DNA of 64,000 nt from Aneurinibacillus thermoaerophilus (GTDB taxonomy: Bacteria; Bacillota; Bacilli; Aneurinibacillales; Aneurinibacillaceae). Made by a program: the position numbers and the translations under genes. Below the pieces are notes generated by a model. The model had not been told where the DNA came from, searched no databases, and saw only the letters and a list, made by a program, of their open reading frames with translations. The stretch lies in assembly GCF_900099925.1 (NCBI RefSeq), contig NZ_FNDE01000003.1, positions 62,001 to 126,000 of the forward strand. The letters are read 5' to 3'. Shown one piece after another: positions 1-64,000 of this stretch. Position 1 is the stretch's first letter, and every line of letters starts with the position of its first letter.

Positions 1-515
1 GTCATATAAGGCATTATCAATTCATGATGAACAGGAACAATGTAACCGTATTTTTCGGAAGGGGAGGTTGGATAAGCTCCGATTAAAGCAATGTCAGCCT
101 TTGATTCACGAATCGCTTGCTCTACCTCTTCCATCTTCTGAAAGAAGCGATCTTCTACATACGTATCGACAGGCAATACGCATACAATCTCATCCAAACT
201 TACTTGAGCGAAAGAATAAAGATAACTAGCAGCCAAGGCAATCGCGGGAAATGTATCCCGCCGCTCTGGTTCTACAATTAACCGAATCCTGTCCCCTATT
301 TGATTTTGAATTATATCCACTTGCTCTTTATTTGTGACAATATAGGTCGCATCTGCTAACTGGGCGGAACATAATTGCCGCCAAATTCTTTGTACCATAG
401 ATTCTAATTTCGTGCCTTCATGCTTTAAAACTTTCAAAAACTGTTTGGCACGAGAAGGATTGGATAATGGCCATAACCGCTTTCCTGACCCGCCGGATAG
501 TAAAATTAATTTCAC
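1..515 (-). CDS. manC: Mannose-1-phosphate guanylyltransferase, N-terminal part (runs off the left edge)
   Basis: Makes GDP-mannose from GTP and mannose-1-phosphate in the cytoplasm. The translation begins KLILLSGGSGKRLWPLSNP, the nucleotide-binding signature of this family. It continues with EPERRDTFPAIALAA and a CVLPVDTYVED stretch that fits the metal/sugar site. About 170 residues are visible, and the C-terminus lies outside the window. I chose the GTG at 515 because the family N-terminus starts right there; an AAAGG lies about 11 nt upstream. It is the most downstream visible gene of a minus-strand group with three glycosyltransferase genes, which suggests it feeds a mannose-containing or mannose-derived surface glycan. 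Phosphomannomutase and mannose-6-phosphate isomerase candidates lie at 42.6-44.1 and 48.0-49.0 kb. Confidence 0.88.
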   Translation of the reverse strand, partial: MKLILLSGGSGKRLWPLSNPSRAKQFLKVLKHEGTKLESMVQRIWRQLCSAQLADATYIVTNKEQVDIIQNQIGDRIRLIVEPERRDTFPAIALAASYLYSFAQVSLDEIVCVLPVDTYVEDRFFQKMEEVEQAIRESKADIALIGAYPTSPSEKYGYIVPVHHELIMPYM

Positions 516-616
516 TTTTCTATCAACCTTTTGCCCATATTTTTGCACACGCATGCTCTCTACACATATGACTTGATGTTTCAACATTGTATAGTGGTAA
601 GAGGATAAGAACCCTC

Positions 617-3600
617 TCAACCATAAAAATGTTTCACAAGCTCATCCATTCGCCGGTACATCCGTTCAGCTACTTTTTGTTTTGAGAATGTGTCAAGGAC
701 ATCTTTTCTCGCCTTCATCCCGACCTGTTTCGCTTGCTCACTATTTTCATATACTTGGCGCATCAAAATTCTTACATGTTTCTCGCTCGGCTCAGCCCAC
801 TTGTGGCCATCCAACTCTCCGAAATATGGAATGCTCCGCTCAATAGGAACTAGCCCTTCTATATCAATTAAATAACTATTTGTATCGTTCATAAAAGCGG
901 TCTGTCCACCCCAGCGCGTGCCAATCGTCGGCAAAGCCATCGCCATCGCTTCCATATAGGGACGCCCCCATCCTTCTCCACGTGAAGGCAGTACAAATGC
1001 GTCTACAGCAGCATATAATAGAATCATCTCTTCTTCGGTAAAATAAGAGTCAATGATTTGTACAGGAGGAATGTCGCTTATTCCCATTCTTTTTGCCTGC
1101 TCTAAAATCATTGCGCGAGGGTTTATATTTCCTTCCAGCATCTTACTTACCTTCAAAATCAAACATACATTCTCTTTAGAAGAGAATTCTTTAAAGTAGG
1201 CACTAACCAGTACATCCCAGCCTTTGCGCTTATTCCAATCAAATACTGACAAAAAATTGAATGCGTGCGCACTTGCGAGAGGATAAGGTTGAACTCGTTC
1301 CGGATTATATAGCTTACCATCAATTGTTCCCGGCAAAATAAAGATTCGTTCTTTTTCTACACCTGCCGCTGCAAATGTTTCTCTATTAAATTCAGAGGGC
1401 ACCCATACTTCAGTCAACTCATTCATCTTCTCTACCCAACCGGGCGGAAGTGAGTCTGTTTCAAACATCGTACGGCCAATGGAGATGGGAGCACAAGGAG
1501 AAGAAAACAAATAAGCCGGGGCGGCTTGATAATGAATAAGCGGTTGTTTCAATGTGTTATTTTGCAGAGCTGTTACGTAATTTCTCATCTCAGTGTTTGT
1601 TAATTCAGGCTTTTGCTGATGTTCTGCCGGCTCAATTTTTACTTTTAAAGGGAACGGCTTTAATGCATCCAGAAAAACTTTCTGTTCCTCAGCATATCCA
1701 GAAGCGTTATAAATCGGGGAATGCCATAATACCTCATAAGCACGCTTTTGCGCTACTACATAATAATCATAGTTATTATATTGATAATGGGACTCTTTTA
1801 TCGTTAGCCCGAACGTTTCTAAAATGGATTCTATTAACCGCTTTGGATAGGGGCGAACATGCGTCAAATCCAGCCAAAAGTTCTCAACTACAGGAGGATG
1901 GGCAATATTTGGGGTCAAAATGATGATCTTTCCATTGTTCTTTAAGGATTTGACACATTGAATGAACAAGTTTAACAAATCTTTGGGCGCAAGGTGCTCA
2001 ATAATATGTCCCATAAAAATTCCGTCATACATCTCCTCTTTCCCAGCCAGGAAATCTTCTGCTCGTTTTTCCTCAATATTTAATCCTTTCGCCCTCCCCT
2101 GCACAACCTTTTCCTTGTCAAAATCAATCCCGACTGTTTCGACGCCAACTTGATTCAACATCTCCATAAGCAGCCCATTGCCGCACCCGATATCCAACAC
2201 TTTGTCTCCCGGAAGAAAATAAGGCACCCAGTATTCCCGAAGCTGACGTATAGCGTCTTCCTCTCCTTCAAATTTGTGGGCGATACGATGATACAATTCC
2301 TGAACGTCTTTTCCTTCAAATCCCGCCTGATGGCTTGTGTATGTTTCTTTTGTAAGCAATATTCGTTCCCGCACTTTTTGCAGGCTTTGTTGTACATCCT
2401 GCCGGTTGGCGTCGATTTCTAAAGCCTTAGCATACATCTCCCTCGCGCGGAAATCATTGCCCATTTCGAAATAATGCCTGCCTACATCATGATACAATTC
2501 AATGAGTTGTTCCTTTTTCTTGCACTGTTGTATCATCTTCTGATAACAACTGATCACCTCAGACCTGTTTACGGGATTTCCTGTTATCCCTTTGCGAAAC
2601 GCCGCCAGCGCCTTATTATATTCCTTGAGATTCGTATAGCAAATACCAATATAGTTCCAGAGCGTAGCCTGAAAGGTTTCATTCTGCTGCTGCATAATAT
2701 TAGAGATAAACTCAAACTGTTCAAGCGCCGCCCTTGTCTCATTTTTTCGAAAAAGAAGAGTCGCCGCATAATACCGGGCATGAAGGGAAGTCGGATATGC
2801 ATCCATTACACGCAAAAAAGTATCCAGTGCTTCATTTCCTAAATTTTGTTGATATAACTCCACCCCTTTTTGGATTTCGGTGCTGATAATTTCTTGATCG
2901 CTTGCTCTCGTTGGTTGCTTCTCCGAAAGCATTGCTTGTAAACGGTCAGAAACCAATTGGGCACTGCGGTTCCAGGTAAATGTAGAGAGAATTTCCTGGC
3001 TTGCTTTTTGTCCTTTCTGCTTTGTTACATCCTGGTTTTCATAGACGAATCTCATGTTTCTTTGCAATTCATTTTTATTAATTTTCAACCACCATGGAAA
3101 ATCAATGGTTTCCATGTCACCGATTTTTTTGTCTGGCCATTTTTCTTGCTCACATGAAATCAAAAAAGCAATCCCTTCATGGCAAAAATCTTTGCTCGGC
3201 CCTAAAGAAGGAACCATTGCGGGCGTACCGCACGCCATCGCTTCAATAATGGGCAACCCAAATCCTTCTCCGCGGTAAGGATGAACCAGACAACCACATG
3301 CTTTGTACAAACCCGCGAGTTCGTCAGGGGACAGTTCGTGATTTATATACAATATTTCGGGATTTTTTTTATCCAACCGCAACTGTTGAATCAGCTCTCC
3401 CAAATTCCTCCCGTTATAAAACGAATTCGTTCCAAAATCCTTAATCACCAAACAAACATCATCTTCCGGTGTGAATTCATCTAAGTATGCCTGCAATAAT
3501 ATATCAATCCCTTTGCGTAAAATGGTGCCACCGACAAACAAAAACCGAAAAGACTTATTCGTATTTAAAGCCATCGGTTCCACATGATAATGGAACGTAT

Positions 3601-4138
3601 TTTCGTCGACACCAAGCGGGATGACTTTAATCTTGCTCTCGGGAATTCCCGATTGTACATAACATGCTTTGTTATAGGTACTATAAACCCAGATTTCATC
3701 CACCCAATATTTCATAGGAATGTACCATTTCCGTGGAATGGAGCCGAATTCCCACGGTTGCATTAAAATCCATCTACCGCTATTTGGCCTGGTGAAGTCG
3801 GGCGGCCATTGATGCCTTACCGTTATATCTGCCTGACTATCTCTCGTAACGTATCTTTCCTTAATTGACTTCATTTCTTTATCCATAACAAAGTTTGAAT
3901 CTTCTTCATAGGAAATAATCCCAATATCAAATTTGTTTTCGACGATGAGCCTTTTGCATAGTTCCCGGTTTACCAAGGCTAAGCTATGATTGATACATTG
4001 TGAGCCTACCCAGTTTATTTTAAACGTATCCGAATTCAAAGCGCACACCTCCAGTATTTTATTTACCCATGATATGTTTAGAACCCCTGTACACATGATG
4101 TTAATTGGATGGTTACGTTTCACTTTAGAAAAAAACAC
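617..4138 (-). CDS. Four-part glycan enzyme: GT4 glycosyltransferase - TPR - SAM methyltransferase - GT4 glycosyltransferase
   Basis: A 1173-residue protein probably building or capping a surface glycan. Roughly residues 1-400 form a GT-B (GT4) transferase with EGFGLPIIEAMACGTP near 290-310. About 425-600 holds TPR-like helical repeats. About 610-800 is a class I SAM methyltransferase (LDIGCGNG, then GHIIEHL). About 805-1173 is a second GT4 unit with EGWGRPYMEAMAMALPT. No signal peptide or membrane segment is seen, so a cytoplasmic or peripheral role is likely. The start is uncertain: the reading opens at a GTG at 4138 with a weak ribosome site, and other starts lie just inside. It follows two GT2 genes with an 18-nt gap, so an operon is likely. 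Acceptor and donor cannot be told from sequence. Confidence 0.85.
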   Translation of the reverse strand: MFFSKVKRNHPINIMCTGVLNISWVNKILEVCALNSDTFKINWVGSQCINHSLALVNRELCKRLIVENKFDIGIISYEEDSNFVMDKEMKSIKERYVTRDSQADITVRHQWPPDFTRPNSGRWILMQPWEFGSIPRKWYIPMKYWVDEIWVYSTYNKACYVQSGIPESKIKVIPLGVDENTFHYHVEPMALNTNKSFRFLFVGGTILRKGIDILLQAYLDEFTPEDDVCLVIKDFGTNSFYNGRNLGELIQQLRLDKKNPEILYINHELSPDELAGLYKACGCLVHPYRGEGFGLPIIEAMACGTPAMVPSLGPSKDFCHEGIAFLISCEQEKWPDKKIGDMETIDFPWWLKINKNELQRNMRFVYENQDVTKQKGQKASQEILSTFTWNRSAQLVSDRLQAMLSEKQPTRASDQEIISTEIQKGVELYQQNLGNEALDTFLRVMDAYPTSLHARYYAATLLFRKNETRAALEQFEFISNIMQQQNETFQATLWNYIGICYTNLKEYNKALAAFRKGITGNPVNRSEVISCYQKMIQQCKKKEQLIELYHDVGRHYFEMGNDFRAREMYAKALEIDANRQDVQQSLQKVRERILLTKETYTSHQAGFEGKDVQELYHRIAHKFEGEEDAIRQLREYWVPYFLPGDKVLDIGCGNGLLMEMLNQVGVETVGIDFDKEKVVQGRAKGLNIEEKRAEDFLAGKEEMYDGIFMGHIIEHLAPKDLLNLFIQCVKSLKNNGKIIILTPNIAHPPVVENFWLDLTHVRPYPKRLIESILETFGLTIKESHYQYNNYDYYVVAQKRAYEVLWHSPIYNASGYAEEQKVFLDALKPFPLKVKIEPAEHQQKPELTNTEMRNYVTALQNNTLKQPLIHYQAAPAYLFSSPCAPISIGRTMFETDSLPPGWVEKMNELTEVWVPSEFNRETFAAAGVEKERIFILPGTIDGKLYNPERVQPYPLASAHAFNFLSVFDWNKRKGWDVLVSAYFKEFSSKENVCLILKVSKMLEGNINPRAMILEQAKRMGISDIPPVQIIDSYFTEEEMILLYAAVDAFVLPSRGEGWGRPYMEAMAMALPTIGTRWGGQTAFMNDTNSYLIDIEGLVPIERSIPYFGELDGHKWAEPSEKHVRILMRQVYENSEQAKQVGMKARKDVLDTFSKQKVAERMYRRMDELVKHFYG

Positions 4139-4156
4139 CAGATACGGCTGCTTGAT

Positions 4157-5554
4157 TCATACAGAAGGATTGGATGGGTACTCTAATGTAGAGTGTAGAC
4201 CGGTAACAGCTTGATACAAATTGTATAAATTGGGGTAAAGGGCTACCTTCGTTGCTAACAGTTGCTTCAATTCAAGGAGCATGGTCGCCGCTAATTTGCA
4301 ACGGATCTCGTCTTGCAACGGCTGCTGGTTTATCATCTGTTTATAAAGTTTTCTCGCTTCCGGGTACTTTTGTTGGGAAAGCAAGTGGGCGGCATATAAC
4401 AAAGGGTTCTCTTGTGTCTTTTCAGAACAAGGCATATTTATGGGCACATATCCAAATTCATCTACTAATTTGGAGACTTTTTGCTGCAACACCGTATTTT
4501 CTGTCTTATGCATGAACGAAACAAGTTGTTCCAGCTGCTTTTTTCCATTAAGTTCAACACATTTACCAAATACTTCACTAACGGCTTCGATATCTATGTT
4601 TTTCGTATCGTCCATATGGTTTGTAGTAAATCGTTGATGAAGCAAGCGGAAGGTCACCGTTTTTCTATCATGACCTGCCAGCGTCTCCATTTGCTTTACG
4701 TACATATCGGCTTCATTGAATTTTTCTTCAACCCAAGCAATGATACACAGCGCTTCTAACGACTGAAAATAATACAGGCTTGAACTCGGCACACTGGCCA
4801 ATAGCGCTTTCGCTTTCGGAAGTAATCCAATCCCCATGAAAGATAATCCTTTCATGCTGCTTAGCCAATCATTCGATAGGCCGATATGCTCTAACTTTTC
4901 AAGCATATGAAGCGACATAATATAGTTTCGCTTCGCAATCAGCGATTGAATCAGCGGGTGGAAGATACGATCGATGCCTGCATCGAGTGGTGAGCCTGCC
5001 TCTTTTCTCTTTTCAATCACATGATGTAAGTATCCATAACGATGAATTTTTACAGGAAGAAATCCAATTTTCGCGTCGTTTTCTACCTCTTCAATATTTA
5101 GCCTCTCGTAGAGCGGATGAATGAAGCGATAACCCATGCGATTTCGAAACAGTCGGATATGGGATGTCTGAATTCCTTTTTCTGTTACGGAGCTTTCGCC
5201 ATAGTACGTAATGAAAGGCAGACAGAAAGCATGGTATTCTTTTTTATCCCGGTTTGCGCGCAGTTGATCCCGATCATTTTCATCAAGTTCTTCATCAGCA
5301 TGCAACCAGAGAATCCAATCCCCTGTTGCACGTTCTAGAGCAAAATTGCAGGCATCCGCGAAATTCCCATTCCAGGAAAAGCGAAATACTTGCGCCCCAA
5401 ACGACTGGCAAATTTCTGCCGTACGGTCAGACGAGCCTGTATCGACAATGATCATTTCATCTACTACATCTTTTATGCTATTTAAACAACGGGCCATCCA
5501 CTCTTCTTCATCTCTAACAAGCATACACAAGCTCAGGCAAGGGAACTTAGGCAA
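4157..5554 (-). CDS. GT2-family glycosyltransferase with helical C-terminal region
   Basis: A 465-residue protein. The N-terminus has the GT-A/GT2 pattern SLCMLVRDEEEWMARCLNSI, then IIVDTGSSDRT and WILWLHADEEL, where HADEE replaces the more usual DADE metal motif. The rest is helical, with TPR-like hairpins near the C-terminus (YAAHLLSQQKYPEARKLY). The start is a TTG at 5554, set 8 nt after GGAGGT and overlapping the end of the upstream gene by 8 nt, so translation is probably coupled. The H in the DxD-like motif may mark altered donor or metal use. Its close resemblance to the next gene suggests tandem duplication and divergence. Confidence 0.85.
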   Translation of the reverse strand: MPKFPCLSLCMLVRDEEEWMARCLNSIKDVVDEMIIVDTGSSDRTAEICQSFGAQVFRFSWNGNFADACNFALERATGDWILWLHADEELDENDRDQLRANRDKKEYHAFCLPFITYYGESSVTEKGIQTSHIRLFRNRMGYRFIHPLYERLNIEEVENDAKIGFLPVKIHRYGYLHHVIEKRKEAGSPLDAGIDRIFHPLIQSLIAKRNYIMSLHMLEKLEHIGLSNDWLSSMKGLSFMGIGLLPKAKALLASVPSSSLYYFQSLEALCIIAWVEEKFNEADMYVKQMETLAGHDRKTVTFRLLHQRFTTNHMDDTKNIDIEAVSEVFGKCVELNGKKQLEQLVSFMHKTENTVLQQKVSKLVDEFGYVPINMPCSEKTQENPLLYAAHLLSQQKYPEARKLYKQMINQQPLQDEIRCKLAATMLLELKQLLATKVALYPNLYNLYQAVTGLHSTLEYPSNPSV

Positions 5555-7151
5555 GGGACATAACCTCCAGGATTTGATGAATTTGTTCTTTGTTGATGAT
5601 GCTAGAATCAGGATGATAAAACAGCCCTTCCTGTAGCAACAGGGCGGCTTCCTCTAAATATACTTTCGCAAGCGCGCGCAAAAGAGATTCATTATTTCCA
5701 ATGCTGCTCATCAAATGAAGGGCGGCTTCTTGTTGCCCGCTCGCTGCGTAACAATAGTAAAGAAAAAGGCGTGATACGCCATAATTAGGGAACGTTTTAT
5801 TCAGGCGCTCCAACCAGTAAATGCCCTGAGCATAGTTTCCTTCTCGCAACGCACAAATTCCCGCAAGGTAAAAAATCTGTTGATTAGCTGGTTCTATCCG
5901 TTCTGCTTCCAGCAAATAATGTTTGGCTGCTGTAAATTGATACCATGTTATGAGGAGTTGCGCCATCAACATATAGTCTACGGTCTGGGCAGGCTGGACA
6001 AGCTCATGCAATTTCGCCGTTGCTTTTTCCACCGAACTTTTCTTACAAAGCAAAGGAAACAGTTGATAAAGAGGCTCCGTCCATTTTCGGTTACATACAT
6101 ATGCCTGCTGGAAATGGTGAACCGCCTTATCGACTTGATTTAATTTTCTGTAAGAAAGCGCTAAAGCATAATGAGCTTTCTCATTACTTAATGCCTTATT
6201 GCTGGGATACTTATGAATAGGAGATGATCCCATAGCCAGACATTGGTGAAACATCTCTATCGCTTGTGAGTATTCACCTAATTCAAAAAGGCAAACTGCT
6301 TTCAAATAAATGAGATCTGTAAAATCCGGAAAAAGTTGTATTCCTTCATCAAGAAGATGGATGGCTTCGGGAAAGTTCCGCATCGCCAGTAGCGCACTGG
6401 TATAATTCTTGAACAAGCTTGCTACCCAGATTTCTTGAAAGTCCTGCAAATGCTTGCGAGCAAGTTGAAATTGCTGACTTGCCTCCAAATATCGCTTTAC
6501 ATTTAAATATTCCGTACCAAGATTGTAATAATGAAATGGATGGCCAGGATGTTTTTTCACCTCCGCTTCAGCAATTTTTATATTTCGTTCTACTTTGCGT
6601 TTTTTCTGCATTACTGCTGCCGAATATCCATAATGATGAATACGAATCGGTGTCATTAACAAGCTGTCCGTTGTGCTCCGTTTAATAATAGACAAAGTAA
6701 TTTGTTCATGAAGAGCGCCAACAAAACGGTATTCAGGCCTATTCCTCCACAATCGGACACTGGGAAATACGCATACATCTCCGGTAAATTCAAAGTTGTG
6801 GTTGAGAATTTGAAAAAGGTAGCCTTCCGCTGTCCCTGATTGAATTAATGCCTGAAATTTCCTCCTGTCTTCTTGTTCGAGCCGTTCATCCGCATCCAGC
6901 TGTAGAATCCAATCTCCTGTCGCTTTCTTCAAAGAAACATTGCGCGCCTTAGAAAAATCGTCTTCCCAAGGTTTGTGGAACACCTTAGCGCCATATTTTT
7001 TGGCAATCGCAACGGTTCGATCTGTTGAGCCAGTATCCACGATAATGATTTCATCGACAAGCGATTGCACACTCTCTAAGCAGGCAGGCAAATGCTGTTC
7101 TTCATCCTTAACAATCATACACAGGCTTACTTTTGCTTTTTTGGTACCCAT
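5547..7151 (-). CDS. GT2-family glycosyltransferase with TPR array
   Basis: A 534-residue protein with an N-terminal GT2 domain (VSLCMIVKDEEQHLPACLES, IIVDTGSTDRT, WILQLDADERL with the classical DxD). Several TPR-like hairpins follow (for example HYYNLGTEYLNVKRYLEASQ and DLIYLKAVCLFELGEYSQAI). This layout is common in Bacillales cell-surface and flagellar glycosylation proteins. The ATG at 7151 has a purine-rich site (GGGGGGAAGATGTGA) and is probably the first gene of a minus-strand operon running to the left window edge. The gap to the plus-strand DUF1360 gene holds the presumed promoter, but I see no convincing -35/-10 pair. Confidence 0.87.
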   Translation of the reverse strand: MGTKKAKVSLCMIVKDEEQHLPACLESVQSLVDEIIIVDTGSTDRTVAIAKKYGAKVFHKPWEDDFSKARNVSLKKATGDWILQLDADERLEQEDRRKFQALIQSGTAEGYLFQILNHNFEFTGDVCVFPSVRLWRNRPEYRFVGALHEQITLSIIKRSTTDSLLMTPIRIHHYGYSAAVMQKKRKVERNIKIAEAEVKKHPGHPFHYYNLGTEYLNVKRYLEASQQFQLARKHLQDFQEIWVASLFKNYTSALLAMRNFPEAIHLLDEGIQLFPDFTDLIYLKAVCLFELGEYSQAIEMFHQCLAMGSSPIHKYPSNKALSNEKAHYALALSYRKLNQVDKAVHHFQQAYVCNRKWTEPLYQLFPLLCKKSSVEKATAKLHELVQPAQTVDYMLMAQLLITWYQFTAAKHYLLEAERIEPANQQIFYLAGICALREGNYAQGIYWLERLNKTFPNYGVSRLFLYYCYAASGQQEAALHLMSSIGNNESLLRALAKVYLEEAALLLQEGLFYHPDSSIINKEQIHQILEVMSLA

Positions 7152-7314
7152 TCACATCTTCCCCCCATTCTCTATCCTCTTCTCAACCTCAACACGATTC
7201 CTCTTTTTTATCGTATTTCCTAATGGTTGGATATGTGACTAGAAAATGCAAGAGGAATAGTCATAAAGGAACGGGAACCTACATTTCGCTTTCTCATTTT
7301 CTACAAGGGGATAT

Positions 7315-7323
7315 CATAAAATA
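7315..7323 (+). promoter_or_regulatory. Candidate sigma-K-type -10 element
   Basis: CATAAAATA matches the sigma-K -10 pattern CATANNNTA and lies 47 nt before the TTG start at 7370. The AC dinucleotide expected 16-17 bp upstream is missing, so this is weak. Confidence 0.25.
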
Positions 7324-7369
7324 CAATATTGACTGGAGAGCTACTTATTTCAGAAAAGGAGGAGACAGC

Positions 7370-7708
7370 TTGCCTGAACTTTCATGGATTCATCTGGTTA
7401 TTCTCATTTTCGCTTCTTTCCGCCTTACCCACTTGCTTGTATTTGACGAAATCACATCATTTATCCGAGCCCCTTTTTTAGCCATAACGCATGAAGAAGA
7501 CGTAGACGGCCAGACCATCCAGCACATTGAGATCAAGGGAACAGGCCTGCGTCGCTTAATCGGCAAACTTTTAAGTTGCTATTGGTGCGTCGGCATTTGG
7601 TCCGCCGCGCTGGTAGTCACGTTATACTGGTTCTTGCCAGCCTCATTTATTTTCCTGGTGATTCTCGCCATCGCGGGAGCGGCGGCCCTCATTGAGTCAA
7701 AAACATAA
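7370..7708 (+). CDS. DUF1360 family protein (YjcA-like, sporulation-associated)
   Basis: A 112-residue membrane protein. It begins with a hydrophobic segment (WIHLVILIFASFRLTHLLVF) and has the family signature around GKLLSCYWCVGIWSAALVV. A C-terminal hydrophobic segment (FIFLVILAIAGAAALIE) follows. The DUF1360 family includes B. subtilis YjcA, a sporulation protein of unknown biochemical function. The start is the TTG at 7370, placed 6 nt after AAAGGAGGAG; the upstream in-frame ATGs lack such a site. A factor-independent terminator follows. Function is unknown. Confidence 0.8.
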   Translation: MPELSWIHLVILIFASFRLTHLLVFDEITSFIRAPFLAITHEEDVDGQTIQHIEIKGTGLRRLIGKLLSCYWCVGIWSAALVVTLYWFLPASFIFLVILAIAGAAALIESKT

Positions 7709-7767
7709 GCTTCATCCTTTCTTCAACCCCATCTTACGAATGGATAGCATTGATGGACATCTGCAAC

Positions 7768-7797
7768 TGCCGGGTCTTTATGTCCGGCAATTTTTAT
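7768..7797 (+). terminator. Rho-independent terminator
   Basis: Arms TGCCGG and CCGGCA with a 10-nt loop, then TTTTT. It ends the DUF1360 gene. Confidence 0.75.
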
Positions 7798-7905
7798 TCA
7801 TGTCCCTTTTCCCCACAAAAGTAAAAATACATCCTCATCCTCCATAAGAGCCGAGACAGGCTGGACAACACGATAATACAATAGTTAAAAAGTGGGGTGA
7901 TAAAA

Positions 7906-8259
7906 GTGGACAAAGAACAAAAAGTGATCCCTTTTGCTTTATTAAAAGAACGCGGTACAATACGAAGAAAATACAAAGAATACCACAACGAAACACTGAC
8001 TCGGCTGCTGCTTGAATACCATGAACAGTGCAGCGAACTATTCGATTTATGTATAGAGTCGCGCAAATTATTGATTGAATACCGGGAAAAATACAGCCGA
8101 ATGCGCGAATTGTATACGAAATCCTGTGAATTAGTAAAGCAAAAACAGGAAGATATGCAACGAACCATCAGCGCATATTCGCTTATGAAATGTTTTATTG
8201 CGAAAAAGGGGCTGGAAGATGAATTTAGAAATTTTATTCGGACTCTTCCCCATGGCTAA
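7906..8259 (+). CDS. Hypothetical charged helical protein
   Basis: A 117-residue protein that I do not recognise. It is rich in Glu, Lys, Arg and Tyr and predicted to be almost wholly helical (for example EYHEQCSELFDLCIESRKLL). There is no signal peptide or membrane segment. The GTG at 7906 is preferred over the GTG at 7897 because GTGGGGTGAT sits at the right distance before it. It is a stand-alone gene between two terminators. Confidence 0.6.
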   Translation: MDKEQKVIPFALLKERGTIRRKYKEYHNETLTRLLLEYHEQCSELFDLCIESRKLLIEYREKYSRMRELYTKSCELVKQKQEDMQRTISAYSLMKCFIAKKGLEDEFRNFIRTLPHG

Positions 8260-8363
8260 CAGGCAGACTGGCTTATTATGTAAGAACGACTTGCAGGCGT
8301 TTGCCTTCTCGCTCTTTTTCCGTCCGTATCAGACGGCATCGCCAGCGCCTTCAACAAAACACA

Positions 8364-8403
8364 AAGCTCTCTGTCAGCGTATGCTAACAGAGAGCTTCTG
8401 TGC
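8364..8403. terminator. Bidirectional terminator between convergent genes
   Basis: Arms AAGCTCTCTGT and ACAGAGAGCTT form an 11-bp perfect stem, with a T tract on the plus strand. It separates the plus-strand gene ending at 8259 from the minus-strand gene ending at 8414. Confidence 0.8.
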
Positions 8404-8413
8404 TTTTTCCCTA

Positions 8414-9025
8414 TTATACGGGTGGGTTCGGGTTAATCTCTTCAGCGGTAAAGACAAATGCGGAGGTCGTAATTCCGCTGGAGGTAGGCGGCACATCTAC
8501 AGTCAGGAAGTACGTATGCGTTCCCGGCGGCACGTTCTGATCGACAAAGTGGAAGCTCGTCGTTGTCGGATTGAACGCAAGGGTAACCGTAAGAGGCAGA
8601 ACCAGAGCGGAAAGCGTTAAGTTTAGAAGCGAGCTTGTATCCGTAATTTCGAAAACGTTCACGCCAGCCGGTCCGATGGCATCCCGCCAGATTCTAAACG
8701 TTCCCGGGACGCCCAAGTTAATGCTCAACGGGAGAACCGTGATCGGTAAAGTAGTAAGGCCAGCCGGAGCCCATTCTACCGTTCCTTCCAAATACACCCG
8801 ATCGCCCACCTGGTCAGTTGTGATCGTCACCGAAGTAATGGGCTGTTGGGTAGTAGGGGGGGGCGTAACCGGCACGCTTTCGCTTACTTGTAATTCACAA
8901 AGCAAATTACATTCCTCTCCCCGTACAGGGGGCGGACATGAAGGCGGGCAAAAGATCACTGGATTAGCAGGACGGCAACCTGGACAGCACGAATTTAAAC
9001 AAAAACTACAAGCCAATATAATCAT
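8414..9025 (-). CDS. Cys/Pro-rich candidate spore-surface protein
   Basis: A 203-residue protein that I cannot assign to a named family. Residues 1-45 are very rich in Cys and Pro (CCPGCRP, FCPPSCPPP, CNLLCEL), as in disulphide-linked coat or exosporium proteins. The rest is a Thr/Val/Pro-rich beta-type domain with long hydrophobic strands and few charges. There is no classical signal peptide. A GGAG-type site precedes the ATG at 9025. Its neighbours include other candidate spore-surface genes and a sigma-K-type promoter. A spore-surface role is inferred from composition and context only. Confidence 0.6.
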   Translation of the reverse strand: MIILACSFCLNSCCPGCRPANPVIFCPPSCPPPVRGEECNLLCELQVSESVPVTPPPTTQQPITSVTITTDQVGDRVYLEGTVEWAPAGLTTLPITVLPLSINLGVPGTFRIWRDAIGPAGVNVFEITDTSSLLNLTLSALVLPLTVTLAFNPTTTSFHFVDQNVPPGTHTYFLTVDVPPTSSGITTSAFVFTAEEINPNPPV

Positions 9026-9103
9026 CTCCTTTTTTCATTTACTATATTCTATATACATGCATATCTCATTGACTCCACGCTTACCCTGATGAATTCACAC
9101 ATT

Positions 9104-9325
9104 TTATAAAATCAAAATGCGTTTATAGCAAGACAGCATATAAAAAAGTCTATCATCTTCTTGACTCCCGTAAATTACGCAACAAGCAAATCGCTCATCA
9201 TCCTCCATGTTCCAACATTCGCACGACTGACAAAAGAATAGGGGCATAGAAAAGAGGGAAATGAGCCCTTCATTCAAAACGAAAGAAAGCTCCCCGGCAA
9301 GATACTGAAGAGCCTTCCTATCCAT
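9104..9325 (-). CDS. Small hypothetical protein with Cys pairs
   Basis: 73 residues, unrecognised. It contains CQSCECW and ERFACCVIYG. The ATG at 9325 has GATAAGGA 6-7 nt upstream. No terminator is evident. It could be a chance reading frame, and only the ribosome site and the Cys pattern favour it. Confidence 0.4.
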   Translation of the reverse strand: MDRKALQYLAGELSFVLNEGLISLFSMPLFFCQSCECWNMEDDERFACCVIYGSQEDDRLFYMLSCYKRILIL

Positions 9326-9553
9326 CTTCCTTATCTCCGATTCTGTTCCCCACCAGTGTCTTCGAAAGGATAGATTACTATATTCTATTATTCTAGTATG
9401 TAAATGCCTCCGCGTCTGTCGTAGGGAAATTATCTATTTTCTATATTCATACCATTTGGTATATCGATATCCTTTCTATAATATCTATCTCTTCATGTAT
9501 GTTCCGACATTTGTACCGTGATAGGAAAATTTTCAGATAAAAAGGAACAAAAG

Positions 9554-9601
9554 AAGTGAGAAGCAGGCAGGCGCCTAGCGTCTGATTTCCGCTTCTCACT
9601 T
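9554..9601. terminator. Terminator hairpin
   Basis: Arms AAGTGAGAAGC and GCTTCTCACTT form a perfect 11-bp stem with a 26-nt loop. It lies immediately downstream of the minus-strand gene ending at 9610. The rest of 9326-9609 is AT-rich with no gene that I can see. Confidence 0.6.
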
Positions 9602-9609
9602 TGTTATCT

Positions 9610-9792
9610 CTATTTCCTTTTTACCACCTTGGCTCCGCCACAAGCGCATCCGCCTTTTTTCGCTTTATTCCGAGCTTGTTGTGAAAATCCATAACTTCCC
9701 CATATGTTGTCTCCCTGCTTTAGGATTGTACTTTTGCTGTTGGTTTTATTCGGATAAAGTCCCGGGCTTACCCGATACTTAGGGTTGTTCAT
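9610..9792 (-). CDS. Small basic hypothetical protein with Cys-Gly tail
   Basis: 60 residues, start MNNPKYRVSPGLYPNK, ending in a basic, glycine- and cysteine-containing tail (KKGGCACGGAKVVKRK). The ATG at 9792 lies 6 nt after AGGAGTGG, a strong ribosome site; the GTG codon inside that site is not used. No known family. Composition and location suggest a spore-associated structural protein, but this is inference. Confidence 0.6.
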   Translation of the reverse strand: MNNPKYRVSPGLYPNKTNSKSTILKQGDNIWGSYGFSQQARNKAKKGGCACGGAKVVKRK

Positions 9793-9876
9793 GCTAACCA
9801 CTCCTTTCTACTAGCATGTACCATCCTATTAACACAATATGCTTACTGCACAAAATGGTGTGATAGAGTAAAAAAA

Positions 9877-9906
9877 GAGGCTTTCTTACATGAAATAGAA
9901 AACCTC
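9877..9906 (-). terminator. Terminator of the JAMM gene
   Basis: On the minus strand GAGGTTTTCT pairs with AGAAAGCCTC (one bulge) and is followed by TTTTTTT. Confidence 0.6.
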
Positions 9907-9919
9907 CTTACCCTGTTTT

Positions 9920-10342
9920 TTAATCGCTTCTGAAAAACACAAGCTCAAGCGACCGCACTTCATTATTTTTCATTGTAAAGCAACGTACAACCGGAGACGG
10001 AGCTGCTAGCGATACAATGATGTAAGCCACCTCCGGATAAGGGTTGTAGGCGATATCCGTTACGGAAGGGTACGCTTCCGTTGTGGGATGCGAATGAAAA
10101 ATTCCTGTTAATTGTTCTCCCTGCTGTTTCATCTTCTCCAATACTTCCGCTACAGCCGGCTTCGATAATAAAAAGCGATCTGGCTTCTTTGCTTCATTTG
10201 AAAGTTTCCAGAGCGTAAGACCAATCTCAGCCCCTATCGGACCAGAAATGAGTCCGCACGCTTCGTTCGGAAGCTTCTGTTTACAATAAGCAATCATCTC
10301 TTCATATGTTGCTTCGTGCAGGTGAAATGGAGCGGGAAACAT
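9920..10342 (-). CDS. JAMM/MPN-domain (Mov34/PAD-1) metalloprotease-like protein
   Basis: A 140-residue single-domain protein. The zinc-binding JAMM motif is complete: a glutamate in NEACGLISG, then GIFHSHPTTEAYPSVTDI, giving His-x-His and Ser-x-x-Asp. Bacterial members cleave isopeptide or peptide bonds next to Gly-Gly tails, or process sulphur-carrier proteins. No such carrier gene is next door. Its ATG overlaps the last base of the stop of the upstream 1285-residue coiled-coil gene, so translation is very likely coupled. The two proteins may therefore act together, for example by processing or cross-linking the coiled-coil protein. That link is inference. Confidence 0.85.
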   Translation of the reverse strand: MFPAPFHLHEATYEEMIAYCKQKLPNEACGLISGPIGAEIGLTLWKLSNEAKKPDRFLLSKPAVAEVLEKMKQQGEQLTGIFHSHPTTEAYPSVTDIAYNPYPEVAYIIVSLAAPSPVVRCFTMKNNEVRSLELVFFRSD

Positions 10343-13300
10343 TATTCCTCCTCTTTTCCGAACATCACATTTTTTTTTGCAGGTTCTACTCTATCTCCTG
10401 TATTTTCCGTGAACATCTCTATTCTCGTATTTTCATCTTCAGCAAAAGCTCTGTTCGGTTCATGTATATTGTAAAGCTGCCCCCCTTCTTCCGATACCTG
10501 GAAAGAAGAAAATGAGTTAAAGGTTCCTTTACTTTCGGAAGTAGGCTTCATCTGTCCGTTTGTGGCCAGCGATTGCAGCATTTTGAATGTCCCTTTACTT
10601 TTGGCCAGCTTGGTCTGTCCATGCGCTTCCATTTGCTGCATATTCAAGGCTTCTTCACTTTCAGCCGGCTTCGTCTGTCCATGTACCGCCATTTGCTGCA
10701 TATTAAAGGTTCTATTGCTTTCGGCAGGCTTCGTCTGTCCATGTGCTGTCATCTGCTGCATGTTAAAGGTTCTATTGCTTTCGGCAGGCTTCATCTGTCC
10801 ATGCACCGCCATCTGCTGCATGTTAAAGGTTCTATTGCTTTCGGCAGGCTTCGTCTGTCCATGTACCGCCATCTGCTGCATGTTAAAGGTTCTATTGCTT
10901 TCGGCAGGCTTCGTCTGTCCATGTGCCGCCATCTGCTGCAACCTTTTAAACGTTCCTCCTGCGTTGATCTGTCCTCTCTTCATATCAGTAACCCGCATCA
11001 TAACTGACGGGTTTGGCCTGGCAAACGCCTTCTGTTCCTCGAAAATTCGCATAAACCACGGCTTCTTTACGGCCACTGTTTCCGGTGCAGGTGTTGCCTC
11101 TTTTTGCGGAAGCGCCGTTAACTCGACCACCTGTTTTTCTAACTCCCCAATCTTCTGTTCCTTCTCGACCATACGAGTGTGTGCCTCTTCTGTATCTTCC
11201 TTAAGCTGGGCAATATGATTTTCCAGTTCCTTTTTCTCAGCTTCATATTGCATCGCCTGCTTCTCCAGTTGCTGTTGCAGTTCATGCAGCTGTTTGTCTT
11301 TTTTATCAAGTTCTGTTTGGACGTGATTCGCTTTTCCTTCGTATTCATCAATTTGGCTTTCCAGTTGCGCTTTTTCGTTTTTTAGCCAGTTTTCTTTCTG
11401 CTTCAACTTGGTAATGAGTCGCTCTTTCTCTTCCATTTCCATCCGAACTTGCGTTACCGTATCATTTGTCAATTTCATCTGCTGCTTTAGCTGTTCAATT
11501 TCCTGCGCAAGTCGCTTTCTCTCTGTTTCATGTTCCGCCACTTTCTTCTCAAATCGGCTATTTAGCTCACGAATTTCTTGATCTTTGTTGAATAACTCCT
11601 CCTGCATCTGCTTCATTTCTTCGTTGAACTGTACCCTTAATTGTTGAAGCAGTTTGTCTTTTTTGTGAAGTTCATCATGCAATTGTTTGTCTTTTTTATT
11701 AAGTTCCGTTTGTGCGTAATTCGCTTTTCCTTCATATTCATCAATTTGGCTTTCCAGTTGCGCTTTTTCGTTTTTCAACCGGGTTTCCCGCTGCTTCAAT
11801 CTAGCAATAAGTTGCTCTTTCTCTTCTATTTCTGTCCGAACTTGTGCTACCTCATCATCCATCTTTTTAATTTGCCGCTTCAACCGCTCGATTTCTTCCA
11901 CGAGTTGCTTTTTCTCTGTTTCATGTTCTACCATGCTCTTCTCAAGCTGACCGTTTAGCTCACGAATTTCCCGTTCTTTATTAAATAATTGTGTCTGCGC
12001 CTGCTTCACTTCTTCATCCAACTTTGATTGCAATTGTTGCAGTTGTTTATCCTTTTTATCAAGTTCAAATTGCGCACGGCTGGATTTTTCCTCGTACTCA
12101 TCAAGCTGATGTTCCAGTTGCGCCTTTTCGTTTTTCAGCCGGGTTTCCCGCTGCTTCAATCTAGCAATAAGTTGCTCTTTCTCTTCTATTTCTGTCCGGA
12201 CTTGCGTTACCTCATCATCCATTCGTTTAATCTGTCGCTTCAACCGCTCGATTTCTTCTCTCAATTGCCTTTTTTCTATCTCGTGTTCAGCAATTCTCTT
12301 TTCAAGCCGGCTGTTTAACTTATCAAATTCCTGTTCTTTATTGCTCAATTGTTCCTGCGCTTGCTTGACCTCTTCCTCCAGCGCATGAATATGCTGCTGT
12401 AATTGTGCCGCGAATTGTTCATGCTGCCATGCATCATTTATGGCTTGTATCGCTTCCGCTTCCTTTTCCTTTGCGTCATACCGCTCAACTTTTTGTGCAA
12501 ACTGAAGCTTAAGCTCTTCGATTAATTGATCCTTTTCCATTAAATATTCCTGCGCCAGCAACAATTCTTGTTCTAATTCATTAATATGCTGCTGTGTTTG
12601 TTCATCAATTAACTGCTCTTTTTCCAACAAACACGATTCGGCGTATTTCACTTCCTCTTCAAGATAACGAATACGCTCCTGAATTTGCGCTTTCTCTGCT
12701 CCATACTGTGCCAGTTTCTGTTCCAATTGCAATCTAAATGCCTCAATTTGCTGATCTCGTTCCTCTACATGTACCTGCGCTTTTTTCAACTCTTCTTCAT
12801 AGTGCGCGATTTGCTGTTGCAGCCGCCTTATTTCTTCTTCTTCTCTCTCGTTCGCGCGCTTCTCGCGCACTTGCTGAAGCTGTGCCTCAAGCTCAGCGGC
12901 GCGCTGCTCAAGCTCCATTTTTTCCGCTTCATATTGCGCCAATTTCTGTTCCAGTTGCCGTTTAAACGCTTCAATCTGCCGTTCGCGCTCTTCTGCATGC
13001 CGTTGTGCTTTTTCCAGTTCTTCTTCATAATGCGCCATTTGCTGTCGCAACACGTTTTCATGCTCTTCTCTCTCTTTCGTATGTTTCTGCCGCGACTGCT
13101 GTAGCTGTGCTTCAAGTTCAACCATACGCTGCTCAAGCTCCGCTTTCTCCGCTTTATATTGCGTTCGTTTCTGTTTTAGCTGTTGTTTAAGTTCCTCGAT
13201 TTGCCGATCGCGTTCTTCTGCATGCCATTGCATTTTTTTCGAATCTGCTTCATAATGCGCGATTTGCTGTTGCAACTGTCCTTTCTCTGCTTCATACTGT

Positions 13301-14199
13301 GCCGCTTGCTGTTCTAGCTGCCATGTAAGTTCCTTAATCTGCCGATCTCGTTCCTCTACATGTACCTGCGCTTTTTTCAGTTCTTCTTCGCAGCGCGCGA
13401 TTTGCTGCCGCAACGCTAATTCATTCTCTCCTTTCACATCCGCAACCTGCTGCTGTGCCTGCTGAAGCTGCGCTTCAAATTCAACCATACGCTGCTTAAG
13501 TTCCGCTTTCTCCGCCTCATACTGTGCCGCTTGCCATTCTAATTGTTCAATATGTTGCTGTTTTTTGTACAGGCATGTCTGCATTTCTTCTAGCTGGCAT
13601 TCAAGCTCCTCCATGCGCTGCTGTGCTCGCTGATTCTGCTTTTCATTTTCCTCAGTTCTTTCCTCAAGCTGCGTTTGGAGCTGCGCAATCTGTTGTTCTC
13701 TTTTCACAAGCCGATTTTCCCATTCTTTTTTATATCTTTGCTCCTGCTCGTACAGCTGTGTCTGAAGGGTCTTCGCTTCTGTTTCCATTTTTTTGACGCG
13801 CTTTTGCCAATCCTTTTTATCGTTCTCATATTGCGCAACCTTGCCTTCCAAGACATCCACTTCGCACGCTAGCTTTTCTATTGTCTGTAAAAGCTGCTCC
13901 TTCTCCTCCATATGATGCCTTCTTTCTTCGCTCAATTCGTGCAAACGCCTGTTCTGTGCTTCCAGTTCATCCTGCAGTGATAAAATTTTGTTCTTCAGTT
14001 CTTCCTGTATCTGGCTAAGATTTCCACTATTCTTATACTGTTTGACTCTTGTTTTATAACGAGAAAGCTCCGCTTTATAGCGCGAGAGAATGACTTTATA
14101 GCGCGAAAGCTCAGATTGTAAATTAATTAGCTTTTGTTTTAACTGCAATTGGCTCGAATCACTTGATTCGAACCGGACGATCGAACCATCTTTCATCAT
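10342..14199 (-). CDS. Giant coiled-coil protein with C-terminal 20-residue tandem repeats
   Basis: 1285 residues. Residues 1-90 begin with charged helices (QSELSRYK, ILSRYKAELSRYK). About 60-1010 is continuous heptad-type coiled coil dominated by Glu, Gln, Lys, Arg and Leu, with long internal repeats. About 1015-1080 is a short non-coiled stretch (VKKPWFMRIFEEQKAFARPN). Residues 1081-1228 are seven near-identical copies of an NRTFNMQQMAVHGQTKPAES unit, followed by an acidic tail. There is no signal peptide or membrane segment. The ATG at 14199 was chosen over the TTG at 14202 for spacing from AGAGGTGAT. The downstream JAMM gene overlaps its stop. It may be a filament or scaffold of the spore coat or cytoplasm; I cannot name a family. 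Confidence 0.8.
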   Translation of the reverse strand: MMKDGSIVRFESSDSSQLQLKQKLINLQSELSRYKVILSRYKAELSRYKTRVKQYKNSGNLSQIQEELKNKILSLQDELEAQNRRLHELSEERRHHMEEKEQLLQTIEKLACEVDVLEGKVAQYENDKKDWQKRVKKMETEAKTLQTQLYEQEQRYKKEWENRLVKREQQIAQLQTQLEERTEENEKQNQRAQQRMEELECQLEEMQTCLYKKQQHIEQLEWQAAQYEAEKAELKQRMVEFEAQLQQAQQQVADVKGENELALRQQIARCEEELKKAQVHVEERDRQIKELTWQLEQQAAQYEAEKGQLQQQIAHYEADSKKMQWHAEERDRQIEELKQQLKQKRTQYKAEKAELEQRMVELEAQLQQSRQKHTKEREEHENVLRQQMAHYEEELEKAQRHAEERERQIEAFKRQLEQKLAQYEAEKMELEQRAAELEAQLQQVREKRANEREEEEIRRLQQQIAHYEEELKKAQVHVEERDQQIEAFRLQLEQKLAQYGAEKAQIQERIRYLEEEVKYAESCLLEKEQLIDEQTQQHINELEQELLLAQEYLMEKDQLIEELKLQFAQKVERYDAKEKEAEAIQAINDAWQHEQFAAQLQQHIHALEEEVKQAQEQLSNKEQEFDKLNSRLEKRIAEHEIEKRQLREEIERLKRQIKRMDDEVTQVRTEIEEKEQLIARLKQRETRLKNEKAQLEHQLDEYEEKSSRAQFELDKKDKQLQQLQSKLDEEVKQAQTQLFNKEREIRELNGQLEKSMVEHETEKKQLVEEIERLKRQIKKMDDEVAQVRTEIEEKEQLIARLKQRETRLKNEKAQLESQIDEYEGKANYAQTELNKKDKQLHDELHKKDKLLQQLRVQFNEEMKQMQEELFNKDQEIRELNSRFEKKVAEHETERKRLAQEIEQLKQQMKLTNDTVTQVRMEMEEKERLITKLKQKENWLKNEKAQLESQIDEYEGKANHVQTELDKKDKQLHELQQQLEKQAMQYEAEKKELENHIAQLKEDTEEAHTRMVEKEQKIGELEKQVVELTALPQKEATPAPETVAVKKPWFMRIFEEQKAFARPNPSVMMRVTDMKRGQINAGGTFKRLQQMAAHGQTKPAESNRTFNMQQMAVHGQTKPAESNRTFNMQQMAVHGQMKPAESNRTFNMQQMTAHGQTKPAESNRTFNMQQMAVHGQTKPAESEEALNMQQMEAHGQTKLAKSKGTFKMLQSLATNGQMKPTSESKGTFNSFSSFQVSEEGGQLYNIHEPNRAFAEDENTRIEMFTENTGDRVEPAKKNVMFGKEEE
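10516..10959 (-). repeat. 60-bp tandem repeat array within the coiled-coil gene
   Basis: Seven units of about 60 bp, four of them nearly identical at the DNA level, encode the motif NRTFNMQQM-x-x-HGQ-x-KPAES. The outer copies are diverged (EEALN, KGTFK, GGTFK). The high DNA identity of the inner units indicates recent duplication and likely copy-number variation between strains. Confidence 0.9.
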
Positions 14200-14339
14200 C
14201 AATCACCTCTTCTTGATATATGTCCCTTGTGTCTCTCTATTTTTATGCATCCGTCTAGATATAGGTGAAGTCGTCGTGAAAAATGCTAAACGATTTTTTT
14301 CTTTTTTACCTATCGTAAAAAATTCCGCGAATGCCTAGA

Positions 14340-14367
14340 ACTGCCTCCGAGCCCTCTCCATAAAATA
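14340..14367 (+). promoter_or_regulatory. Predicted sigma-K promoter
   Basis: AC at 14340-14341, a 17-bp spacer, then CATAAAATA at 14359-14367. This matches the sigma-K pattern AC-N16/17-CATANNNTA exactly. Transcription would start near 14375, about 38 nt before the ATG at 14413. Confidence 0.55.
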
Positions 14368-14412
14368 AAGTAGTTCCAATCCCCACCAATACTTCAGAAA
14401 GGATGGTTATGC

Positions 14413-15150
14413 ATGCATATAAACCATGAATTTAACCCTGAAGCAATTCAAGGCGCACAACAAGAAACTGTATGTATCAAAGTGCCTAAAGTGTTTGACT
14501 GGGTAACCCGCCAAGTCGACGTTCCACTCATTAGCCAGCGCGGTCTTCTTACTGAGGTTTTCCCTGGTTGCACATTACCCACAGGAATAACCACCCAAGA
14601 TGTTGCAAAATTCGGAACCGTCGAATGCTTTTTATCCGACGAGTTCGGAAAACCGCTTGATCCGTTAGATGAAGGATCGATTTGCTGCGTTGAAATCACG
14701 CAGCCGGGTGGTCGTCAAGATGTGCAGGTTACGCTGCCTACAGGCGAAGTAGTTACACTGCAAAAAGTGAAAGTGCTGAAAAAAGGATTCGTCACCGTTG
14801 TTTTAAAGGTGCTGCCAACCGTATGTGAGAAACCAATTATCTGCTGTGTAACAAAACCGTTCCAAGTAGCAGAGAAGTTTTTCCTGTGCGCACCTCCGGG
14901 AACATTCCTACAGTGCCATATTACTGATTTTGAATGCGATGCGCAGCTCATTTTCTTCCCTTGCACCGGCACAAATGGAACCGACGAATTCCAGCTCGAT
15001 ATTTCCATCAACATGTGCCAGGACATTCAAATGGAAGCGATGGTTAAGCTCGAAATTTTGGCCGACTTCTGCCAGCCACGTCCAGAATTGCCATTCGAAT
15101 GCCCACCGCGCCCGTTCCCGCCGCAATGCCCTACTGTTTTTCCAGGTTAA
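14413..15150 (+). CDS. Cys-rich candidate spore coat/exosporium protein
   Basis: 245 residues, not assignable to a named family by eye. It opens with EFNPEAIQGAQQETVCIKVP and KVFDWVTRQVDVPL. About ten Cys follow (ICCVEITQPGG, PIICCVTKPF), with Val-rich beta strands and a Pro/Cys/Phe tail (PFECPPRPFPPQCPTVFPG). There is no signal peptide. The ATG lies 8 nt after AAAGGATGG and about 38 nt downstream of a well-matched sigma-K promoter, which supports late mother-cell expression and a coat or exosporium location. Confidence 0.65.
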   Translation: MHINHEFNPEAIQGAQQETVCIKVPKVFDWVTRQVDVPLISQRGLLTEVFPGCTLPTGITTQDVAKFGTVECFLSDEFGKPLDPLDEGSICCVEITQPGGRQDVQVTLPTGEVVTLQKVKVLKKGFVTVVLKVLPTVCEKPIICCVTKPFQVAEKFFLCAPPGTFLQCHITDFECDAQLIFFPCTGTNGTDEFQLDISINMCQDIQMEAMVKLEILADFCQPRPELPFECPPRPFPPQCPTVFPG

Positions 15151-15165
15151 TCGGCATTCTTTCTC

Positions 15166-15196
15166 AGACAAGGAGAGAAATCCTCTCTTCTTGTCT
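15166..15196 (+). terminator. Terminator hairpin
   Basis: AGACAAGGAGAG pairs imperfectly with CTCTCTTCTTGTCT. A T tract follows after a few bases. Confidence 0.5.
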
Positions 15197-15226
15197 ACAT
15201 TACTTTTTTAGAAAAAGGAGAATAGA

Positions 15227-15832
15227 ATGGACAAGAACCATACGCAAACCATCCTATCTTACTGTGCTGAACTTTCACGTTACACCGCTTTAATTGAAAA
15301 AGAATTGACTAAGCCTATTCAGAAGCCAAACGATAACCAGGAGCGAGCAACAAGCGACGGGGGCAGGATAGAAAGTGCGGCTTTTTTTAATTACTCGGTC
15401 ATTTTGCCAGATGAAGATGAAGAAAACAATGTGCTTGTTATGGGCGACTTCATTGTGAAAAATACGGGAAACGCGACGCTACATGCGCCGATCATTTGCA
15501 TCCGGATTTCGCCCGCTCCAGCGGGAACACTGAGCGGAAAGATCAGAAAAACGAAAAAGCAGACATCCTTTTTGATTGAATCGTCCTCTTCAAATGAATG
15601 GCAGTACATTCAAGAGAACGAGAGTGAACAGGGAAAAAACAACGGGGAGTACTGGCTAACTCCGCTCTTCTGCAACGAATTGATGGCTGGCAACCGCTTG
15701 GTCTTTGCCAATTTTACATTGCATCTTACGAAACCACCTGAAGGAAATTCCATCATTGTGAAAGGGTTCGCCTATTTCAAGGAGCAATACGAAGGAGTAG
15801 CGGCGCTAAATAATATCGTGATTAATTTTTAA
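15227..15832 (+). CDS. Hypothetical protein with beta-sandwich-like C-terminal part
   Basis: 201 residues. The N-terminal 45 residues are helical and charged. From about residue 50 it reads as beta strands (VMGDFIVKNTGNATLHAPII, ANFTLHLTKPPEGN), reminiscent of structural surface domains. The ATG at 15227 has AAAAAGGAG 5 nt before it. It lies just downstream of the sigma-K-linked coat candidate, so it may be co-expressed despite an intervening weak hairpin. No family recognised; there is no signal peptide. Confidence 0.65.
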   Translation: MDKNHTQTILSYCAELSRYTALIEKELTKPIQKPNDNQERATSDGGRIESAAFFNYSVILPDEDEENNVLVMGDFIVKNTGNATLHAPIICIRISPAPAGTLSGKIRKTKKQTSFLIESSSSNEWQYIQENESEQGKNNGEYWLTPLFCNELMAGNRLVFANFTLHLTKPPEGNSIIVKGFAYFKEQYEGVAALNNIVINF

Positions 15833-15853
15833 ATAGAGAAAAGAAAAAAGAAC

Positions 15854-15882
15854 GTCGGCCCTATATAAGGCCGACTGTTTTT
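15854..15882. terminator. Bidirectional terminator
   Basis: Arms GTCGGCC and GGCCGAC with loop CTATATAA, followed by TGTTTTTTT on the plus strand. It lies between convergent genes. Confidence 0.8.
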
Positions 15883-16134
15883 TTACTCCATTTCTTTTAA
15901 ATTCGTCAGACAGCTCTTGCAAATGTTGCGTCCACGGTAGCTTGTGATATTTTCTGCCGAATCGCAAAAAATGCAGGCCGGAGCGTACCGCTTCAAAATA
16001 ATTTTTTCTTCATCAACGAAAATCTCCAGCCCATCCTTTTCGGCGATACCCAAATTGCGACGCAACTCAATCGGAATCACGACACGTCCCAACTCATCTA
16101 CTTTCCGAACTACACCGGTTGCTTTCATTGCCAT
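15883..16134 (-). CDS. AbrB-family transition-state regulator with Cys4 C-terminal tail
   Basis: 83 residues. Residues 1-50 are the AbrB N-terminal DNA-binding domain (ATGVVRKVDELGRVVIPIEL, LGIAEKDGLEIFVDEEKIIL), nearly identical in pattern to B. subtilis AbrB. In place of the usual tetramerising C-terminal region it has ACIFC and NICKSC, two CxxC pairs that could bind zinc. AbrB proteins repress post-exponential genes by binding AT-rich DNA. The ATG at 16134 follows AGGAGGG. It is probably an AbrB paralogue rather than canonical AbrB; its targets are unknown. Confidence 0.85.
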   Translation of the reverse strand: MAMKATGVVRKVDELGRVVIPIELRRNLGIAEKDGLEIFVDEEKIILKRYAPACIFCDSAENITSYRGRNICKSCLTNLKEME

Positions 16135-16462
16135 TTTTATGCCCTCCTATGCTTTATCTTTAAATAGCTGACTGTTTTCTTACCTTAAATTTTATCAAGT
16201 CTACAATTAATTAACAGTGCAAATATTGCATGGAATTGGCAATAGTCCCTTTTACTTGCATTGCTGTATCTTATAGTTTCCGGGACTTTTCGCGTATTGC
16301 CCTTTGCGCCTGCACATGGCATGATGACAATACGTATTTGTATAGATTGTGTACAGGCATGAAAGACAAACGGCTCCGCTCGTTTCCCCGGTCAAAAAAA
16401 CCACCCACGCTTCGAAGATCATACTATACAAACTTAGGCATCCTAAGGTGGTGAATCTTAAC
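16135..16462. other. Intergenic region without a recognisable gene
   Basis: About 330 bp of mixed composition. The only feature of note is CATACTATA at 16420-16428, a possible sigma-K -10 for the next gene; AC dinucleotides lie 15 and 18 bp upstream, neither at the ideal distance. Confidence 0.4.
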
Positions 16463-16681
16463 GTGTTGAAGAAACTGCGCAGAATGTTCAGCAGTACAGC
16501 AAAACCGGAAGAAGGATGGGTTGTTGTGTTCCTTGACCGCAACGACTTCCGGTTACGAGCTATGCAACGACGTCTGGAAGAGAAAGGAATCCGGACATTT
16601 GTGGAAAAAAGGGCCGCTATCTATGTGCATGAAAGCGAACTGGAAGAAGCGAAGCAAACCGTGGCCGAATGGGTTAACTAA
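16463..16681 (+). CDS. DUF2007-like small putative signalling protein
   Basis: 72 residues. The segment GWVVVFLDRNDFRLRAMQRR, then KGIRTFVEKRAAIYV and ELEEAKQTV, resembles the DUF2007 (putative signal-transducing, GlnB-like fold) pattern. Start GTG at 16463, 8 nt after AAGGTGGTGA; a TTG follows immediately. A terminator lies just downstream. Function unknown. Confidence 0.6.
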   Translation: MLKKLRRMFSSTAKPEEGWVVVFLDRNDFRLRAMQRRLEEKGIRTFVEKRAAIYVHESELEEAKQTVAEWVN

Positions 16682-16694
16682 CGGCATAAATGAA

Positions 16695-16730
16695 AGCAGG
16701 GATAGGCAATTTCCCATCCCTGCTTTTTCT
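16695..16730. terminator. Bidirectional terminator
   Basis: Arms AGCAGGGAT and ATCCCTGCT followed by TTTTTC. It separates convergent genes. Confidence 0.8.
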
Positions 16731-16744
16731 TTTTTCAACCGTAT

Positions 16745-17161
16745 TTAGAACGGTTTGTTCATCATCATAAACGCGATACAGCCCATTAAAAATATGGAAA
16801 AAAGTCCGACACACAGGTTCTGAAAACGAAGCGTTTTCAATTCTTTCTCGGCATAAATTTTGCGACTGTTTGCTACTTCTACCAAACCACGCATAAGAAA
16901 CCGCTTCATCATATAGAAAACAAACATATATAAAAGCATGGACACAATCAGCCACATCTGCATTAAATATTGAAACGAAGTAACGAAGAAAAACGCAATG
17001 CCCGTACTCCAGAGCACTACGTCGGCCGCGCAGTCCAACTTCCGATATGTGGCGAGAAAACGCCGGGTTTGCTCCACGCTTCGCAGCCGTGGAATCAAGA
17101 ACAGCACGGCAAGCTTGGCCGTGATCGCCAGCAGATGGAAAGTCAAAACAACGTAGAACAA
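16745..17161 (-). CDS. Small integral membrane protein, unknown function
   Basis: 138 residues with four predicted membrane helices: VVLTFHLLAITAKLAVLFLI, VVLWSTGIAFFFVTSFQYLM, WLIVSMLLYMFVFYMM and LCVGLFSIFLMGCIAFMMM. Start TTG at 17161 after GAGGGTGG. Not recognised as a named family. Confidence 0.65.
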   Translation of the reverse strand: MFYVVLTFHLLAITAKLAVLFLIPRLRSVEQTRRFLATYRKLDCAADVVLWSTGIAFFFVTSFQYLMQMWLIVSMLLYMFVFYMMKRFLMRGLVEVANSRKIYAEKELKTLRFQNLCVGLFSIFLMGCIAFMMMNKPF

Positions 17162-17297
17162 CGGTTTCCACCCTCTCTTTTCTTTTCATTTTACTATGGG
17201 CCCAAGAATGCGCAAAGGTATTTTTTTGAAAGATAATCTTTTCATTCAACATAGGTGTGATATGATGTTATAAGGATAGAAAGGAAATAAAAGGAAC

Positions 17298-18398
17298 ATG
17301 TCTAAGGGAGAGGAAAAACATAGCATGAAAACATACCGAAAATACCGCTTCGCTTGGCTTGCGGCAGGCATCCTTGCCCTCGGGCTCCTTGCGGGCGGTT
17401 TAATGAACGTAATAGCTGACGCCAAAACCAAAAACGCCGATGTGATGATTACGAGCCTTGACCGCGTGACACTGGCATTTACAGGAGACTTACAGTTCAC
17501 CGGTACGGTAGCTAAACAAATTAAAAAGAACGGAACAAGCTATCCGTTCACCGACGTGAAGCCTATACTGGCGCGAGCAGATATTGCGGTCGGCAATTTA
17601 GAAACGACACTGACAACCAGAGGAGCAGCGCAAAATAAACAATTCACATTCCGCTCCGACCCGCGCATGGCCCAGGCAATGGCTGATAGCGGCTATGATC
17701 TTGTTGGACTCGCAAATAATCATACGATGGATTTCGGTCAAGATTCGCTCCTCGATACCATTAAGCACCTGCAAAAAGCGAAGCTCATCCCCATGGGAGC
17801 GGGTAAAAATCTTACAGAAGCGACGCAAATCCACTACATAACCAAGCGCGGCAAAACAATCGCATTCTTAAACTATAGCCGTGTGTTACCTTCCACAAGC
17901 TGGATGGCTGGCGCGAACAAGCCGGGACTTGCCAGCGCGTACAATCCAAAAGGTATGTACAGCAAAGTCCGGGAAGCAAGAAAAAATGCCGATATGGTTA
18001 TCGTTTTTATCCACTGGGGCAAAGAACGCATGACCGTACCTGAAGCATATCAGACAGAAATGGGGCATAAATTGGTGGATGCAGGAGCGGACCTTGTTGT
18101 CGGTCATCACTCCCACATCATGCAACCGGTGGAATGGTACAAAGGGAAGCTAATTGCCTACTCGCTCGGCAATTTTGTCTTCACAAAAAGCAAAATGGAC
18201 CTCTGTAACCAGACGGCGATTCTCGAAGTGGCACTCAACGGCAAGCGCATACAGGCAAATCTTGTTCCAGCTCACATCATAAACGGACGGCCACGCCTGA
18301 TGACGGGAGCGGAAAAAGCAAGCTTTCTGAACTTCATAGACCGCATCTCACCTAAAGCGACAGTTAAAAGCGACGGAACGATTGTTCCATCTCCCTAA
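17298..18398 (+). CDS. CapA/PgsA-family membrane-anchored metallophosphatase-like protein
   Basis: 366 residues. An N-terminal membrane anchor (about 16-37, FAWLAAGILALGLLAGGLMN) precedes a CapA domain with its metal-site blocks: FTGDLQFTG, VGNLETTL, LANNHTMDFG, IHWGKE and VGHHSH. CapA proteins take part in poly-gamma-glutamate or capsule export; many stand-alone copies have no known substrate. No pgsB/C genes are adjacent. ATG at 17298 (AAAAGGAAC upstream) or 17325. The 3' end overlaps the convergent LysR gene by 35 bp, so mutual antisense effects are possible. Confidence 0.85.
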   Translation: MSKGEEKHSMKTYRKYRFAWLAAGILALGLLAGGLMNVIADAKTKNADVMITSLDRVTLAFTGDLQFTGTVAKQIKKNGTSYPFTDVKPILARADIAVGNLETTLTTRGAAQNKQFTFRSDPRMAQAMADSGYDLVGLANNHTMDFGQDSLLDTIKHLQKAKLIPMGAGKNLTEATQIHYITKRGKTIAFLNYSRVLPSTSWMAGANKPGLASAYNPKGMYSKVREARKNADMVIVFIHWGKERMTVPEAYQTEMGHKLVDAGADLVVGHHSHIMQPVEWYKGKLIAYSLGNFVFTKSKMDLCNQTAILEVALNGKRIQANLVPAHIINGRPRLMTGAEKASFLNFIDRISPKATVKSDGTIVPSP

Positions 18399-19272
18399 GC
18401 ACCTCTTTGACGGTAGACAAAAACGCACGGCTCGCGCGCGAGCGGTAACGGCCGCGGCGATATGCTATAACAAGCGTGCGCCGCGGCGTCGGATCACGCA
18501 ACGATACATACACGGGCAGCATCTCCTCTTTCGAGAAACGCGTGATCATTCTGGGGACAAAGGCAATCCCCATTCCTGCGGCCACAAGCGACTGTACGGT
18601 TTCAATGTTGCTGCTTTCAAATACAACTTGCGGAACGAATCCCGCTTCTTCACACCATTTGGCGGCCAGGGTGCGAAACCCCTGGCCCTTTTTCAGCATA
18701 ATAAACGCTTCAGCATTTAGTTCGCGAATCTCTACTTCCTTTCTCCGGGAAAGCGGATGATCAGGTGGCACAGCTAGACAAATTTCTTCTTCCAATATCG
18801 GCTCCCACTCAAGATTCGGCTCCTGTATCGGCAGTGAAAGCAGGCTCATTTCCGTTGTGCCGCGGGCCGTCAATTGCTCCAACACAAGGGTCGGTTCTTC
18901 AACCAAACGCACCTGGATGCCAGGATACTTTCTTTTAAACACGGGAAGTACGAGCGGCAAAATGTGTGCTCCCGTAATGGGCAGACTACCGACCGTAAGC
19001 GTCCCTTTTTCCAATTCCACCATATCCTGCATCTCTTTTTTCAATTGCTCCACCGCATCAAGAATTCTCGTCGCCGATTCATAAAAACGCTCTCCTGCAT
19101 CGGTCAGGCGGGTCGAACTTGAACGCTCAAATAAAATAACATCCAATTCCTTCTCCAACTTGGCGATTTGCTGGCTAAGCGATGGTTGCGCTAAATGCAA
19201 CTTTTCCGCCGCTTTTGAAAAACTTTTTTCTTCCGCGATCGTCACAGCATACAGCAATTGTCTAAATTCCAT
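18364..19272 (-). CDS. LysR-family transcriptional regulator
   Basis: 302 residues. Winged helix-turn-helix at the N-terminus (FSKAAEKLHLAQPSLSQQIA, KLEKELDVILFERSS), then the periplasmic-binding-like effector domain. It is divergent from leuC across a 143-bp gap that contains a perfect T-N11-A-type operator. This is the classical arrangement for a LysR protein controlling its neighbour, so it is a candidate regulator of leuCD. The effector cannot be named from sequence. Confidence 0.88.
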   Translation of the reverse strand: MEFRQLLYAVTIAEEKSFSKAAEKLHLAQPSLSQQIAKLEKELDVILFERSSSTRLTDAGERFYESATRILDAVEQLKKEMQDMVELEKGTLTVGSLPITGAHILPLVLPVFKRKYPGIQVRLVEEPTLVLEQLTARGTTEMSLLSLPIQEPNLEWEPILEEEICLAVPPDHPLSRRKEVEIRELNAEAFIMLKKGQGFRTLAAKWCEEAGFVPQVVFESSNIETVQSLVAAGMGIAFVPRMITRFSKEEMLPVYVSLRDPTPRRTLVIAYRRGRYRSRASRAFLSTVKEVLREMEQSFRRF

Positions 19273-19294
19273 TCAAATCTTCCTTCTTCATTTT

Positions 19295-19311
19295 TATAGG
19301 AAAAACCTATA
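19295..19311. promoter_or_regulatory. LysR-type operator (perfect inverted repeat)
   Basis: TATAGG-AAAAA-CCTATA, arms perfectly complementary, lies between the LysR gene and leuC, 23 bp from the LysR start. This is the T-N11-A geometry recognised by LysR proteins. Confidence 0.6.
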
Positions 19312-19415
19312 CATTTTATAAATATTATATCTTTGAACTTTTCAGTTTTCTATGCTAAAACTTATATAAAGATTCAAAAAAGTAATAAACAATTACAGAA
19401 AAAGGGGAGAGACGA

Positions 19416-20855
19416 ATGAAACCACGCACAATGTTTGAAAAAATCTGGGACAATCACGTCATCCACGCGGAAGAAAACAAACCCAGTCTGCTATACATCG
19501 ACCTGCATCTTGTGCATGAAGTAACATCTCCGCAGGCGTTTGAAGGATTGCGTCTCGCGGGCCGTAAAGTGCGGCGTCCGGATTTAACGTTTGCGACCGT
19601 CGACCACAACGTGCCAACAACAAACCGCTCCCTTCCGATCGAAGATCCAATTTCCCGTCAGCAAATTGAAACGTTGCAGCAAAACTGCAAAGAATTTGGC
19701 ATCACGCTGTTTGACCTTGACAGCAAAGAGCAGGGCGTTGTTCACGTCATGGGCCCGGAACTCGGCTTGACGCACCCGGGCAAAACGATCGTATGCGGAG
19801 ATAGCCATACATCTACTCACGGAGCCTTCGGCGCGCTCGCCTTTGGTATCGGTACAAGCGAAGTGGAGCATGTGCTCGCGACCCAATGCCTGCAGCAAAA
19901 AAAGCCAAAAACGCTCGAAGTGCATGTGGAAGGCGACCTCCCGCTCGGCGTAACGGCAAAAGACTTGATTCTTGCTATTATCGCAAAGTGGGGCACAGAT
20001 TTTGCCACCGGATACGTCATTGAATATACGGGCGAAGCTATCAAAAAACTGTCCATGGAAGAGAGAATGACCGTCTGCAATATGTCAATTGAAGCAGGCG
20101 CACGCGCAGGGCTGATCGCGCCGGACGAGACGACATTTGAATATTTAAAAGGACGCCAGTTCGCGCCAAAAGGCGAAGAATGGGATAAGGCGGTAGAAGC
20201 CTGGAGGAAGCTCGTGACCGATGAGGGCGCGGAATACGACCGTCGCGTAGTCATCGACGCATCCACCATCGAACCGCAGGTTACATGGGGCACAAGCCCG
20301 GGCATGGGAATCGGCATTACCGGCGTAGTTCCGGCGCCAGAAGATTTTGCGACGGAAAATGAGCGCAAAGCGGCACAAAAAGCGCTGGAATACATGGGCC
20401 TCGAGCCACACACGCCGATGACTAAAATCCAGATCGACCGCGTGTTCATTGGTTCCTGTACGAACGGACGCATCGAAGACTTGCGCGCCGCAGCGAAAAT
20501 CGCCAACGGCTACAAAGTTGCGCCGCATGTGCAGGCGATGGTTGTACCAGGTTCCGGGATGGTAAAGGAGCAGGCGGAAAAAGAAGGGCTGGATAAAATC
20601 TTCATTGAAGCTGGTTTTGAATGGCGCGAGCCGGGCTGTAGCATGTGCCTAGCGATGAACCCGGATGTACTCGCTCCCGGCGAACGCTGCGCTTCCACTT
20701 CAAACCGCAATTTTGAAGGACGCCAAGGCCGCGGTGGACGCACGCACCTCGTAAGCCCGGAAATGGCAGCGGCAGCCGCAATCGCCGGCCATTTCGTCGA
20801 CGTCCGTAACTGGGAAGTAAAAGCAAAGGAGGAAAAAGCACATGGAACCGTTTAA
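19416..20855 (+). CDS. leuC: 3-isopropylmalate dehydratase large subunit
   Basis: 479 residues, typical length. Catalyses isomerisation of 2- to 3-isopropylmalate in leucine synthesis with LeuD. The 4Fe-4S cysteines are present in [11 protein letters not shown] and [32 protein letters not shown] is the aconitase-family signature. The ATG follows AAAGGGGAGAG. leuD starts 14 bp before its end, so the pair is translationally coupled. No leuA or leuB lies next to it. Confidence 0.97.
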
Positions 20856-21450
20856 AAAGATTACAAGCGTGGTTGCTCCGCTCGACCGTGTCAATGTCGA
20901 TACAGACGCAATTATCCCGAAACAATTCTTGAAGCGCATTGAACGCACCGGTTTCGGCCAGTTCCTGTTCTATGAATGGCGCTTTGACGAAAACAACAAC
21001 CCGAATCCGAATTTCGAATTAAATAAGCCGCGCTACAAAGGAGCGCACATCTTGCTTGCGCGCAACAACTTCGGATGCGGCTCATCTCGTGAGCACGCGC
21101 CGTGGGCTTTGCTCGATTACGGTTTTAAAGTAATTATTGCACCGTCTTTTGCGGACATCTTCCATAACAACTGCTTTAAAAACGGCATTTTGCCGATTGT
21201 ACTGCCGGAAGAGACGGTGGACAGGCTGTTCCGCAACATAACAGAAACCGAAGGCTATAAGCTGACCGTCGATTTGGAAAACAATAAGATTACAGATGAG
21301 CAGGGCCTTGAAATTGCGTTCAGTGTGGATGCATACCGCCGCGAGTGCCTGCTCAAAGGTTTGGACGATATTGGCATCACTCTGATGCATGAAGACAAAA
21401 TCGCCGAATATGAAAAAAATTATCCAAGCTATTACAAAATCGCGCAATAA
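20842..21450 (+). CDS. leuD: 3-isopropylmalate dehydratase small subunit
   Basis: 202 residues, normal length. The swivel-domain motif [16 protein letters not shown] identifies LeuD. The start lies inside the end of leuC, 6 nt after AAAGGAGG. Works as a heterodimer with LeuC. Confidence 0.97.
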
Positions 21451-21464
21451 ATCATTAAAAAAAG

Positions 21465-21510
21465 CCGGAAAAACTTGTGAACAAATGTCTCGCAAGTTTT
21501 TCTGGTTTCT
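21465..21510 (+). terminator. leuCD terminator
   Basis: CCGGAAAAACTTGTGA pairs with TCGCAAGTTTTTCTGG (two mismatches). The T tract is partly in the right arm. Confidence 0.55.
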
Positions 21511-21534
21511 GTCTCCTTATTCTTCAGCTACTTT

Positions 21535-21795
21535 TTAATACGGTGCAAACGGATATGGATATGGTGTCGGATACGGAGCGGGGTACGGATACGGTGCCGG
21601 ATATGGATACGGCACATACTTTTTACTGTGTCCAAAAAGGAACGGGGTTAGGAACAAAAACGGAATAATGGGCCAGATCGAGCCGCGCTCATCCTGTACA
21701 TAACCATAGTGGTGCGGATATGACACAGGATACACATATTCAGTGTACGGAAATGAATGCTGTTCATAGGTAAAAGCGGGTTGTTTGTTTTCCAT
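21535..21795 (-). CDS. Tyr/Pro-rich repeat protein, candidate spore coat component
   Basis: 86 residues. The N-terminal half is aromatic (YEQHSFPYTEYVYPVSYPHH). A hydrophobic stretch follows (IWPIIPFLFLTPFLFG). The tail is a repeat of Tyr-Pro dipeptides in PAPYPYP units. Tyr/Pro repeats are common in coat proteins that become cross-linked. The ATG at 21795 follows GGAGG. No named family is recognised. Confidence 0.65.
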   Translation of the reverse strand: MENKQPAFTYEQHSFPYTEYVYPVSYPHHYGYVQDERGSIWPIIPFLFLTPFLFGHSKKYVPYPYPAPYPYPAPYPTPYPYPFAPY

Positions 21796-21923
21796 AATGA
21801 GCCTCCACATTCATTCTTAATGTAGTCTTCATATGCTACTACACTATGATCATGCAAAGCGAATGCCCCTCTTTTTGCACAAAATAGGCTCCCAGCCCAG
21901 CTCATCCGCTTCTCTTACACTTC

Positions 21924-23828
21924 TTACGCCAATTTCTCCAATTCGTTCAATGCTTGTTCAAACACATCAAGCGCCCGTGAAATAACTTCAGGGTTCCGCA
22001 AATCAACCCCGGCTTTTCTAAGTACATCAAGCGGCGGTGCCGAGCCGCCCGCTTTCAGGAATGCGAGGTATTGTTCCCGCTTTTCTGGGCCGCCGTGCAA
22101 AAGCCTATCCGCGAGCGCGGTCGCTGCCGAAAAACCGGTCGCATATTGGTACACATAGAAATTTTTATAAAAATGCGACACACGCGCCCACTCATAGCCA
22201 ACATTCGGATCTAGCGTAAGCGCCGGCCCGTAATACTCGGCCACCAGCTTCCGATAACGTCGCACCAAATCATCGGCTGTCAACGCTTCTCCCTTCTCCG
22301 CCGCCTGATATATATCGCGTTCAAATTCGGCGAACATCGTCTGGGCAAACAGCGTCCCTTGAAACGTGTCCAGGTAGCGGTTTAACAACATGGCCCGTTC
22401 TTTTTTATCCTTGGCCTCTTCAATCCAGCGGCGCAAAAGCAGCGATTCGTTGACTGTCGATGCGACTTCCGCCACAAAAATATCATAATTTGCGTTCAAA
22501 TAGTTTTGTGTCTTATTGGCGTAATACGAATGCATGGCATGTCCCATTTCGTGCGCCATCGTCAGCACATCATCCAGCCTTCCGTTGTAATTTAAAAGTA
22601 CGTACGGCGGATACCCGTACACCGCAGTCTGGTAGGCGCCGCCCGTTTTTCCTGTGCGGCTGTAGACGTCCATCCAGCGGTTTCTAAATGCTTCCTCCAG
22701 CTTCTGCTGATACTCTGCGCCAAGCGGCGCAAGTCCTTCCCGCACCATCGTTTTCGCTTCGCTAAGCGTGTACTCCCGCTTTTTTCCTCGAATGAAAGGA
22801 ACATATAAATCATACTTATGCAGCGCTGAAAGCCCCAGCATTTTTTTTCGTAGCGCCGTATAACGATGCAGCAAATGAATGCGATGGCGCACGGTTGAAA
22901 TTAATTGATCATATATACTTTCCGGAATGTCGGATGCGTGCAACGCGGCGTAACGGGCAGACGGATAACGCCGCGCCTGCGCATATACGACATTCCTTCT
23001 TACTTCTCCTGCAAGCAATGAAGCGAACGTGTTCCCATATTGCGCGTATGTGCCATAGACCGCTTCAAACGCACGGCGGCGCACGGCTTGCTTCGGGGAA
23101 GTCATGAAAGAAACGTAACGTTCGCGGGTCAACGGCACGCTTTTTCCTTTTTCATCTTTGATGGAAGGAAACGCAAGATCCGTATCAAGCAAAAACCGGT
23201 AAGCCTGAGCGGCTGTCCCCATCGCTTCCCCGGTCAACGCAAGCAATTTTTCTTCTTTCTCGGATAAAATATGGCCTCGTTCTTTGCGTAACTCACTAAT
23301 ATAGCGCCTATATTTGACCAGCTTTTTTTCTGCATGGTACATCCGTTCCAGCTTTTTGTCATCAAGCCTTGCGAGCTCCGGGCCAATAAATGAAGTGGCG
23401 AGCGTCAGCTTTTGCGCCGTCCGCCGCGCTTCATGCAATCTTTGCTGTGCGATTGAATCGGTAGTATGCGTATCGAATTGTAGTTGGGCATATACATATG
23501 CCTTTTCTAGCTTACGGGATGCTTCTTCTTGCTTCGAAAGCGCCTCATATAAATGATGTGCATGATCTAATTTTCCTTTATAAGAAGCGATAAGCGCAGC
23601 CTCTCTCACAATCGATTGAATATCTTTTTGCCAAGCATCTGATGAAGCGTACAACCTTGTAAGGTCCCATGTATCCGCAATAGCGGGGCGCTCGTGCAAG
23701 GTAGGGGGAGTTGCTCTCTCCGCTGTGCGGAATGTGGGAACCCCGAGTCCCCCGCTGCCCACAATCAGCCATACACCAACCGCCATACCTGCGAACGGAA
23801 TCAGCAACTTTTTGCGCATTGCCCCCAT
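21924..23828 (-). CDS. pepF: Exported M3-family oligoendopeptidase F
   Basis: About 634 residues. The zinc site MAHEMGHAMHSYY (HExxH) and a downstream glutamate in VAEVASTVNESLLL identify M3B PepF. Unlike cytoplasmic PepF it has an N-terminal MRKKLLIPFAGMAVGVWLIV segment, a signal peptide or anchor, implying action outside the membrane. AAGGAGG lies inside the longer reading frame, so the start is the ATG at 23828 or 23819, not further upstream. It would hydrolyse short peptides. Confidence 0.88.
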   Translation of the reverse strand: MGAMRKKLLIPFAGMAVGVWLIVGSGGLGVPTFRTAERATPPTLHERPAIADTWDLTRLYASSDAWQKDIQSIVREAALIASYKGKLDHAHHLYEALSKQEEASRKLEKAYVYAQLQFDTHTTDSIAQQRLHEARRTAQKLTLATSFIGPELARLDDKKLERMYHAEKKLVKYRRYISELRKERGHILSEKEEKLLALTGEAMGTAAQAYRFLLDTDLAFPSIKDEKGKSVPLTRERYVSFMTSPKQAVRRRAFEAVYGTYAQYGNTFASLLAGEVRRNVVYAQARRYPSARYAALHASDIPESIYDQLISTVRHRIHLLHRYTALRKKMLGLSALHKYDLYVPFIRGKKREYTLSEAKTMVREGLAPLGAEYQQKLEEAFRNRWMDVYSRTGKTGGAYQTAVYGYPPYVLLNYNGRLDDVLTMAHEMGHAMHSYYANKTQNYLNANYDIFVAEVASTVNESLLLRRWIEEAKDKKERAMLLNRYLDTFQGTLFAQTMFAEFERDIYQAAEKGEALTADDLVRRYRKLVAEYYGPALTLDPNVGYEWARVSHFYKNFYVYQYATGFSAATALADRLLHGGPEKREQYLAFLKAGGSAPPLDVLRKAGVDLRNPEVISRALDVFEQALNELEKLA

Positions 23829-23897
23829 CCGCCTCCTTCTCTGCATTTTCTTCCTAATTTTTTGCAAAGAAAGAGGGAAATATGTAATTTTCTTCTT

Positions 23898-24818
23898 CTA
23901 CATAGAGAAACACTTGTCAATGAGCGCCATGCGGACGAACAGGCCGTTTTCCGCCTGACGGAAGTACGCGGCGCGCGGGTCATGATCCACCTCGACCGCA
24001 ATCTCGCCAGCACGCGGCAGTGGATGCAGTACGATGCTATCTTTTTTCATCACCGAGAGCAAGGCATTATCAATGATATACTTGCCGCAGGCTTTCTCAT
24101 ACTCGTCAAGCGACGTAAAACGCTCTTTTTGGATGCGGGTCTGATAGAGCACATCTGCCGTTTTTGCCACTTTCTCCAAATCGTGTTCTTCTTCGTACGA
24201 AACCCTTTTTTCATCCAGATATTTTTTCACATATGTGGGAATTTGTACGTTTTCCGGAGCGGTGAACGAAATGTGAATCTTGTTATAATTGGCAAGCAAA
24301 TAAGACAAGGAATGAACCGTACGTCCGTTCGCCAAATCTCCGATCATGACGATATGCAGATCATCCAGACGGCCGAGTTCTTTTTTAATCGTGTACAAAT
24401 CCAAAAGCGACTGCGTCGGGTGTTCCCCCGCGCCGTCTCCTGCGTTAATAATCGGTACGGTCGCCACCGCAGCAGCGCGTTCAGCCGCTCCAATATCCGT
24501 ATGGCGAATAACGATAACATCGCTGTAGCTGGATACGACACGAATAGTGTCTTCCAATGTTTCCCCCTTAATGGTGGACGAAAATTGAGCCGCATTTTCT
24601 GTTCCGATTACCTTGCCGCCAAGACGGGACATTGCCGACTCAAACGACAGGCGCGTCCGGGTGCTCGGCTCAAAGAAAAGTGTCGTCATCACTTTATTGC
24701 TGTAGCGATCGCTTCCACCTTCCGCCACCACCCGTTCCATTTCTTTGGTTTTTACAAAAATCTCGTCCAATTCCGGACGGGTAAATTGCTTTGCTCCTAA
24801 TACATGGTACAGTAACAC
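23898..24818 (-). CDS. pyrB: Aspartate carbamoyltransferase catalytic subunit
   Basis: 306 residues, the family norm. Forms carbamoyl-aspartate in pyrimidine synthesis. Carbamoyl-phosphate site FFEPSTRTRLSFESAM, aspartate-site HPTQSLLDL and HPLPRAGEI are all present. Start GTG at 24818: AAAGGAG lies 8 nt before it, inside the longer frame that begins at 24836. It stands alone: no pyrR/pyrP/pyrC neighbours and no pyrI next to it. Its sequence style (SDRYSNKVMTTLFFEPSTRT) looks to me closer to the enteric/clostridial type than to the pyr-operon PyrB of Bacillus, so it could be a second copy. Confidence 0.92.
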   Translation of the reverse strand: MLLYHVLGAKQFTRPELDEIFVKTKEMERVVAEGGSDRYSNKVMTTLFFEPSTRTRLSFESAMSRLGGKVIGTENAAQFSSTIKGETLEDTIRVVSSYSDVIVIRHTDIGAAERAAAVATVPIINAGDGAGEHPTQSLLDLYTIKKELGRLDDLHIVMIGDLANGRTVHSLSYLLANYNKIHISFTAPENVQIPTYVKKYLDEKRVSYEEEHDLEKVAKTADVLYQTRIQKERFTSLDEYEKACGKYIIDNALLSVMKKDSIVLHPLPRAGEIAVEVDHDPRAAYFRQAENGLFVRMALIDKCFSM

Positions 24819-24856
24819 GATGGTTTCTCCTTTCATATGTATATGAGTGCATAGAA

Positions 24857-24884
24857 AACCACTCTGACGAAAATCAGAGTGGTT
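24857..24884 (-). terminator. Terminator hairpin between S1-domain gene and pyrB
   Basis: Arms AACCACTCTGA and TCAGAGTGGTT are perfectly complementary (11 bp) with a short T run on the minus strand. Being directly upstream of pyrB, it could also act as an attenuator. Confidence 0.65.
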
Positions 24885-24914
24885 GAATCTACTAAAAGAG
24901 TGGTAAGGTCCCGT

Positions 24915-25313
24915 TCAGCGCCGTTTTTCACGCTTGCCCAGGTCGCCCATCTTGTCCTCGCTCGTTTTCAGCCAGCGTTTCATCATGGCTTCAAAATCTT
25001 CTTTCGAGCTGTTCTGACGTCCGCCTTGACTGCGGTTCTCATCCCGCTTCTTAAAAGCGCGACGGTCATCCTTCTTTTCTTCATTGATCCTCATAGTTAA
25101 CGAGATTTTACCGTCGTTTTTAATCTCCAGCACTTTTACAGTCACTTTGTCTCCTACTTTGACAAATTGGTTAATATCCTCGACATAAGAAGAAGCAATT
25201 TGTGAAATATGGACGAGTCCCTGCTTGTTCTCTCCGAGATTAACAAAAGCGCCAAAAGATTGAACTCCTACAACGGTACCTTCCAAAATATTGCCGACAG
25301 CGATGTTACTCAA
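24915..25313 (-). CDS. yugI: S1 RNA-binding domain protein (YugI/GSP13-like)
   Basis: 132 residues. A single S1/OB domain at 5-75 (GNILEGTVVGVQSFGAFVNL, GLVHISQIAS, GDKVTVKVLEI) is followed by a basic, disordered tail. This matches the length and layout of B. subtilis YugI, a general stress, ribosome-associated S1 protein. Confidence 0.88.
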   Translation of the reverse strand: MSNIAVGNILEGTVVGVQSFGAFVNLGENKQGLVHISQIASSYVEDINQFVKVGDKVTVKVLEIKNDGKISLTMRINEEKKDDRRAFKKRDENRSQGGRQNSSKEDFEAMMKRWLKTSEDKMGDLGKREKRR

Positions 25314-25463
25314 AAAATGTTCCCCCTAAAAGAATTTACTATACGTTTACTATACATGAAACAAAAAGAATAATAAAGAACTTTGCGGCCAGCAAAATAC
25401 AAGTCATCATGCGTCATTTTTCTATTACAGTATTTCCAGTTTACCAAAAAGGTACTCCTTTGC

Positions 25464-27959
25464 TTACTCGGAGCAACTGTCCACACCTTCTCCGGCTTGT
25501 TTTTCCTCCGCGCGCGCTGTAAACAAAATAGACGCTACTTCTTCGCCAGGATCAAGCTGTACCATGGTGCGTCCGACAGAACCCTGATCGTTTACTGATA
25601 AATGCTTGCAGTACGCCTCCCAGTCGATCCGTACTTCACGGCCTTTATCCGTGCGACCCAGTAGACCGTGCTTCATCTCTCCTTCAAGGAACGCAACTTT
25701 CACCTCATGCGGCTGCACTTTGCGGCGCCGAATTACGAGCACGCCCTTACCGCTCCGGCCCTGCGTGGTAAACTGGGTGACGAAAGTGCGCTTGATGACC
25801 CCTTCTTTTGTGATGATTTGTAACACATCTTCCGCTTCTGGCTTCACTACGAAAGAAGCCACGACACGCTCACCTTCCTCAAGCTTCATGCCACGCACAC
25901 CTGCCGTATTTCGTCCAGTCAGCGGCACCTCAGCCACAGGAAACCGAATCGCCATACCACCGGAAGACACAAGCAGGAACTCATCTTCCTCGCCACACAT
26001 ATGCACTGTTTCAATCTTATCATCGTCTTTTAGCTTCACCGCGACAATGCCGCGCTTTTTCTGGGTTTTGCTGTATTCTTCTCCTTTTGTCCGCTTAATC
26101 ATACCGCCTTCGGTCACAAATGCGAACGATTCATCCGCTACACGATCCAGTGAATCTACTTTGTATGCGGCCACAATTTTCTGCTCTTTGCTAAGGGGCA
26201 AGACATTGACCAAGCTGGTGCCAATGTCTTTCCAGCGGCCATCTGGAATTTCGTGAACCGGAATCTGATAGAAATATCCATCATTCGTAAATAAAAGCAG
26301 GTGGTGGATTGTATTTGTCCTGAAAAAATAGCGTATCGTGTCGCTTTCTTTGACGCCAGCCGTTTCGATAGAAGCACCGGAACTGTTAAACGAACGCAGC
26401 GACGTCCGTTTAATGTATTGCTCCTCGGTAATCGTAACGATCACTTCCTCTGCCGGCACGGTAACAGAAATATCAACTTCTAGGTTTTCAATTTCATCTT
26501 CGAGCGTCGTCCGGCGATCATCGCCGTATTTATCGCGGATTTCGCTCAGTTCTTTTTCCAGCACTTTGTTCAGTTTTTTCTCGCTCTTTAGGATTCCCTC
26601 CAGAGCGGAAATTTTCTTGTTCAAATCTTTTTCTTCTTTCTCGTACCTTTTAATATCCAGGCGTGTTAACTGATGCAAGCGAATATCAAGAATGGCCTCC
26701 GCTTGCTCATACGTGAAAGCAAAATTCGCCATCAAACGATTTCGCGCGTCTTCCCGTCCGTCCGAATCCATAATCGTATCGATCACCTGGCGCAGAATGG
26801 AAATCGCTTTAATGATTCCTTCTACGATATGCAGACGTTTTCGCGCCTTCTCCAAATCATGTGTCGTCCGGCGGGTAATTACTTCTTTCTGGTGTGCGAT
26901 ATAAGCGCCGAGAATGCCTTTCAAACCGAGTTGCTGGGGACGCTCGTCAGCGATCACAAGCATATTGAAGCTGTATGAAATCTGCAAATCTGTCTTTTTG
27001 AACAGATAGTGTAAAATGCCATCCACATCAGCATCCTTGCGCACCTCAAGCACAATTCGCATGCCTTCGCGATCCGTTTCGTCCCGTACTTCAAGCAGGC
27101 CATCCACGTTTTTCTCAATAATTTCTTCTTCAATTTGCGTGACAAGCGCTTTTTTCTTCACCGTATACGGAATCTCATCGACCACGATTAGCTTTCGTCC
27201 TTGCTTGCCGTTTTCCATATGGGTCCTTGAGCGGATAATCATCCGACCGGCTCCCGTTTCATACGCTTTTTTAATCTCTTCCCGACCCTGGATAATGCCG
27301 CCGCCCGGCAAATCGGGGCCCGGAATATATTTCATCAACTCATCGAGCGAAATGTCCGGATTATGAAGCAGCGCAATCGTCCCATTTATAACTTCCCGCA
27401 GGTTATGCGTCGGAATTTCGGTGGCAAACCCGATGGAAATCCCGGTCACGCCGTTTACGAGCAAATTCGGAAAACGCGCAGGCAGCACGGTCGGCTCTTT
27501 CGATGTATTGTCGTAGTTCGGAATAAAATCAACCGTATCCTTTTCAATATCACGCAACATTTCCATCGCGATCGGCATAAGACGCGCTTCCGTATAACGC
27601 ATCGCCGCGGCGGTATCGCCATCTACCGTACCCCAATGACCATGCCCGTCAATGAGCGGTTCGCGCATTTTGTGCGGCTGAACCAGATTCACCATCGTCT
27701 CATAGATGGATGAATCACCGTGCGGGTGATAGTTTCCCATAACGTCACCAACCGTCTTCGCCGACTTGCGATACGGACGATCTGGTGTGTTTTTTTCTTT
27801 GTACATTGAATACAATACTCGGCGTTGCACAGGCTTTAAGCCATCCCGCACATCCGGGATGGCCCGCGATAAAATGATATAGCGGGCATAATCGCTGAAC
27901 CTGGAGCGATATACATCCCGCACGCTCATCTGTAAATACTCTTCATGCGGTAATGACAT
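25464..27959 (-). CDS. parC: DNA topoisomerase IV subunit A
   Basis: 831 residues, typical for Gram-positive ParC/GrlA. Breaks and rejoins DNA to decatenate chromosomes with ParE. The catalytic tyrosine sits in AAMRYTEARL; the quinolone-resistance region HPHGDSSIYETMV is present. The C-terminal beta-propeller blades follow (for example GRSGKGVLVIRR). It starts 7 bp after parE, so the two are an operon. Confidence 0.96.
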   Translation of the reverse strand: MSLPHEEYLQMSVRDVYRSRFSDYARYIILSRAIPDVRDGLKPVQRRVLYSMYKEKNTPDRPYRKSAKTVGDVMGNYHPHGDSSIYETMVNLVQPHKMREPLIDGHGHWGTVDGDTAAAMRYTEARLMPIAMEMLRDIEKDTVDFIPNYDNTSKEPTVLPARFPNLLVNGVTGISIGFATEIPTHNLREVINGTIALLHNPDISLDELMKYIPGPDLPGGGIIQGREEIKKAYETGAGRMIIRSRTHMENGKQGRKLIVVDEIPYTVKKKALVTQIEEEIIEKNVDGLLEVRDETDREGMRIVLEVRKDADVDGILHYLFKKTDLQISYSFNMLVIADERPQQLGLKGILGAYIAHQKEVITRRTTHDLEKARKRLHIVEGIIKAISILRQVIDTIMDSDGREDARNRLMANFAFTYEQAEAILDIRLHQLTRLDIKRYEKEEKDLNKKISALEGILKSEKKLNKVLEKELSEIRDKYGDDRRTTLEDEIENLEVDISVTVPAEEVIVTITEEQYIKRTSLRSFNSSGASIETAGVKESDTIRYFFRTNTIHHLLLFTNDGYFYQIPVHEIPDGRWKDIGTSLVNVLPLSKEQKIVAAYKVDSLDRVADESFAFVTEGGMIKRTKGEEYSKTQKKRGIVAVKLKDDDKIETVHMCGEEDEFLLVSSGGMAIRFPVAEVPLTGRNTAGVRGMKLEEGERVVASFVVKPEAEDVLQIITKEGVIKRTFVTQFTTQGRSGKGVLVIRRRKVQPHEVKVAFLEGEMKHGLLGRTDKGREVRIDWEAYCKHLSVNDQGSVGRTMVQLDPGEEVASILFTARAEEKQAGEGVDSCSE

Positions 27960-27966
27960 TAGCTCT

Positions 27967-29949
27967 TTATTCCTCCTCCATTACAAACTTCACGTTGTTT
28001 TCGATCCACTCGCGGCGCGGCGGTACTTTATCGCCCATTAAAATAGTGACAATTCGCTCCGCTTCTGACGCTTCTTCCAAATCCACCTGAATCAGCTTGC
28101 GTGTAGCAGGATTCATCGTCGTGTCCCACAACTGTTCTGCGTTCATCTCGCCAAGCCCTTTGTAGCGCTGAATTTCTGCCTGGCTGCCCATTTTCTTCTG
28201 CGCAACAATTCGCTCTTCGTCCGTCCAGGCATAGATGATTTCCTGCCCTTTCTTTCCCTGCTTGTACACCTTGTACAGCGGAGGTTGCGCAATAAATACT
28301 TTGCCGCGTTTGATAAGTTCAGGGAAGTAACGGTAGAACAGCGTTAGCAGTAAAATCTGAATATGCGCGCCGTCATAATCGGCATCCGTCATAATAATAA
28401 TTTTGTCAAACGCGCAATCGTTGGCATTGAACTCATCACCGATCCCCGTGCCAAGAACTTCGACAATCGTGTTGATTTCTTCATTCCCGTTCGGGCCAAT
28501 GACTTCATAAATTTTCTTCTTTTCCACGTTAATCGGTTTCCCGCGCAAACTCAGCACTGCCTGAAAACTGCGGTCGCGACCATTAATGGCAGAACCGCCC
28601 GCCGAGTCACCCTCAACGATAAACAATTCATTGCGCGCAGGGTCTTTTTTGCTCGGTGGCGTGTACTTGTCACTTATGGTTCGCTTGCCCTTCTTTTTGC
28701 CTTTCTTTCCGGAACCCCGCAACGCTTCCGCCGCCTTCTTAATTTCTTCTTTAATGCGGCGTGACTCAATGGCCCGCTCAATAATCAAGCGGGCGATATC
28801 TGGATTCTCTTCAAGGAAGAAGCTCATTTTCTCACTGACAAACGCTTCGACCGCAGACCGAGCTTCCTCGCTGCCCAGCTTGTCTTTTGTCTGGCTTTCA
28901 AACTGCGGATCGTCCATCCGAATGCTGAGCACCGCCATCAACCCTTCCCGGTAATCATTCCCGGTCAGGTTTTTGTCATTTTTCTTCAAAAGCGCGTTCT
29001 TACGCGCGTATTCGTTGCACACTTTCGTAAACGCATTGCGGAAACCGGACACATGCGTTCCTTCATCGATGGTCGGAATCGTATTGACATAGGAGAGCAG
29101 GTTTTCCGACGTGTTATCGTTATATTGAAAAGCGAGTTCAATTTCAATTCCGTCCTTTTCGCCTTCAAAATATACGATATCGTGCAGCGTATTTTTTCCA
29201 TCATTTAAATATTCAATGAACGCTTTAATGCCTTCGTCAAAGTGAAACGTCTCCTTCCCAGGCGCACCCGGGCGCATATCGTGCAGATGAATGGTGACGC
29301 CCTTTAACAAAAATGCATTGTCGCGCAGCCTCTCGCGCAAAATGTTATACTGGATGTTAATGTCGCCAAAGATACGCTTATCTGGAAGAAATGTGACCTT
29401 TGTTCCAGTTTTTCGCGTCGTGCCGACGATTTCAAGGTCGGTCACAGGATGACCGGCTTTAAAATCTCCGTCCGCTCCCTCCACATATTCAAAACGTTGG
29501 CGGTAGATATGGCCGTCACGGTAAATTTCTACCTCAAGCCATTCGGAAAGCGCGTTCACGACGCTGGCTCCCACGCCATGTAGTCCGCCTGACTTCTTGT
29601 ATCCTTCTCCGCCGCCGAACTTACCCCCGGCATGGAGAACGGTAAAGACGACAGTAGGCGTCGGAATGCCTTCGTCTTTATTCATCCCGGTCGGGATTCC
29701 GCGGCCATTGTCTTCGATACTAATGCTTTTATCCGGATGAATCGTAATTTTAATGGTATCGCAATAACCGGCCAACACCTCGTCTTTGGAGTTATCGATA
29801 ATTTCCCAGATAAGATGGTGCAAGCCGCGGCTGCCGGTTGAACCGATATACATCCCAGGTCTGACGCGAACAGCGGTCAAACCTTTGAGGACACGAATAT
29901 CATCATCGCTATATGCTGTTACATTCAGTGATACGCTTGGATGACTCAA
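27967..29949 (-). CDS. parE: DNA topoisomerase IV subunit B
   Basis: 660 residues. ATPase GHKL motifs (DNGRGIPTG, GLHGVGASVVNALS), the TOPRIM motif VEGDSAGGSA with TDADYDGAHI, and the C-terminal RYKGLGEMN. The length and neighbour parC distinguish it from GyrB. Start TTG at 29949 after AGGAGGGGA. Confidence 0.96.
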   Translation of the reverse strand: MSHPSVSLNVTAYSDDDIRVLKGLTAVRVRPGMYIGSTGSRGLHHLIWEIIDNSKDEVLAGYCDTIKITIHPDKSISIEDNGRGIPTGMNKDEGIPTPTVVFTVLHAGGKFGGGEGYKKSGGLHGVGASVVNALSEWLEVEIYRDGHIYRQRFEYVEGADGDFKAGHPVTDLEIVGTTRKTGTKVTFLPDKRIFGDINIQYNILRERLRDNAFLLKGVTIHLHDMRPGAPGKETFHFDEGIKAFIEYLNDGKNTLHDIVYFEGEKDGIEIELAFQYNDNTSENLLSYVNTIPTIDEGTHVSGFRNAFTKVCNEYARKNALLKKNDKNLTGNDYREGLMAVLSIRMDDPQFESQTKDKLGSEEARSAVEAFVSEKMSFFLEENPDIARLIIERAIESRRIKEEIKKAAEALRGSGKKGKKKGKRTISDKYTPPSKKDPARNELFIVEGDSAGGSAINGRDRSFQAVLSLRGKPINVEKKKIYEVIGPNGNEEINTIVEVLGTGIGDEFNANDCAFDKIIIMTDADYDGAHIQILLLTLFYRYFPELIKRGKVFIAQPPLYKVYKQGKKGQEIIYAWTDEERIVAQKKMGSQAEIQRYKGLGEMNAEQLWDTTMNPATRKLIQVDLEEASEAERIVTILMGDKVPPRREWIENNVKFVMEEE

Positions 29950-30112
29950 ATCTATCCCCTCCTGTTTCTTTCATTACAATGTACTTGTTTTTATAGCGAA
30001 AAGCAATATTCGCCAATTTAGCTGCCGTTCGTTTCCTCTTCTATTATACACAAAACTTCAAAGAACAAGAACGTTTGTTTGTGTGCAGAATTTTTAAAAG
30101 AGAAAGAAAAAC

Positions 30113-30135
30113 GGAGCGGATACAGCTTCCGCTCC
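30113..30135 (-). terminator. thiE terminator
   Basis: Arms GGAGCGGA and TCCGCTCC; T-rich sequence follows on the minus strand. Confidence 0.65.
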
Positions 30136-30143
30136 ATGTCTGT

Positions 30144-30794
30144 TTATTTTCCGATAAACGGGGCTACCGCCTGCTTCAGGCGAACGGTCGCCTGTTTCGG
30201 GTCCGGCTGCCCGACGATCGCTGAAATGACGGCCACGCCATTTGCCCCCTGTTCCATAACTTCTGCGCAATTTTCAGCAGTAATGCCACCAATCCCCACG
30301 ATCGGCAAAGCCGAAAACTTGCGAATTTCCCCGATCAACGCTGGCGTTACTGGATCGCCTGCATCCGCTTTGCTACCGGTTGCGTAAATCGCGCCGACTC
30401 CTAGATAATCGGCTCCTTGCTCAATTGCCCAGCGCGCTTCTGCCACCGAAGACGCCGAAACACCGATAAACATATGGTCACCAATCAGTTTACGCGCCTC
30501 ACCCGCTGGAAGGTCATCCTGTCCGACATGCACTCCGTCCGCGTCCAGCAACATCGCTACATCTACCCTGTCATTGACAACAAATAGCACATCGTGCTCA
30601 CGGCATAGTTCCCGCATTTTCCGCCCCACTTCCAATACCCGCCGGAGAGGGGCTTTTTTCTCGCGTAATTGCACAACATCGACACCGCCCTCGATAGCCA
30701 GGCGGACAGTTTCCAGTGCGCTACGTCCTCCCGCGTTATCGATGCCAAGCACAAGATAGACGCCCAAACGTTCCTGCCATGCTTCTGGGTTCAT
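30144..30794 (-). CDS. thiE: Thiamine-phosphate synthase
   Basis: 216 residues. Joins the pyrimidine (HMP-PP) and thiazole (THZ-P) moieties to give thiamine phosphate. Family motifs QLREKKAPLR, VHVGQDDLPAGEAR and GVGAIYATGSKADAG are present in a TIM-barrel layout. It lies 27 bp after thiM, so a two-gene salvage operon. I found no TPP riboswitch upstream of the pair. Confidence 0.95.
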   Translation of the reverse strand: MNPEAWQERLGVYLVLGIDNAGGRSALETVRLAIEGGVDVVQLREKKAPLRRVLEVGRKMRELCREHDVLFVVNDRVDVAMLLDADGVHVGQDDLPAGEARKLIGDHMFIGVSASSVAEARWAIEQGADYLGVGAIYATGSKADAGDPVTPALIGEIRKFSALPIVGIGGITAENCAEVMEQGANGVAVISAIVGQPDPKQATVRLKQAVAPFIGK

Positions 30795-30821
30795 TGCTAT
30801 CCTCTCTTTTCTTTTGTTTGT

Positions 30822-31622
30822 TTATTTTTCTGTAATATCTGCCATTTCGATAATTTGTGCTTCTTCGAGATTGTACAGCGCATCAAGAAGTGCAATCTGG
30901 TACGAACCCGGGGCAGATACAATTTGTCGCGCCAGTTCCGCAGCGACACCGTAGCTCGCAAGTCCCGCGGCTGCCGCGAACACGAAATCTTGTTCTACGG
31001 CGGCATAAGCCCCAAGAATGGAAGTAAGCAAGCACCCGGTGCCAGTAACCCGGGTCAACATCTCGTCTCCGTTACGAATCATATACAGCTTGTCAGGCCC
31101 GGCCACCACGTCCGTTTTACCGGTAATCGCAACAACCGTGCCCAGCGCTTTCGTCGCCTTTCTGGCAAGTTCTTCCGTATCTCCGCCTTTCTCTCCGGCA
31201 TCCACACCTTTAATCTCCCATGACTCGCCGATTACATTGGCAATCTCCGCTGCATTGCCGCGAATAATGGCAATATCAAGTTCGTTGACAATACGACGCG
31301 CCATTTCCGTCCGAAATGGCGTCGCCCCGGCTCCGACCGGATCAAACACAACCGGAACCCCGTGCTTATTGGCCGATTTTCCGGCGATCAACATTGCCTC
31401 TACCGTTTCCCTCGTGAGCGTGCCCATGTTCAGCACAAGGGCACCCGCAATCTTCGCCATATCAGCTACTTCTTCAGGAGCGTACGCCATCACCGGGGAA
31501 ACGCCAAGCGCCAATAACCCATTAGCCGTAAAATTTGTTACCACTACGTTTGTTATATTATGTACAAGCGGTTTTTTTTCACGCAGCTTCAAAAGCAAAG
31601 CTGCAGCCTCCTGTCCAAGCAT
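30822..31622 (-). CDS. thiM: Hydroxyethylthiazole kinase
   Basis: 266 residues, normal length. Phosphorylates 4-methyl-5-(2-hydroxyethyl)thiazole in thiamine salvage. Motifs [20 protein letters not shown] and [18 protein letters not shown] (anion hole and catalytic region) are clear. The ATG at 31622 follows AAAAAGGAGG. Upstream DNA lacks TPP-riboswitch consensus blocks. Confidence 0.95.
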
Positions 31623-31674
31623 AACATTTCCTCCTTTTTATCTTAGTCGGACATGAAAAAAACTTGTGCCAATC

Positions 31675-31731
31675 TTAATATAATCTTAATGCTAACAAAA
31701 CAAAATACTTACATACCTATAGTAGTATAAT
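31675..31731 (+). promoter_or_regulatory. PhoP-box-like repeat and sigma-A -10 driving candidate sRNA 1
   Basis: TTAATA-TAATC-TTAATG (31675-31691) has the 11-bp period of Bacillus PhoP boxes (TTHAYA-N5-TTHAYA). A perfect TATAAT lies at 31726-31731, with no recognisable -35, as expected of an activator-dependent promoter. Confidence 0.5.
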
Positions 31732-31737
31732 GAGTGG

Positions 31738-31815
31738 ATTGATCTCCAAAATCATGCCACATTCTGTGGCAGCCCCATTCTCTTTGGTCCCGGCCATTTA
31801 GCCGGGACAATTTTT
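31738..31815 (+). ncRNA. Candidate small RNA 1 (about 78 nt)
   Basis: It starts about 7 nt after a perfect TATAAT. It contains a 7-bp hairpin TGCCACA-TTC-TGTGGCA, an unpaired C-rich stretch GCCCCATTCTCTTT, and a strong terminator (GTCCCGGC, loop CATTTA, GCCGGGAC, then AATTTTT). No plausible open reading frame. Unpaired C-rich stretches in Bacillus sRNAs often pair with Shine-Dalgarno sequences, so post-transcriptional repression is a possible role. No known family is recognised. Confidence 0.5.
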
Positions 31816-31867
31816 AACACAATCTTAACAAAATGATGATACAAAATTCGTATTCTGCGTGTATTCT
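31814..31867 (+). promoter_or_regulatory. PhoP-box-like repeat and -10 driving candidate sRNA 2
   Basis: TTAACA-CAATC-TTAACA (31814-31830) is an exact direct repeat with 11-bp period, matching the Bacillus PhoP consensus. A TATTCT -10 candidate lies at 31862-31867, 31 bp after the box; the gap is 34 bp for the upstream copy. Confidence 0.55.
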
Positions 31868-31873
31868 AAAACT

Positions 31874-31966
31874 AAGCATAGTCTTGTCCCACTGCCTCTT
31901 ACCCGAGCTTAGGAGCATATGGGCACACCTCTTTTCAATTGAGCCTTCTTCCAGGCTCTTTTTTTT
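31874..31966 (+). ncRNA. Candidate small RNA 2 (about 93 nt)
   Basis: CTAAGC and GCTTAG would close a loop holding C-rich segments (GTCCCACTGCC, TTACCC). The transcript ends in a terminator with perfect arms GAGCCT and AGGCTC followed by eight T. No credible reading frame or ribosome site. It is not similar in sequence to sRNA 1 but shares its promoter layout. Confidence 0.5.
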
Positions 31967-32014
31967 ATAGTTATGTAGCACAACTTAGGGGCCACATATT
32001 TTAATGCGCCCCCG

Positions 32015-32506
32015 TTACTCTTCCTTGTCGATCCACTCTAAGTCCGGCGTCGCCACCCATTCCGGTCTAAGCCCCCTCTGGGCGGCATACTGTCTAACCC
32101 ATTCGTTCATTACCTTCTGTGTCCCTTGATACTGGCAAATGATTTTCCGTATCGCTTCATTCAATTCTTCCTGTTCTAGCCCTCGATGCCTTTCTCTAAA
32201 TCTCATGATACGAAGATTGGCCTTTACGTTATTTTCTATTTTGGCAAACGCGCTAATATAACGAATCACACTCGCTTGGTCAGCCGGATTCATTTCATCC
32301 ATAACATAACGATCAGTCAATTCCGACAAGCTCTTTCTGAGTTCATCCGGCTCCATCTTCTCTTCGTAAACACGCTGTGTCACTTCATCCATATACAACT
32401 TAATCTTTTCCGACTCTACTAAATCTCCAAAAAGGAAAGTGAATACTGAATCACTAATTTTTTTGCTCTTTTTTTTATGAATCGTGCATCCATTTTCTGT
32501 GCCCAT
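32015..32506 (-). CDS. Hypothetical charged helical protein
   Basis: 163 residues, unrecognised. A Lys-rich N-terminus (IHKKKSKKISD) is followed by predicted helices (LYMDEVTQRVYEEKMEPDEL, VIRYISAFAKIENNVKANLR). No membrane segment. The ATG at 32506 was chosen because GAGGTGG lies 7 nt before it, inside the longer frame. Confidence 0.65.
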   Translation of the reverse strand: MGTENGCTIHKKKSKKISDSVFTFLFGDLVESEKIKLYMDEVTQRVYEEKMEPDELRKSLSELTDRYVMDEMNPADQASVIRYISAFAKIENNVKANLRIMRFRERHRGLEQEELNEAIRKIICQYQGTQKVMNEWVRQYAAQRGLRPEWVATPDLEWIDKEE

Positions 32507-32707
32507 ATTCGTCCACCTCATTTTCCTGTTATTATAATACTACGAAAATGAGCACTAAAACAGCATATATCTATCTACAATATAGTTATTTAGAATGATT
32601 TATTCCCTCCTCTTTATATAAATATTCAAGGCTTTTGCCATAAAATTCATTCGTTTCTCATCGTAGAAGACAAGTGGATAGGAAAACACAAAGAGTCTTT
32701 TGCCCTA

Positions 32708-33625
32708 TTATTTTACCAGCATTCCTTTCAACACAAAGGCTACGTTAGCCGGGCGCTCGGCCAGACGACGCATAAAATATCCATACCAGTCATTGCCATA
32801 CGGTACATAAACACGCATCGTATAGCCCTGGCGCACCAGTTCAAGTTGTGACTGGGGACGGATGCCGTACAGCATCTGAAATTCAAATCTGTGCCGTGGA
32901 ATGTTATACCTTGCAACAAGCTGCTTTGTAAATTCAATAATTTTATCGTCGTGAGTGGCCACTGCCGTATGGCTTCCACTCAAAAGATGCGCTTTAATGA
33001 TACGCTTATAATTTTCATCCACGTCTTTCTTGTCCGGATACGTCACCTCAGGTAATTCTTTATACGCACCTTTAACGAGCCGGAGCGGCACACCACGCAG
33101 CGTTTCCACATCTTTTTCCGCCCGGTATAAATAAGCCTGAATTACGGTCCCCACATTGCTGTATTCCCGGCGCAATTCACGCAACAAGTCAATCGTTATC
33201 TGACAATGACTGTAATCTTCCATATCGATCCTTACAAAATTTCCGTATTTCTTCGCCCTTTCCAAAATACGTTGCATATTGACGCGGCACAAGTCTCTGT
33301 CAATATCAAGTCCAAGCTGAGTCAGCTTTAGCGAAAGATTGCTTTTGACTCTTGCCGCGTGAATCGCATCAAGAGTACGAATACAATAATCAGCTGCTTC
33401 CACCGCCTCTTCTCGGCTCGAGACAAACTCGCCGAGATGGTCAAGCGTGCATACGAGCCCCTGCTTATTCAATTCTCTTACCTTGTTGATCGCTTCACGA
33501 ATCGTTTCTCCTGCTACAAAACGGTGCGCGCCGAAGCGAAGGCCCCACTTTTTCGCCGCCCGATTCAGCGTCCTGTTTTGCGACAGAAATAGAAAAAATT
33601 TTTTCATAGCCGTCTCGATGATCAT
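32708..33625 (-). CDS. Proline dehydrogenase
   Basis: 305 residues, the size of monofunctional Firmicute ProDH. Oxidises proline to pyrroline-5-carboxylate with FAD. Family motifs: VRIDMEDYSHCQ, RLVKGAYKE, FEFQMLYGIRPQ and RVYVPYGNDWYGYFMRRLAE. The ATG at 33625 lies 6 nt after AAGGTG, better placed than the GTG at 33634. It is divergent from a PAS/AAA+ sigma-54 activator and preceded by a good sigma-54 promoter and an inverted repeat, so induction by that activator is likely. Confidence 0.93.
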   Translation of the reverse strand: MIIETAMKKFFLFLSQNRTLNRAAKKWGLRFGAHRFVAGETIREAINKVRELNKQGLVCTLDHLGEFVSSREEAVEAADYCIRTLDAIHAARVKSNLSLKLTQLGLDIDRDLCRVNMQRILERAKKYGNFVRIDMEDYSHCQITIDLLRELRREYSNVGTVIQAYLYRAEKDVETLRGVPLRLVKGAYKELPEVTYPDKKDVDENYKRIIKAHLLSGSHTAVATHDDKIIEFTKQLVARYNIPRHRFEFQMLYGIRPQSQLELVRQGYTMRVYVPYGNDWYGYFMRRLAERPANVAFVLKGMLVK

Positions 33626-33681
33626 ATCTTTCACCTTCCTGTCCTACGTCTTTCCCGTATCCCCAGGATCGCTTCTCTCCT

Positions 33682-33697
33682 GCCATCCATGCGCCAA
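33682..33697 (-). promoter_or_regulatory. Sigma-54 promoter of the proline dehydrogenase gene
   Basis: On the minus strand TTGGCGC-ATGGA-TGGC has the invariant GG (-24) and GC (-12) at the correct 12-bp offset. One mismatch lies in each block of TGGCAC-N5-TTGC. It sits 57 bp upstream of the start codon. Confidence 0.6.
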
Positions 33698-33745
33698 AAA
33701 TTGTACATTCATTTCTTTTAATTGTATAATGATATTGTTACCACC

Positions 33746-33761
33746 TTTACATTTTTGTAAA
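33746..33761. promoter_or_regulatory. Candidate upstream activating sequence (inverted repeat)
   Basis: TTTACA-TTTT-TGTAAA, perfect arms, centred about 80 bp upstream of the predicted sigma-54 start site. This is the usual position for an enhancer-binding-protein site. Confidence 0.5.
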
Positions 33762-33827
33762 TCATCCCGGTTTTTCCGTCCATATTTTATACAACTTTGT
33801 TAATTATAATAAACTAGGTGATTACAA

Positions 33828-35417
33828 ATGAAAAAATATCCCTTTTCTTTTTATAACCCGCTCCTTCATAATCTTATGCAACCGCTTTCCACTTTGCCCA
33901 AACGTTTCGCTTCCGTTCGGGCTAAAGAAACACTTCGCCTGTTCGACTTAATTTCAGACAAGCCGGACGCCATCGATGTCGACGTCATCTCCGAAGCCGG
34001 GGAAACGGTCGGATATATTTCGGCGGAAACGCTGGTACAAGCGCTTTCCCGCGCACTGCGCGAATGCTTCGCGTTCTATGAAGGAGTGCTGCATACGGTT
34101 GATGATTCGCTGACTATTGTCGACGCGGAAGGAAACGTGATCGGCTGGAACAAACAGGCGGAAGCAATGTATCGCATCCCGTCGGAGGACATTCTGCACC
34201 ACCACATTACCCGCCATTTTAAAAAAGACGCGATCATGTTGCTCAAAAGCATTCGTGACGGTTCTTCCATCTCCCGTCATTACAATCAGCCACGCGAAGG
34301 AGCACACGTACTTATCAATACATCTCCGGTAATACTTTCTGGACGCATTATCGGCGGCATTTCTGCAGAAAAGGACATCAGCGATGTGGTGCGCCTGCAT
34401 GACCAGCTTTCCAGCACGACTGCCCACCTGCACAATTTGGAAACCGAACGATACGCCGAACAGCAGGAAGATCCGTTCTATAAGATTAAAGGGCGCAGCA
34501 CAGCGATCACACACGCAATCGAACTGGCCCGAAAAGTGGCCCATACTGACGCAACCCTGTTAATCACCGGAGAATCCGGTGTCGGAAAAGAATTGTTTGC
34601 TGAAGCGGTACACCGCGCAAGCCCGCGGAAAGAGGGGCCATTTGTTGCGCTGAACTGTGGCGCAATTCCGGCTGCCCTGTTTGAAAGTGAACTGTTTGGC
34701 TATGAAAAAGGCGCCTTCACCGGCGCGGTTCACGAAGGGAAAAAAGGAAAGATCGATATGGCTGCTGGAGGCACGCTGTTTCTTGACGAAATCGGTGAAC
34801 TTCCGCTTGATCAACAAGTGAAACTGCTACGTGTTCTGCAAGAACGGCAGTTTTACCGTGTAGGAGGACATAAACCGATTCCGACCAATGTACGTATTGT
34901 AGCCGCAACCAACCGCAACCTTGAGGAAATGGTGGAAGCGGGACAGTTCCGCCAGGATCTGTTCTATCGACTGAATGTTATATCCGTGGCTATCCCCCCG
35001 CTGCGCGAACGAAAAGAGGATATTCCGGAACTGGCACAGCTGTTTTTGAAGGAGTTTGCAGTCAAATATGGCAAACCGTTTCCAGAGTTGGCACCGAAAA
35101 CGATCGTATTGCTGCTGGAATACGCGTGGCCAGGAAACATCCGACAGCTACGCAATCTGATGGAGCGCCTTGTTATTTTAACGGATCAAAAACGGATAGA
35201 GCCGGAGCATCTTCCCGAAGGGTTTCTCCCCTCCCAGACACCACTGGTTCCTCAAGCTTCTCTTCCTCGCAAAATAACAGGACGAAATGAATACGAGGAG
35301 CTGGTGGAAGCGCTCCGGACAACATACGGCAACAAGTCGGCTGCGGCTCAGTTACTTGGCATCTCGCGTGTAACATTGTACAACAGAATGAAGAAATACA
35401 ATATCCAGATCGAATAG
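33828..35417 (+). CDS. PAS-domain sigma-54 enhancer-binding protein (RocR-like)
   Basis: 529 residues. A PAS-type sensor lies at about 85-190 (VDDSLTIVDAEGNVIGWNKQ). The AAA+ domain has Walker A GESGVGKELFAEA, sigma-54 contact loop GAFTGA and LFLDEIGELPLDQQ. A Fis-type helix-turn-helix ends the protein (NKSAAAQLLGISRVTLYNRM). No receiver domain, so it is ligand- rather than kinase-controlled. The ATG at 33828 follows AGGTGAT. Probably activates the divergent proline dehydrogenase gene; proline or a related amino acid as signal is inference. Confidence 0.92.
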   Translation: MKKYPFSFYNPLLHNLMQPLSTLPKRFASVRAKETLRLFDLISDKPDAIDVDVISEAGETVGYISAETLVQALSRALRECFAFYEGVLHTVDDSLTIVDAEGNVIGWNKQAEAMYRIPSEDILHHHITRHFKKDAIMLLKSIRDGSSISRHYNQPREGAHVLINTSPVILSGRIIGGISAEKDISDVVRLHDQLSSTTAHLHNLETERYAEQQEDPFYKIKGRSTAITHAIELARKVAHTDATLLITGESGVGKELFAEAVHRASPRKEGPFVALNCGAIPAALFESELFGYEKGAFTGAVHEGKKGKIDMAAGGTLFLDEIGELPLDQQVKLLRVLQERQFYRVGGHKPIPTNVRIVAATNRNLEEMVEAGQFRQDLFYRLNVISVAIPPLRERKEDIPELAQLFLKEFAVKYGKPFPELAPKTIVLLLEYAWPGNIRQLRNLMERLVILTDQKRIEPEHLPEGFLPSQTPLVPQASLPRKITGRNEYEELVEALRTTYGNKSAAAQLLGISRVTLYNRMKKYNIQIE

Positions 35418-35432
35418 CGTCCTATCATGCCC

Positions 35433-35476
35433 CCTTGCTCTTCTCCTGTTTGCGTAAGCAGAAAAGAACAGCAAGG
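35433..35476. terminator. Bidirectional terminator
   Basis: CCTTGCTCTTCT pairs with AGAACAGCAAGG (one mismatch). It lies between convergent genes. Confidence 0.55.
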
Positions 35477-35527
35477 AGGCGGTTTTACTTCTGTGTGGAA
35501 GGGACAAGGTGCACGACCTGTCCCATG

Positions 35528-36685
35528 TTAAAATGCGGCGCGAATGATTTCTTTTATATCTTCCAGCGTTGCTTTGCGCGGGTTGGTCAATGCGCACGCG
35601 TCTTTCATCGCATTCACGGCCAACAGCTCGATATCTTCCTCCTTAGCACCCAGTTCGGCAAATCCTCTCGGAATGCCTACATCGCGCGCCAGCGTCTCAA
35701 TCGCTTCAATTGCTTTTTCCGCCGCTTCCCGCATCGACAGGCCGCTGATGTTTTCACCCATGGCTTCAGCGATATCGGCAAATCGCTCGGCTCGGGAAAT
35801 TAAGTTGAAACGCTCGACATGCGGCAAGAGAATCGCATTGCATACGCCGTGCGGCAAGTTATACACACCGCCAAACTGATGCGCAATCGCGTGCACATAC
35901 CCAAGTGAAGCGTTATTGAAGGCCATGCCTGCCAAAAACTGCGCGTACGACATATTTTCGCGCGCCTGTAGGTTTTCGCCGTTTGCTACGGCTACGCGCA
36001 AATTCCGGCTAATCAGGCGAATCGCCTGAAGCGCACATGCGTCTGTAATCGGGGTGGCGGCGGTTGAAACATAGGCTTCTACCGCATGCGTCAATGCATC
36101 CATCCCAGTTGCCGCGGTCAAAGCAGGCGGCTTTTTTACTGTCAGCATCGGGTCATTAATGGAGATCGTTGGCGTTACATGCTTGTCTACAATTGCCATT
36201 TTTACCGAGCGCGATGTATCGGTAATGATGCAAAAGCGGGTCATTTCACTGGCCGTACCGGAAGTCGTGTTTACCGCAAACAAGGGCACCATTGGCGATT
36301 GGGAACGATCCACTCCTTCATAATCATGAATCCTTCCGCCATTAGCGGCGACCAAACCAATCCCTTTCGCGCAATCGTGTGAACTTCCCCCGCCCAGTGA
36401 AATGATACAATCGCAATGTTCTTCACGGTACATGGCAAGACCAGCTTCTACATTTTTATCCGTCGGATTTGGTTCCGCTCCGGGAAAAATCGCAGCTTGT
36501 AAACCCGCTTCTTCCACATAGGCAGCCATTTGATCGGCTACGCCAAATTGATAAAGCCCTGCATCTGTGACGATAAGCGCTTTCTTTTTGCCGTATGATT
36601 TCATACGTTCCCCGATTTCCTTTGCCGCGCCAATCCCCATTATATTCACAGCCGGCATGTAAAATCCAAACACTTGATTTTCCAT
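35528..36685 (-). CDS. Iron-containing alcohol dehydrogenase
   Basis: 385 residues, group III ADH. NAD-binding [13 protein letters not shown], metal ligands in [12 protein letters not shown] and [16 protein letters not shown]. Oxidises alcohols or reduces aldehydes in the cytoplasm; substrate unknown. A well-matched sigma-54 promoter lies about 145 bp upstream, which suggests control by one of the two enhancer-binding proteins encoded nearby. Confidence 0.92.
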
Positions 36686-36828
36686 TTTTCTTCTCTCCTT
36701 TCAAATTCTTTACATGAAAATATTTTCTTTTTCGTTGCACCGTTGCTATAATTCTACTTATGAAGGAAAGAAAAAGAAGGAAGGCGGAAGTTCCCTCCCT
36801 GCTGTTTCGCTTCCACTATTCATCTAAC

Positions 36829-36843
36829 GCAAAGATTATGCCA
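36829..36843 (-). promoter_or_regulatory. Sigma-54 promoter of the alcohol dehydrogenase gene
   Basis: On the minus strand TGGCAT-AATCT-TTGC has GG and GC at the exact spacing and only one departure from TGGCAC-N5-TTGC. The rest of 36686-37006 holds no gene. A partial dyad, AAGCG and CGCTT with a 9-bp spacer near 36885-36905, might bind an activator. Confidence 0.6.
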
Positions 36844-37006
36844 AATTTTCCGATTAGTATAAATAGACAAAAAATATATTTCATAAGCGTTTTCTATGCG
36901 CTTCCGCTTTCAGAAGCAAAAAATCGCGGGAAAAAAGAGCAAGAATTCGGCGCTTTTAGCCAATTTTTTGTTACAATGTATCAAATCTCCGAAATGAGGG
37001 CGACAC

Positions 37007-38155
37007 ATGCACATTTCTAAATTCGCTGCACCGGAAATTCTCTTCGGGCGAGGCTCCTTGCATCAGACAGGAGAATGCTGTCGAAGGATCGGAGCCAATA
37101 AGGTATTCATTGTTAGCGATGAAGGCGTCATGGCTGCCGGTTGGGTCGAAAAGATTATCAAAGTATGCCAGGCGAGCGGATTAGCCTATGAGCTATTCTA
37201 TGATATTACATCCAATCCGAAAGACTATGAAATCGAAAAAGGTGTACAGCGCTACCAGTTCAGCGAATGTGATGCCGTCCTTGGCATCGGAGGCGGCAGC
37301 GCAATGGATGCGGCCAAGGCGATCGCGATTCTTGCTACGAATGGCGGGATCATTCATGAATATGAAGGAGCCGATAAAATCAAACGACCTCTCCCACCGC
37401 TTCTGATGATTCCAACGACTGCGGGTTCTGGCTCGGAAGTTTCCCAGTTTTCCGTCATTGTGGATTCTTCCCGTAAAATCAAGATGACCATTGTTTCCAA
37501 GTCACTTGTACCGGACATCGCGATTACCGATCCACAAACGCTGGTTACAAAGGATGCGGAATTAACGGCAGAAACGGGAATGGATGTACTCACTCATGCC
37601 ATCGAAGCATTTGTCAGCGTGGCGGCTACTCCGCTAACGGATGTACAAGCTAAAAACGCCATCTCACTCGTGTCTAAGCATTTGCGAGCTTCCACCGCTT
37701 CACGCACAAACGAGGAAGCAAAAGCGGCCATGGCGATGGCCAGCCTGCAAGCGGGGCTCGCCTTTTCAAATGCGATTCTCGGCGCCGTCCATGCTATGGC
37801 TCATGCGGTAGGCGGGTATCTCGATCTTCCGCACGGCAAGCTAAACGCGATTCTTTTGCCCTATGTAATGGAATATAACTTCTTGGCCGCTCCCGAGCGG
37901 TTCGGACAAATCGCCGCTTTGATGGGACAAAACATTACCGATATGACGGCGGCCGAAGCCGCGAAACGTGCGGTCTACCATGTTAAGCAACTCGCTTCAG
38001 ACATCGGCATCCCGCAACGTCTTTCTGATATCGGATTTACTGAGGACTTAATCCTGCCAATGAGCCAGGCGGCCAGCGAAGACGTGTGCCTGGTTACCAA
38101 TCCCCGTGACATCGGCATTCATGAACTGGAAATGATCTTTCGGAAAGCTTTATAG
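37007..38155 (+). CDS. Iron-containing alcohol dehydrogenase, second copy
   Basis: 382 residues, same family as the divergent neighbour but clearly diverged. NAD motif GGGSAMDAAKAIA, metal-site motifs VLTHAIEAFVS and HAMAHAVGGYLDLPHG. It ends 13 bp before the histidine kinase gene and probably shares its transcript, which suggests the kinase senses a condition linked to this metabolism. Substrate unknown. Confidence 0.92.
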   Translation: MHISKFAAPEILFGRGSLHQTGECCRRIGANKVFIVSDEGVMAAGWVEKIIKVCQASGLAYELFYDITSNPKDYEIEKGVQRYQFSECDAVLGIGGGSAMDAAKAIAILATNGGIIHEYEGADKIKRPLPPLLMIPTTAGSGSEVSQFSVIVDSSRKIKMTIVSKSLVPDIAITDPQTLVTKDAELTAETGMDVLTHAIEAFVSVAATPLTDVQAKNAISLVSKHLRASTASRTNEEAKAAMAMASLQAGLAFSNAILGAVHAMAHAVGGYLDLPHGKLNAILLPYVMEYNFLAAPERFGQIAALMGQNITDMTAAEAAKRAVYHVKQLASDIGIPQRLSDIGFTEDLILPMSQAASEDVCLVTNPRDIGIHELEMIFRKAL

Positions 38156-38168
38156 GAGGCGGTTATAT

Positions 38169-39848
38169 ATGATGGAAAACAAGCGAGATATTATCGAGCT
38201 GCTTACAGGCGCCCGTTCTTCCAAACGCAACTACTACACCGAATTAAAAAAGAACCTGCGCAAAATTAAAAAGAAGAATATGCAACTTGAAATTATTAAT
38301 CAGGTTGTAAAAAGTTTCAATGTAGATATGTCCATAGACGATATGCTGAAAAATGTCATGGACAAGCTGAAAAATATCTTTTCCTTTGACTACCTATCCC
38401 TTTCTATGTTTGAAAACGGTAGCCTTATCCTAAGCAACGCCTATCCACAGAACCATGTGGTCATTCCACCAGGCACCCTATTAACCCCGGACGATTCATT
38501 ATGCTGGAAAGCCATTCATGAAAAAAAAGTGCTGTTACATACTGTCACCCCTTCTCTGGATCAACAAGGGCTTTATGCAGAAGAACGAATCTTGTCAAAT
38601 GTAAATATCGTGCAAATGCTTGCTGTTCCTTTATTCAGCAAAAATCGTCCTATCGGCGCGCTCAACCTTGGCGGTACATCTTCTGATACATATAATCATT
38701 CCGATTTAACATTTCTACAGCAACTGGCCGACCAACTAGCGGTTTGCATCGAAAATTCGCGGCTCTATAACGAGGTGCTACAAAGCAAGCGGGAATGGGA
38801 ACGAACGTTCAGTGCCGTGAAGGACTTGCTATTATATGTAGACATGGATTATCATATTCTTCGTTTCAATCAAGCAGTTTGTGAATTTCTCCGCATTCCC
38901 GAAACCAAAATTTATGGAAAAAAATACGACGAATTATTTCGTCCCCCGACTCATACATGGACGCTTTGCCCGTTAAGCGAATGCTACCGTACGAGGCAAA
39001 CCGCCTATCAACAACTTCAGCTTGTCGGCAAACGCATTTGTGATGTATTTGCTTATCCGGTTCTGAATGAAGAGAACGAGATGTACGGAGCGATTCTTTA
39101 CATAAAAGATGTAACAAAAAAGCTACACATCGAAGCACAGCTAATCCAATCCGGGAAATTGGCGGCAATCGGCGAAATGGCAGCTGGTGTTGCACACGAA
39201 TTAAATAACCCCCTCACAGCCATTCTTGGAAATACGCAACTTCTATTGCGGGAAAGTGAAAATGGAACACGCAAGAATCAATTGCTGCACGATATTCTTA
39301 TTTGCGGTAAACGATGCAAAAACATTATTCAAAATCTTCTTACGTTTTCCCGCCAAGAAGATTACATGTTTTATGAATGCTCATTAAATGACGCGGTCAA
39401 TCAGGTGCTCAGCCTTGTTCGTTATCAAATTGAGCGCAGCAATATTTCGCTTACCGTACAACTCCAGACGGACTTACCGCTTATAGAAGGAAGCATCCAG
39501 CAAATCGAGCAAATCATTCTCAATCTATTGCTCAATGCAAAAGATGCCGTCAACGCAAACGGGAAAAAACAAAAAAACATCGCTATCCAAACCGTTCAAA
39601 AAGACAAACGGTTTATATGCCTGCACATCAGGGATAACGGCTGCGGAATCGCAGAAGAAAACAAAGACGAGATTTTTCACCCTTTCTTTACAACGAAGGA
39701 AGCGCAACAAGGCACAGGACTCGGTCTTTCCGTCAGCCTTGGTATCGCCCGGGCGCACGGCGGAACCATCGAAATGGAAAGCAAAGCTGGACATGGAAGT
39801 TGCTTTACCCTTATTCTTCCGGCTCTGTATGAAAGAAACGAACAATGA
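38169..39848 (+). CDS. Cytoplasmic sensor histidine kinase (GAF-PAS-HisKA-HATPase)
   Basis: 559 residues, no membrane segment. GAF domain at about 50-200, PAS at about 210-315, dimerisation domain with the phospho-His motif GEMAAGVAHELNNPL. The ATPase has NLLLNAKDAVNANG, DNGCGIAEEN and GTGLGLSVSLGIARAHGG. The ATG follows AGGAGG. It overlaps the response-regulator frame, so the two form a pair. The soluble layout implies an internal signal such as a metabolite or redox state. Confidence 0.92.
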   Translation: MMENKRDIIELLTGARSSKRNYYTELKKNLRKIKKKNMQLEIINQVVKSFNVDMSIDDMLKNVMDKLKNIFSFDYLSLSMFENGSLILSNAYPQNHVVIPPGTLLTPDDSLCWKAIHEKKVLLHTVTPSLDQQGLYAEERILSNVNIVQMLAVPLFSKNRPIGALNLGGTSSDTYNHSDLTFLQQLADQLAVCIENSRLYNEVLQSKREWERTFSAVKDLLLYVDMDYHILRFNQAVCEFLRIPETKIYGKKYDELFRPPTHTWTLCPLSECYRTRQTAYQQLQLVGKRICDVFAYPVLNEENEMYGAILYIKDVTKKLHIEAQLIQSGKLAAIGEMAAGVAHELNNPLTAILGNTQLLLRESENGTRKNQLLHDILICGKRCKNIIQNLLTFSRQEDYMFYECSLNDAVNQVLSLVRYQIERSNISLTVQLQTDLPLIEGSIQQIEQIILNLLLNAKDAVNANGKKQKNIAIQTVQKDKRFICLHIRDNGCGIAEENKDEIFHPFFTTKEAQQGTGLGLSVSLGIARAHGGTIEMESKAGHGSCFTLILPALYERNEQ

Positions 39849-39862
39849 TAAGGAGAAATGAT

Positions 39863-41314
39863 ATGAATCGAATGCTAATTGTTGACGATGAAACACAGGT
39901 ACAAACGTTTTTTTCCTATCTACTGCACAGGAAAGATATCCATCTTTCATTTGCTAGCAATGCATATGAAGTTATGGCAGCGCTCGCCGGCGAACCATAT
40001 CAGGCCGCTCTTGTCGACTTAAAGCTGCCAGATACGAACGGACTCGATATTTTAAAAGCCATCAAGGAAAAAATGCCCGGGTGCAGAGTTATCATTATGA
40101 CCGGTTACGGTACGGTAAAATCAGCGCTTGAAGCCATCCGACTCGGTGCGGAAGATTATATCGAGAAGCCGTTCGATGATATTGATGAACTAGAAAGGCT
40201 GATTCACAGTCTCTTCACCTCTCCTGTGAATCAGCGACAAACGGAAATGCTGCGCCTGGCCGAACAAACCGGATTTATTGTCGGTCAAAGTACCGAGATG
40301 CATCATTTGCTATCCCTCGCCTACAAAATTGCGCGCAAAAATATTACCGTATTGATCGAAGGAGAAACCGGTACAGGAAAAGAAGTGCTTGCCCGCTTTC
40401 TTCATCACGCCAGCGCACGACAGCAACAACCTTTTATCGGGGTCAACTGCGGAGCGTTTACGGAAACATTGCTGGAAAGCGAATTGTTTGGCCATGAAAA
40501 GGGCGCTTTTACCGGCGCCACCCAAACACGCAAAGGATTATTTGAGATCGCCAGCAAAGGCACGTTATTTTTCGACGAAATTGGCGATGCTTCCCCTTCC
40601 ATTCAGGTTAAACTGTTGCGTGTCTTAGAGACAAGGGAATTTATGCGGATCGGAAGCGAACAGCACCGTCATACGGACGCACGCATTATTGCCGCTTCTC
40701 ATGTCAATTTGCATGAAGCGGTCAGGCAGGGAAAATTCCGTGAGGACTTACTCTACCGCTTGAATGTAGTCAAGCTTTCTATTCCGCCGTTGCGCGAACG
40801 AAGAGAAGATATTCCATATCTCGTGCAATACCTTGCCAAACGACACAAAACCGGCGAAATGTTCTTCGTCTCTGAAACACTGGCTCTGATGCAAGAGTAT
40901 GACTGGCCTGGAAATATAAGAGAACTATCCAATGTGGTAGCACGCGCACTTACGCTGGCAGATGGAGAAACGTCAAGAATTACTCCCGATTATTTACCTG
41001 CTTCCATCGTTAAGCCAGTCCGTATATCTCAAACTTCCTCCCCTTCTCCCAGGAACGAAGGACAAGCGCTTCTGCCATTTGAAGACTATCTTGAATCATG
41101 GAAACAAGAGCTGCTTGCACAATGGCAAAGCAGCATAGAGCACATCGATTTCCCATCGATTATGAAACGCATAAAAGAACTGGAACGAATAATTGAAAAA
41201 GCCTTTGTCACGAAAGCGCTACGTGAAACACTGGGCAATCAGAAAAAGGCTGCCCGTCTATTAAATATTAGCGTCCGCACCCTGCGCTATTTACTGAATG
41301 AAAAAGGAAAGTAA
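39863..41314 (+). CDS. NtrC-family response regulator (receiver, AAA+, Fis HTH)
   Basis: 483 residues. Receiver with phospho-Asp in [12 protein letters not shown] and [23 protein letters not shown]+ has Walker [21 protein letters not shown] and [12 protein letters not shown]. The C-terminal helix-turn-helix is [20 protein letters not shown]. The ATG at 39863 follows AAGGAGAAATGAT. A partner of the upstream kinase, it activates sigma-54 promoters; the alcohol dehydrogenase promoter at 36829 is the nearest candidate target. Confidence 0.93.
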
Positions 41315-41405
41315 TGTACCCGCGCGTCCGTTTTCCATGACGAAGCCAAACGGCCAGGCCGCACGCCGACCCACCTACTTTCGCGAAAAAATGACGGAGC
41401 CTTCC

Positions 41406-42327
41406 TCATTTTTCAAAGTTTACATGTATCAAAGCGGCTGCGCCGATCATTCCCGCATCTTTTTTCAACAGCGCTGGAACGATCGGAGTATTGCGTGCCG
41501 CCGGGTTTAGCGTATGGTTTCTCACATACTTTCGAACCGCTGCAAATAGAGGATCGCACTTCCGCTACACCGCCGCCGATCACGATCCTCTCCAGATCAA
41601 ACAAATTAATTAAAGCGACGCATCCCATGCCAATATATGTAAATGTTTCCTCGATTAGAGGTACGATCCGAGGTTCGTTCTTTCGGTAAAGGGCAAACAC
41701 CTCTTTTGTCGTAAGCTTCGTTCCCATCACCTCGGACGCGCGCCTGGCAATCGCTGTTCCTGATGCAACCCACTCAAAGCAGCCTTTCTGTCCGCAAGCG
41801 CATCTTCCCTGTGCCGGATCAATCACGATATGGCCGACCTCGCCCGCATTCCCGCGATAGCCGGAAACCAATTTTTTATCGATAACTACACCGGCCCCAA
41901 TTCCGGTGCTAATGGTCAAATAGATAAAATGCTCGCACCCTTGGGCATTACCTGCCCAATTTTCGGCAAGAGCGGCACAATTTGCGTCATTCTGAAGCAG
42001 GACCGGAACCGAATTTTTTCGCTTTAGTTCTTCAACTACGCAAAAATCGTCCCAAGACGGCAAATTCACCGGGCAAATCAACTTACCCTGTTTTGCGTCT
42101 AAAGGTCCCGGGGCACCGATGCCAATTCCTGCAACTTGTTCCATTGTTATTCCCTTCTTATCAAGCAGGCGTAAAATGTGTTCTGCAATTTGTGCAACCA
42201 TTTCCGTCGCAAGGATCGATACATTCGTTGGAATTATCGTCGATGCGGCAACACAGCCCTTGGCATCGATGATTCCAATCGCCACTTTCGTTCCTCCGAT
42301 ATCTACTCCAACAGCGAAAGGTTTCAC
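41406..42327 (-). pseudogene. ROK-family glucokinase, frameshifted near the C-terminus
   Basis: About 300 residues of an ROK sugar kinase: FAVGVDIGGTKVAIG (ATP site), GIGAPGPLD, GNAGEVGHIVID, and the zinc motif CACGQKGCFEWVASG. At about 41551-41560 the frame breaks just after VIGGGVAEV. The expected C-terminus (DPLFAAVRKYVRNHTLNP, GMIGAAALIHVN) continues in another frame to a TGA at 41406. Base +1 or -2 explains it. As written, the reading gives a junk tail. Either a true mutation or a sequencing error. The GTG at 42327 follows GGAGG; longer starts are possible. Confidence 0.75.
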
Positions 42328-42560
42328 TTTCACCTCCATACCCCCTTGTACCAAAGTTCCAATTCTAGAAATCTCACGACCCGAAAGCCGAAAACGCTGA
42401 TATAAATAAAAAATATGTACATTTATTCTATACATAGCATTAAACATAGCGATCCCAAGCTTGGAATCCACCATCTCATAATATAAATATAAATATCAAG
42501 TGCCGTTAAAATAAATCAATCCTTCCGCCTATCCAACAAAATCAACTTGGCCTGCTAACA

Positions 42561-42617
42561 AAAAAGGAGTCCTCCCTTAAAGCTCACAGGATTTATCAAA
42601 AGGTAGGACTCCTTTTT
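42561..42617. terminator. Long-loop bidirectional terminator
   Basis: Perfect arms AAAAAGGAGTCCT and AGGACTCCTTTTT (13 bp) enclose a 31-nt loop. It lies just downstream of the phosphomannomutase gene. Confidence 0.65.
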
Positions 42618-42640
42618 CATGTTTGATCAGTTTATGCCTG

Positions 42641-44059
42641 TCACCAAGAAATAAAAAGGTCAGAACATGCCGCATGAAGCGCCTTTTCCATTTTTTTCTT
42701 GATCCGCTTCAAACCCTGTTCTGATTCGGCTTCCGCTCGCAACACCAAAATCGGTTGAGTGTTGGAACTTCGTATCAATCCCCAGCCGTCTCCGAATAAA
42801 ACCCTTACTCCGTCGACATCAATAATATCATGCTTCCCGCTGAAATGCCGTTTGACCTGCTCCAGTACCGGCTGCTTTTGCCCTTCCTCACATGGGACTC
42901 TCGTTTCAGGGGTAGAAAAATATTGGGGCACATCCGAAAATAAATCAGACAAACGACGCTCGCTGTGCGACAGAATGCGTAACAATCTTCCCGCCGCATA
43001 AAGTGCGTCGTCAAAACCGTAGTACTCGTCACGGAAAAACAAGTGTCCCGACATTTCTCCGGTAAAAGGCGTGTTGATTCTTTTCATCGTCGCTTTAATA
43101 TGGGAGTGTCCCGTCCGGTGAAAGACCGGCTTCCCTCCCAACCGCTCGATCTCCTCAACCAGCCCCTGGGAACATTTAACTTCCACCAGCGCTTCGCATC
43201 CAGGATACTTCGGCAAAATTTCACGCCAAAACAAAATCATGAGCTGATCGCCCCATAATATGTGTCCTTTCTCATCCACCACTCCAAGGCGGTCACCATC
43301 GCCGTCAAAAGCGATACCGAGATCCGCCTGTTCTTCCTTTACTTTAGAAATTAAATCCTGCAAATTTTTCGGGTCGACCGGATCGGGATGATGATTCGGA
43401 AAGCTCGGGTCAGATTCACAATATAACGGTATGACGTCGCATCCCCAAGCCTTTAACGCCTTCGGCACAAAAGGCGACGGGGTTCCGTTTCCACAGTCAG
43501 CAACCACTTTCAATTTTCTCGGCCCCAGCTTGATTTTTTCCCGCAGCATATGCAAATAAGGGGTTTCAATATCGCGTGGTTTCAACAAATTCTTATCCCA
43601 ATCAAATGAATCCGGTATCGCTTCCGAAGCGTTAAGCTCCTTCATCACCGTCTTCAATTGTTGAATGGCACTTCCGTAAATGGTAGTCTTATCCATCGCA
43701 ATTTTAAATCCGTTTTCGTCCCCCGGATTATGACTTGCGGTGATAATTACCCCGCACGATATATTAAAATGTTCCAACGCGTAGTAAAACATCGGGGTCG
43801 TCACTTCACCAACATCAATCACTTCGCAACCTGACCGATGAAGCCCACTAATTAAAGCACGATGCAATTCCGGTGAAGACGTTCGGTTATCCCTTGCAAC
43901 TACGGCCTGACTTACTCCTCTTTTTTTCACTTTGTCGCCAAAAGCTCTGCCTAACAGATACGCGAACCGCTGATCAATATCCGCTCCCGCTTTTCCTCTT
44001 ATGTCATATTCCCTAAAAACGTGAGCGGGCATCACAGCATTCTCAGACACAACAGACAT
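42641..44059 (-). CDS. Phosphomannomutase/phosphoglucomutase
   Basis: 472 residues, alpha-D-phosphohexomutase. Catalytic phosphoserine loop TASHNPGDENG, metal loop DGDGDRLG, sugar loop GEMSGHLFFRD and phosphate loop RSSNTQP. Interconverts mannose-6- and mannose-1-phosphate (or glucose phosphates), supplying the guanylyltransferase. The ATG at 44059 lies 9 nt after GGAGG and overlaps the upstream gene by 17 bp. Last gene of a four-gene operon. Confidence 0.93.
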   Translation of the reverse strand: MSVVSENAVMPAHVFREYDIRGKAGADIDQRFAYLLGRAFGDKVKKRGVSQAVVARDNRTSSPELHRALISGLHRSGCEVIDVGEVTTPMFYYALEHFNISCGVIITASHNPGDENGFKIAMDKTTIYGSAIQQLKTVMKELNASEAIPDSFDWDKNLLKPRDIETPYLHMLREKIKLGPRKLKVVADCGNGTPSPFVPKALKAWGCDVIPLYCESDPSFPNHHPDPVDPKNLQDLISKVKEEQADLGIAFDGDGDRLGVVDEKGHILWGDQLMILFWREILPKYPGCEALVEVKCSQGLVEEIERLGGKPVFHRTGHSHIKATMKRINTPFTGEMSGHLFFRDEYYGFDDALYAAGRLLRILSHSERRLSDLFSDVPQYFSTPETRVPCEEGQKQPVLEQVKRHFSGKHDIIDVDGVRVLFGDGWGLIRSSNTQPILVLRAEAESEQGLKRIKKKMEKALHAACSDLFISW

Positions 44060-45161
44060 TTGCCTCAACCTCCAATTTCAAAATGGAATAGTTGGCCTCC
44101 GTTAGCAAGTACGCGATCGTCGATTCAGCACCTTGATTTCCATTGATTCCTTTCGGTGTTAAACCGTCATGGCAGCTACCTTCCTGGAAATTAACCAGCG
44201 GCGTTTGCCAGTCATTATTTCCGTAAAACCAAGAACGGCATTTGTTAAGCACTTCCCAATATATAAGATCTCCCAGTACCCGATACGCCTGCGCTGAGGC
44301 CAGCGCCAATTTCATCACTTCGATCGGCTGTTGATCCCACTTGCTTCTCGTCTCTTCCGTACACCAGCCCCTGTTCCCAATGGGTCTGATCCACCCCTGA
44401 GGCGCGGTCATTTTCTCAATCAAAAAATCAAGGCTTTCTTTGGCAATCTGGCGTGTTTCCTGTTTTTCCGTGACGTTATAAGCATGAAGCATCGCCCACG
44501 GAAAAGCACCATTACTGTAGGTCATCACCGGTTCAAACCAATGCCATCCAGCCCGGGCGTGACAGCGATAAAGTTCCGTTAATTTATTTTCAAAAAGTCT
44601 TACACGGGAGCGTAAAACGGATTCCATTCCCGCCCCCCAGCGCTCCAGCGTTTCCTTAATTTTGGTGAGATTACCTGCCAGTAAGCTGCATGCTGCGAGC
44701 GCATAAGCCCATCCACGGGGATAAGCCATCTGGGCGCATGGTTCCATTCCTTTATCGAATATCTGTTCAGCTGCAAGCAAGCGCTCTTGATCATGCCTTA
44801 ATTTGACGATCGTAATCGCACTTGCCCAAAGCGCTCGCCCAAGACAATCGTCGGAAGGACGTTCTGGTTCCGGTGTCCGATCATATGCGAAGTTATTATG
44901 AAAATGGCCGTCCTCACGCTGTGCCCATAACAGGAAAGCCAGGTACCGGTCAATAAGATGAAAAAGCTTTTCTTTTTGCGACTCGTTGGGGATTAACGAA
45001 TAATAATGAAGCCACTCGAGACAAACCCACAACGCCCTCGCATTATCGTCGGTTGTATACCCCTCTTTGCGCCGGGGAATCATTCCTAAGCTATGCTCCA
45101 ACAGCCCCGTGTCATCCGTCATCCGTTCCAGATGGCGAAAACTAACTGTATAAGGATACAA
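44043..45161 (-). CDS. Predicted alpha/alpha-toroid carbohydrate-active protein
   Basis: 372 residues, helical with many Trp and aromatic residues (RPSDDCLGRALWASAI, YPRGWAYALAACSLLAG, EGSCHDGLTPKGINGNQGAE), the look of (alpha/alpha)6-barrel glycan enzymes. No signal peptide. Such proteins often sit beside GT4 and nucleotidyltransferase genes. The TTG at 45161 follows GAGGTG and overlaps the GT4 gene by 20 bp. Whether it is a hydrolase, phosphorylase or epimerase cannot be decided. Confidence 0.65.
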   Translation of the reverse strand: MYPYTVSFRHLERMTDDTGLLEHSLGMIPRRKEGYTTDDNARALWVCLEWLHYYSLIPNESQKEKLFHLIDRYLAFLLWAQREDGHFHNNFAYDRTPEPERPSDDCLGRALWASAITIVKLRHDQERLLAAEQIFDKGMEPCAQMAYPRGWAYALAACSLLAGNLTKIKETLERWGAGMESVLRSRVRLFENKLTELYRCHARAGWHWFEPVMTYSNGAFPWAMLHAYNVTEKQETRQIAKESLDFLIEKMTAPQGWIRPIGNRGWCTEETRSKWDQQPIEVMKLALASAQAYRVLGDLIYWEVLNKCRSWFYGNNDWQTPLVNFQEGSCHDGLTPKGINGNQGAESTIAYLLTEANYSILKLEVEANVCCV

Positions 45162-46356
45162 TTTCTTTCACCTCTCTTTGCCCTTCTCCCCGAGGTGAAA
45201 GCGTCTGAGCCGTTTGCGCGACCCGGGCAAAAAGGCGGGCGTATTCCGCTCCCACATGCGGCCAGTGCATCGTTCGCCCGATTTGCTCCATCCTTTTTTC
45301 CCATTGTCTTAATTCGTCTGGATTGGAAAGAAGCCGGATCAGTTTTTGCGCCCAGGCGGTGTAATCTTTGTACGGAACCAACAATTCTTCATAACCTCGT
45401 AACAGGTCTTGCGCATACGTGTAAGGAGTTGTCACTACAGGTCGTCCCAATCCTACGGCATAGGCGAGCGTTCCGCTCGTAATCTGCTGCATTCCCGGAT
45501 AAGGAGTGACATAGAGATCGCATGCCGTTATATACTTCACCAAGTCCTCTTCCGCTACATACCGATCGATCATCAGCACGTGTTGCTCTAACCCTTTTTC
45601 GCGGATCAGTTCCTGCAACTCTTGCCGATACGATTCGCCTTCCCGTTTCTTTACCTCAGGATGTGTTTGACCAACAATGACATACAGTATATCAGGCACC
45701 ACTTTTACAACCATTGATAATGTGTGCAGGAGCATTTCAATTCCTTTTCCCCTGCTTAGAAGTCCGAACGTAAGCAAAACCTTTCGGCCTGTCCATTGCA
45801 GTTGCTCCCTGAACTGCTCCCTTTTTTCGGGTTCCGGAACCGGAGTGCCATGTGGAATAAAAACAATTTTGTCTTCCGGTATCGAAAAAGCGTCCACTAA
45901 ATATGGAATCGCCTTTCGATTCATTACGACAATACGGTCGCTTCTTTGCGCGATCACTTGTTGAATGGAACGATAGGGTTCTTCCGGCTTTTGAAAAACC
46001 GTATGAAAAGTAGTAACGAGCGGCTTCTTTACGTTTTCAATAAATTCAAGAATATACTCGCCCGCATGACCGCCGAAAATACCGAATTCATGCTGCAGCG
46101 AGACGAGCGAAACATGACTGTTGTTAATTTTTCTGGCCATTTTGGTATACGCTTCTTTTTTATCACGCAACAAAGGCCAAAGAGCTGGATCAGGCTCTTG
46201 GTACATCGATTGTTCCTTAGATCCGATCATAACGATAACCGGATCTAACCCTTTCCATCCTTTTGCCGCCTTCACGTTTTGCCTTAGATGGTGGGTATAC
46301 GTTGCCAAACCGCATCTTTTTGGAATATACGTACTTACATAGGCTATACCGTTCAT
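45142..46356 (-). CDS. GT4-family glycosyltransferase
   Basis: 404 residues. GT-B fold with IAYVSTYIPKRCGLATYTHH at the N-terminus, LQHEFGIFGGHAGEYI, and TFGLLSRGKGIEM in the donor domain. A degenerate EX7E region lies near YAVGLGRPVVTTP. The ATG at 46356 overlaps the upstream stop as ATGA, indicating coupled translation. Likely a mannosyltransferase given GDP-mannose genes nearby; this is inference. Confidence 0.85.
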   Translation of the reverse strand: MNGIAYVSTYIPKRCGLATYTHHLRQNVKAAKGWKGLDPVIVMIGSKEQSMYQEPDPALWPLLRDKKEAYTKMARKINNSHVSLVSLQHEFGIFGGHAGEYILEFIENVKKPLVTTFHTVFQKPEEPYRSIQQVIAQRSDRIVVMNRKAIPYLVDAFSIPEDKIVFIPHGTPVPEPEKREQFREQLQWTGRKVLLTFGLLSRGKGIEMLLHTLSMVVKVVPDILYVIVGQTHPEVKKREGESYRQELQELIREKGLEQHVLMIDRYVAEEDLVKYITACDLYVTPYPGMQQITSGTLAYAVGLGRPVVTTPYTYAQDLLRGYEELLVPYKDYTAWAQKLIRLLSNPDELRQWEKRMEQIGRTMHWPHVGAEYARLFARVAQTAQTLSPRGEGQREVKEIVSLYS

Positions 46357-47396
46357 CCTTGTAATCCACCTGCCCATCGATTCATTACGGCCTCATAAAG
46401 AATATGCTTGGAACCTAACTCCAGGTCGTAGCCAAAAATGCAGTTCTTCAACTGTGTAGCATTGTGAACCCTGCATCTGTTCCACATAATCGTTTCCGAG
46501 CAGCGGACGTTTTGCCCGATTTCACAGTGGTCCCCTATGACCGCATAAGGCCCGATCACGCTGCGATCACCAATTTTCACACGATTTCCAATAAGCACCG
46601 GCGGAACAAACAACACCCCTGACCCAATTTTCGTATTTTCACCGATCCAGATGCCATTTTCTTCTTCCTTTCCTCCCAAAGGAAGCCTGAACTTTCGCTC
46701 CAATAGGTCCCAGTGAACCTTACGGTAGCGTTCTTTCGTTCCCATATCGAGCCAATAACCATCAATGACTTTACCGTAGACTCTCATTCCCTTTTCGATC
46801 AATAGCGGAAACGTCTCTCTTTCGATCGATACCTCTTCCCCTTTCGGAATCCACTCCAACACCGTTTTTTCCATTACATAAATACCGGCATTGATGCGGT
46901 TGGAAGGAGCCTCTTCTTTACTCGGTTTCTCCACAAAACGGACAATTTGCCCAAACGGATCCTGCTCGACCACGCCGTACTGCGAAGGATCTTTAACCTC
47001 AGTCAATCCGATCGTGACCGCTCCTCCGTGCTCCAGATGAAAATCCAGCAAAGGCTGGATAGCCACTTGATGAACAATATCGGCATTCACAACAAGGAAA
47101 CGATCATCCAAAAACTCCTGTGCATTTTTGATCGCGCCCGCCGTACCAAGCAACGTTTCTTCGACTGCGTATTGAATGCGCACACCTAATGAAGTTCCGT
47201 CACCTAAATAATCACGAATCATCTCTGGATAGTGCTTCACCGCGATCACAAAATCAGCAATTCCTTCGCTCTTCAAATGCAGTATGAGATGCTCTAACCA
47301 CGGCCGATTTCCGATCAGCGCCATCGGTTTCGGCAAATTCTCCGTCAACGGTCTTAGACGCGTTCCCAATCCGCCAGCCAACAGCAATGCTTTCAT
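46353..47396 (-). CDS. Sugar-nucleotide pyrophosphorylase with C-terminal beta-helix
   Basis: 347 residues. Nucleotidyltransferase motif KALLLAGGLGTRLRPLTENL, then DRFLVVNADIVHQV. Hexapeptide (left-handed beta-helix) repeats lie from about 255 (IGENTKIGSGVLFVPPVLIG). Resembles GDP-mannose or dNDP-sugar pyrophosphorylases; substrate not certain. First gene of the four-gene operon. Confidence 0.88.
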   Translation of the reverse strand: MKALLLAGGLGTRLRPLTENLPKPMALIGNRPWLEHLILHLKSEGIADFVIAVKHYPEMIRDYLGDGTSLGVRIQYAVEETLLGTAGAIKNAQEFLDDRFLVVNADIVHQVAIQPLLDFHLEHGGAVTIGLTEVKDPSQYGVVEQDPFGQIVRFVEKPSKEEAPSNRINAGIYVMEKTVLEWIPKGEEVSIERETFPLLIEKGMRVYGKVIDGYWLDMGTKERYRKVHWDLLERKFRLPLGGKEEENGIWIGENTKIGSGVLFVPPVLIGNRVKIGDRSVIGPYAVIGDHCEIGQNVRCSETIMWNRCRVHNATQLKNCIFGYDLELGSKHILYEAVMNRWAGGLQG

Positions 47397-48036
47397 CTAC
47401 ATCATCTCCTACATAATGTTATAAAGTTTAAAAATAGCAGAAAATGCAAGAAGAAAGACTTTACATGGAAGCTGGTTCATCTGATAAATTTAGCAACAAT
47501 GGGAATCTAACAATAAAGTATGTACGTTCAAACGAGAACAAAGAGAAAACCTTACCACTGTTTATGAAATTTTCTCTCACGCAACTTATTAGCACTCATA
47601 TAAAACGGCTGCTAACAATAATATAAAAATCATTCGTATTCTTTACAACGGCGATCAATGTTAATGTTTGACTATTTTCTGTCGATTCCTTGCAAAATCA
47701 TTTATTTTTTTCTTGAAATATAAATTTTTTTCTTGTTTACGCCTGCTTAGTTTTCCATTGAATACGATTCATTTTTTTTGCATGTCAGCAAGAGAAAAAA
47801 GAAACAAATCCATTTTTTTTGCAAAAAATAAGCCTTATTTGTGCTTCATTTTCTTTTTTCGTTGTTGAATTGATTGAATAAACATACTAGATATAAAAAT
47901 ATAAATACCTTTCCTCTCCTAAATTCCAATACATGGTAGGAAAAACCGCCTTAATGCTCGCATTAGGCTGTTTTGCTTCATCTTTCTAATCCTGACTGTT
48001 GAATTTTTCAAAAATCCATCGGTAGGGTGATGAAAC
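47397..48036. other. AT-rich intergenic region between divergent glycan operons
   Basis: 640 bp with long A and T runs and no credible gene. It contains a small hairpin at 47948-47968 (GCCTTAATG and CATTAGGC) just before manA, possibly a leader or terminator element. Presumably holds the promoters of both directions. Confidence 0.5.
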
Positions 48037-49023
48037 ATGAAGGCATATCCTGTCAAGTTCTTTCCTATTCCACAAGAACGAATTTGGGGTGGAAACCAAT
48101 TAAAAGAGTGGTTTGATGTACGCACTTCAAAGCCTATTGGGGAATACTGGGTGTTATCCAGTCATCCCAATGCAATGAGCGTTGTCATGAACGGACCTCT
48201 TTCCGGAAAAACACTCGTTCAATTAACGGAAGAATTTCCCCAGGACTATTTAGGCCATTCTCCACAGGATCGTTTTCCCCTGCTTATTAAATTCATTGAG
48301 GCCCGTGAAGATTTATCCGTCCAAATCCATCCGAACGATTGCTACGCGAAGGAAGTCGAAAGTGACTTTGGAAAAACCGAGGCATGGTACATCCTGGAAC
48401 ATAAACCGAATGCGAAAATCGTGTACGGTCATACGTTCAAGAATAAGGAAGAATATCTACGGGCTATTGCAGAGAAACAAGTTCCCTATTTTTTGCAAAC
48501 GAAAGAGATTACAAAAGACGAGCTGATTTTCGTCCCTGCGCAAACTCTTCATGCTTTACTATCCGGAACCATTTTGATCGAAATTCAACAAACGTCTGAT
48601 ATTACATATCGTGTATACGATTGGGAGCGCGTGGACAAAAACGGAAAAAGCCGAGAGCTACATATTGATAAAGCGGCAGATGTGATGATTTACGATAACT
48701 CCAATCCGCTGGCAACACAATCGAACCAGGAGCGCTTTTTTATCTCGAAGACATCTACTATGAAACATGAACATCTACTGACATGCCCTTATTTTTCGAT
48801 CGAGAAACTTTTGATTAAAAATGGGGGATGTGACCTATCACTCGGAAAAAAAGGGAATCCAGACATACTGATCGTGGCGGAAGGAAGCGGTGTGCTCGAA
48901 ACCGATACGAACAGCGAGAATTTGGAACTAAGACGCGGCGACACGATTTTGATTCCGAGTACGTGTAACGGCTATCACATCCACACAAAGGAACAATTAT
49001 CTCTTCTCAGAACATTCTATTAA
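48037..49023 (+). CDS. manA: Mannose-6-phosphate isomerase, class I
   Basis: 328 residues, Firmicute type. Zinc/active-site motifs FIEAREDLSVQIHPND and FVPAQTLHAL, with IWGGNQLKEWF at the N-terminus. Interconverts fructose-6- and mannose-6-phosphate, the entry step to GDP-mannose. Start ATG after GGTAGGGTGATGAAAC. Divergent from the glycan operon, fitting a shared pathway. Confidence 0.93.
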   Translation: MKAYPVKFFPIPQERIWGGNQLKEWFDVRTSKPIGEYWVLSSHPNAMSVVMNGPLSGKTLVQLTEEFPQDYLGHSPQDRFPLLIKFIEAREDLSVQIHPNDCYAKEVESDFGKTEAWYILEHKPNAKIVYGHTFKNKEEYLRAIAEKQVPYFLQTKEITKDELIFVPAQTLHALLSGTILIEIQQTSDITYRVYDWERVDKNGKSRELHIDKAADVMIYDNSNPLATQSNQERFFISKTSTMKHEHLLTCPYFSIEKLLIKNGGCDLSLGKKGNPDILIVAEGSGVLETDTNSENLELRRGDTILIPSTCNGYHIHTKEQLSLLRTFY

Positions 49024-49190
49024 GTTATCCACGGCTACCATCTTCGTATCCTCATTATTTACCTTCGCGCACCACGACCACTTCCAGGCCGAATGTCGCT
49101 GTGGTGATCATTTCAACTTTGCTTATATACAAGCTCTTTATGTTATAATAAAGTAAATTTAGAAAAATCAAAATGATAGGAGATATGGTA

Positions 49191-50150
49191 GTGAAAACAA
49201 ATCATATTGTAAATCTCGGTGACAATATATACCAGATTGAACTTGTGGATCGCATGCAGCAAGGTCGTTCAACCGGCTACTTTATTGACAGCGAGCAAAA
49301 AACGGTCGTAGAAATGGGCGCAAGCGTTTCCGTTCCACGTGTGCTCGCCGCGCTTGAAGAGCTGGGTGTGGCCCCCGCACAAATTACATACGTTATCGTA
49401 ACGCATATTCATCTTGACCATGCGGGAGGAGCCGGACTATTGCTCGAAAAACTGCCAAACGCCAAGCTGGTGGTTCACCCGCGCGGCGCGAAACATATGA
49501 TGAACCCTGCGAAATTAATTGCAGGCGCGAAACAAGTGTATGGCGACGATTTTGACCGCCTGTTTACCCCGATCATACCGATTGCAAAAGAGCGAATGAT
49601 GATCGCGGAAGACGGAATGGAGCTTGCCATCGACGATAATCGTACGCTCGTATTTTATGACAGTCCGGGGCATGCATACCACCATTTTGTAGTGTACGAT
49701 CCGGTAAGTAAAGGATTGTTCAGCGGTGACGCCATCGGCATCAGCTTTCCTTGGTTAAAAGAAACATTCGGTGTTGACTTCTATACGCCAAGCTCGTCGC
49801 CCACACAATTTGACCCGGAAGCAATGAGCGCCACGTTGCGCCGCTTCGCCAACCTGGATGTAGAACAAATATATATGACTCATTATGGCCGTCATGCGGA
49901 CGCGCAACGCATCATTGCGGAAAATATCGAACGGACAAATATGTATGCCCGCATCGCCGAAGAGGCATATGCGGAACATGCGACCTGGGAGCATGTGGCT
50001 GAGCGTTTACGCCGCTACTTCCATAACGAATTAGTCAAAATGGGCGTACCGGAAAACGATCCAATTCTAAAAACATTCGAGTTCGATATCCAGATGAACG
50101 CAAAAGGTATGTTCCATTATATGGAGACCAAAGTACGCTCCCAAAAGTAA
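49191..50150 (+). CDS. MBL-fold metallohydrolase
   Basis: 319 residues. Metal motif THIHLDHAGG, downstream ligands in DSPGHAYHHF and LFSGDAIG, and a final His in MTHYGRHAD. Class cannot be narrowed to glyoxalase II, lactonase or sulphur oxygenase by eye. Start GTG at 49191 placed 8 nt after GGAG; the earlier ATGs are too close. TATAAT at 49144-49149 is a likely -10. Confidence 0.85.
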   Translation: MKTNHIVNLGDNIYQIELVDRMQQGRSTGYFIDSEQKTVVEMGASVSVPRVLAALEELGVAPAQITYVIVTHIHLDHAGGAGLLLEKLPNAKLVVHPRGAKHMMNPAKLIAGAKQVYGDDFDRLFTPIIPIAKERMMIAEDGMELAIDDNRTLVFYDSPGHAYHHFVVYDPVSKGLFSGDAIGISFPWLKETFGVDFYTPSSSPTQFDPEAMSATLRRFANLDVEQIYMTHYGRHADAQRIIAENIERTNMYARIAEEAYAEHATWEHVAERLRRYFHNELVKMGVPENDPILKTFEFDIQMNAKGMFHYMETKVRSQK

Positions 50151-50162
50151 GCAGATGAGAAA

Positions 50163-50200
50163 AGCCCGCATCCAAATTTTCGGATGCAGGCTCTTTTGTT
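50163..50200 (+). terminator. Terminator hairpin
   Basis: AGCCCGCATCC pairs with GGATGCAGGCT (one mismatch), then CTTTTGTTTTT. Confidence 0.7.
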
Positions 50201-50219
50201 TTTCTCTTGGCGCAGCTGT

Positions 50220-50477
50220 TTATTTCGTAGCGCGACCCATGCTGCGCAAAATAAAGCTAACTACAAACGCCACGATAATTGCGCCGATAACCGCCGGAAT
50301 GATCGCAAACCCGCCAATAACCGGCCCCCAGTTACCAAACAGCGCTGAACCAATCCAGGCGCCGACAAAACCCGCGATAATGTTACCGATAACTCCCCCC
50401 GGGATGTCACGTCCGGCAATTAGGCTTGCCAACCAGCCGATAATCCCGCCTACAATCAAAGACCAGAGAAATGCCAT
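50220..50477 (-). CDS. GlsB/YeaQ/YmgE-family small membrane protein
   Basis: 85 residues, three hydrophobic glycine-rich helices with the family signature LIVGGIIGWLASLIAG, GVIGNIIAGFVGAWIG and AIIVAFVVSFILR. Stress-associated family (transglycosylase-associated name is historical), function unknown. The ATG at 50477 follows AAGGAGGACACACAT. Confidence 0.88.
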   Translation of the reverse strand: MAFLWSLIVGGIIGWLASLIAGRDIPGGVIGNIIAGFVGAWIGSALFGNWGPVIGGFAIIPAVIGAIIVAFVVSFILRSMGRATK

Positions 50478-50622
50478 ATGTGTGTCCTCCTTTTTCCTAT
50501 AGCTTTCTACCGTGGTATCGTTAGTATTCACCTAGATCTTAAAATCGTAACATACATATAGTGGAAAACATATTATTTCTAAATCTCAAAAATTTTATCA
50601 TTTTTTTCATTCGGTAATCCCT

Positions 50623-51402
50623 TCATGGGACCGACAATACGTCTTTCAGCCAATGGCATGCCTCACTGATCGTTCCATAATGAGCTGCCTTTGGAAAGTG
50701 GTGCCCATACTGCGGATAATACCAAGCCGTAAACGGCTTGCCGAGGCGCTCAAGCCGTTCTATCATGTAGCGCGCATGACGGGGACTTACCTGTTCGTCT
50801 TTTCCTCCCTGAATAAAAAGGACAGGACATGTGATGTCTTCAGCCCGGTACAGCGCTGAACGTTCCATATAGGCGCGCGCGTCCTTAACCGGATGACCGA
50901 CCACTCGTCTGAGCATCCGGCGTAAATCTGCGCGCTCTTCGTATGTAAGATGCAAATCGACCACCCCTCCCCAGGAAACGACGGCACGCACAAAGTTCAT
51001 CTCCGCCGCGGCGAGAAACGCGCCCATCGCGCCCCGGGAAAAACCGATAACCGCGAGGCGCTTTTTGTCCACCCACGACAAATGTGCAAGCAAATCAAAC
51101 GCGCCATACACATCCTCGCGGTCCGCGCCGCCGAATTCATCATGTCCTTCCCCGCCCTCATTCCCGCGATAAGAAGGGGCGCATACGACAAAGCCGCAAG
51201 CTGCCATATGCTCAATCCATGTGATTTGTACCATACCGACCCGGCGAATTCCTCCACGACAGTATACAAGCCCCGGATATATGTCAGGCGCCTTTGGGCG
51301 GGCTAAATATCCGGCCACAACCGCATCACCCGACTTGTACAGAATGTGGTAGACGCTTACATCGGGCAAGGACGAAGGCAGAGCGATGCGGGAAATCAAC
51401 AT
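50623..51402 (-). CDS. Alpha/beta hydrolase of the S9/dienelactone-hydrolase type
   Basis: 259 residues. Nucleophile elbow GFSRGAMG, acid in FIQGGKDEQVS, histidine in YPQYGHHFPK, giving a complete triad. No signal peptide. Probably a cytoplasmic esterase or peptidase; substrate unknown. Confidence 0.85.
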   Translation of the reverse strand: MLISRIALPSSLPDVSVYHILYKSGDAVVAGYLARPKAPDIYPGLVYCRGGIRRVGMVQITWIEHMAACGFVVCAPSYRGNEGGEGHDEFGGADREDVYGAFDLLAHLSWVDKKRLAVIGFSRGAMGAFLAAAEMNFVRAVVSWGGVVDLHLTYEERADLRRMLRRVVGHPVKDARAYMERSALYRAEDITCPVLFIQGGKDEQVSPRHARYMIERLERLGKPFTAWYYPQYGHHFPKAAHYGTISEACHWLKDVLSVP

Positions 51403-51488
51403 AAAAATCCCTCCTTCTGCTAAAAAATGGCACCAAATAGGCTGTTGCCGAATAATATATCATGAAAAAAATAAGGAGTGGATGCTTT

Positions 51489-52382
51489 CTGGATATTTAT
51501 GTTGTAAAACCAGGCGACTCGCTCTGGTCTATCGGCCAAGCATACGGCGTCGATCCGGCGGAAATTGCGCTCGTTAATGAGTGGAGAACACCAGATCGTC
51601 TCGTCGTCGGCCAGACGCTTGTCATTCCAACCAGGGTCAGACGACATACGGTTAGGCCCGGCGACTCGCTCTGGTCCATCGCCAACCGCTATGGGGTCAG
51701 CGTAGACGCGCTGCTGACGCTCAATCCGCTGCCGCCGCCCTACGTTCTCACGCCTGGTCAAGTGTTGCTTATCCCTTCCGTAAGCAAAAAATACGGAACA
51801 ATCGGAACAAATGGCTACATTGAGCCGCGTGCTCCGAACCGTGACGTCCCGATTGTCCGGCAAACAGCGCCGCACCTTACATATCTGTCCGTTTTTAGCT
51901 ATCATGTAAGGTCCGACGCTTCGCTGGAGCCGATAAACGACACGTCCGTAATCCAAGCTGCGCTGCAAAATAATGTGGCGCCGATGATGGTCATTACGAA
52001 CTTTGCAGAGGGAAACTTCAGAGCAGAGATTACAAGCGCCATTTTTACCAATCGCACACTGGAAAACCGCCTATTTAACAACGTGCTGCGGGTCGCGAAG
52101 GAAAAAGGCTACCGCGCCATCAACGTGAACTTCGAACGGATTTATCCAGAGCAACGAAATTTATACAATGCGTTTCTAGAACGCCTGACCGCGTTTATGC
52201 ATAACAACGGCCTGCTCGTGTCCACCGCGCTCGCCCCGAAATCGTCCGATCTCAAAACAGGCGAATGGCATGGTGCACATGATTACGCCGCCCACGGCCG
52301 CATCGTCGATTTCGTGATCATTATGACATATGAATGGGGATGGAGTGGAGGCCCACTCCGTCGCATAAGCATTCATAAATAA
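51489..52382 (+). CDS. yaaH: 5' part of a split YaaH/SleL spore cortex hydrolase gene
   Basis: Two LysM peptidoglycan-binding repeats (VVKPGDSLWSIGQAYGV and HTVRPGDSLWSIANRYGV) are followed by the start of a GH18-type domain including GYRAINVNFERIYPEQRN, where the catalytic glutamate lies. True sequence ends at about 52354 (MTYEWGWSGGP); the last residues LRRISIHK belong to the inserted element. The best start is a CTG at 51489, 10 nt after AAGGAG, giving MDIYVVKPG like other family members; the ATG at 51462 has no ribosome site. YaaH/SleL proteins are made in the mother cell and degrade spore cortex fragments. Truncated here, it lacks part of the GH18 barrel and should be inactive. Confidence 0.92.
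   Translation: MDIYVVKPGDSLWSIGQAYGVDPAEIALVNEWRTPDRLVVGQTLVIPTRVRRHTVRPGDSLWSIANRYGVSVDALLTLNPLPPPYVLTPGQVLLIPSVSKKYGTIGTNGYIEPRAPNRDVPIVRQTAPHLTYLSVFSYHVRSDASLEPINDTSVIQAALQNNVAPMMVITNFAEGNFRAEITSAIFTNRTLENRLFNNVLRVAKEKGYRAINVNFERIYPEQRNLYNAFLERLTAFMHNNGLLVSTALAPKSSDLKTGEWHGAHDYAAHGRIVDFVIIMTYEWGWSGGPLRRISIHK
52340..52372 (+). repeat. attL: left junction of the intervening element
   Basis: ATGGAG-TG-GAGGCCC (52340-52354) matches ATGGAG-CA-GAGGCCC at 61950-61964 in all but two bases; the shared core is GAGGCCC. To the right, CTCCGTCGCATAAGCAT (52356-52372) is the element's right attP arm. Confidence 0.85.
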
Positions 52383-52693
52383 AAAATGGAACGATCTTAC
52401 GTCCACATCCTATACCACCCTACATAAATTTTACGCTTATTTCTCCTTTTCTCCATCTCCTTCCTCCCTCCGCTCCTCTTGCTTCGCAGCGGCGACGCGC
52501 TGCGGCAATCCGGTCCGTAGCAAAAATTCAAAAAACTCCCATACCGCCTACTCGCCGAGTACACTTTTTTCATCTTTTATCCACATTATACCGCTCCCTC
52601 CCTGCTTTACTGTATGCGAGCACAAAGAGGGGACAGCCTTTTTCTTATGTGAAGTAATGAAAAGATTTTTCTCATTATTTGTAAAAAATAAAC
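52383..52693. other. Intergenic stretch inside the left end of the element
   Basis: About 310 bp, pyrimidine-rich, with no credible gene, RNA or repeat beyond the right attP arm at its start. Confidence 0.5.
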
Positions 52694-52742
52694 GCGCGAA
52701 AAAACACTTTCACATCATTAGTGAAAGTGTTTTTTTTCGCGC
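52694..52742 (-). terminator. rarD terminator
   Basis: Very strong hairpin: GCGCGAAAAAACACTTTCAC pairs with GTGAAAGTG and TTTTTTTTCGCGC across loop ATCATTA. It overlaps the end of the gene. Confidence 0.8.
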
Positions 52743-53674
52743 AATTGCCCGGAATACGAACCCGGCTTTCGATAGCGGGAAAGCGGGGACAACACATTCG
52801 TGTACGACAAGGAATACAACAGAAGCGCGCTCCAAATCAGCGAAAAACTGACCAAATGAACAAAAGTAAAAGCTTCTTTAAACACAAACACCCCAATTAA
52901 CAAGCTAATCGTAGGCGATACATATTGAATAAAGCCGATCGTTGATAGCGGCACGACACGCGCACCCTTGGCAAACCAAAGCAGCGGCAGCGCCGTCACA
53001 ACGCCCGTGCCAACCAACATCAGCAGCGTAAGGCTGGAACCATATCCAAGCGCTCCGCTTCCCCGCGTTTCCAGCAACAGAATATACATAAGCGCAAGCG
53101 GAGCCATAAAGGCGGTTTCAAGGACTAGACCAACCAGCGCCTCCGTCTGCGCCTTTTTCTTCACAAGGCCATACAGCGCAAAGGTAGTCGCCAGCGCGAC
53201 AGCAATCCATGGAATTCTGCCGTGCTGCACCGTCAAAATCGCCACACCAACGCTCGCGAGCGCCAGCGCAGTTATCTGCCATCCTGTCAGGCGTTCGCGC
53301 AGCACCAGCACACCGAGCACCACATTAAGCAACGGATTAATATAATATCCCAGACTTGCTTCAACTACATGCCCGTTGTTAACCCCCCATATATAAACAA
53401 ACCAGTTCGCGCTAATTAAAACGGAACTGAAAAAAGCAAACAGAAGGTTATTTCTGTTCTTAAACGCAGTTGCAAATACATTCCAGCGCCGATAGAAAAA
53501 CAAAAGAAAGACGACAAATACGAAAGACCAGAAAATTCGATGCGCCAAAATCTCAAAAGCAGGAATATCATCAAGATACTTCCAATAAAGCGGCAACAAT
53601 CCCCACACAACATATGCAATAACGATGTAGGCGACACCGGCCGCTTTTTCTCTCTCTTCTTCCTCATGTTTCAT
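52718..53674 (-). CDS. rarD: RarD-type EamA/DMT-family transporter (cargo)
   Basis: 318 residues, about ten membrane helices in two EamA halves. N-terminus YIVIAYVVWGLLPLYWKYLD and EILAHRIFWSFVFVVFLLFF are the RarD signature; the second half has PLLWFAKGARVVPLSTIGFI. RarD proteins are drug/metabolite-type carriers of unsettled substrate. The ATG at 53674 follows AGGGAGGGGG. It looks intact and is unusual as cargo of a sporulation-gene intervening element. Confidence 0.9.
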   Translation of the reverse strand: MKHEEEEREKAAGVAYIVIAYVVWGLLPLYWKYLDDIPAFEILAHRIFWSFVFVVFLLFFYRRWNVFATAFKNRNNLLFAFFSSVLISANWFVYIWGVNNGHVVEASLGYYINPLLNVVLGVLVLRERLTGWQITALALASVGVAILTVQHGRIPWIAVALATTFALYGLVKKKAQTEALVGLVLETAFMAPLALMYILLLETRGSGALGYGSSLTLLMLVGTGVVTALPLLWFAKGARVVPLSTIGFIQYVSPTISLLIGVFVFKEAFTFVHLVSFSLIWSALLLYSLSYTNVLSPLSRYRKPGSYSGQLREKKHFH

Positions 53675-54009
53675 TATATTCCCCCTCCCTGTATTTTATT
53701 TCATTCCTCCTGGTACAATCTTATCTTTTCATTATAGAACAATAAAGTAAAAATTTACAAATATAAAGGCCCGTTTGCAACTTCATCAGGTATGGCTCCT
53801 ATGTGGAGGATGTTGGTACTTACTTGATATTCTTACAGTTACGCATAGGAAAGAAATTATGTATCCCATAACTTTGCATATGTAAACATGAAAAAAGTTA
53901 AATTCAGATAAGTCGTTTTTCTTCAAATTGAAATTCTCGATTCAGTGAATGATTCAGACCGCTTCGTGAAAATATATATATTGACTGTTTTATCCAAAGG
54001 GAGGTTCAT
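53675..54009. other. Intergenic region between divergent cargo genes
   Basis: 335 bp, AT-rich, no gene seen. It must hold the promoters of rarD and the haemoglobin gene; I could not define a confident -35/-10 pair. Confidence 0.4.
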
Positions 54010-54366
54010 ATGAGCACATTATACGAAAGGCTTGGCGGCGAAGAGACAATTGCTAAAGTGGTGGACTACTTCTATGATTTAGTTTTAGCAGATGATACCG
54101 TGAACCATTTTTTCAAAAACACGGACATGGAAAAGCAGCGCCGACATCAAACGAAGTTTATTAGCTTCGCATTAGGCGGACCCAATCAATACACTGGTGG
54201 GTCTATGGCAAAGGTGCACGAAGGAATGAATATACAGCCTGCTCACTTCGATGCTATCGTTAGACATCTTCGTGATGCTCTTGCACATTTTGGTGTTGAT
54301 GAAGATGATATAGCCCAAGCATTAGAAAAGGTGGAAAACTTACGAGAAGATATTATATATAAATAG
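54010..54366 (+). CDS. glbN: Group I truncated haemoglobin (cargo)
   Basis: 118 residues, the length of group I (trHbN). STLYERLGGEETIAKVVDYF is the N-terminal signature. FISFALGGPNQYTGGSM precedes the proximal-histidine region KVHEGMNIQPAHFDAIV. Binds haem and O2 or NO; roles include NO detoxification and oxygen handling. The ATG follows AAAGGGAGG and a terminator follows the gene. Appears intact. Confidence 0.93.
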   Translation: MSTLYERLGGEETIAKVVDYFYDLVLADDTVNHFFKNTDMEKQRRHQTKFISFALGGPNQYTGGSMAKVHEGMNIQPAHFDAIVRHLRDALAHFGVDEDDIAQALEKVENLREDIIYK

Positions 54367-54391
54367 TATCTCATTCTTTTATAAATACAAA

Positions 54392-54425
54392 ACCCTACCA
54401 CCCAATAAAGGGTAGTAGGGTATTT
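54392..54425 (+). terminator. glbN terminator
   Basis: ACCCTACCACCC pairs with GGGTAGTAGGGT (one mismatch), then ATTTT. Confidence 0.7.
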
Positions 54426-54457
54426 TCGCAAACATTTCGAGAAAATGCTCGATATGG

Positions 54458-54703
54458 TCAGCTATTCACGGTCTTCCTACCTGACGCCTTCCTCACCTCG
54501 TCAGCCAGCTCACCAAGCTCTTTCATATCCTTACGCAGCGCCTCTGCTGCTCTGTGGTACTCGTCCAGCTTCTGCTGACACTTGTCCGGCTTCGCGTTTT
54601 CTTCTTGCCACATTTTCTGATATTGCTTCATTTGTTCATCCTTCTCTTTCCATTCTGCTTGGATGAGGGCGATGATTTTGTCTGCTTTCGCTACGGGAAT
54701 CAT
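54458..54703 (-). CDS. Small coiled-coil protein, phage-like hypothetical
   Basis: 81 residues, mostly charged coiled coil (WKEKDEQMKQYQKMWQEENA, RKDMKELGELADEVRKASG). The ATG at 54703 lacks its own ribosome site. It overlaps, as ATGA, the stop of a 25-codon frame beginning with a GTG, so coupling is possible. Unknown function. Confidence 0.5.
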   Translation of the reverse strand: MIPVAKADKIIALIQAEWKEKDEQMKQYQKMWQEENAKPDKCQQKLDEYHRAAEALRKDMKELGELADEVRKASGRKTVNS

Positions 54704-54810
54704 GTATGGATGATGATACGGACTGGTTTCTCCTGCGCTATCTGGCTGAATACCGTACGCGCTAGCTTTTTCCTCACTCCTTATCGAAGAATGTAGCAGG
54801 AGGTGATACT

Positions 54811-55005
54811 TTGGCTACGTATATCGTGAATGTCTACAAGAGAGAGGTTCATGTCAGCGCAAATATTACATCCAAGTGCAACATCGAGAAAATGCGAGAC
54901 AATCACCACGTTGATACGGACGTGGACGATTGGTCAGTAGGATATAATCCTTTTAAACGCTGTCCGTATTGCTACATAGAAACGAATATCGCGCAGGAAG
55001 CATAG
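54811..55005 (+). CDS. Small hypothetical protein with a CPYC motif
   Basis: 64 residues. It has KREVHVSANITSKCNIEKM and ends KRCPYCYIETNIAQEA. Start TTG at 54811, 6 nt after AGGAGGTGAT, an excellent site. A terminator begins at its stop. The CPYC pair could bind a metal. No family recognised. Confidence 0.6.
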   Translation: MATYIVNVYKREVHVSANITSKCNIEKMRDNHHVDTDVDDWSVGYNPFKRCPYCYIETNIAQEA

Positions 55006-55026
55006 GGGTGGCAGCCCCTCTTTTTT
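55004..55026 (+). terminator. Terminator
   Basis: AGGGG and GCCCCT arms with TTTTTT, overlapping the stop of the preceding gene. Confidence 0.65.
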
Positions 55027-55120
55027 ATGCGTTTTATCTCTAAGATAAAACAAAAAGCACCGGAATTATCCGATGCCTTTTCGCAATTATGCACATTTAT
55101 TCTTCATGTTGTTTTAGAAA

Positions 55121-55285
55121 TTAAATTCCTACAGGTGGAATAACCAGTTTGTATTTTTCGCTATCCTTTACTCTTTCTAATTTTGCAAACCCTCTATTCT
55201 CAAGATATTTATACGATAACAACTCTGCCCCGGCAGCTACATTGACTGTAGCAGTTTTTTCCCTATATATAATGATAATTCCTTT
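55121..55285 (-). pseudogene. C-terminal remnant of an unknown gene
   Basis: An open frame of about 54 codons with no start codon, reading ATVNVAAGAELLSYKYLENR and ending in KLVIPPVGI. Codon use and amino acid pattern look protein-like. Probably the tail of a gene cut off by deletion. Confidence 0.3.
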
Positions 55286-55359
55286 TTAAATACTTGAAAT
55301 TATGTAGTGATTTATTATCAGGCTTTAAGCTGTATATATGCTTACCGTAATTTATTTTG

Positions 55360-55938
55360 TTACATTTTAGGCTCAATAACAATTTCAACACGTCGATTTT
55401 TTTGCCGGTTTTCTTCAGTATCATTAGGCGCAATGGGTTGGCTTTCGCCATACCCTTTTGTTCTTATATGAAGGTTCTCTTCTTCATAGGTTTCCTTTAA
55501 ATAATTGCTAACCTCTTTTGCCCTTCGTTCAGAAAGTGATTTATTATATGCCTCCTCACCTATGTTATCAGTATGCCCATTTATTTCTATTTTTGCTCCT
55601 TCGTACTTTTTAAAAACTTCACCTATCTCATTTAATACAACTTTTGCTGATGGCTTTAATTCACTCTTATCAAAGTCAAAGAGAACGGTATCAGGAATTC
55701 GAATTTTAATTTGTTTATTATCAGATGTTACAGAGAGATCAGGTGCCTTTAATTTTGGTACATCAAACTTAGGGGCTTCTAGTTTAGGAACTTCTAGTTT
55801 AGGAACTTCTAGTTTAGGAGCTTCTAGTTTAGGAGCATTTATTTCTGGTACAGATGTTTGTTGCTCCTTTTCCGCACATGCAGAAAGCAACAAAAAAGAA
55901 AGTAAAAATAAAAACATTACATTTTTATGGTTTAACAC
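55360..55938 (-). CDS. OmpA-domain lipoprotein with PKLEA/PKLEV repeats
   Basis: 192 residues. Lipoprotein signal peptide with lipobox LLSAC (Cys at 22). A linker of five-residue repeats (APKLE, VPKLE) follows at about 35-65. A C-terminal OmpA-like peptidoglycan-binding domain has INGHTDNIGEEAYNKSLSER and NRRVEIVI. In a Gram-positive it would tether membrane to wall. The 15-bp DNA repeats suggest a linker of variable length. It looks intact and is cargo of the element. Confidence 0.85.
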   Translation of the reverse strand: MLNHKNVMFLFLLSFLLLSACAEKEQQTSVPEINAPKLEAPKLEVPKLEVPKLEAPKFDVPKLKAPDLSVTSDNKQIKIRIPDTVLFDFDKSELKPSAKVVLNEIGEVFKKYEGAKIEINGHTDNIGEEAYNKSLSERRAKEVSNYLKETYEEENLHIRTKGYGESQPIAPNDTEENRQKNRRVEIVIEPKM

Positions 55939-56131
55939 TTTTTACTCCTCCCTTTGCTAATAGAAGTTTCCTTAATAATAACAAATAAAAGATAAAAAGT
56001 TACTTTTTATTCCTTTTTTATCTAATGTGTTACTATTGGCCATTTAATTTAATATGGTTTTTAGTAATACGGATAAGGTTCCAAAATAAAATCGATACAA
56101 CTTACACACCTCCATATGTTTTCTACCAAAG

Positions 56132-56162
56132 AAAAAAGCGTAACTATTGGCTACGCTTTTTT
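56132..56162. terminator. Bidirectional terminator
   Basis: Perfect arms AAAAAAGCGTA and TACGCTTTTTT, just downstream of the recT remnant. Confidence 0.75.
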
Positions 56163-56167
56163 GGTTA

Positions 56168-56834
56168 TTAGATTAAGACTCCACCTACTGTCATCCCTTC
56201 GACTTCTATCATGTCGGCATGTGACTCGCTAGTAACGTCCTTTAGCTCACGCTCATCCTTATCTTCTACAACAGCCTTCTGCATTTCGACAGATAAGATG
56301 CCCCACTTAGACAAAAGGGATTTAAGCACAGTTTTCATGGCCATAGCATCCCAATCGTTTTTCCACCCAAAATCCGATTTACTGAATCTTTTCCTATGCT
56401 TTTCAACCTGTTCTTTCGTCCAGTAGACGGTTTTTCTAAATCCGTTTAACAGTTCGAAATAAGCTGCATATCCGATTACGACATCCGAGGCTCGTGATTC
56501 AAAATCAATGTCGATTTCTTCAGTAAGAGGATTCCACTTTTTAAGTTCACCTTCGTAGAGGGAGTCACATTGATATACCGATATTGAGCAGACCGCAAGG
56601 CCAATTGAATGTATCCTTTGTACCCCAGATGAAATTGTGCTTTGTTTCCGTAAGGGATAATCCAGGCATACCCTAAATTTTTGTCAATCGGCAAATCCAA
56701 TGTAGCAGCAACGATTGCAGAAGAAACAATGCTCATCGATTCGCATTTTTGCAATGATGTTTCACTGTTATATAAATTGATAATGGATGTGATGTATTAT
56801 GGTTTTCCATTCGGCGACGAGTATTTGCTTGCAT
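56168..56834 (-). pseudogene. recT: Decayed phage recT (single-strand annealing recombinase)
   Basis: The body of a RecT-type protein is split over frames. The upstream part reads SMSIVSSAIVAATLDLPIDK and FHLGYKGYIQLALRSAQYR. After a one-base loss in the G run at 56558-56563, the frame continues as LYEGELKKWNPLTEEID, VIGYAAYFELLNGFRKTVYW and MKTVLKSLLSKWGILSVEMQ to a TAA at 56168. The N-terminus is also damaged: the ATG at 56834, behind an AGGAGG site, opens a different frame and part of the domain is missing. Non-functional as read. Confidence 0.85.
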
Positions 56835-56933
56835 CGTTTTGCCTCCTATTTGATTTTCAAAGAGCGTTCGTGATAAGATTTAAGTAACCGATTATCAAAG
56901 TGATTATGACCTGTTGCCGCAGGTCATTTTTGA

Positions 56934-57131
56934 TTACCCTGCAACCTTTTGGATTGCAAAATCAGCAATGTACTCCCTGATGCAATCGCGTCTGTCATGC
57001 AACAAACCTTCATCTGTCTCCCAAACCAGTTCTTCTTCATAGACTCCACCGCCGCAAGTGATGCATTCACCAACGACTCGCGCTTCTTTTGGGTCTGGAA
57101 GACCTTGAGAAAACCTGTCTAAGTTCGTCAT
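56934..57131 (-). CDS. Small phage-like protein with Cys/His metal motif
   Basis: 65 residues. CITCGGG followed by LLHDRRDCIREYI forms a plausible C-x2-C...H-x4-C site, as in many small phage proteins. The ATG at 57131 follows AAAGGGGG. Upstream is a structured leader with a LexA-like box. Function unknown. Confidence 0.7.
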   Translation of the reverse strand: MTNLDRFSQGLPDPKEARVVGECITCGGGVYEEELVWETDEGLLHDRRDCIREYIADFAIQKVAG

Positions 57132-57355
57132 ATTCTAACCCCCTTTCGTGCCAGCGCCCCTACCCCTACACTGGCGTTGCAGCCCTTTAGCTGCGCCTAT
57201 GTAGTTCTTGTTGTGGTGGCCCCCTGTCGAACTTACACCGACTGTAGGCTTGTCCTATGGGCTAAAAAGTCAGGGCATCGCCCTGTAAGATAGTAAAGGT
57301 TGGAAGGCAAAGGGCTTATGTCTTTACTTCATAGCTCATCCCTCCTTTCGGAAGT

Positions 57356-57418
57356 GCTGTAGGAGCCAGGCAGAGAGAAAAGATGTGGTTAAGAGGTGGA
57401 ATTCCCGGCCCCTACAGC
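57356..57418 (-). other. Long hairpin in the leader of a phage-like gene
   Basis: GCTGTAGGAGCC and GGCCCCTACAGC pair (11 of 12) across a loop of about 39 nt. A second perfect hairpin, GCAAGC-CCGA-GCTTGC, overlaps its edge at 57417-57432. Possibly an attenuator or processed leader. The rest of 57132-57474 holds no larger gene. Confidence 0.4.
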
Positions 57419-57440
57419 AAGCCCGAGCTTGCCGTACACA

Positions 57441-57454
57441 CGAACGTGTGTTAT
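57441..57454. promoter_or_regulatory. LexA (DinR)-like SOS box
   Basis: CGAACGTGTGTTAT matches 12 of 14 of the Bacillus box CGAACRNRYGTTCG, including both CGAAC and GTT. It would place the downstream minus-strand genes under SOS control. Confidence 0.4.
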
Positions 57455-57474
57455 GATTTTTGTGACCATTTCTG

Positions 57475-57786
57475 CTAAGCTGTTTGAGTGTTCCCGCACT
57501 CGGCAGCTTTTTTCATGTAATAAAGTGACAAATCATGATAGCGCCGCAGATTCAATTTGTGATATGACCATGCTGCTAGATATCCTTTCTCTTCCCCTGC
57601 TGCTTTATATGCCTCAGCCAACTTCAAGAACTCATCAGCTTCTTTCTTGGCTTCTTGCATTTCTAGTTTGATTCGATTCAGTTCCAGACGATGTTGATAG
57701 GCTTCGTTTTGTTCGGCATCCATCAAGCTCATATCGTAGTCAGCCGTCCGTTCTAGCACTTCCTGTATACGTATATTCCAGCTCAT
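57475..57786 (-). CDS. Hypothetical helical protein
   Basis: 103 residues, helical (LELNRIKLEMQEAKKEADEF, YHKLNLRRYHDLSLYYMKKA). The ATG at 57786 follows AGGAGGG, a few bases after the stop of the upstream gene. Part of a minus-strand run of small phage-like genes. Confidence 0.6.
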   Translation of the reverse strand: MSWNIRIQEVLERTADYDMSLMDAEQNEAYQHRLELNRIKLEMQEAKKEADEFLKLAEAYKAAGEEKGYLAAWSYHKLNLRRYHDLSLYYMKKAAECGNTQTA

Positions 57787-57798
57787 CGCAACACCCTC

Positions 57799-57924
57799 CT
57801 AACTTCCTGCCCCCATTCTTCTACCGTCTCCATTTGTGCTATTAAGCGTCCGTGGCGCCACTCCGATTTCTTCAGATGCAACCTCGATGCTAAGTCCGGC
57901 GCAATTTCTACACTCTCGGTACAT
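57799..57924 (-). CDS. Short helix-turn-helix protein (truncated XRE-like)
   Basis: 41 residues: MYRECRNCAGLSIEVASEEI and GVAPRTL form most of an XRE-type helix-turn-helix, then the protein ends early. Full-length relatives continue past this point, so it may be truncated. Start ATG at 57924 behind a run of nine G. Confidence 0.45.
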   Translation of the reverse strand: MYRECRNCAGLSIEVASEEIGVAPRTLNSTNGDGRRMGAGS

Positions 57925-57967
57925 GGCTCCCCCCCCCTTTCGATAGGATAATAAAAGTAGAAGCCAA

Positions 57968-58144
57968 CTATCTCCTTTCACCACCTTTCACCCGCCGGGC
58001 GTTTCCCAGTAGTCGATGAGCAGCTTCGATCAGTCGTGCCAGCTCTTGTTGCTTTTGCTCCGGCGTGCGCTGTGCAAAAACCCGATCGATGCCGCGACTG
58101 ATTTCTTCGCTTTCTTTGCGAAGTTCTTCGGCTTGGTGGTTCAT
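57968..58144 (-). CDS. Small helical hypothetical protein
   Basis: 58 residues, helical (ELRKESEEISRGIDRVFAQR). The ATG at 58144 lies 7 nt after AAAGGAGG, so the longer upstream frame is not used. Confidence 0.55.
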   Translation of the reverse strand: MNHQAEELRKESEEISRGIDRVFAQRTPEQKQQELARLIEAAHRLLGNARRVKGGERR

Positions 58145-58199
58145 GCACTGACCTCCTTTCCTTCGTTTAAAGGCTTGTCCCGAAGAAAAATTCCGGGAT

Positions 58200-58373
58200 T
58201 CACCCGGTAGTAGGCGTAGTGGGCTTGGACTTCTCTTGCTGTTTGGCTCTTTCTTCTGCTTCAGCTGCCAATACACGCTCGGGGATACCCGAGTTTACAA
58301 GATAGTCAAAGTACTGCTTAAAAAGTTCTTCTGGAGGTGTGTTGAAAATGATGATCGTCTTGGATTGCTTCAT
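58200..58373 (-). CDS. Small hypothetical protein
   Basis: 57 residues, start MKQSKTIIIFNTPPEELFKQ, charged C-terminus. The ATG at 58373 follows GGGAGGGGAGGAT. Unknown function. Confidence 0.55.
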   Translation of the reverse strand: MKQSKTIIIFNTPPEELFKQYFDYLVNSGIPERVLAAEAEERAKQQEKSKPTTPTTG

Positions 58374-58442
58374 ATCCTCCCCTCCCTTCTTGCTTAAAGA
58401 TATGGTGTAGGACAACGAGGACTGCCCTGTGATTTAAACTTA

Positions 58443-58589
58443 TTAATTTGTAAGATTTTCCTCTCTCCCTGTCGAATTATGGTATTCGGAAGAACTAGGA
58501 TTTTGGCAAGTTTGAGTTCTTCCGATAGCGGCTTCCAACTTCTCAACTCGAGCTTCCAGCTCAGCGAGACGTTGCTCAGTCGTTTTCAA
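58443..58589 (-). CDS. Very small coiled-coil protein
   Basis: 48 residues: KTTEQRLAELEARVEKLEAA, then a polar tail. Start TTG at 58589 after AAGGAGGTGAAACC, a near-perfect ribosome site. It lies 4 bp from the XRE gene, so it is in the same transcript. Confidence 0.55.
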   Translation of the reverse strand: MKTTEQRLAELEARVEKLEAAIGRTQTCQNPSSSEYHNSTGREENLTN

Positions 58590-58593
58590 GGTT

Positions 58594-58800
58594 TCACCTC
58601 CTTAGGCTGTTTGTTTCATCATCCAGCAGTTCGGCGACCATTATGCCGAGAGCTTTGGCGATGCGTCTTAAAACTGGTATTGACGGAATGGTTTTACCAG
58701 TTTCAATTTCACTCAGGTATGCTTGAGCGATTCCAGCTTTATCAGCAAGTTCATTTTGAGTCATGTCTTTGCTGTTTCTCACCATTCTGACTTTCTTCAT
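58594..58800 (-). CDS. XRE-family regulator (Cro-like side of the immunity switch)
   Basis: 68 residues, a single helix-turn-helix domain (MTQNELADKAGIAQAYLSEI, ETGKTIPSIPVLRRIAKALG). Divergent from a longer XRE gene; its recognition helix (QAYLSEIETG) closely resembles that of the neighbour (QPYLSDIEKG), so both probably bind the same operators. It heads the minus-strand early operon. Confidence 0.88.
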   Translation of the reverse strand: MKKVRMVRNSKDMTQNELADKAGIAQAYLSEIETGKTIPSIPVLRRIAKALGIMVAELLDDETNSLRR

Positions 58801-58827
58801 CGCTGTCAGCCTCTTTTCACTTTCTAT

Positions 58828-58921
58828 TATATCGTTTTCAGCGATATAAAAAGAAAAAAGATAGTTATTTACGATATTTTTTATTCAGTTTTTCTGTTTT
58901 TATATAGTTGTCAGCTATATA
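58828..58921. promoter_or_regulatory. Three-operator immunity switch
   Basis: Three dyads with 7-nt arms and a 7-nt spacer: TATATCG-N7-CGATATA at 58828-58848, AAGATAG-N7-CGATATT at 58858-58878, TATATAG-N7-CTATATA at 58901-58921. The first and third are perfect. They fill the 140 bp between the divergent regulators. Confidence 0.75.
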
Positions 58922-58940
58922 ATGATAGGTGGGTGATTAT

Positions 58941-59241
58941 TTTGGATATTGGACAAAGAGTTAAAGACTTACGAACTTTAAAAGGTATGAAGGTAGTTGA
59001 ACTTGCAAAAAAAGCTCATATTTCACAACCTTATTTAAGCGATATAGAAAAAGGCAGAACCACACCATCTATTGATAAGCTGACATCAATTTGCGAAGCA
59101 CTGGATGTAACGTTGGGGGAATTTTTTGGATATACCCCCAACCTGCCCCCCGACCTCCTGCAACTCATCGAGACTGCCAAGAAACTCACACCAAAGGAAC
59201 GGAAAGCGTTAACCACATTTCTACAAACTTTGAAAGGATGA
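58941..59241 (+). CDS. XRE-family repressor (CI-like side of the immunity switch)
   Basis: 99 residues. Helix-turn-helix MKVVELAKKAHISQPYLSDI at the N-terminus, and a C-terminal helix pair (LQLIETAKKLTPKERKALTT) for dimerisation; it resembles SinR/ImmR-type repressors. Start TTG at 58941 after AGGTGGGTGAT; the longer upstream frame lacks a site. Likely maintains the element in the quiescent state. Confidence 0.88.
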
Positions 59242-59247
59242 TCTCTT

Positions 59248-59505
59248 ATGGATGAAACAAAAGTTTTACTGAACAAAATTATCGAACGTTTGGACGTACA
59301 AAGCGCCACGCTCGAACAACTTAAGATGGATGTAGCGCACATACAAGGTGATGTAACAGAACTAAAAGAGACACTACAAAAACACGATGATTTACTTGCT
59401 CGCCTTATTGAAGGGCAAGAACGCCAAGATAAAATCCTTGAATCGCTTGCTCTTCGCTCCCTGGAACAAGAAACCGAACTGCGCGAACTCAAGCGTATCA
59501 AGTAG
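59248..59505 (+). CDS. Coiled-coil protein in the repressor operon
   Basis: 85 residues, continuous heptads (KIIERLDVQSATLEQLKMDV, VTELKETLQKHDDLLARLIE). It starts 6 bp after the repressor gene, so it is co-transcribed. Possible multimeriser or modulator; unknown. Confidence 0.65.
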   Translation: MDETKVLLNKIIERLDVQSATLEQLKMDVAHIQGDVTELKETLQKHDDLLARLIEGQERQDKILESLALRSLEQETELRELKRIK

Positions 59506-59577
59506 CTATCATCTATTTGGTGACTTCCTTCCCTAGTTCAGCAAGATGCTGCTCGATGTTCATGCTCTCACCTTCTT

Positions 59578-59826
59578 TCAGGCTGATTTAGAGTTGTTTT
59601 TATTACCTTTTGGTAATGAAAATGTATAAGAAAATGCCTGTTCAAAGGTTATATTTTCACAATTTCTTAGGACACAGACAATAAACTTGCTACCAGGATT
59701 ATGCTTACCATTAAGTATGCGATTTACGGTACGATGCGCTCCCCCGATTACTGTTGCAAAATCACTCTCTGATAACTCTTTTTCAGCAAGGTATTTTCTA
59801 AAAAACTCAATATTCGCCTTGATAAT
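59578..59826 (-). pseudogene. Start-less XRE/Cro-like phage regulator remnant
   Basis: An 82-codon frame with no ATG, GTG or TTG start: NIEFFRKYLAEKELSESDFA and HRTVNRILNGKHNPGSKFIV, a helix-turn-helix pattern. The N-terminal methionine position reads AAT ATT, so either an ATT start is used or the start was lost. A 16-codon frame with a good ribosome site follows at about 59515-59565. Confidence 0.5.
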
Positions 59827-59971
59827 TTAGAAAAACAGAATAATTAACAGCTAGAATTGATGGCGACTTCCCTTGCTTTTTATTAAGAAGTCGTTTTTAT
59901 TTACACCTTTGGTATGGAAAAATAAAACATTTCTGGCGGGGTTTACATATGGGGATTGAACATCAGGTGAA

Positions 59972-60235
59972 TTGGTTGTTTGGATATTAAAGAACATTCT
60001 TTGGATAGGTGGATTCGGAGCAGCTATATATGGTGCATATCTTTGGTATCGGAATAAACAAAAAGGAATCAAATCTATAATTCCGTTACATTTGATTATA
60101 TGGGGCTCATTATTGGCCGCTTCCTAGCCCATATTTAAAGATTTTTGGTTAGCACTATTCTCATTTACATTATTACTATTTCTATGGTCTATTCTTATGA
60201 CGTGTTTTCATATGTTCAAAAAGAATCCAGCATAG
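59972..60235 (+). pseudogene. Small membrane protein with in-frame stop
   Basis: An 87-codon frame encodes three hydrophobic segments (LKNILWIGGFGAAIYGAYLW, PLHLIIWGSLLAAS, FWLALFSFTLLLFLWSILM) but has TAG at 60125-60127. The frame and hydrophobic pattern continue after it. The start (TTG at 59972) is poorly spaced from AGGTGA. Probably a decaying gene. Confidence 0.4.
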
Positions 60236-60334
60236 AAGTTCAAAACGGCGGATCTGTTGAAATGTTTGATAATGAAGGGGAATCAGCCGAAGTTATTGCC
60301 GGGGGATAAGCCACCCTCAGGCTCTCTTTTTCGT

Positions 60335-60343
60335 CATAAAATA
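60335..60343 (+). promoter_or_regulatory. Candidate mother-cell -10 element upstream of the recombinase
   Basis: CATAAAATA fits the sigma-K -10 (CATANNNTA) and 7 of 8 of the sigma-E -10 (CATACAAT). It lies 58 nt before the recombinase start. No matching -35 is evident, so support is weak. Confidence 0.3.
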
Positions 60344-60400
60344 GAACATATATTCCTGTTATTAGCAAGTTTATCCACAATATTCACAGGAGGGATAGCA

Positions 60401-61870
60401 TTGCGTACAGCGCTATATATAAGGGTCTCGACAGATGAACAAGCCAAAGAAGGATTCTCAATACCGGCTCAGAAGGAACGGCTGACTCAATACGTTCAAT
60501 CACAGAACTGGGACATATTCGACCATTACATCGAAGAAGGTGTATCAGCAAAGGACACAAACCGCCCGGAGCTGCAACGCATGATGAGGGATATCAGGAA
60601 CAAGAAAGTGGATATCGTTCTTGTCTACCGACTTGATCGTCTTACCCGATCTGTACTCGATCTCTATAAGCTGCTTCAGGAATTTGAAAAATATGAGGTA
60701 AAGTTTAAGTCAGCCACCGAGGTATACGATACAACAAGTGCCATAGGACGTTTATTTTTGACTCTTGTAGCTGCGTTAGCCCAATGGGAAAGAGAGAACC
60801 TGGCCGAGAGAGTGCGCTTCGGTATGGAGCAAATGGTGCGCCAAGAACGTCGTCCTGGTGGCCCTCCCCCATTTGGATTTGAACTGGTTGACCAAAAGCT
60901 TGTTATAAACGAAAAAGAAGCTTCTGTTGTGCGCTTTATCTATGACCGTTACCTGCAAGGGGCTGGTATGGCTTCCATTGCTGTAGAATGCAATCAACTA
61001 GGCTATCGAACAAAAAAAGGAAATGAGTTCAAACGCACAGCAATTTTTGATATTTTAAACAACCCTGCCTATTACGGCGCTCTGCGGTGGAATTACAAAG
61101 AATACGGAAATGGTGCTAAACTAAATGCTCCCGAAGACTGGATTTTACTTGAAGGGGTCTATCCGGCTATCATCGAAAAAGAAACATTCGAACATGCCCA
61201 GCTCATCATGCAACGAAAACGCCCGATGCATCCCCGTCAGATTGCCTCAACGTATGTTTTCTCCGGGCTTCTCCGCTGCGCTCGATGTGGAAGCTCTATG
61301 GTAGGTCATACGATTCGTAAAAAAAGTGGATATACGATTCGGCAATATTTATGTCAGAACGTAAAGTTCAAAAAATGCGACTGTCCCGCTCTAACCGACT
61401 ACCTTGTTGAAGAGGCATTTGCAGAGAAGTTAGATGAAATCACCGACTCCTATTCGACTGTTGCCAAAACAACCCGAAAATCATCACACAAAAAAGAACG
61501 CTCCGAACATGATCGGCTAGAAGCTGAATTAAAGAAAATGAATGAACGACGTAAGCGACTACAAATTGCATTCTCTGAAGGATTAATCGAAATTGAAGAA
61601 TTACGTGAGAGGATCGGGGAGCTACGCGAGCAAGAATCCAACATCAAGAAGAAATTTGAATCCTACACCGTTCAAAAAAAGTCACTATCTCAGGAAGAAT
61701 TGATTGAGATTATTACGAACACCAGGCGCTTATGGCCATATGCCAGTCCAGAAGAGAAAAAGCATATGGTATACTTACTTGTGAAGCGAATGGTTGTAGA
61801 CTTACCCGATGAACAGCGCAAAAACCGCAAGAATAAGAAAGTACAGATTGTGCAACTGGAATTTAACTGA
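60401..61870 (+). CDS. Large serine recombinase of the intervening element
   Basis: 489 residues. Resolvase catalytic domain at 1-150: ALYIRVSTDEQAKEGFSIPA with nucleophile Ser10, and VYRLDRLTRSVLDLYKLL. Recombinase domain at about 160-280. Zinc ribbon at about 290-330 (CARCGSSMVGH, then CQNVKFKKCDC). A long coiled coil (about 350-430) precedes the C-terminus. Start TTG at 60401, 7 nt after AGGAGG; the upstream extension is not family-like. It ends 87 bp from attR. Same class as SpoIVCA of skin and SprA of SPbeta. Expected to excise the element, probably with a directionality factor not recognised here. Confidence 0.95.
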   Translation: MRTALYIRVSTDEQAKEGFSIPAQKERLTQYVQSQNWDIFDHYIEEGVSAKDTNRPELQRMMRDIRNKKVDIVLVYRLDRLTRSVLDLYKLLQEFEKYEVKFKSATEVYDTTSAIGRLFLTLVAALAQWERENLAERVRFGMEQMVRQERRPGGPPPFGFELVDQKLVINEKEASVVRFIYDRYLQGAGMASIAVECNQLGYRTKKGNEFKRTAIFDILNNPAYYGALRWNYKEYGNGAKLNAPEDWILLEGVYPAIIEKETFEHAQLIMQRKRPMHPRQIASTYVFSGLLRCARCGSSMVGHTIRKKSGYTIRQYLCQNVKFKKCDCPALTDYLVEEAFAEKLDEITDSYSTVAKTTRKSSHKKERSEHDRLEAELKKMNERRKRLQIAFSEGLIEIEELRERIGELREQESNIKKKFESYTVQKKSLSQEELIEIITNTRRLWPYASPEEKKHMVYLLVKRMVVDLPDEQRKNRKNKKVQIVQLEFN

Positions 61871-61938
61871 ACAGTCAAGAAGCCCCCACTTCAAGCGATA
61901 ACTAAGTGGTGGATAGTTCACCTAACACAGAGCTAGAA

Positions 61939-61964
61939 ATGCCTATGTTATGGAGCAGAGGCCC
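61939..61964 (+). repeat. attR: right junction of the intervening element
   Basis: ATGCCTATGTTATGGAG (61939-61955) is the left attP arm, then CA and the core GAGGCCC (61958-61964). Beyond it, yaaH/sleL coding sequence resumes with GCCACTTCCC. Confidence 0.85.
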
Positions 61965-62382
61965 GCCACTTCCCGTTTCACCGATTGGCGAAGTTGAAAA
62001 AGTACTCCGGTTTGCCGTATCGCAAATTCCACCGAAAAAAATTATGATGGGCGTGAATTTATATGGCTACGACTGGACGCTACCGTATATGCCAGGAGGG
62101 GGCTGGGCGCGCAGTGTTAGCCCGCAACAAGCGCTAGAAATCGCACTCGCGAACAACGCCGCCATTCAGTATGACCAAAAAGCGCAAGCTCCATTCTTCC
62201 GTTACCGTGATACCCGCGGCAGAAACCATATCGTCTGGTTCGAAGACGCGCGCAGCATACAAGCACGCTATAAACTTGTAAGCCGCTTCGGCCTGCGCGG
62301 CGTCAGCTATTGGGTGCTCGGCAACGAATTCCCGCAAAACTGGCTGGTGCTCGAAGATATGTTTGTGATTAGAAAGTTGTAA
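61965..62382 (+). CDS. yaaH: 3' part of the split YaaH/SleL spore cortex hydrolase gene
   Basis: Encodes PPLPVSPIGEVEKVLRFAVS, KIMMGVNLYGYDWTLPY and GLRGVSYWVLGNEFPQNW, the C-terminal half of the GH18-type domain. It has no start of its own. An in-frame reading that begins inside the element at 61906 is not the native protein. Joined to the 5' part at GAGGCCC, it restores 437 codons from the ATG at 51462, or 427 residues from the CTG at 51489. That is essentially the length of B. subtilis YaaH. Confidence 0.92.
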
Positions 62383-62395
62383 AGACCTTCATAAG

Positions 62396-62428
62396 AAAAA
62401 CTCGCGGGCCAATCCCTCGCGAGTTTTT
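62396..62428. terminator. Bidirectional terminator
   Basis: Arms AAAAACTCGCG and CGCGAGTTTTT, between convergent genes. Confidence 0.85.
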
Positions 62429-62465
62429 CAGTGCCTATATCATAATTGCTTTCCAACCTTTTATC

Positions 62466-63623
62466 TTACGAATACTTTTCTTTTCGCGCTTGATAAGCCA
62501 CGCTTCCGCCATTCTCAAGCACGGGGTTAGATACAATAAACGCGTTCGGCATCGGCTTTTCTCCAACCATGCCGGAAGGGTTAGTAATAATTTTCCCCCG
62601 ATAATACATACTGGACGAGGAACCGCCATCCAAATTCACCGCGTTAACGGCACCGCGTTTCAGGAGTTCTTCTTGCACATCCTTCAATGTTGCACCAAAG
62701 CTGTGAATCGCCCGCCCATCAATGACGAGGAACATGACAGTGCCGTCCGCTTTCTGCGCGATTGCTGTGCGGGGCGCCACTCCCCAGCCACCATCGCCTT
62801 CCGTAATCATCGGTTTTCCGTTTACAATCAGGCGCGGCAGAAAACTCACCGCTTCCTGCACGCCCAGCTTTTTCATCTCATCATACGTGTAACGACCGCT
62901 AATCAGCACGCCATCTTTTGTAAATCCAACAATGTCGTGTTTTGCTTTTTCATCACCAATCACTTTCTTACCTTTGCTCACCACGATGCCAAGCGGGTGC
63001 ATAATTCTCTCTACACCTTCAAACTCCGGCCCTGTCATATCTTCCATCCGATCCGTCAAAAAGAATCCGCCGCCATTGATCGCGGCCAGCGCGTTCTCGC
63101 GCGTCGCCATGTTGCTGACTTTCTCTCCTCCCGGACTATGGCTGGCTACAACATGAATATAGCGCGGATCTTTAATATACATAATTTTTCCAACATACGT
63201 CTCCCCCCGGATATCTTCCACATGGATAAGCGAAGCAGGCGTGATCCGGTGGGAAGGATTTGGGGAAGCTACCTTTACCAAACTCATGTCCTGCTTCACA
63301 AGATGGTTCGCTGCCGCCTGCCTACGAAAATTTTCCTTAATCTTCTCCACACCGCTTGATCCTACAAGCAGCCATGTATACTTTGTCTGTTTCGATGTAT
63401 ATACCGCTTCTGCGACAATCTCCCGTACTTTTGTGCCTTGCGGCGTAAAGTAAAACCATCCAAGCGCGAGAGAGAGAATCGCAAAGAATATCCATAACAC
63501 CCATGCCACCGCACGAAGCCAGTGCCGCGTCGGCTTCTCATTCAAAGATAGTGGTGCTACTGTGGTCGCAGACATTTCGTTCTGGTTCATTTGCTCCATC
63601 CTTTTTGGAGTAGGAAATAACAC
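62466..63623 (-). CDS. Phosphodiester glycosidase (NAGPA)-family membrane protein
   Basis: 385 residues. One N-terminal membrane anchor (about 36-60, AVAWVLWIFFAILSLALGWF), then an extracytoplasmic domain with ALAAINGGGFF, GWGVAPRTAIAQKADG, MFLVIDGRAIHSFGATLKD and AVNLDGGSSSSMYYRG, the NAGPA/exopolysaccharide-related signature. Members remove sugars from phosphodiester links or process wall glycans; substrate unknown. Start GTG at 63623 after AAGGGAG. It lies outside the element. Confidence 0.88.
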   Translation of the reverse strand: MLFPTPKRMEQMNQNEMSATTVAPLSLNEKPTRHWLRAVAWVLWIFFAILSLALGWFYFTPQGTKVREIVAEAVYTSKQTKYTWLLVGSSGVEKIKENFRRQAAANHLVKQDMSLVKVASPNPSHRITPASLIHVEDIRGETYVGKIMYIKDPRYIHVVASHSPGGEKVSNMATRENALAAINGGGFFLTDRMEDMTGPEFEGVERIMHPLGIVVSKGKKVIGDEKAKHDIVGFTKDGVLISGRYTYDEMKKLGVQEAVSFLPRLIVNGKPMITEGDGGWGVAPRTAIAQKADGTVMFLVIDGRAIHSFGATLKDVQEELLKRGAVNAVNLDGGSSSSMYYRGKIITNPSGMVGEKPMPNAFIVSNPVLENGGSVAYQARKEKYS

Positions 63624-63886
63624 GCTTCGTCTCCCTTTCTCTCTTTATATTCTGCCATGATTATACTGTCTGCCAATCTATATCTTATCTCATTTTCACG
63701 CAAAAACAAGCGCCCTAGGCTATATAATTTTGACTGAATTCTATTTTTTAAAGCGGATACGCTCTGTTCTAGAAGCAAAAGCTTGCATCGCATTCAAGCA
63801 TCATATAAAATAACTACCATTAACAACAACGTTTTAGATATGTGTTATGTTTCATAAACCTTATTACCAAAATACAGGTGGTATAT

Positions 63887-64000
63887 ATGGAATCTATTCT
63901 TTCCCTTGACCAGCAGTTGTTCTACTGGATTAATGTCCGGTTGAATATTCCTTCGCTTGACTGGTTCATGATTTTCGCCACCCGCATCAGTGACAAAGGG
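63887..64000 (+). CDS. Probable PAP2-family phosphatase, N-terminus (runs off the right edge)
   Basis: 38 codons visible: SLDQQLFYWINVRLNIPSLD and WFMIFATRISDKG, a typical N-terminus of PAP2 lipid phosphatases (undecaprenyl-diphosphate phosphatase type). ATG at 63887 after AGGTGG. The active-site motifs lie beyond the window. Confidence 0.6.
   Translation, partial: MESILSLDQQLFYWINVRLNIPSLDWFMIFATRISDKG

Follow-up and report, generated by a model that had tools for sequence, protein, structure and literature searches.

Positions 31675-31966 of the 64,000-nt stretch of Aneurinibacillus thermoaerophilus DNA analysed here (the window) quite probably carry two independent, tandem, non-homologous genes for trans-acting small RNAs of the Pho regulon, which would pair with Shine-Dalgarno (SD) sequences in a phosphate-sparing response. 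Two independent sRNAs behind PhoP-type boxes, the interpretation offered by the first-pass annotation, is the best reading of this locus in view of conservation in relatives, compensatory base changes, the presence of the tandem in a second genus, a third RNA, arrays at phoU and pst and a PhoPR-like pair. The two modules, both on the plus strand, lie between thiM and a 168-aa ORF and are made up as follows.

30822-31622, minus strand: thiM (hydroxyethylthiazole kinase), divergent neighbour; NCBIfam NF006830 and TIGR00694 above cut-off
31675-31713, plus strand: PhoP-type four-box array of sRNA1, 11-bp period, PhoP-consensus score 20/24; boxes TTAATA (31675-31680), TTAATG (31686-31691), AAAACA (31697-31702) and CTTACA (31708-31713)
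31723-31728, plus strand: -10 hexamer TAGTAT of sRNA1, 9 bp past box 4, without a -35
about 31736-31815, plus strand: putative sRNA1, ~80 nt, 5' end placed by conservation and -10 spacing
31755-31771, plus strand: internal hairpin of sRNA1, TGCCACA-TTC-TGTGGCA, with one compensatory pair (A-U to G-C) in this genome
31787-31815, plus strand: sRNA1 terminator, stem-loop and T tail
31814-31852, plus strand: PhoP-type four-box array of sRNA2, PhoP-consensus score 21/24; boxes TTAACA (31814-31819), TTAACA (31825-31830), ATGATA (31836-31841) and TTCGTA (31847-31852)
31862-31867, plus strand: -10 hexamer TATTCT of sRNA2, 9 bp past box 4
about 31875-31966, plus strand: putative sRNA2, ~92 nt, with a deduced 5' end
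31924-31936, plus strand: conserved sRNA2 segment CACACCTCTTTTC, which prefers SD windows; in the predicted fold its ACA closes a stem and the CCTCTTTTC portion is unpaired
31941-31966, plus strand: sRNA2 terminator, stem-loop and T tail; stem sequence varies by species, pairing largely kept
32015-32521, minus strand: downstream 168-aa ORF, no NCBIfam match

By sequence and predicted fold, each RNA has the attributes of a trans-acting sRNA, namely its own promoter, a short structured RNA, its own terminator and a conserved unpaired segment, and the modules at 31675-31966 are presumably transcribed as short RNAs. The hairpins with T tails previously annotated as terminators were found at both places, and the T tail of the sRNA1 terminator shares 2 nt with the first box of the sRNA2 array. 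No ORF of 60 aa or more lies inside the sRNA region. Along 31300-32400 a sigma-70 scan detected no promoter on the plus strand, which would be expected of promoters where an activator stands in for the -35 element. Rfam (4227 models) gave no match in the window at gathering score, and at relaxed thresholds nothing over the RNAs reached its gathering score, the matches falling far below; nor was a TPP riboswitch reported by Rfam in the window. The PhoP-type boxes of sRNA1 and the divergent thiM promoter may share DNA (window 31623-31740), and PhoP might also act on thiM.

The promoter elements originally listed are present, but their arrangement differs from the one first described. TTAATA-N5-TTAATG is found at 31675-31691 and TTAACA-N5-TTAACA at 31814-31830; however, each array has four boxes rather than two when aligned with relatives. 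Likewise, TATAAT (31726-31731) and TATTCT (31862-31867) do occur 34 and 31 bp past the respective second boxes, but the conserved -10 hexamer of sRNA1 is TAGTAT, not TATAAT, which gives both promoters the same 9-bp spacing. The two-box pattern is not above chance: there are three matches in the window against 2.24 expected, and 35 of 100 shuffles contain three or more. The case rests on conservation, geometry and co-regulated phosphate genes, not on the two-box motif. The whole modules exceed chance in their conservation, in the ungapped promoter spacing seen when relatives are aligned, and in folding, which for sRNA1 beats 200 of 200 shuffles (z -3.88) but for sRNA2 is only slightly better than shuffled sequence (10 of 200 as good, z -1.56).

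The distribution of the two RNAs was traced by a DNA search with a 361-nt query over 61 genomes. Seven matched: the genome itself, five others of the genus and, through a 29-bp terminator match, G051. The seventh genome of the genus, G006, matched at E 0.027 once the search was limited to the genus. Failure to find the modules in relatives had been named beforehand as an outcome that would count against them; when the comparison was run, both the RNAs and their promoters proved to be conserved. Five of the seven genus genomes possess sRNA1 (this genome, G001, G002, G003 and G005) and five possess sRNA2 (this genome, G002, G004, G005 and G006); in G003 a decayed sRNA2 promoter is retained and the RNA is gone. 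The four further genus genomes that possess sRNA1 show 73-80% DNA identity over 136-294 nt. Conservation in sRNA1 is highest at the 5' end, GGATTGATCTCCA, the first 13 bases being identical in all five genus copies and in G007, while in sRNA2 the sequences GG-CACACCTCTTT and CATAGTC-TGTCC are near-invariant. The C-rich segment GCCCCATTCTCTTT quoted in the first-pass annotation is indeed there, but only as this species' version; relatives carry ACTCCATTCTCATT or similar. Compensatory changes are found at 4 of the 17 pairs of the sRNA1 hairpin and terminator. Two-sided changes are found at 5 of 22 pairs in sRNA2, where G004 and G006 have lost the upper stem and no longer form several of the pairs. 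An exact-pattern scan with GGATTGATCTCCAMAAT was too loose, returning at least 118 stretches across many phyla, and was not used.

Covariance models of sRNA1 (R1) and sRNA2 (R2) were run against a set of 299 genomes from the class. Neither model picks up the other's RNA in the own genome at E <= 0.1, and there is accordingly no sign that the tandem arose by duplicating the transcribed part; judged by these models, sRNA1 and sRNA2 are unrelated, non-homologous RNA genes in tandem. Besides the genomes on which they were trained, both models matched G007, which belongs to another genus of the same family (R1 E 0.047, R2 E 7.5e-4), at places about 120 bp apart and in the same order and on the same strand. 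The R1 value is unconvincing alone, since matches at 0.05-0.09 are also seen in six other genomes. The G007 locus runs GGATTGATCTCC...GCCACA...TGTGGC...terminator, then AGCATAAG...GGGCACGCCTCTTTTC...terminator, and its RNAs are flanked by thiM-thiE and a HesB-like gene (genes named by eye). The four-box scores upstream of the pair are 21 and 22 of 24, compared with 13-18 at 12 other loci with weak matches. Weak matches outside the family (R1 in those six genomes; R2 in seven, E 0.003-0.084) were dismissed as chance, none of the 12 inspected loci having an upstream array above 18/24; the inspected set leaves out the match in G115, another R1 match at C36 of the own genome and all but one of the seven places in G167. 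This last genome, from another family, has weak R2 matches of nearly equal score at seven places, L197 among them; the one inspected reads as a long inverted repeat and is probably a repeated element rather than an sRNA2 homologue. A 20-of-21 match to sRNA1 in G000:C82 (L015) was also discarded, lying by eye in the gene's sense and not as a complement.

A third RNA came to light through the promoter. R3, a sequence-only model of ten intact promoters, was searched in the seven genus genomes and recovered these ten. It also found the decayed G003 site (E 2.7e-5) and, in G001, G002, G003 and G005, a locus not seen before (E 8e-5 to 1.9e-4). Downstream of the promoter at this new locus come a 49-nt stretch, variable at five positions, and a terminator with a species-specific stem sequence; the predicted RNA, about 80 nt long, is called sRNA3. 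A DNA search over 31 genomes placed sRNA3 in the own genome at G000:C46:117643-117784 (L249:5644-5784), where R3 gave only E 1.39 for the promoter, and sRNA3 is thus found in five of the seven genus genomes; the other matches were pieces of at most 33 nt, and G004, G006 and G007 gave no match of the length of the 49-nt stretch. The remaining R3 rows had E 0.056 or worse. One of them is the G006 phoU promoter (E 0.10), and several of those inspected lie inside coding sequence.

On present comparisons, sRNA3 is unrelated to sRNA1 and sRNA2 and has the same type of promoter, and none of the three RNAs belongs to an Rfam family. It has CCCUUG/UCCCUUG motifs that resemble those of RsaE. An identity with RsaE/RoxS, suspected from UCCCUUG, gained no support, as none of the five sRNA3 loci is matched even with a limit of E = 5; Rfam likewise gave no RsaE/RoxS match for sRNA1 or sRNA2, relaxed thresholds included. 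The layout 6-5-6-5-6-5-6-9-6 with a TAnnnT -10 fits 17 of 17 intact promoters of the three RNA families, those of sRNA3 being anchored on the first box and two from G007 placed by hand; the decayed G003 sRNA2 promoter was left out both of this set and of R3. The T, A and final T of the -10 are present in all 17 aligned promoters, and the RNA's first conserved base comes about 7 bp after the -10, displaced by 1-2 bases in some sRNA2 copies. With matrices built while leaving one family out, members of the omitted family score 15.7-29.5. The combination of RNAs differs between lineages: G004 and G006 have only sRNA2, and G001 and G003 have sRNA1 together with sRNA3.

Two other views of the transcripts were weighed against this comparative record and rejected. 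That they encode tiny peptides, as dual-function or leaderless mRNAs, is highly improbable. Short frames can be picked out by eye in the own sRNA1 (15 codons) and sRNA2 (7 codons), and a 16-codon frame is open in the sRNA3 copies, its stop missing in G002; however, starts, stops or frames vary between species, a consistent SD is absent, and the five variable positions of sRNA3 are spread over all three codon positions. Just as slight is the chance that the RNAs act in cis on downstream genes, as leaders (attenuators). In five relatives (G001, G003, G004, G006 and G007) the RNAs are indeed followed on the same strand by a HesB/IscA-like gene (named by eye), but a terminator closes each RNA, a TATAAT visible by eye stands between terminator and HesB-like gene in G001, G003, G004 and G006, and the downstream gene of the own genome is on the opposite strand. 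In this genome (window 31960-32521) the minus-strand 168-aa ORF takes the place of the HesB-like gene, ahead of a proline-dehydrogenase-like gene (by eye).

The preferred reading, that of independent sRNA genes, places them under PhoP. The fifth position of the Pho box admits C or T as alternatives. Pho boxes of B. subtilis are described as direct repeats of TT(A/T/C)ACA with spacers of 5 +/- 2 bp (PMC3036859). The consensus scored here, derived from B. subtilis, was TT(A/T/C)A(C/T)A four times at an 11-bp period (maximum 24), and it was scanned over 210,136 positions comprising the window and three stretches of the own genome picked for phoU, pst and sRNA3. The top scores were those of phoU (22), pst (22, reverse strand), sRNA2 (21), a second phoU register (21) and sRNA1 (20), together with two registers of a second site upstream of pst (20) and five further sites at 19. 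All remaining sites scoring 20 or more sit at phoU or pst. Noise reaches 19, so that sRNA1 is one above it, and the own sRNA3 falls below 19 in this four-box scan; shuffled sequence yields 0.2 sites of 20 or more per 64-kb strand. The proposal that the repeats fit the Bacillus PhoP consensus is thus borne out, degenerately, by arrays ranking next after phoU and pst.

Supporting this assignment, the phoU promoters resemble those of the sRNAs. The own gene is identified as phoU by TIGR02135, above cut-off. With a matrix trained on the sRNA promoters, from which phoU promoters were absent, the phoU arrays of this genome, G001, G002, G003 and G005 score 17.7-19.0 and show the same 9-bp spacing and TAnnnT -10, another register scoring higher in G001; in each of these five genomes, at most 1 of 500 shuffled sequences attains the best score. 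The array of G006 phoU is weak (11.3; 2 of 500 shuffles), and G004 phoU has no convincing array (8.3; 8 of 500). When the training sites were masked, scores of 16 or more occurred over 358,962 positions only at the own phoU and at a shifted register of G007 sRNA1; scores of about 17 are also seen at unrelated places (L260, 17.5; L270, 17.0). A four-box array of TTTACA type scores 21-23 at pst in all seven genomes, on the strand opposite to the gene and with a geometry unlike that of phoU and the sRNAs (L250:4742 in the own genome; homologous places L141-L146). Alkaline phosphatase (PF00245) is found only in G003 among the seven genomes, with a site of 16.8 upstream of its putative start on the same strand, which weakly backs the PhoP reading. 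The own phoU (L251:7273-7932), with its own four-box promoter (L251:7128-7181), lies about 42 kb from the pst operon, near tuf and a rodA/ftsW-like gene (by eye).

A regulator of the appropriate kind is encoded at L259. Its best PDB match is RegX3 (5.2e-66), with MtrA also matched and 1mvo, 'PhoP response regulator', at 9e-55 for the receiver domain only. RegX3 is listed among phosphate regulators (PMC4415409). The adjacent kinase gene, cut by the locus end, has PnpS as its best NCBIfam match at 352.8 bits, under the cut-off of 400. By these matches a PhoPR-like pair is present in the genome; the part of this locus examined contains no array and no site scoring 9 or more. It is unlikely, but conceivable, that the RNAs are real and answer to another OmpR-type regulator (e.g. 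WalR-, ResD- or Lis-like) with similar 11-bp repeats. The genome has 12 OmpR-type DNA-binding domains, direct repeats of OmpR-family regulators resemble one another, the arrays at pst are unlike those of the sRNAs in strand and geometry, and neither the L259 regulator nor its kinase passes the cut-off of any of the 25 NCBIfam families shown. On the other hand, the sRNA geometry is common to phoU in five genomes, and the PhoP consensus ranks pst and phoU highest. Given these top consensus sites, the phoU geometry and the PhoPR-like pair, PhoP is probably the regulator of sRNA1 and sRNA2, as the likeliest candidate rather than a proven one.

The conserved pyrimidine-rich segments of the RNAs are mostly unpaired in the predicted folds, and the idea that such C-rich segments pair with SD sequences was examined on 64 gene starts of the own genome, chosen for having an SD, by comparing SD with coding windows against 60 shuffles. 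Six segments chosen by the authors were used, the values being uncorrected for six tests. The idea is supported, in a statistical sense only, for three of them: the sRNA1 5' end, the CACACCTCTTTTC region of sRNA2 and the TCTTATCCCTTG region of sRNA3 show an SD preference that beats 58 of 60 shuffles. The other three, the sRNA1 middle, sRNA2 5' and sRNA3 5' segments, show no clear preference (8, 20 and 23 of 60 shuffles as good). SD pairing by the sRNA segments is thus weakly supported.

Long exact complements of the sRNA1 and sRNA2 segments disclosed no conserved target. For the sRNA1 5' 12-mer, the sole exact complement in the own genome is at the sRNA1 gene itself; G001, G003 and G006 give four further matches. 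The complement of CACACCTCTTT occurs four times in the own genome, once as sRNA2, against two for a reversed-pattern control. Of the other three, one coincides with the SD of a gene for a secreted oligoendopeptidase-F-like protein (L277, G000:C18:39826; named by eye), complementary over 13 nt exactly, and this gene may be taken as a lead to an sRNA2 target and no more. It is quite unlikely that one or both RNAs instead sequester proteins or serve as decoys directed at the ribosome, with sRNA2 titrating an SD-binding or RNA-binding factor through its anti-SD-like segment. Such a role would suit the CACACCUCUUUUC segment of sRNA2, which we take to resemble the anti-SD 3' end of 16S rRNA, and would suit the lack of a conserved exact target for the sRNA2 segment and of any in the own genome for the sRNA1 12-mer. 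However, distinct mRNA targets account more readily for several RNAs that differ in sequence yet share one control, and to our knowledge the targets of sRNAs rarely have long exact complements.

Because the pyrimidine-rich segments prefer SDs in three of six cases, SD-blocking antisense repression of the kind put forward for LhrC of Listeria (PMC4132741), in the service of phosphate sparing, is proposed, and translational repression under phosphate starvation appears to be the likeliest role. In low phosphate, phosphorylated PhoP would bind the four-box array upstream of each RNA. The arrays occupy about -61 to -23 relative to the presumed start, which is 7-8 nt after the -10, and from there PhoP would recruit RNA polymerase to a -10-only promoter as an OmpR-type activator replacing the -35. 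The resulting transcripts of ~80 and ~92 nt would each be stopped by their own terminator. The sRNA1 5' GGAUUGAUCUCC with its CAUUC stretch and the sRNA2 CCUCUUUUC would then pair with the ribosome-binding sites of target mRNAs and block translation. The outcome would be a phosphate-sparing response, with sRNA3 in the same set. Transcription, PhoP binding and phosphate response of the sRNAs are what we infer from the DNA.

Nutrient-sparing sRNAs are well known for iron. FsrA of Bacillus and the tandem PrrF1/PrrF2 of Pseudomonas are short, C-rich, Fur-controlled and spare iron, and the PrrF genes, near-identical copies, each have their own regulated promoter. The RNAs described here would be of the same nutrient-sparing kind, but with phosphate and PhoP in place of iron and Fur, and sRNA1 and sRNA2, unlike the PrrF copies, are not near-identical. 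The mycobacterial PhoP is a different regulator. Mcr7 of Mycobacterium tuberculosis is alike in being an sRNA that is under a protein named PhoP and modulates translation; it differs as a single RNA whose abstract makes no reference to phosphate starvation (PMC4038636). The LhrC1-5 sRNAs of Listeria are multicopy, under LisRK and induced by envelope stress, and no LisR consensus was known (PMC4132741). They offer a Gram-positive likeness in that several sRNAs are under a two-component response regulator and carry CU-rich sites, one of them single-stranded, predicted to lie over the SD sequence, with translation of the target impeded (PMC4132741). In contrast, the LhrC copies are homologous and respond to envelope stress (PMC4132741), whereas the present RNAs are unrelated, neither R1 nor R2 reporting the other, and their boxes fit PhoP. 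Among Gram-negative bacteria, phosphate-responsive sRNAs of S. meliloti and a PhoB-induced sRNA acting on E. coli rpoS share the principle of an sRNA output of the phosphate two-component system (PMC8829014). These are proteobacterial and partly Hfq-linked, and the sections of that source consulted describe no tandem genes behind four-box PhoP arrays (PMC8829014).

Regulated multicopy or tandem sRNAs (LhrC) and phosphate-regulon sRNAs in Proteobacteria are already known (PMC4132741, PMC8829014). What appears to be new, on the sequence comparisons above, is a single PhoP-type promoter architecture shared by three RNAs that have no Rfam family. No report of PhoPR-regulon sRNAs in Bacillus-like bacteria was found in the literature as searched by title and abstract opening, a search in which subscription journals are mostly uncovered. 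On balance we lean toward a phosphate-starvation RNA regulon in Bacilli, in which PhoP would govern three unrelated sRNAs through one stereotyped promoter, with SD-pairing segments that differ among them, and in which the tandem would predate the split of the two genera. If this is true, a textbook regulon gains post-transcriptional repression, and the question is opened of whether Gram-positive cells spare phosphate via sRNAs. These three RNAs, unrelated but with a common promoter architecture and missing singly or in pairs from some lineages, would provide a natural comparison.
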